A stretch of 16,956 nucleotides of DNA from an uncultured Methylobacillus sp. (lineage in GTDB: Bacteria > Pseudomonadota > Gammaproteobacteria > Burkholderiales > Methylophilaceae), in contig CAMLME010000021.1 in assembly GCA_946481235.1 (NCBI GenBank), positions 1 through 16,956 of the forward strand, in the 5' to 3' direction. The notes under the pieces were generated by a model. That model was not told the DNA's origin. It saw nothing but the letters and a program-made list of their open reading frames with translations, and made no database searches. The position numbers and the translations under genes are program-made. The stretch's first letter is position 1, and every line of letters begins with the position of its first letter. Positions 1-16,956 of the stretch are shown here, piece by piece.

Positions 1-15
1 ACAAGGGGTTAGACC

Positions 16-1152
16 GTGCCGCAAAATACGCCTGCCATACTCGTACTTGCAGACGGAACCGTGTTTCGGGGCATTGCCATCGGAGCAGCGGGCGCGACGG
101 TCGGTGAAGTGGTGTTCAACACTTCGATGACCGGCTATCAGGAAATTCTCACCGATCCATCCTATACCAAGCAGATCGTCACGTTGACGTATCCGCACGT
201 TGGTAATTACGGCATCAATGCCGAAGACGTCGAATCCAGCAAGGTTTATGCTGCCGGTCTCGTGATTCGCGACCTGCCGCTGATGGCTAGTAGCTGGCGC
301 AGCCAGGAGTCGCTGGACGCTTACCTCAAGCGCAGCAACGTCGTCGCTATTGCCGACATCGACACTCGCAAACTCACGCGCCTGCTGCGCGAAAAGGGTG
401 CGCAGGCTGGCTGCATCATGGCCGGAGAGATTGACGAGGCCAAGGCACTGGAAATGGCGCGCAGCTTCCCGGGTTTGGCTGGTATGGATCTCGCCAAGGT
501 GGTGTCATCCGACAAGCCCTACCACTGGACCGAAGGCGAATGGAGCCTCGGTAAGGGCTATGAAGCGAACTCGCAATCCAAGTACAAGGTTGTGGCCTTC
601 GATTACGGCATCAAGCGCAATATCCTGCGCATGCTGGTCGCGCGCGGCTGCGATGTGACCGTGTTACCGGCGCAGGCGACAGCAGAAGAGGCGTTGGCGC
701 TCAACCCGGATGGCGTATTCCTTTCCAACGGCCCAGGCGATCCTGAGCCATGCGATTACGCCATCGAAGCCATTGGCAAGCTGGTCGACAAAGGCGTGCC
801 GACTTACGGCATCTGTCTCGGTCATCAGTTGCTGGCGCTGGCGAGCGGTGCAAAGACGGTCAAGATGAAGTTTGGTCATCACGGCGCCAACCATCCGGTG
901 CAGGATCTTGACGATAAGCGCGTGTTCATTACCAGTCAGAACCATGGCTTTGCAGTGGATCCGGCATCGTTGCCAGCGAATCTGCGCGCGACTCATGTTT
1001 CGCTCTTTGATGGCAGCCTGCAAGGGATTTCCCGCACTGACAAGCCTGCATTCAGCTTCCAGGGTCACCCGGAGGCAAGTCCCGGCCCGTGCGAAATGAG
1101 CTATCTGTTCGACCGTTTCATCCAAATGATGGAGGACAGTCGCAAGTCTTAA
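16..1152 (+). CDS. carA: carbamoyl-phosphate synthase, small (glutaminase) subunit
   Basis: Small subunit of carbamoyl-phosphate synthase. It hydrolyses glutamine and channels ammonia to CarB, giving carbamoyl phosphate for pyrimidine and arginine synthesis in the cytoplasm. The 378-residue product has the family's usual length: an N-terminal CarA domain (about 1-150) followed by a class I glutamine amidotransferase domain (about 190-370). The nucleophile is Cys267 in YGICLGHQ, and the other triad residues are His351 and Glu353 in [11 protein letters not shown]. The start is GTG, chosen because AAGGGG lies 7 bases upstream and the N-terminus [14 protein letters not shown] matches the family. 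carB follows, but a terminator-like hairpin lies between the two. Identification is very secure. Confidence 0.98.
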
Positions 1153-1156
1153 GCCC

Positions 1157-1195
1157 AAGTCGCAAGCTGCCTGAAAGGGCCGCTTGCGACTTTTT
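1157..1195 (+). terminator. terminator-like hairpin between carA and carB
   Basis: A perfect 11-bp stem (AAGTCGCAAGC at 1157-1167 pairing with GCTTGCGACTT at 1182-1192) ends in a run of five T. The 14-base loop can pair internally as well. It begins 4 bases after the carA stop, and its shape fits a Rho-independent terminator. Because carB lies just downstream, it would act as a partial terminator or attenuator within the carAB unit. Confidence 0.75.
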
Positions 1196-1231
1196 GCTCA
1201 CGACCAGCGGCTGTAACTAGCGACTAAAACC

Positions 1232-4438
<3,207 letters not shown>

Positions 4439-4457
4439 TACCATAGTACCGACATCG

Positions 4458-4493
4458 AAAACCACACCGGCGGCACAAACCGGCGTGGTTTTT
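4458..4493 (+). terminator. Rho-independent terminator after carB
   Basis: Arms AAAACCACACCGG (4458-4470) and CCGGCGTGGTTTT (4480-4492) pair over 13 positions with a single A/C mismatch, around a 9-base loop. The 3' arm ends in a T run to 4493. It lies 20 bases after the carB stop and 23 bases before greA, so it probably ends the carAB message. Confidence 0.8.
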
Positions 4494-4516
4494 CATTTTT
4501 AGTAAGGATACCTAAT

Positions 4517-4993
4517 ATGCAGAAAGTCCCATTGACAGTCCGCGGCGCCGAATTATTAAAAGCCGAACTGCTGCACTTGCGCAGCGTGGAACGTCCCAGT
4601 GTTATCGCAGCAATTGCCGAGGCACGCTCGCATGGCGATCTGTCGGAAAATGCCGAGTACGATGCCGCGAAGGAACGCCAGAGTTTTATCGAAGGGCGCA
4701 TTGCCGAAGTGGAAGCCAAGCTTTCCAATGCTCAGGTGATCGACCCCGCCACGCTGGATGCGGATGGCCGCTGCGTGTTCGGTGCGACTGTCGAGCTGGA
4801 AGACCAGGACAACGGCGACAGCGTCACTTACCAGATCGTGGGCGACGACGAAGCGGATATCAAGGCCGGAAAAATTTCGGTGAGCTCGCCGATTGCTCGT
4901 GCATTGATCGGGAAATATGCCGGCGATGTGGCCGAGGTGATGGCACCGGGCGGCGTGCGCGCCTACGAGGTGCTGGAAGTGCGGTACCGGTAA
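4517..4993 (+). CDS. greA: transcription elongation factor GreA
   Basis: Transcript-cleavage factor that enters the RNA polymerase secondary channel and rescues backtracked complexes. The 158-residue product has the standard length. An N-terminal coiled-coil hairpin (about 1-75) carries the acidic tip [10 protein letters not shown] with Asp41 and Glu44, the pair that acts at the polymerase active site in E. coli GreA. A C-terminal FKBP-like domain follows (about 80-158). AAGGA at 4504-4508, 8 bases before ATG, supports the start. The DUF4149 gene starts 4 bases after the stop, so the two are probably co-transcribed. Confidence 0.97.
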
Positions 4994-4997
4994 TTCC

Positions 4998-5456
4998 ATG
5001 AAGATTACACTCTCGGATAGTCTGGCACTGATCCTGATCACCGCCTGGGTGGGAGGGTTGTGGGCTATAGGTTATCTGGCTGCCCCCGCACTGTTCTACA
5101 CGCTGGGCGAAAACCGCCAGCTTGCGGGGAATCTCGCCGGTACGATGTTTGCGTGGGTCGCGTATCTGGGACTGTTTAGCGGTATCTACCTGATGGCGCA
5201 TCGGGTCGCGCGATTCGGCCTGAATGCATTCAAGCAGGCGTTTTTCTGGGCGGCTTTTGTAATGCTTTTGCTGACGCTGTTCGGGCATTTTGGCGTTCAG
5301 CCTATGATTGCACAATTGAAGGCGCAGGCTATGCCGGCAGACGTGATGAACAGCGTGTTCCGGGATCGTTTTGCCACCTGGCACGGCGTCGCCAGCATCG
5401 CTTATCTCATCGAAAGCTTGCTGGGACTGGTGCTGGTGTTCAGGGCGCGTAGCTGA
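4998..5456 (+). CDS. DUF4149-type integral membrane protein
   Basis: A 152-residue membrane protein of unknown function. Four hydrophobic segments are visible, roughly residues 7-32 (LALILITAWVGGLWAIGYLA), 48-68, 80-100 and 130-149, joined by short loops. It resembles the DUF4149 family, which often sits between greA and yhbY in betaproteobacteria; that placement and assignment are from memory. It follows greA after 4 bases, has only a weak ribosome binding site, and is convergent with yhbY. No catalytic motif is visible and no function is proposed. Confidence 0.85.
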   Translation: MKITLSDSLALILITAWVGGLWAIGYLAAPALFYTLGENRQLAGNLAGTMFAWVAYLGLFSGIYLMAHRVARFGLNAFKQAFFWAAFVMLLLTLFGHFGVQPMIAQLKAQAMPADVMNSVFRDRFATWHGVASIAYLIESLLGLVLVFRARS

Positions 5457-5475
5457 TACGCGGGAAAGTATTTGA

Positions 5476-5499
5476 AATGCAGGCGGAAACGCCTGCATT
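5476..5499. terminator. bidirectional terminator between the DUF4149 gene and yhbY
   Basis: A perfect 10-bp stem, AATGCAGGCG (5476-5485) with CGCCTGCATT (5490-5499), is closed by a GAAA tetraloop of the stable GNRA class. It fills the 44-base gap between two convergent genes and abuts the yhbY stop codon. The flanks are T-rich in one direction and TTTC on the opposite strand, so it can serve both genes, though neither T-tract is long. Confidence 0.75.
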
Positions 5500-5500
5500 G

Positions 5501-5797
5501 TTATTTGGGTAACAGGATTTTCGGGGTTTCGGCGGGACGATAGATGACCAGTTGCTTGCCGATATGATGGACGGGGGCTGCGTCCAGCTTCTCGCAGATT
5601 TCTTCCAGCATCAGCTTGCGTTGTTCGCGGTCATCGCCGAATACCTTGATCTTGATCAATTCATGCGCTTTCAGGCTGAGGTCGATTTCGCGCAGCACCT
5701 GCTCGGTGAGACCATTGTTACCGATCATCACGACAGGGTTGAGGTTGTGGCCAAGCCCACGCAAGTGGCTGGTTTGTTTGGAATTCAATTTAATCAT
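5501..5797 (-). CDS. yhbY: YhbY-family RNA-binding protein (CRM domain)
   Basis: A small RNA-binding protein of the CRM/YhbY family, associated with maturation of the large ribosomal subunit. The reading frame is open further upstream, but the start is placed at 5797. From there the 98-residue product begins MIKLNSKQTSHLRGLGHNL, as in the family, whereas the extra 50 residues upstream are unlike it and would overlap rlmE. The RNA-contact loop GNNG in VVMIGNNGLTEQVL is present, followed by the conserved helix AHELIKIKV. No Shine-Dalgarno sequence is visible. Its start codon is only 18 bases from that of divergent rlmE, a pairing of two 23S rRNA-related genes. Confidence 0.93.
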   Translation of the reverse strand: MIKLNSKQTSHLRGLGHNLNPVVMIGNNGLTEQVLREIDLSLKAHELIKIKVFGDDREQRKLMLEEICEKLDAAPVHHIGKQLVIYRPAETPKILLPK

Positions 5798-5815
5798 AGG
5801 CGCGCAGTTTAACAG

Positions 5816-6433
5816 ATGAAGCGTACCCGAACCAGCAAGGCCTGGATGCATGAGCATGTCAGCGACGAATTCGTGAAGCGTGCCCAGCGCGAAGGGTATA
5901 GAGCCCGTGCGGCTTACAAGCTGATGGAAATCGATGACAAGGATCACCTCATCAAGCCGGGAATGATCATAGTCGATCTTGGATCAGCGCCGGGCAGCTG
6001 GTCGCAAGTGGCAATGCAACGGCTTCAGGGCAAGGGGCGTGTATTCGCGCTGGATATCCTGGAAATGCAGCCGGTGCCTGGCGTGGAGTTTCTGCAAGGT
6101 GATTTCCGGGAAGACGTTGTACTCGCGCAACTCGAGAGCAAACTGGAAGGTCGGCAGGTCGACCTTGTAATTTCCGATATGGCCCCCAATATTAGTGGCA
6201 TTAACGTCACCGATCAGGCTCGGGTGGCGCATCTCGCCGAACTCGCACTGGAGTTCGCCAAGGATTGGCTGAAACCGGGAGGGAGTTTGTTGGTCAAAGT
6301 TTTTGCCGGAAGCGGTTTCGATGAAATCCTGCACGCCATGCGACAAAGTTTTGGACAAGTGGTGACGCGTAAACCCAAGGCTTCACGCGACCGCAGTAGC
6401 GAAATTTTCCTGCTGGGCCTGAAAAAGATCTGA
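5816..6433 (+). CDS. rlmE: 23S rRNA (uridine-2'-O-)-methyltransferase RlmE
   Basis: SAM-dependent methyltransferase (FtsJ/RrmJ family) that methylates a uridine 2'-hydroxyl in the A-loop of 23S rRNA in the 50S particle. At 205 residues it is the expected size. The SAM motif I is [14 protein letters not shown] (residues 53-66). The catalytic K-D-K-E tetrad is visible as Lys35 (AAYKLMEI), Asp121 ([10 protein letters not shown]), Lys161 (LLVKVFAG) and Glu196 (SSEIFLLG). It precedes ftsH, the pairing also known in enterobacteria as rrmJ-ftsH. Here ftsH has its own promoter in the 88-base gap. No clear ribosome binding site precedes the ATG. Confidence 0.97.
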
Positions 6434-6438
6434 GTATT

Positions 6439-6462
6439 GTTTCAAAGTGTAATTTTTGAAAC
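6439..6462. repeat. 8-bp perfect inverted repeat touching the ftsH -35 box
   Basis: GTTTCAAA (6439-6446) and TTTGAAAC (6455-6462) are perfect inverted repeats with an 8-base spacer. The right arm contains the TTGAAA -35 element. It is AT-rich, so it would make a poor terminator, and no T-tract follows. An operator-like site is the better reading. Confidence 0.5.
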
Positions 6463-6485
6463 ACCTTCTCAATTCAGTTTAGAAT
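6456..6485 (+). promoter_or_regulatory. sigma70-type promoter for ftsH
   Basis: TTGAAA (6456-6461) and TAGAAT (6480-6485) are separated by 18 bases, each with five of six consensus positions. Transcription would begin near 6492, giving a leader of about 30 bases that includes the ribosome binding site AAGGAACGGG (6509-6518). No CCCCAT-like sigma32 -10 box is seen. Confidence 0.6.
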
Positions 6486-6521
6486 GAATTCTGCTTTCCC
6501 ACATATTTAAGGAACGGGACA

Positions 6522-8414
6522 TTGAACAATATCGTGAAGAACATTGCCATCTGGTTAATCGTGGCATTGGTATTGATGACGGTTTTCAACCAGTTCGGCA
6601 TCAAGAAGGTTGATGAAACCCAGGTCGTCTATTCGCAATTCATCGATGAAGTGAAGCAGGGCCGTATCGCCAAAGTGACGATAGACGGGCGCGTACTGCG
6701 CGGCGTTACCGAAGACGGCAAGCGCTTCAATACTTACGCCCCTTCCGATCCATGGCTGGTATCCGACTTGCTGAAAAACAACGTGGTTGTCGAAGCCAAG
6801 CCGGATGAAGAGCCATCCCTGCTGATGAACATTTTCGTTTCCTGGTTCCCGATGTTGTTGTTGATTGCGGTCTGGGTATTCTTCATGCGCCAGATGCAAG
6901 GCGGCGGACGCGGGGGTGCCTTCTCGTTCGGCAAGAGCCGTGCGCGCATGCTTGACGAAAACAGCAATCAGGTGACTTTTGCGGATGTCGCCGGTTGCGA
7001 CGAGGCCAAGGAAGAGGTTGGCGAGCTGGTCGAATTCCTGCGTGACCCGAGCAAGTTCCAGAAGCTGGGCGGTCGTATTCCGCGCGGCGTACTGATGGTG
7101 GGTAATCCGGGTACCGGTAAAACCTTGCTGGCTCGCGCGATTGCAGGTGAAGCCAAGGTGCCGTTCTTCAGCATCTCCGGTTCCGACTTCGTGGAAATGT
7201 TCGTCGGTGTCGGTGCTGCTCGTGTGCGTGACATGTTCGAGCAGGCCAAGAAAAGTGCTCCCTGTATCATCTTTATCGATGAAATCGACGCGGTCGGTCG
7301 CCAACGCGGCGCCGGACTCGGCGGCGGTAACGATGAGCGCGAACAGACTCTTAACCAATTGCTGGTTGAAATGGATGGTTTCGAAGGCACTGTCGGTGTG
7401 ATCGTGATCGCCGCGACCAATCGTCCGGACGTACTTGATCCTGCACTGCTGCGCCCGGGCCGTTTCGACCGCCAGGTGGTGGTCCCGTTGCCAGATATTC
7501 GCGGGCGTGAACAGATCCTGATGGTGCACATGCGCAAGGTGCCGATTGCACCGGACGTGAAGGCGGACATCATCGCACGCGGTACGCCGGGCTTCTCCGG
7601 TGCCGATCTTGCCAACCTGGTAAATGAGGCGGCGCTGTTCGCGGCACGCGGTAACAAGCGTTTGGTCGATATGGAAGACTTCGAGCGTGCCAAGGACAAG
7701 ATCATGATGGGCGCCGAGCGCCGTTCCATGGTCATGAGCGAAGATGAAAAGCGCAACACGGCTTATCACGAATCTGGCCATGCAGTGGTTGCCAAGCTGC
7801 TGGTCAAGTCCGATCCGGTGCACAAGGTCACGATCATACCGCGCGGCCGTGCATTGGGCGTGACCATGCAATTGCCCGAAGAGGATCGTTACGCTTATGA
7901 CCGCGAGTTCCTGATGAACCGCATTGCGATCATGTTCGGCGGCCGTATCGCGGAAGAGGTGTTCATGAACCAGATGACCACCGGCGCCAGCAACGACTTC
8001 GAACGCGCCACGCAGCTGGCGAGAGACATGGTCACCCGCTACGGCATGTCCGATGCGCTGGGTCCGATGGTGTATGGTGAAAACGACGGCGAAGTATTCC
8101 TTGGCCGATCCGTTACCACCCACAAGAACATGTCGGAAGAAACCATGCGCGCGGTGGATGCTGAAATCCGCCGTATTATCGATCAGCAATATGCATTGGC
8201 CCGCAAGCTGCTGGAAGACAATCGCGACAAGGTCGAAGCGATGACGGCTGCGCTGCTGGAATGGGAAACCATCGACGCCGAGCAGATCAACGACATCATG
8301 GCCGGCAACCCGCCGCGTCCGCCGAAGCCGAGCCAGAGCTCACCGACCCCTCCGCGCGATAGCGGCGGTCCTTCGGCGCCTGCGCCGACGACAAGGCCGG
8401 CGCAGGAAGCCTGA
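6522..8414 (+). CDS. ftsH: ATP-dependent zinc metalloprotease FtsH
   Basis: Membrane-anchored hexameric AAA+ protease that degrades misfolded membrane proteins and regulatory substrates. Two transmembrane segments lie at about residues 6-25 and 100-121, flanking a short periplasmic domain. The AAA+ module has Walker A GNPGTGKT (194-201), Walker B FIDEID (251-256) and the second-region-of-homology segment [21 protein letters not shown]. The zinc motif HESGH lies at 416-420, with the further acidic ligand region in [11 protein letters not shown]. The length, 630 residues, is normal, and the tail after about 600 is Pro/Ser-rich. The start is TTG, supported by AAGGA a few bases upstream and by the family-like N-terminus [12 protein letters not shown]; no ATG fits. 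Confidence 0.98.
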
Positions 8415-8430
8415 TTTTTCAACGTACAAC

Positions 8431-8461
8431 AAGGCGTGGGTTATCCCCACGCCTTTTTTTT
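8431..8461 (+). terminator. strong Rho-independent terminator after ftsH, abutting folP
   Basis: A perfect 10-bp GC-rich stem, AAGGCGTGGG (8431-8440) with CCCACGCCTT (8446-8455), has a 5-base loop and is followed by eight T (8454-8461). It is the clearest terminator in the window. The folP ATG begins one base after the T run. Confidence 0.92.
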
Positions 8462-8462
8462 G

Positions 8463-9290
8463 ATGAAACTGACCTGCGGAAAATTTGAACTGGACCTGAC
8501 GCATCCGTGCGTGATGGGTATCGTAAATGTCACTCCGGACTCGTTTTCGGACGGCGGTAAATTCGCCGTGGCCGAACTGGCCGTGGCGCATGGCATGGAG
8601 CTGGTCGGCCAAGGGGCCGACATTCTCGATGTGGGCGGCGAATCCACGCGTCCCGGTGCGACACCGGTGCCGCTCGATGAAGAGCTGCGCCGCGTAATTC
8701 CCGTGATCGAAGGTTTGGCAGCCAAATCACGCGTACCCATCTCCATCGATACTTACAAGCCGGAAGTCATGAAAGCGGCGATTGCCGCCGGTGCCTCCAT
8801 TGTCAATGATGTCTTTGCGCTGCAGCAGCCGGGTGCGCTGGAAGCGGTTGCCGCAAGCAACGCCGGGGTCTGCCTGATGCACAGCCAAGGCACACCGCAG
8901 ACCATGCAACTCGACCCGCAATACCAGGACGTGGTGCGCGAAGTGCACGATTTTCTGAGGGACCGGATGGCGGCTTGCGAAGCGCACGGTATCGGCCGCG
9001 AGCGCATCGTGCTCGACCCCGGTTTTGGTTTCGGCAAACGTAGCGTGCACAATATTACGTTGCTGCGGGAATTGAAAATCCTGTGCGAGTTGGGTCAACC
9101 ACTTCTGGTCGGCCTGTCGCGCAAGTCGGTGCTGGGGCAGCTGACCGGCAACGATGTGGACGCGCGTCTGCATGCCAGTTTGTCCGCAGCGGTGATCTCG
9201 GCAATGAAAGGCGCTAGAATCTTGCGTGTTCATGACGTCAAGGCGACCGTGGATGCACTCCGAATTGTTACAGCAGTGGAAGGTTTATGA
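8463..9290 (+). CDS. folP: dihydropteroate synthase
   Basis: Condenses p-aminobenzoate with dihydropterin pyrophosphate to make dihydropteroate in folate synthesis; it is the target of sulfonamides. The 275-residue TIM-barrel protein has the signature [16 protein letters not shown] near the start, [27 protein letters not shown] and the C-terminal LVGLSRKS and RVHDV segments. The ATG at 8463 gives a family-like N-terminus ([15 protein letters not shown]). A GTG at 8436 is in frame but lies inside the terminator stem. Neither candidate has a ribosome binding site. Its last four bases overlap the glmM start (ATGA), implying translational coupling. Confidence 0.96.
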
Positions 9291-10648
9291 GCAGAAAATA
9301 TTTTGGTACTGACGGCATACGCGGCAAGGTAGGCGATGCTCCGATTACGCCCGATTTCGTGATGCGTCTGGGCTATGCTGCCGGTCGCGTATTGACCGGC
9401 ATCGACAGCCATCTGGCGGGGGGTGCGCATCCGACGGTATTGATCGGCAAGGACACCCGTATTTCCGGTTACATGCTGGAATCCGCATTGCAGGCCGGAC
9501 TTTCCGCTGCCGGCGTGGATGTATTGCTGACCGGCCCGATGCCGACTCCGGCCGTGGCCCATCTCACGCGCGCATTGCGCGCCCAGGCGGGGATCGTCAT
9601 TTCCGCCTCGCATAATCCTTTCGAGGATAACGGCATCAAATTCTTCTCGGCCGACGGCAGCAAATTGCCCGATGCAATCGAGCACGCCATCGAAGCCGAA
9701 CTGGATAAACCGATGCAGGTCATGCCTTCCGCCAAGCTGGGCAAGGCACGACGCATCAACGACGCGGCCGGGCGCTACGTCGAGTTCTGCAAGAGCACCT
9801 TCCCGCACATGCTGGACCTGCGCGGCCTCAAGATCGTGCTGGACTGCGCGCATGGCGCGACCTATCACGTGGCACCGGACGTCTTCCACGAGCTTGGCGC
9901 GGAGGTCATTTCCATCGGAAACCATCCGGACGGCGTGAACATCAACGACGGCTGCGGTTCCACGCATCCGCGTGCGCTGTGCGACAAGGTGCTGCGCCAT
10001 GGCGCCGATCTCGGCATCGCCTTCGACGGCGATGGCGACCGTGTGGTGATGATCGATGCCGCCGGCAGCCTGCTCGACGGCGATCAGTTGCTGTATATCA
10101 TTGCGGCGCACCGCAAGCAGGCCGGCACGCTCGGCGGCGGCGTGGTAGGTACGCTGATGAGCAATCTCGGTTTCGAGCATGCGCTGGCGAAGCTGGATAT
10201 CCCTTTCGCCCGTGCCAAGGTCGGCGACCGCTACGTGCTGGAGTTGATGAACGAAAAGGGCTGGCTGCTGGGCGGTGAAAATTCCGGCCACATCCTGTGC
10301 CTGGATAAACACAGCAGCGGCGACGGCATCATTTCCGCGCTGCAAGTGCTGCATGCCGTGCGCGAAAGCGGCAAGTCCCTGCACGAGCTGGGTTCCGGTC
10401 TGACGCTTTATCCCCAGGTGCTGGTCAACGTCGTGGTGCGTCAGCGCATCGACCTGGACGGCAATGCCGAAATCCAACAGGCCGTCATGGACGCGGAAAG
10501 CGAGCTGAATGGCAGCGGTCGTGTGTTGTTGCGGCCCTCCGGCACCGAGCCCAAGGTGCGGGTGATGGTGGAAGGCCAGCAGCGCGAGCAGGTCGAGAGT
10601 CTGGCGCAGCGGATTGCCGATGCCGTCCGGGTTGCGGCCGCGCTGTAA
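9287..10648 (+). CDS. glmM: phosphoglucosamine mutase
   Basis: Interconverts glucosamine 6-phosphate and glucosamine 1-phosphate on the way to UDP-GlcNAc for peptidoglycan and lipopolysaccharide. The 453 residues match the family length. The active-site phosphoserine is Ser108 in ISASHNP, the magnesium loop is DGDGDR (Asp247, Asp249, Asp251), the sugar-binding loop is GGENSGH and the C-terminal phosphate-binding motif is [15 protein letters not shown]. The N-terminus [14 protein letters not shown] is typical. AAGG lies 6 bases before the ATG, within folP, and the start overlaps the folP stop. The folP-glmM pair is common in proteobacteria. Confidence 0.98.
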
Positions 10649-10682
10649 CAGGGCATTCTTTAAACCGACATCAATCCTTAAT

Positions 10683-10713
10683 ATTCCCATGGGATGCTCT
10701 GCCCCATGGGAAT
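10683..10713. repeat. 11-bp perfect inverted repeat over the glycosyltransferase start
   Basis: ATTCCCATGGG (10683-10693) and CCCATGGGAAT (10703-10713) are exact inverted repeats around a 9-base loop. Each arm also contains the self-complementary octamer CCCATGGG. The first candidate start codon (10694) opens the loop and the second (10706) lies in the 3' arm. There is no T-tract, so it is not a standard terminator for glmM. It could be an mRNA hairpin controlling translation or a protein-binding site. Confidence 0.6.
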
Positions 10714-11896
10714 CACGCCTGATACTCCAATCGCCGCACTTGAACGCGGCAACCTCCATCTCAGCCTGGTAACTGAAACATGGCCACCTGAAATCAATGG
10801 TGTGGCGATGACCCTCTCGCGCCTGGCGGAAGGTCTTTCCTCGCGCCATTGGCAGGTTGATATTATCCGGCCGCGCCAACGGGGTGAAATCACCGAACCC
10901 GCTGATTCGATCATGAGGCATTACCTGGTGCCGGGGTTGCCGATTCCCGGATATGCCGGTCTGCGCTTCGGTTTGCCGGTTACTTCGTTGCTGGAGCGTG
11001 CATGGACGGAACGCCGGCCAAGCATCGTGCATATTGCTACCGAAGGGCCGCTTGGCTGGGCGGCATTGAAGGTGGCGCGCAGGATGCTGATACCAGTCAC
11101 CACGACCTTTCATACCAATTTCCATCGCTATTGCAGGCATTACCGCCTTGGTTGGCTGCGCGGTGCCGTTACACGGCATCTGCGCACGCTGCATAACAAC
11201 TCCGCCTGTACCATGGTGCCGGACGCCATGTTGCGGCAAACCCTGCAACAGGAGGGCTACCGCAATGTCGTCGTGCTTGGCCGCGGCGTGGATGCAGGGC
11301 TGTTCGACCCGGCGCGGCGCAATTCGGCGTTGCGAACGGCATGGAAGGTACGCGATGACGATCCGGTCGCGATCCACGTTGGCCGGATGGCGCCGGAAAA
11401 AAATCTGCACGTCGTCGTTTCCGCTTTCGAGCAGATTCTGCGCCGCCAGCCCAGTGCCCGCATGGTGTGGGTCGGCGATGGCCCGGAGTTAGCGAAATTA
11501 CAGCGGAAATATCCCCAGCATGTATTCGCCGGCCCCCGACGCGGTGCGGAGCTGGCCGAGCACTACGCCTCGGCGGATATCTTCCTCTTCCCCAGCCTGA
11601 CGGAAACCTACGGCAACGTCGTGCCCGAGGCGATGGCGAGCGGGTTGGCCGTGGTCGCGTATGACTACGCAGCCGCCGCGATGCATATCAGGCATGACGA
11701 AAATGGGCTGCTGGCACCTTACGGCGATAGCGAGACTTTTCTGCGGCGCGTTTCCGGATTGGCGAGCGATCCGCATCGAATTCGCCAACTGGGAAAGGCA
11801 GCGCGATCGGCAGTGCTGGCCAATTCATGGGAGACAGTCAGCGGGGTTTTTGAAAACTACCTGCATTTGGCAATGCAAGGAGGTCGCAATGAATAA
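10694..11896 (+). CDS. GT4-type (group 1) glycosyltransferase, possibly lipid-directed
   Basis: A retaining GT-B glycosyltransferase of about 400 residues. The N-terminal Rossmann half begins LHLSLVTETWPPEINGVAMT, with the Gly-containing acceptor-side loop after WPPEING. The C-terminal half has VGRMAPEKNL (nucleotide-sugar contact) and the E-x7-E element ETYGNVVPE within FLFPSLTETYGNVVPEAMASG. This pattern resembles MgtA, PimB and SqdX-like enzymes that glycosylate lipids such as diacylglycerol or phosphatidylinositol; the actual donor and acceptor cannot be read from sequence. The start may be 10694 or ATG 10706, both inside a hairpin and neither with a good ribosome binding site. It overlaps the following PAP2 gene by 8 bases, so the two are very likely one operon. 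Confidence 0.88.
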   Translation: MLCPMGITPDTPIAALERGNLHLSLVTETWPPEINGVAMTLSRLAEGLSSRHWQVDIIRPRQRGEITEPADSIMRHYLVPGLPIPGYAGLRFGLPVTSLLERAWTERRPSIVHIATEGPLGWAALKVARRMLIPVTTTFHTNFHRYCRHYRLGWLRGAVTRHLRTLHNNSACTMVPDAMLRQTLQQEGYRNVVVLGRGVDAGLFDPARRNSALRTAWKVRDDDPVAIHVGRMAPEKNLHVVVSAFEQILRRQPSARMVWVGDGPELAKLQRKYPQHVFAGPRRGAELAEHYASADIFLFPSLTETYGNVVPEAMASGLAVVAYDYAAAAMHIRHDENGLLAPYGDSETFLRRVSGLASDPHRIRQLGKAARSAVLANSWETVSGVFENYLHLAMQGGRNE

Positions 11897-12422
11897 GATG
11901 AATTTGTATCTGCATCGCATGCATGCGTTCGATGCGTCGCTGTGCGTGCTGCTCAATCGTACCAGTCGCCATCGCTGGGTAAGGATGGCGTTTCAGTTGG
12001 TCAGCCGGCTTGGCGACGGTGTGTTCTGGTATACGGTGATGCTCGGCATCGTGCTGGCCGATCCGGTCAATGGCTGGTTCCCCGCCTTGCATATGGCATT
12101 GGCCGGGCTGTTCGGAACGCTGATCTACAAATGGCTCAAAGGCAAGACCCTGCGCCCGCGTCCTTACGAGGTGCATCAGGCCATTCTGGTGGCCGGTGCG
12201 CCACTCGATCAGTTCAGTTTTCCTTCCGGGCATACGCTGCATGCGGTTGTATTTTGCAGTGTCGGATTGGTCTATTTCCCGGTTCTGGTCTGGCTTCTAC
12301 TGCCGTTTACGCTGCTGGTTGCGCTGTCCAGGCTGGTGCTCGGCCTGCATTATCCGAGCGACGTTCTGGCGGGTGCTGCCATCGGCGCGCTGATCGCGAG
12401 CGTTTCCTTCATGTTGGTGTAA
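11889..12422 (+). CDS. PAP2-family membrane phosphatase
   Basis: An integral membrane acid phosphatase of the PAP2 superfamily, 177 residues. Likely substrates are lipid phosphates such as phosphatidic acid, phosphatidylglycerophosphate or undecaprenyl pyrophosphate; sequence alone does not choose among them. All three active-site motifs are intact: K-x6-RP at Lys84-Arg91-Pro92, PSGH at 112-115 and SR-x5-H-x3-D at Ser147 to Asp158. Several hydrophobic spans surround them (about 47-59, 65-80, 117-145, 158-177). The ATG is preceded by AAGGAGGT (11877-11884), the best ribosome binding site of the region, lying inside the glycosyltransferase gene. Its end overlaps the convergent phospholipase-like gene by 14 bases. 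Confidence 0.93.
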   Translation: MNKMNLYLHRMHAFDASLCVLLNRTSRHRWVRMAFQLVSRLGDGVFWYTVMLGIVLADPVNGWFPALHMALAGLFGTLIYKWLKGKTLRPRPYEVHQAILVAGAPLDQFSFPSGHTLHAVVFCSVGLVYFPVLVWLLLPFTLLVALSRLVLGLHYPSDVLAGAAIGALIASVSFMLV

Positions 12423-13302
12423 GCGCCGGCTTGAGCGTTTTGTCGGTGATGTACCCGTTTGCAGTATGCGGCAGCGGCGAGAACAGCCCGATGGGCGCAG
12501 GGTGGCGACCTTCCAGTTGCGACAGGCTGTCCTGGCGCAACTGCTGCAACATGTGCGGCTCGTGCCTGGGGTCGGCTTCCCAGGCAGGGCAGCTACCCCT
12601 TTCGATCACGGTGTCGATCTTTTCCAGCATGGTTTGCGTCTGCGAGATGTAATAGACGAAGTGGCGAAACACGCGGCGGTCGATGCGTCGGAAGGTGTGG
12701 TAAAGAATATGCGGCAAGCGGACCGTGCGCAGTAGCCGGTCCGCATTGGCCAGCCTGGAAATTGCTTGCTGCGCGCGCTGCGGCGTGCAATGAAAGCGGC
12801 GCGCCATGATGGGGGCGAGTACTGCGCTGTGCGCTTGTAGCAGGCGATGGGGAGTCGTCGGCACCATGTCTGCAATATGCGCGTCCACCGCCCACTCACT
12901 GGAGACGTGGGTGAGCAGGGTTTTGTCCAGCCACATGGCCTCGTGGGCCGGCACGAAGTGATTGTGTGCCACTACATCGACCAGCAGATGACTGGCGTAG
13001 CCCAGCGCGACAGCGGTTTCTTCGTCGCTGCGCGCGCCATGTAGCAGGGGGTGAATATGATCCCAGCGGTGGGTATCGCGGAAGGCGGGGGAAATCAGCG
13101 CGAGGTCGGGCAGGCAGGCGCCGGCCAGTACCAGTTCGGGGAATTTCTGTGCGGCACGGCGCAGGTTGGGGTCAGCCAAGGGCAGCGTCCACAGCAGCCA
13201 CTGTGCGAAATAGACATGGGTCAGCAGGCCCCAGGCCTGCGCATCCCCGCTTTGCAGCAGCAGCGGCGGCAGCCATAACAACAGGTAGCGTCGTCCGTTC
13301 AT
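12409..13302 (-). CDS. exported zinc-dependent phospholipase C-like protein
   Basis: A 297-residue protein related to the zinc-dependent phospholipase C family (PF00882 type). From ATG 13302, a signal peptide (residues 1-23, Arg-Arg then LLLWLPPLLL, ending AQA) would leave Trp24 as the mature N-terminus. In Bacillus cereus phospholipase C the N-terminal Trp1 is itself a zinc ligand. Other ligand-like positions keep the family spacing: Asp66, His105-x3-Asp109, His115 and His132-x3-Glu136. It would act outside the cytoplasmic membrane, plausibly cleaving phospholipid to diacylglycerol and a phospho-headgroup. A TTG nine bases upstream (13311) is in frame, but it falls inside the best-spaced -10 candidate. 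No ribosome binding site is seen. A Pho-box-like array lies upstream. Confidence 0.82.
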   Translation of the reverse strand: MNGRRYLLLWLPPLLLQSGDAQAWGLLTHVYFAQWLLWTLPLADPNLRRAAQKFPELVLAGACLPDLALISPAFRDTHRWDHIHPLLHGARSDEETAVALGYASHLLVDVVAHNHFVPAHEAMWLDKTLLTHVSSEWAVDAHIADMVPTTPHRLLQAHSAVLAPIMARRFHCTPQRAQQAISRLANADRLLRTVRLPHILYHTFRRIDRRVFRHFVYYISQTQTMLEKIDTVIERGSCPAWEADPRHEPHMLQQLRQDSLSQLEGRHPAPIGLFSPLPHTANGYITDKTLKPALTPT

Positions 13303-13325
13303 GACGCGCAATGTGCCGTGCAGGC

Positions 13326-13365
13326 GTGAAAATAGCGTGACAGACGGGTGATTTTATCGTGACAG
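13326..13365 (-). promoter_or_regulatory. four-unit Pho-box-like array upstream of the phospholipase C-like gene
   Basis: On the + strand the heptamers GTGAAAA (13326), GTGACAG (13337), GTGATTT (13348) and GTGACAG (13359) start exactly 11 bases apart with 4-base spacers. Read on the - strand they are CTGTCAC, AAATCAC, CTGTCAC and TTTTCAC. This matches the PhoB repeat (CTGTCAT/C every 11 bp), running toward the phospholipase-like gene. Ten bases after the last unit is CACATT (13315-13310), a weak -10 that would make the message nearly leaderless from ATG 13302. TATTTT (13334-13329) is an alternative -10. The array also lies just upstream of the dgkA -10. Confidence 0.68.
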
Positions 13366-13382
13366 CGCGGGGCTGCTATACT
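13354..13382 (+). promoter_or_regulatory. candidate dgkA promoter
   Basis: A good -10 box, TATACT (13377-13382), has a poor -35, TTATCG (13354-13359), at 17 bases. The -35 region is occupied by the last units of the Pho-like array, whose right edge is 11 bases before the -10. Transcription would start near 13389, some 20 bases before the dgkA ATG. Confidence 0.45.
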
Positions 13383-13409
13383 CCGCGAGAATTGAAACCA
13401 GGGGTAATC

Positions 13410-13778
13410 ATGGAAAGTCCATTCAAGGGGAAAACTGGCCTGCGCAGGCTGATGAATGCGTTCGGCTATTCGATGGCGGGACTGAAGGCCGCTTACCAGA
13501 ACGAAGATGCATTCCGACAGGAAGTCCTGCTGGCGATCATCCTGCTGCCGCTGGCTTTTTTCCTTGAGCACGAGGCTATCGGCCGCGCGCTGATGGTGGG
13601 CAGCGTGCTGCTGGTGATGGTGGTGGAATTATTGAACTCCGCAGTCGAGGCGACGGTGGACCGCATTTCGCTGGAGAACCATCTGCTGGCAAAACGGGCC
13701 AAGGATATCGGCAGTGCAGCGGTGTTCATCAGCCTGGTCAATCTTGCCCTGGTTTGGGGGCTGGTGTTGTTCGCTTGA
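13410..13778 (+). CDS. dgkA: diacylglycerol kinase (DgkA family)
   Basis: Small trimeric integral membrane kinase that converts diacylglycerol to phosphatidic acid using ATP. The start is placed at ATG 13410, giving 122 residues, the same length as the E. coli enzyme. A GTG at 13359 in the same frame would add 17 unrelated residues and lies upstream of the -10 box. Conserved elements are NEDAFRQE (about 31-38) and the catalytic helix VELLNSAVEATVDRI, followed by RAKDIGSAAVFI. Three hydrophobic helices are visible (about 38-55, 57-75, 98-122). CAGGGGT precedes the ATG. It is divergent from the phospholipase-like gene, so producer and consumer of diacylglycerol share one regulatory region. Confidence 0.95.
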   Translation: MESPFKGKTGLRRLMNAFGYSMAGLKAAYQNEDAFRQEVLLAIILLPLAFFLEHEAIGRALMVGSVLLVMVVELLNSAVEATVDRISLENHLLAKRAKDIGSAAVFISLVNLALVWGLVLFA

Positions 13779-13783
13779 GTAAT

Positions 13784-13850
13784 GCGTCACATCGCCGTCA
13801 TCGGTTTTTCCTCAGTTTGTCACGTTAGCTTCACATAGCGGCACTAATCT
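13784..13850 (+). promoter_or_regulatory. five-unit Pho-box-like array and PhoB-type promoter
   Basis: Heptamers GCGTCAC (13784), CCGTCAT (13795), TTTTCCT (13806), TTGTCAC (13817) and GCTTCAC (13828) start exactly 11 bases apart with 4-base spacers. Four of the five carry TCA[C/T]. The last unit ends at 13834, exactly 10 bases before a -10-like TAATCT (13845-13850). No -35 box stands at the usual place: the last unit occupies it, as in PhoB-activated promoters. Transcription would start near 13857, about 37 bases before the first gene of the Sia-like cassette. Spacing and motif are visible; PhoB binding is inferred. Confidence 0.75.
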
Positions 13851-13893
13851 TGTAGGACATCAATCGGGCGCAAGCCCTTCCATTGGAGTCCTC

Positions 13894-15177
13894 ATGCTTA
13901 ATGCTTCTGCAATCACCGAGTCCCGTGCCGGGCTGGCCGAGATCGAGTCGGAGTACATCGCGCGTAGCCTGCTGCGCGCCGCCCCCATTGTTACCCCGCT
14001 GCAAACTAACGACGAAGTTCTGCAACTCCTGACCGATCATCCCGAGGTGATCGGCCTGCCGGTGGTGGAAAACGGCAAGCCCATCGGCCTCATCAACCGC
14101 AACATCTTCATGGACGGGCTGGCCAAGCCGTTTCGCCGCGAGTTGTACGGCCGCAAGAGCTGCATTGCCTTCATGGACAAGCAGCCGCTGATCGTCGATG
14201 AGAACATGAGCATCCAGGAGTTGAGCTTCAAGGTAGTCGGCGCGGGCGGCAAGACGCTGAACGACGGCTTTGTGATCACCGGCGATGCGGGGCGGTATCT
14301 GGGCGTCGGTACCGGCGAAGACCTGGTGCGCGTGGTCACGCACTTGCAGGCCGAGAAAAACCGGCTGGTGATGGAGAGCATCAACTACGCCAGCGTGATC
14401 CAGAAGTCCTTTCTGCGCGCCTCGCGCGAGGACATGGCGGCTTCGCTCGGCGATTACTTCATGCACTGGGAGCCGCGCGACAAGGTTGGCGGCGACTATT
14501 ACTTCTGCAAGAAATTCGACGACGGCTTTTTCATCGCGCTGATCGACTGCACCGGCCACGGCGTGCCGGGCGCTTTCATGACGCTGATCATGGCGTCTTT
14601 CCTCGACCACATTCTGCTGGAAGACAACCGTCACGACCCGGCCGGTGCGCTGGCGCTGATGAACCGCAAGGTGAAGACGGCGCTGGGCCAAATCGGCGAA
14701 CAGAACATCGTGCCCATCGACGGGTCGCGCTTTGCCAAGATGACCGACAAGGAACAATCCGACGACGGCATGGATACCGCGTTTTGCTGGGTCAGCCTGG
14801 CGCAGGGCAAGATGATCTATGCAGGCGCCAAGACACCGCTCTTCCTGCTGGAGCCGGGGGCAAGCGAGGTCACGCTGATCGATGGCGACAAGAAGGGCGT
14901 CGGCTATGTCGAAACACCGATGGACTACGCCTGGACCAATCGCGAAATCGCGCTGGCCAAGGGCGCGCGCGTTTATCTCACCACCGACGGCATCATCGAC
15001 CAGATCGGCGGACCCAAGGACATCGCCTTCGGCAAACGCCGCTTTTCGGCGCTGTTGCTGGAGCACGGCGCCAAGCCGATGGCCGAGCAGGAAGCCATCG
15101 TCATGCAGGCTTTCTACGAATATCAGGGCACGCAGCGCCGCCGCGACGACGTCAGCCTGCTCGGCTTTACCGTTTAA
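13894..15177 (+). CDS. SiaA-like PP2C/SpoIIE-type phosphatase with N-terminal CBS-like domains
   Basis: A 427-residue serine/threonine phosphatase. The N-terminal part (about 15-150) looks like a CBS pair (VIGLPVVENGKPIGLINRNIFM, read as two segments VIGLPVVENGK and PIGLINRNIFM, then GRYLGVGTGEDLVRVV), so it is a candidate nucleotide or ligand sensor. A short helical linker (about 150-185) leads to the SpoIIE/PP2C domain. Metal-binding acids are Asp196 and Asp201 in DKVGGDYY, Asp218 in DCTGHGVPGA, Asp365 in TTDGIIDQ and Asp418/Asp419 in RRDDVSLLGF. No transmembrane segment is seen, unlike membrane-bound SiaA of Pseudomonas aeruginosa. By analogy it would dephosphorylate the SiaC-like protein encoded two genes downstream. 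GGAG precedes the ATG. A Pho-type promoter lies upstream. Confidence 0.85.
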   Translation: MLNASAITESRAGLAEIESEYIARSLLRAAPIVTPLQTNDEVLQLLTDHPEVIGLPVVENGKPIGLINRNIFMDGLAKPFRRELYGRKSCIAFMDKQPLIVDENMSIQELSFKVVGAGGKTLNDGFVITGDAGRYLGVGTGEDLVRVVTHLQAEKNRLVMESINYASVIQKSFLRASREDMAASLGDYFMHWEPRDKVGGDYYFCKKFDDGFFIALIDCTGHGVPGAFMTLIMASFLDHILLEDNRHDPAGALALMNRKVKTALGQIGEQNIVPIDGSRFAKMTDKEQSDDGMDTAFCWVSLAQGKMIYAGAKTPLFLLEPGASEVTLIDGDKKGVGYVETPMDYAWTNREIALAKGARVYLTTDGIIDQIGGPKDIAFGKRRFSALLLEHGAKPMAEQEAIVMQAFYEYQGTQRRRDDVSLLGFTV

Positions 15178-15191
15178 CTTCAGGGATCACC

Positions 15192-15749
15192 ATGCAACTC
15201 GATTTATTCAGCGTTTTCCGCAACACCGCCGACTTCAACGGCGTGCTCTTCTACTACAACGGCAGCTTGTCGCAGAACGTCATCGCGACCATGGGCGACG
15301 CGCTGAAACAGCGCCTGGAAAGCCAGGACACCAGCGGCCCCAAGGCGCGCCGGCTGTTTTCCAGCTTCATCGAGATGGTGCAGAACGCGCTGCACTATTC
15401 GCCCGATGCGCCGGACTCCGCAGGCGAGAAGGTCGGCGCTGTCGCGGTAGGAAAGCGCGACGACAAGTACTACATCGTATGCGGCAACCTGGTGGAGCAG
15501 CAGCACGTCGAGCGCATCCGCCAAAAAATCGAGCCGTTGCGCAACATGACCATGGACGAAATCAAAAAGGCTTACCGCGAACAGCTCAAGAACGAACATC
15601 ACGGCGACCAGGATAGCGTAAGCAAGGGCGCCGGACTGGGTTTCCTGACGCTGGCGCGCGACGCCTCTGAACCCATCGAGTATTCACTGACCCCGGTTGA
15701 CGGGCACGAAAGCGAACTCGCCTATTTCTATCTCAAAGCGACTGTATAA
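15192..15749 (+). CDS. siaB: SiaB-family protein kinase
   Basis: A 185-residue cytoplasmic protein of the SiaB family, a kinase related to GHKL ATPases. In Pseudomonas it phosphorylates SiaC and opposes the SiaA phosphatase. The N-box-like helix FIEMVQNALHYSPD (about 57-70) and the glycine loop SKGAGLGFLTLARDA (about 143-157) are the visible ATP-site features. The first ATG after the preceding stop (14 bases away) is used, with a modest AGGGAT ribosome binding site; the longer frame upstream is only an overlap with the phosphatase gene. The kinase-phosphatase-substrate order matches siaA-siaB-siaC. Confidence 0.85.
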   Translation: MQLDLFSVFRNTADFNGVLFYYNGSLSQNVIATMGDALKQRLESQDTSGPKARRLFSSFIEMVQNALHYSPDAPDSAGEKVGAVAVGKRDDKYYIVCGNLVEQQHVERIRQKIEPLRNMTMDEIKKAYREQLKNEHHGDQDSVSKGAGLGFLTLARDASEPIEYSLTPVDGHESELAYFYLKATV

Positions 15750-15758
15750 GGAGTCACC

Positions 15759-16154
15759 ATGAACGATATCTATCTCGCCCGCACCACGCATTCACCCGAA
15801 GTCGATTTCCGCTTTTCCGAACACACGCTCACCCTGACCGGCGAGGCCTATCCGGAAAATGCCAACGAATTTTTCCATCCATTGCTGATGGGGCTTGAGA
15901 GCTACCTGAAGTCCGTGGACAGTCTCGACATCGAATTCAATTTCCGCCTGACGTATTTCAACAGCGCCGCCACCAAGATGATCTACAGCATGTTCGAACT
16001 GTTGAATGAATCGGCCTGCACCAACAACCGTGTGATCCTCAACTGGTACTACGACGAAGAGGACGACACCATTCTCGAATTCGGCGATGGCATACACGAC
16101 GACTTCAACGCGCTGGATTACCGGCCGATGGCGGTGGATCTGGCAATGGCTTGA
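15759..16154 (+). CDS. siaC: SiaC-family regulatory phosphoprotein (DUF1987)
   Basis: A 131-residue protein of the SiaC/DUF1987 family, the phosphorylated switch of the Sia pathway. The segment FRLTYFNSAATKMIYSMFEL (about 62-81) matches the family core, and the phospho-acceptor is expected within YFNSAATK (Ser69 or Thr72); the exact residue cannot be fixed here. The acidic stretch WYYDEEDD (96-103) is also typical. AAGGAGT 5 bases before the ATG and a 9-base gap from siaB indicate one operon. In Pseudomonas, unphosphorylated SiaC activates the diguanylate cyclase SiaD. No cyclase gene follows here, so the output partner is unknown. Confidence 0.86.
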   Translation: MNDIYLARTTHSPEVDFRFSEHTLTLTGEAYPENANEFFHPLLMGLESYLKSVDSLDIEFNFRLTYFNSAATKMIYSMFELLNESACTNNRVILNWYYDEEDDTILEFGDGIHDDFNALDYRPMAVDLAMA

Positions 16155-16178
16155 TGTTGTTGCCGGTTCATTAAAATC

Positions 16179-16258
16179 ATGAGGGTGTTTTCATGAGATG
16201 GCTGAGTACCTTGGGTCCGGCTCTCGGTATAGTGATTCTCACTACGGATCGAAATTGA
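16179..16258 (+). CDS. possible coupled small ORFs upstream of pqqA
   Basis: A 5-codon ORF (ATG 16179 to TGA 16196) overlaps by ATGA the start of a 21-codon ORF (16193-16258, beginning MRWLSTLGPALG and hydrophobic in the middle). AGGGTG lies 6 bases before the second ATG. TCATGAG occurs twice, 14 bases apart, over the two starts. Nothing is recognised in the peptide, and no homology was tested. It may be a leader of the pqqA message or chance; a TATAGT -10-like hexamer (16228-16233) inside it could equally be a pqqA promoter element without a proper -35. Confidence 0.2.
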
Positions 16259-16293
16259 GATTCGTTTCGTCAACCCTCAAAGGAGGACGTATC

Positions 16294-16365
16294 ATGTGGA
16301 CCAAACCTGAAGCAACGGAAATGCGTTTCGGTTTCGAAGTAACGATGTACGTTTGCAATCGTTAA
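16294..16365 (+). CDS. pqqA: PQQ precursor peptide PqqA
   Basis: A 23-residue peptide, the ribosomal precursor of the redox cofactor pyrroloquinoline quinone. It starts MWTKP and ends FEVTMYVCNR. Glu15 and Tyr19, the residues joined by PqqE to form the cofactor, are in the conserved E-x3-Y spacing, and the length equals that of Klebsiella and Pseudomonas PqqA. AAAGGAGG (16279-16286), 7 bases before the ATG, is one of the strongest ribosome binding sites in the window. Cys21 is unusual beside the Ser/Ala I recall at this place. No pqqB, C, D or E gene is present, so maturation must depend on genes elsewhere or this is an extra copy. Confidence 0.9.
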   Translation: MWTKPEATEMRFGFEVTMYVCNR

Positions 16366-16382
16366 TCGGTTACGCGCCATTC

Positions 16383-16418
16383 ACATTAACGGGAGCTAAA
16401 ACGCTCCCGTTAATGTTT
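16383..16418 (+). terminator. 14-bp perfect hairpin after pqqA
   Basis: ACATTAACGGGAGC (16383-16396) and GCTCCCGTTAATGT (16403-16416) pair perfectly around the 6-base loop TAAAAC. Only three T follow, so termination may be partial. Hairpins behind pqqA that keep its transcript more abundant than downstream genes are a known arrangement. Here it separates pqqA from the chemoreceptor gene. Confidence 0.7.
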
Positions 16419-16456
16419 GGTGGATAAAACAATAAACAATAAAAAGAGGGGAAGTC

Positions 16457-16956
16457 ATGAGCGGCAAGGCGGGACTAACGATAGGGCAGCGTCTGGCATT
16501 GGGGTTCGGTGTGGTGCTGGCCATGATAGTGGTGCTGACGGTGGTCGGCATACAGAAGGTCAATTTCATCGACGACACGCTGGAAGAGGTGACCGAGGTC
16601 AATGCGGTCAAACAACGCTATGCGATCAATTTCCGCGGCAGCGTGCATGACCGGGCGATTGCGCTCCGCGATGTGGTGCTGGTGGACCCTGCTGAACTCC
16701 AGCCCGTTATTCAACAGATCGACCGCCTGGCCGATTTCTATGCCAAATCTGCCGGTCCCCTGGATGAAGTCATTGCCTCAGGAGAGGCAGTAACATCGGA
16801 TGAAAAAGCGGTGCTAACAGAAATCAAGGCAATCGAAGCCAGGACGCTGCCTATTATCCAGCGCGTGATCGTAGCAAAACAGGCCGGGAATGTGGCCGAG
16901 GCCCAGACAGTCCTGTTGCAGGAAGCGCGACCGGCCTTCGTCGAATGGCTGGCGCA
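16457..16956 (+). CDS. methyl-accepting chemotaxis protein, N-terminal part (runs off the window)
   Basis: Only the first 166 codons are in view and no stop is reached. The N-terminus has a short basic start (MSGKAGLTIGQRLALGFG) and one hydrophobic span (about residues 14-33, VVLAMIVVLTVVGI). A predicted periplasmic helical region follows (INFRGSVHDRAIALRDVVLV, then long amphipathic helices), resembling the four-helix-bundle sensor domain (4HB_MCP type) of chemoreceptors. The HAMP and signalling domains would lie beyond the window, so the class rests on the N-terminal pattern alone; a sensor kinase or cyclase with the same input domain is possible. GAGGGGAAG precedes the ATG. It follows pqqA after the 14-bp hairpin. 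Confidence 0.75.
   Translation, partial: MSGKAGLTIGQRLALGFGVVLAMIVVLTVVGIQKVNFIDDTLEEVTEVNAVKQRYAINFRGSVHDRAIALRDVVLVDPAELQPVIQQIDRLADFYAKSAGPLDEVIASGEAVTSDEKAVLTEIKAIEARTLPIIQRVIVAKQAGNVAEAQTVLLQEARPAFVEWLA

Follow-up and report, generated by a model that had tools for sequence, protein, structure and literature searches.

The window analysed here, a stretch of 16,956 nucleotides from an uncultured Methylobacillus sp., carries on its forward strand a three-gene cassette (13894–16154) whose products belong to the families of the SiaA, SiaB and SiaC partner-switch proteins. The first gene (13894–15177) is siaA-like and encodes a protein of 427 aa that joins a CBS input domain (PF00571) to a SpoIIE/PP2C phosphatase domain (PF07228; PDB 6k4e, E 5.7e-45). 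The second (15192–15749) encodes a SiaB-family protein kinase (NF038262 above cut-off; PDB 6kko_A, E 7.2e-23), and the third (15759–16154) a SiaC-family phosphoprotein (PF09345 above cut-off; PDB 6kko/6k4f, E about 1e-12). A GGAG at 13885–13888 (+) is the probable ribosome-binding site of siaA, and the upstream neighbour, also on the forward strand, is dgkA (13410–13778), which encodes a diacylglycerol kinase (PF01219).

The residues on which such a switch would depend are conserved. The PP2C domain of SiaA has its catalytic Asp residues: Asp 201, 218 and 365 are invariant (76 of 76 aligned), as is Asp 419 (74 of 74), and from what is known of PP2C enzymes we take these to be metal-binding. 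A Glu and an Asn of SiaB are conserved in 73 of 73 aligned sequences, and Ser69 of SiaC lies at the position of Pseudomonas aeruginosa Thr68, being Ser in all 71 aligned CBS-type sequences. The cassette had originally been called Sia-like. This holds in so far as all three proteins are homologous to the Sia families and structures, but the likeness stops at the CBS input, the Ser phosphosite and the lack of an adjoining siaD, no siaD having been found in the window. No N-terminal membrane/HAMP sensor was found in SiaA, where the CBS module stands in its place, and the protein matches the C-terminal part only of model NF038263, with 199.6 bits against a cut-off of 700. SiaB falls within subfamily NF038262 but below the cut-off of equivalog NF038264 (110 of 225 bits), and SiaC likewise below that of equivalog NF038265 (70.4 of 150 bits). 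Assignment to canonical SiaABCD was rejected on the CBS input, the Ser in place of Thr68 and the absent siaD; judged by these homologies, we have here a variant of the Sia switch.

The genes on either side deserve brief mention. Between siaC and a downstream MCP gene lies a lone pqqA (16294–16365; 23 aa, TIGR02107 above cut-off), with a strong hairpin 3' of it at about 16377–16423; a search for a pattern of the pqqA start came up empty in the 18 kb surrounding siaABC of Methylobacillus sp. MM3, which, with a SiaA 96% identical to that of the window, is the nearest among the 80 related SiaA loci used for comparison. On the other side, genes for a family-4 glycosyltransferase, a PAP2 phosphatase and a Zn-dependent phospholipase C adjoin dgkA (10694–13778 together), an arrangement suggestive of membrane-lipid remodelling and possibly linked to phosphate.

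Between dgkA and the cassette lies an array of short direct repeats. The original prediction described five heptamers whose starts are exactly 11 bp apart (13784–13834), TCAC or TCAT in four of them, and a TAATCT beginning after a further 10 bp (13835–13844), and a direct reading of the sequence agrees on each point. All elements are on the forward strand. The three outer heptamers are GCGTCAC (13784–13790), CCGTCAT (13795–13801) and the degenerate TTTTCCT (13806–13812), the one unit with neither TCAC nor TCAT; the two core heptamers are TTGTCAC (13817–13823) and GCTTCAC (13828–13834), the latter at the place of a −35 box, and the −10 box TAATCT occupies 13845–13850. From 13817, the core site thus reads TTGTCAC GTTA GCTTCAC ATAGCGGCAC TAATCT.

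To score this region we fitted a PhoB matrix to pstS-type promoters of related genomes, keeping the sia promoters out of the training. A search of 30 cassette-carrying genomes gave a pstS-type match in 29, above the family cut-off in 17. Among the 30 pstS-type loci, two partial ones (L096, L097) were left unscanned and another two were set aside for their doubtful starts (L089, L103); 26 upstream regions were scanned and 24 of these entered the matrix, 11 genes of the training set lying below the PstS family cut-off. The seed combined an imposed layout of 7-4-7-10-6 with a consensus, and the columns were re-estimated afterwards, giving TTGTCAT AATn CTGTAAT ATT..., then TAnnAT; the 10-bp spacer columns were set to zero for scoring, and AT-rich promoters may be favoured by the resulting scores.

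Matrix scoring, which had been proposed as a check, returned the core pair with its −10 box as the best site of the window: the full 7-4-7-10-6 site at 13817 scores 12.5, the runner-up 8.4, and in 200 dinucleotide shuffles of the upstream region no score as high appeared (p = 0.005, a floor value). The heptamers therefore fit the PhoB preference of the lineage as captured by the pstS-fitted matrix, yet they do so unevenly. Core TTGTCAC scores 9.21 (top 0.01% of window positions) and GCTTCAC alone is weak (−0.04, top 3.6%); the outer units score 3.04 (GCGTCAC, top 1%), 6.31 (CCGTCAT, top 0.2%) and 1.33 (TTTTCCT, top 2%). Summed in phase with the heptamer matrix, the five units from 13784 have the top sum among 33,812 positions, both strands counted, and the four-, three- and two-unit sums with the same end rank 3, 5 and 5; the sum of the outer three by themselves is reached at four of 33,856 positions, their own included.

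Do relatives that keep the cassette also keep the repeats? A multiple DNA alignment of eight upstream regions was uninformative (mean column identity 34%), and sites were therefore compared by matrix. Of the 80 related loci, four whose SiaA match begins at residue 140 or later (L070, L071, L073, L074) were left out and the other 76 were scored, giving 77 with the window. A score of at least 10 was reached in 48 of the 77 cassette upstream regions against 18 of 458 controls, and at least 12 in 44 of 77 against 13 of 458 (Mann–Whitney p about 1e-30, kinship ignored). The controls lie upstream of other, crudely called ORFs of at least 150 aa from the same loci, and their 18 matches include those before siaD in L062 and in L076, as well as two neighbours in Novimethylophilus that may be true sites. 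After clustering of SiaA at 80% identity, with eight Pseudomonas sequences added (85 proteins), the median score is at least 10 in 29 of 44 clusters and at least 12 in 23 of 44. When both gaps were left free in the 44 cluster representatives, the largest excess over mononucleotide-shuffled DNA (14.1) came with a 4-bp gap separating the heptamers and a 10-bp gap before the −10 box, followed by gaps of 4 and 5 bp (8.2), and the next cells mostly share the 4-bp gap. Given the rank of the array, the shuffles, the control upstream regions and the spacing scan, we rejected a chance origin as unlikely.

What recurs is smaller than the array in the window. The upstream region of MM3 has two core units only, CCGTAAC TTTT CCGTAAC, followed after 10 bp by an identical TAATCT, and the outer units, GCGTCAC among them, are absent there, so that conservation of all five units is rejected. 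Of the 29 clusters whose representative has a core site, nine have a further in-phase unit at −11 and four at −22, and none has one at −33 or −44; other offsets occur in zero to three clusters. Leeia, for example, has four in-phase units. Since the outer units are missing from MM3 and those at −33 and −44 from all 29 clusters, it is the two-unit promoter that is the conserved object: the conserved operator consists of two units and the −10 box, and five units are peculiar to the window. The predicted Pho-box promoter before the cassette is supported, though with an operator of two units and not five.

The distribution of the two-unit site is broad but not uniform. Two Methylotenera loci (L007, L008) score 17.8 and 14.4, and a Methylobacter locus (L009) carries GATTCAT CATT TTGTAAT and TATCCT. 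The score is below 10 in 29 of the 77 cassette upstream regions, seven Aquitalea-type sequences scoring 7.4–9.7 and the region ahead of Novimethylophilus siaA a weak 4.4. Within the close family too, no recognisable site was seen in a Methylotenera MAG (L027) and an uncultured Methylophilaceae MAG (L029), their scores of 5.6 and 8.4 not standing above many shuffles. A survey of 150 genomes from the family of MM3 gave some match in 57 and a full or nearly full SiaA in four: MM3 itself (G001) has the site, Novimethylophilus (G002) the weak one, and two genomes (G159, G044), whose upstream regions read the same as those of L027 and L029, have none. At the three loci in which siaD comes first, the box precedes siaD in two (L062, 15.6; L076, 15.1), and no box was found ahead of siaD in the third (L060, 0.3). 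Two further loci (L053, L054) have a short ORF directly upstream of siaA that is BolA-like by eye.

A candidate regulator for such sites is encoded in the relatives: PhoB was found above the curated cut-off in all 40 related genomes searched, a sample of relatives to which the window's own genome does not belong. The genomes of Pseudomonadaceae also allow one to ask whether the box belongs to Sia genes in general or to the CBS type. One Pseudomonas genus group (79 genomes) gave nine CBS-type siaA genes, that of L080 included, with scores of 9.0–21.4, eight of the nine at 10 or more, and all nine sites lie 30–32 bp ahead of the ATG; two HAMP-type genes above cut-off in the same genomes score −0.9 and −6.0. 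The family of G229 (Pseudomonadaceae), surveyed in 248 genomes, gave a HAMP-type SiaA above cut-off in 87. The loci of the best 30 of these 87 were fetched, four of which went unscored with their gene start not located, and none of the 26 scored reached 8 (best −1.3). CBS-type siaA genes in this second survey (n = 13) score 5.6–13.2, at least 10 in nine and at least 12 in two. Within the Pseudomonadaceae sample, then, the box tracks the CBS type rather than Sia genes generally.

Genomic context links the cassette to phosphate in Novimethylophilus (L202:1012-12567), where siaABC lies inside a pst and phosphate-transporter cluster. Ahead of it run pstS, a pair of genes standing where pstC and pstA would be expected, an ABC-transporter ATPase gene, a PhoU-like gene and a gene for a PHO4-family transporter, and then an EAL-CBS-GGDEF gene and an MCP gene, these last two with Pho boxes of their own (14.7 and 17.8). 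Within 12 kb of MM3 siaA we found an EAL-CBS-GGDEF gene (15.1), a divergent glycosyltransferase gene (13.2) and a PHO4-family gene. In the window an MCP gene lies downstream of the cassette, as one does in MM3 to judge from its sequence; in Novimethylophilus the MCP gene is upstream. Genes in these flanks are crude longest-ORF calls, unreliable at high GC, and counts of neighbours come from tblastn. Elsewhere in the window, a Pho-like site on the reverse strand (13343–13310; CTGTCAC GCTA TTTTCAC, 8.4) lies ahead of the gene for the Zn-dependent phospholipase C. MM3 retains this site (10.8), but its −10 box would be no more than about 7 bp away from the ATG.

The CBS input of SiaA is found in other genes too. 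Residues of SiaA up to about 157 match proteins of about 600 residues, at 34–46% identity, in many genomes of the MM3 family; we take these CBS-sharing proteins to be of the EAL-CBS-GGDEF type, the domains having been scanned in those of MM3, Novimethylophilus and one Pseudomonas. Pho boxes scoring at least 10 precede 24 of 26 such genes fetched from the MM3 family (L145–L170, some near-identical), and in Pseudomonas homologues (L246–L265, including two partial matches) the box scores at least 10 in 18 of 20 but at least 12 in only three.

A siaD gene adjoins the cassette in 12 of the 77 loci by tblastn, downstream in nine and upstream in three. At E below 1e-40, five of 28 genomes gave a SiaD match that spans the stalk, MM3 not among them, and a weak match in G009 (E 7e-28) starts at residue 8. 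That MM3 has a hidden SiaD was considered and rejected, as its six matches begin at query residue 47 or later and none runs across the stalk, although divergent stalks are possible. By analogy with P. aeruginosa, the target of SiaC is probably the adjacent SiaD-type diguanylate cyclase in relatives that carry siaD; in the lineage of the window it is perhaps another c-di-GMP enzyme.

Taken together, these features point to a PhoB-activated promoter at 13817–13850 driving a siaABC partner switch, an explanation we hold to be very probable as a whole. Predicted phosphate control of the cassette is well supported at the level of sequence, and the similar site before the cassette in many distantly related bacteria suggests a circuit wired to phosphate hunger. 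We infer the following chain of events. Low phosphate would lead to phosphorylated PhoB, bound at two 11-bp direct-repeat units that replace the −35 box, from where it would position RNA polymerase on TAATCT, so that siaABC is transcribed under phosphate starvation; the units at 13784–13812 are probably additional PhoB-binding sites particular to the window promoter. To judge from the homologues, SiaC would be phosphorylated by SiaB, probably on Ser69, and dephosphorylated by SiaA under the gate of its CBS domain, the probable ligand of which is an adenine nucleotide. In its unphosphorylated form SiaC would then bind and activate its target, which would be a diguanylate cyclase, with c-di-GMP as the output, where siaD is present.

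Three alternatives were weighed. Under one of them, TAATCT belongs to an ordinary sigma-70 promoter and the repeats before it are fortuitous. The poor third heptamer and second core heptamer are consistent with this, as is the loss of the outer units in MM3, but no TTGACA-like hexamer was seen by eye in the window sequence 16–18 bp ahead of TAATCT, and neither the first rank of the five-unit sum nor the recurrence and spacing peak across SiaA clusters is what such a promoter would predict; we consider it very improbable. It is also unlikely, if somewhat less so, that a different regulator of the PhoB/OmpR family with similar 11-bp half-sites binds here and the cassette answers some other signal. 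Members of this family share tandem half-site binding, and the related genomes have 16–56 PhoB-related matches each (one above cut-off in each, two in G035). Against this, a matrix built on pstS promoters fits the siaA site, the free-gap scan peaks at the very gaps imposed for pstS, and siaABC of Novimethylophilus sits within the pst and phosphate-transporter cluster.

The third alternative touches only the output and is compatible with the PhoB promoter: SiaC might govern a partner outside c-di-GMP signalling, for example an anti-sigma-like or chemoreceptor-linked one. This we regard as a serious possibility, while not favouring it. siaD was not found adjoining the cassette in 65 of the 77 loci, the window included (some contigs end early), a stalk-spanning SiaD was seen in only the five of 28 genomes noted above, and the MCP gene stands beside the cassette in the window, MM3 and Novimethylophilus. 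Pulling the other way are the 12 loci in which siaD does adjoin and the CBS input that SiaA has in common with EAL-CBS-GGDEF enzymes. Returning to the PhoB-controlled switch, we tentatively suggest an extension, which may or may not hold: that CBS-SiaABC could form a separate Pho-regulon branch of partner switches across Beta- and Gammaproteobacteria, in which the CBS module would read the internal nucleotide state during phosphate starvation and feed two PhoB-controlled outputs, the PP2C phosphatase SiaA and the EAL-GGDEF enzyme, and in which SiaC would have a new target in SiaD-less lineages.

If correct, the promoter links phosphate starvation to a sister branch of the Sia switches that has another sensor domain and occurs in many other bacteria. 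The ligand of the shared CBS module becomes the obvious next question, and the target of SiaC in SiaD-less lineages a concrete search. In the original prediction, phosphate control of a Sia-type switch is not known to be described, in keeping with which no report of it appeared among the matches listed from open-licence PMC papers (titles and abstract starts); PMC12826045, which combines 'Pho regulon' with 'partner switch', was weighed as a prior report and set aside, as it concerns a different system.

The best-known relative is the switch of P. aeruginosa, in which SiaA and SiaB are reported to set the phosphorylation of T68 and unphosphorylated SiaC to activate SiaD (PMC7647112, PMC8457831), and which is reported to answer carbon supply (PMC7647112) and temperature (PMC12834913). 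It has in common with the window a PP2C SiaA, a kinase SiaB and a phosphoprotein SiaC in identical order, the proteins of the window being homologous to the solved chains, but its SiaA is a membrane protein with a HAMP domain and its phosphosite is Thr68, whereas the window has a CBS-type SiaA, a Ser and no adjoining siaD. The window also has a Pho-box promoter, which none of the 26 HAMP-type siaA genes scored shows. Pho boxes are described as tandem repeats of 7 + 4 bp with a −10 box at fixed distance and without a −35 box (PMC4415409, PMC10294691), and this geometry is common to the pstS-type promoters of the relatives and the peak of the sia free-gap scan. Instead of phosphate uptake, the promoter of the window, with its five units, would control a signalling cassette built on protein phosphorylation. 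A precedent in function is RapA of Pseudomonas fluorescens Pf0-1, a c-di-GMP phosphodiesterase reported to be under PhoB control (PMC3032545). There, too, a Pho box stands before a c-di-GMP regulator and low phosphate is linked to a surface lifestyle; the Pseudomonas EAL-CBS-GGDEF-type genes, most of them boxed, may at a guess belong to the RapA family. The cassette offers a direct test of how phosphate hunger may act on the surface lifestyle outside this worked-out case (PMC3032545), with one difference in kind: RapA, as reported, is an enzyme of c-di-GMP itself, whereas the cassette of the window is a partner switch.
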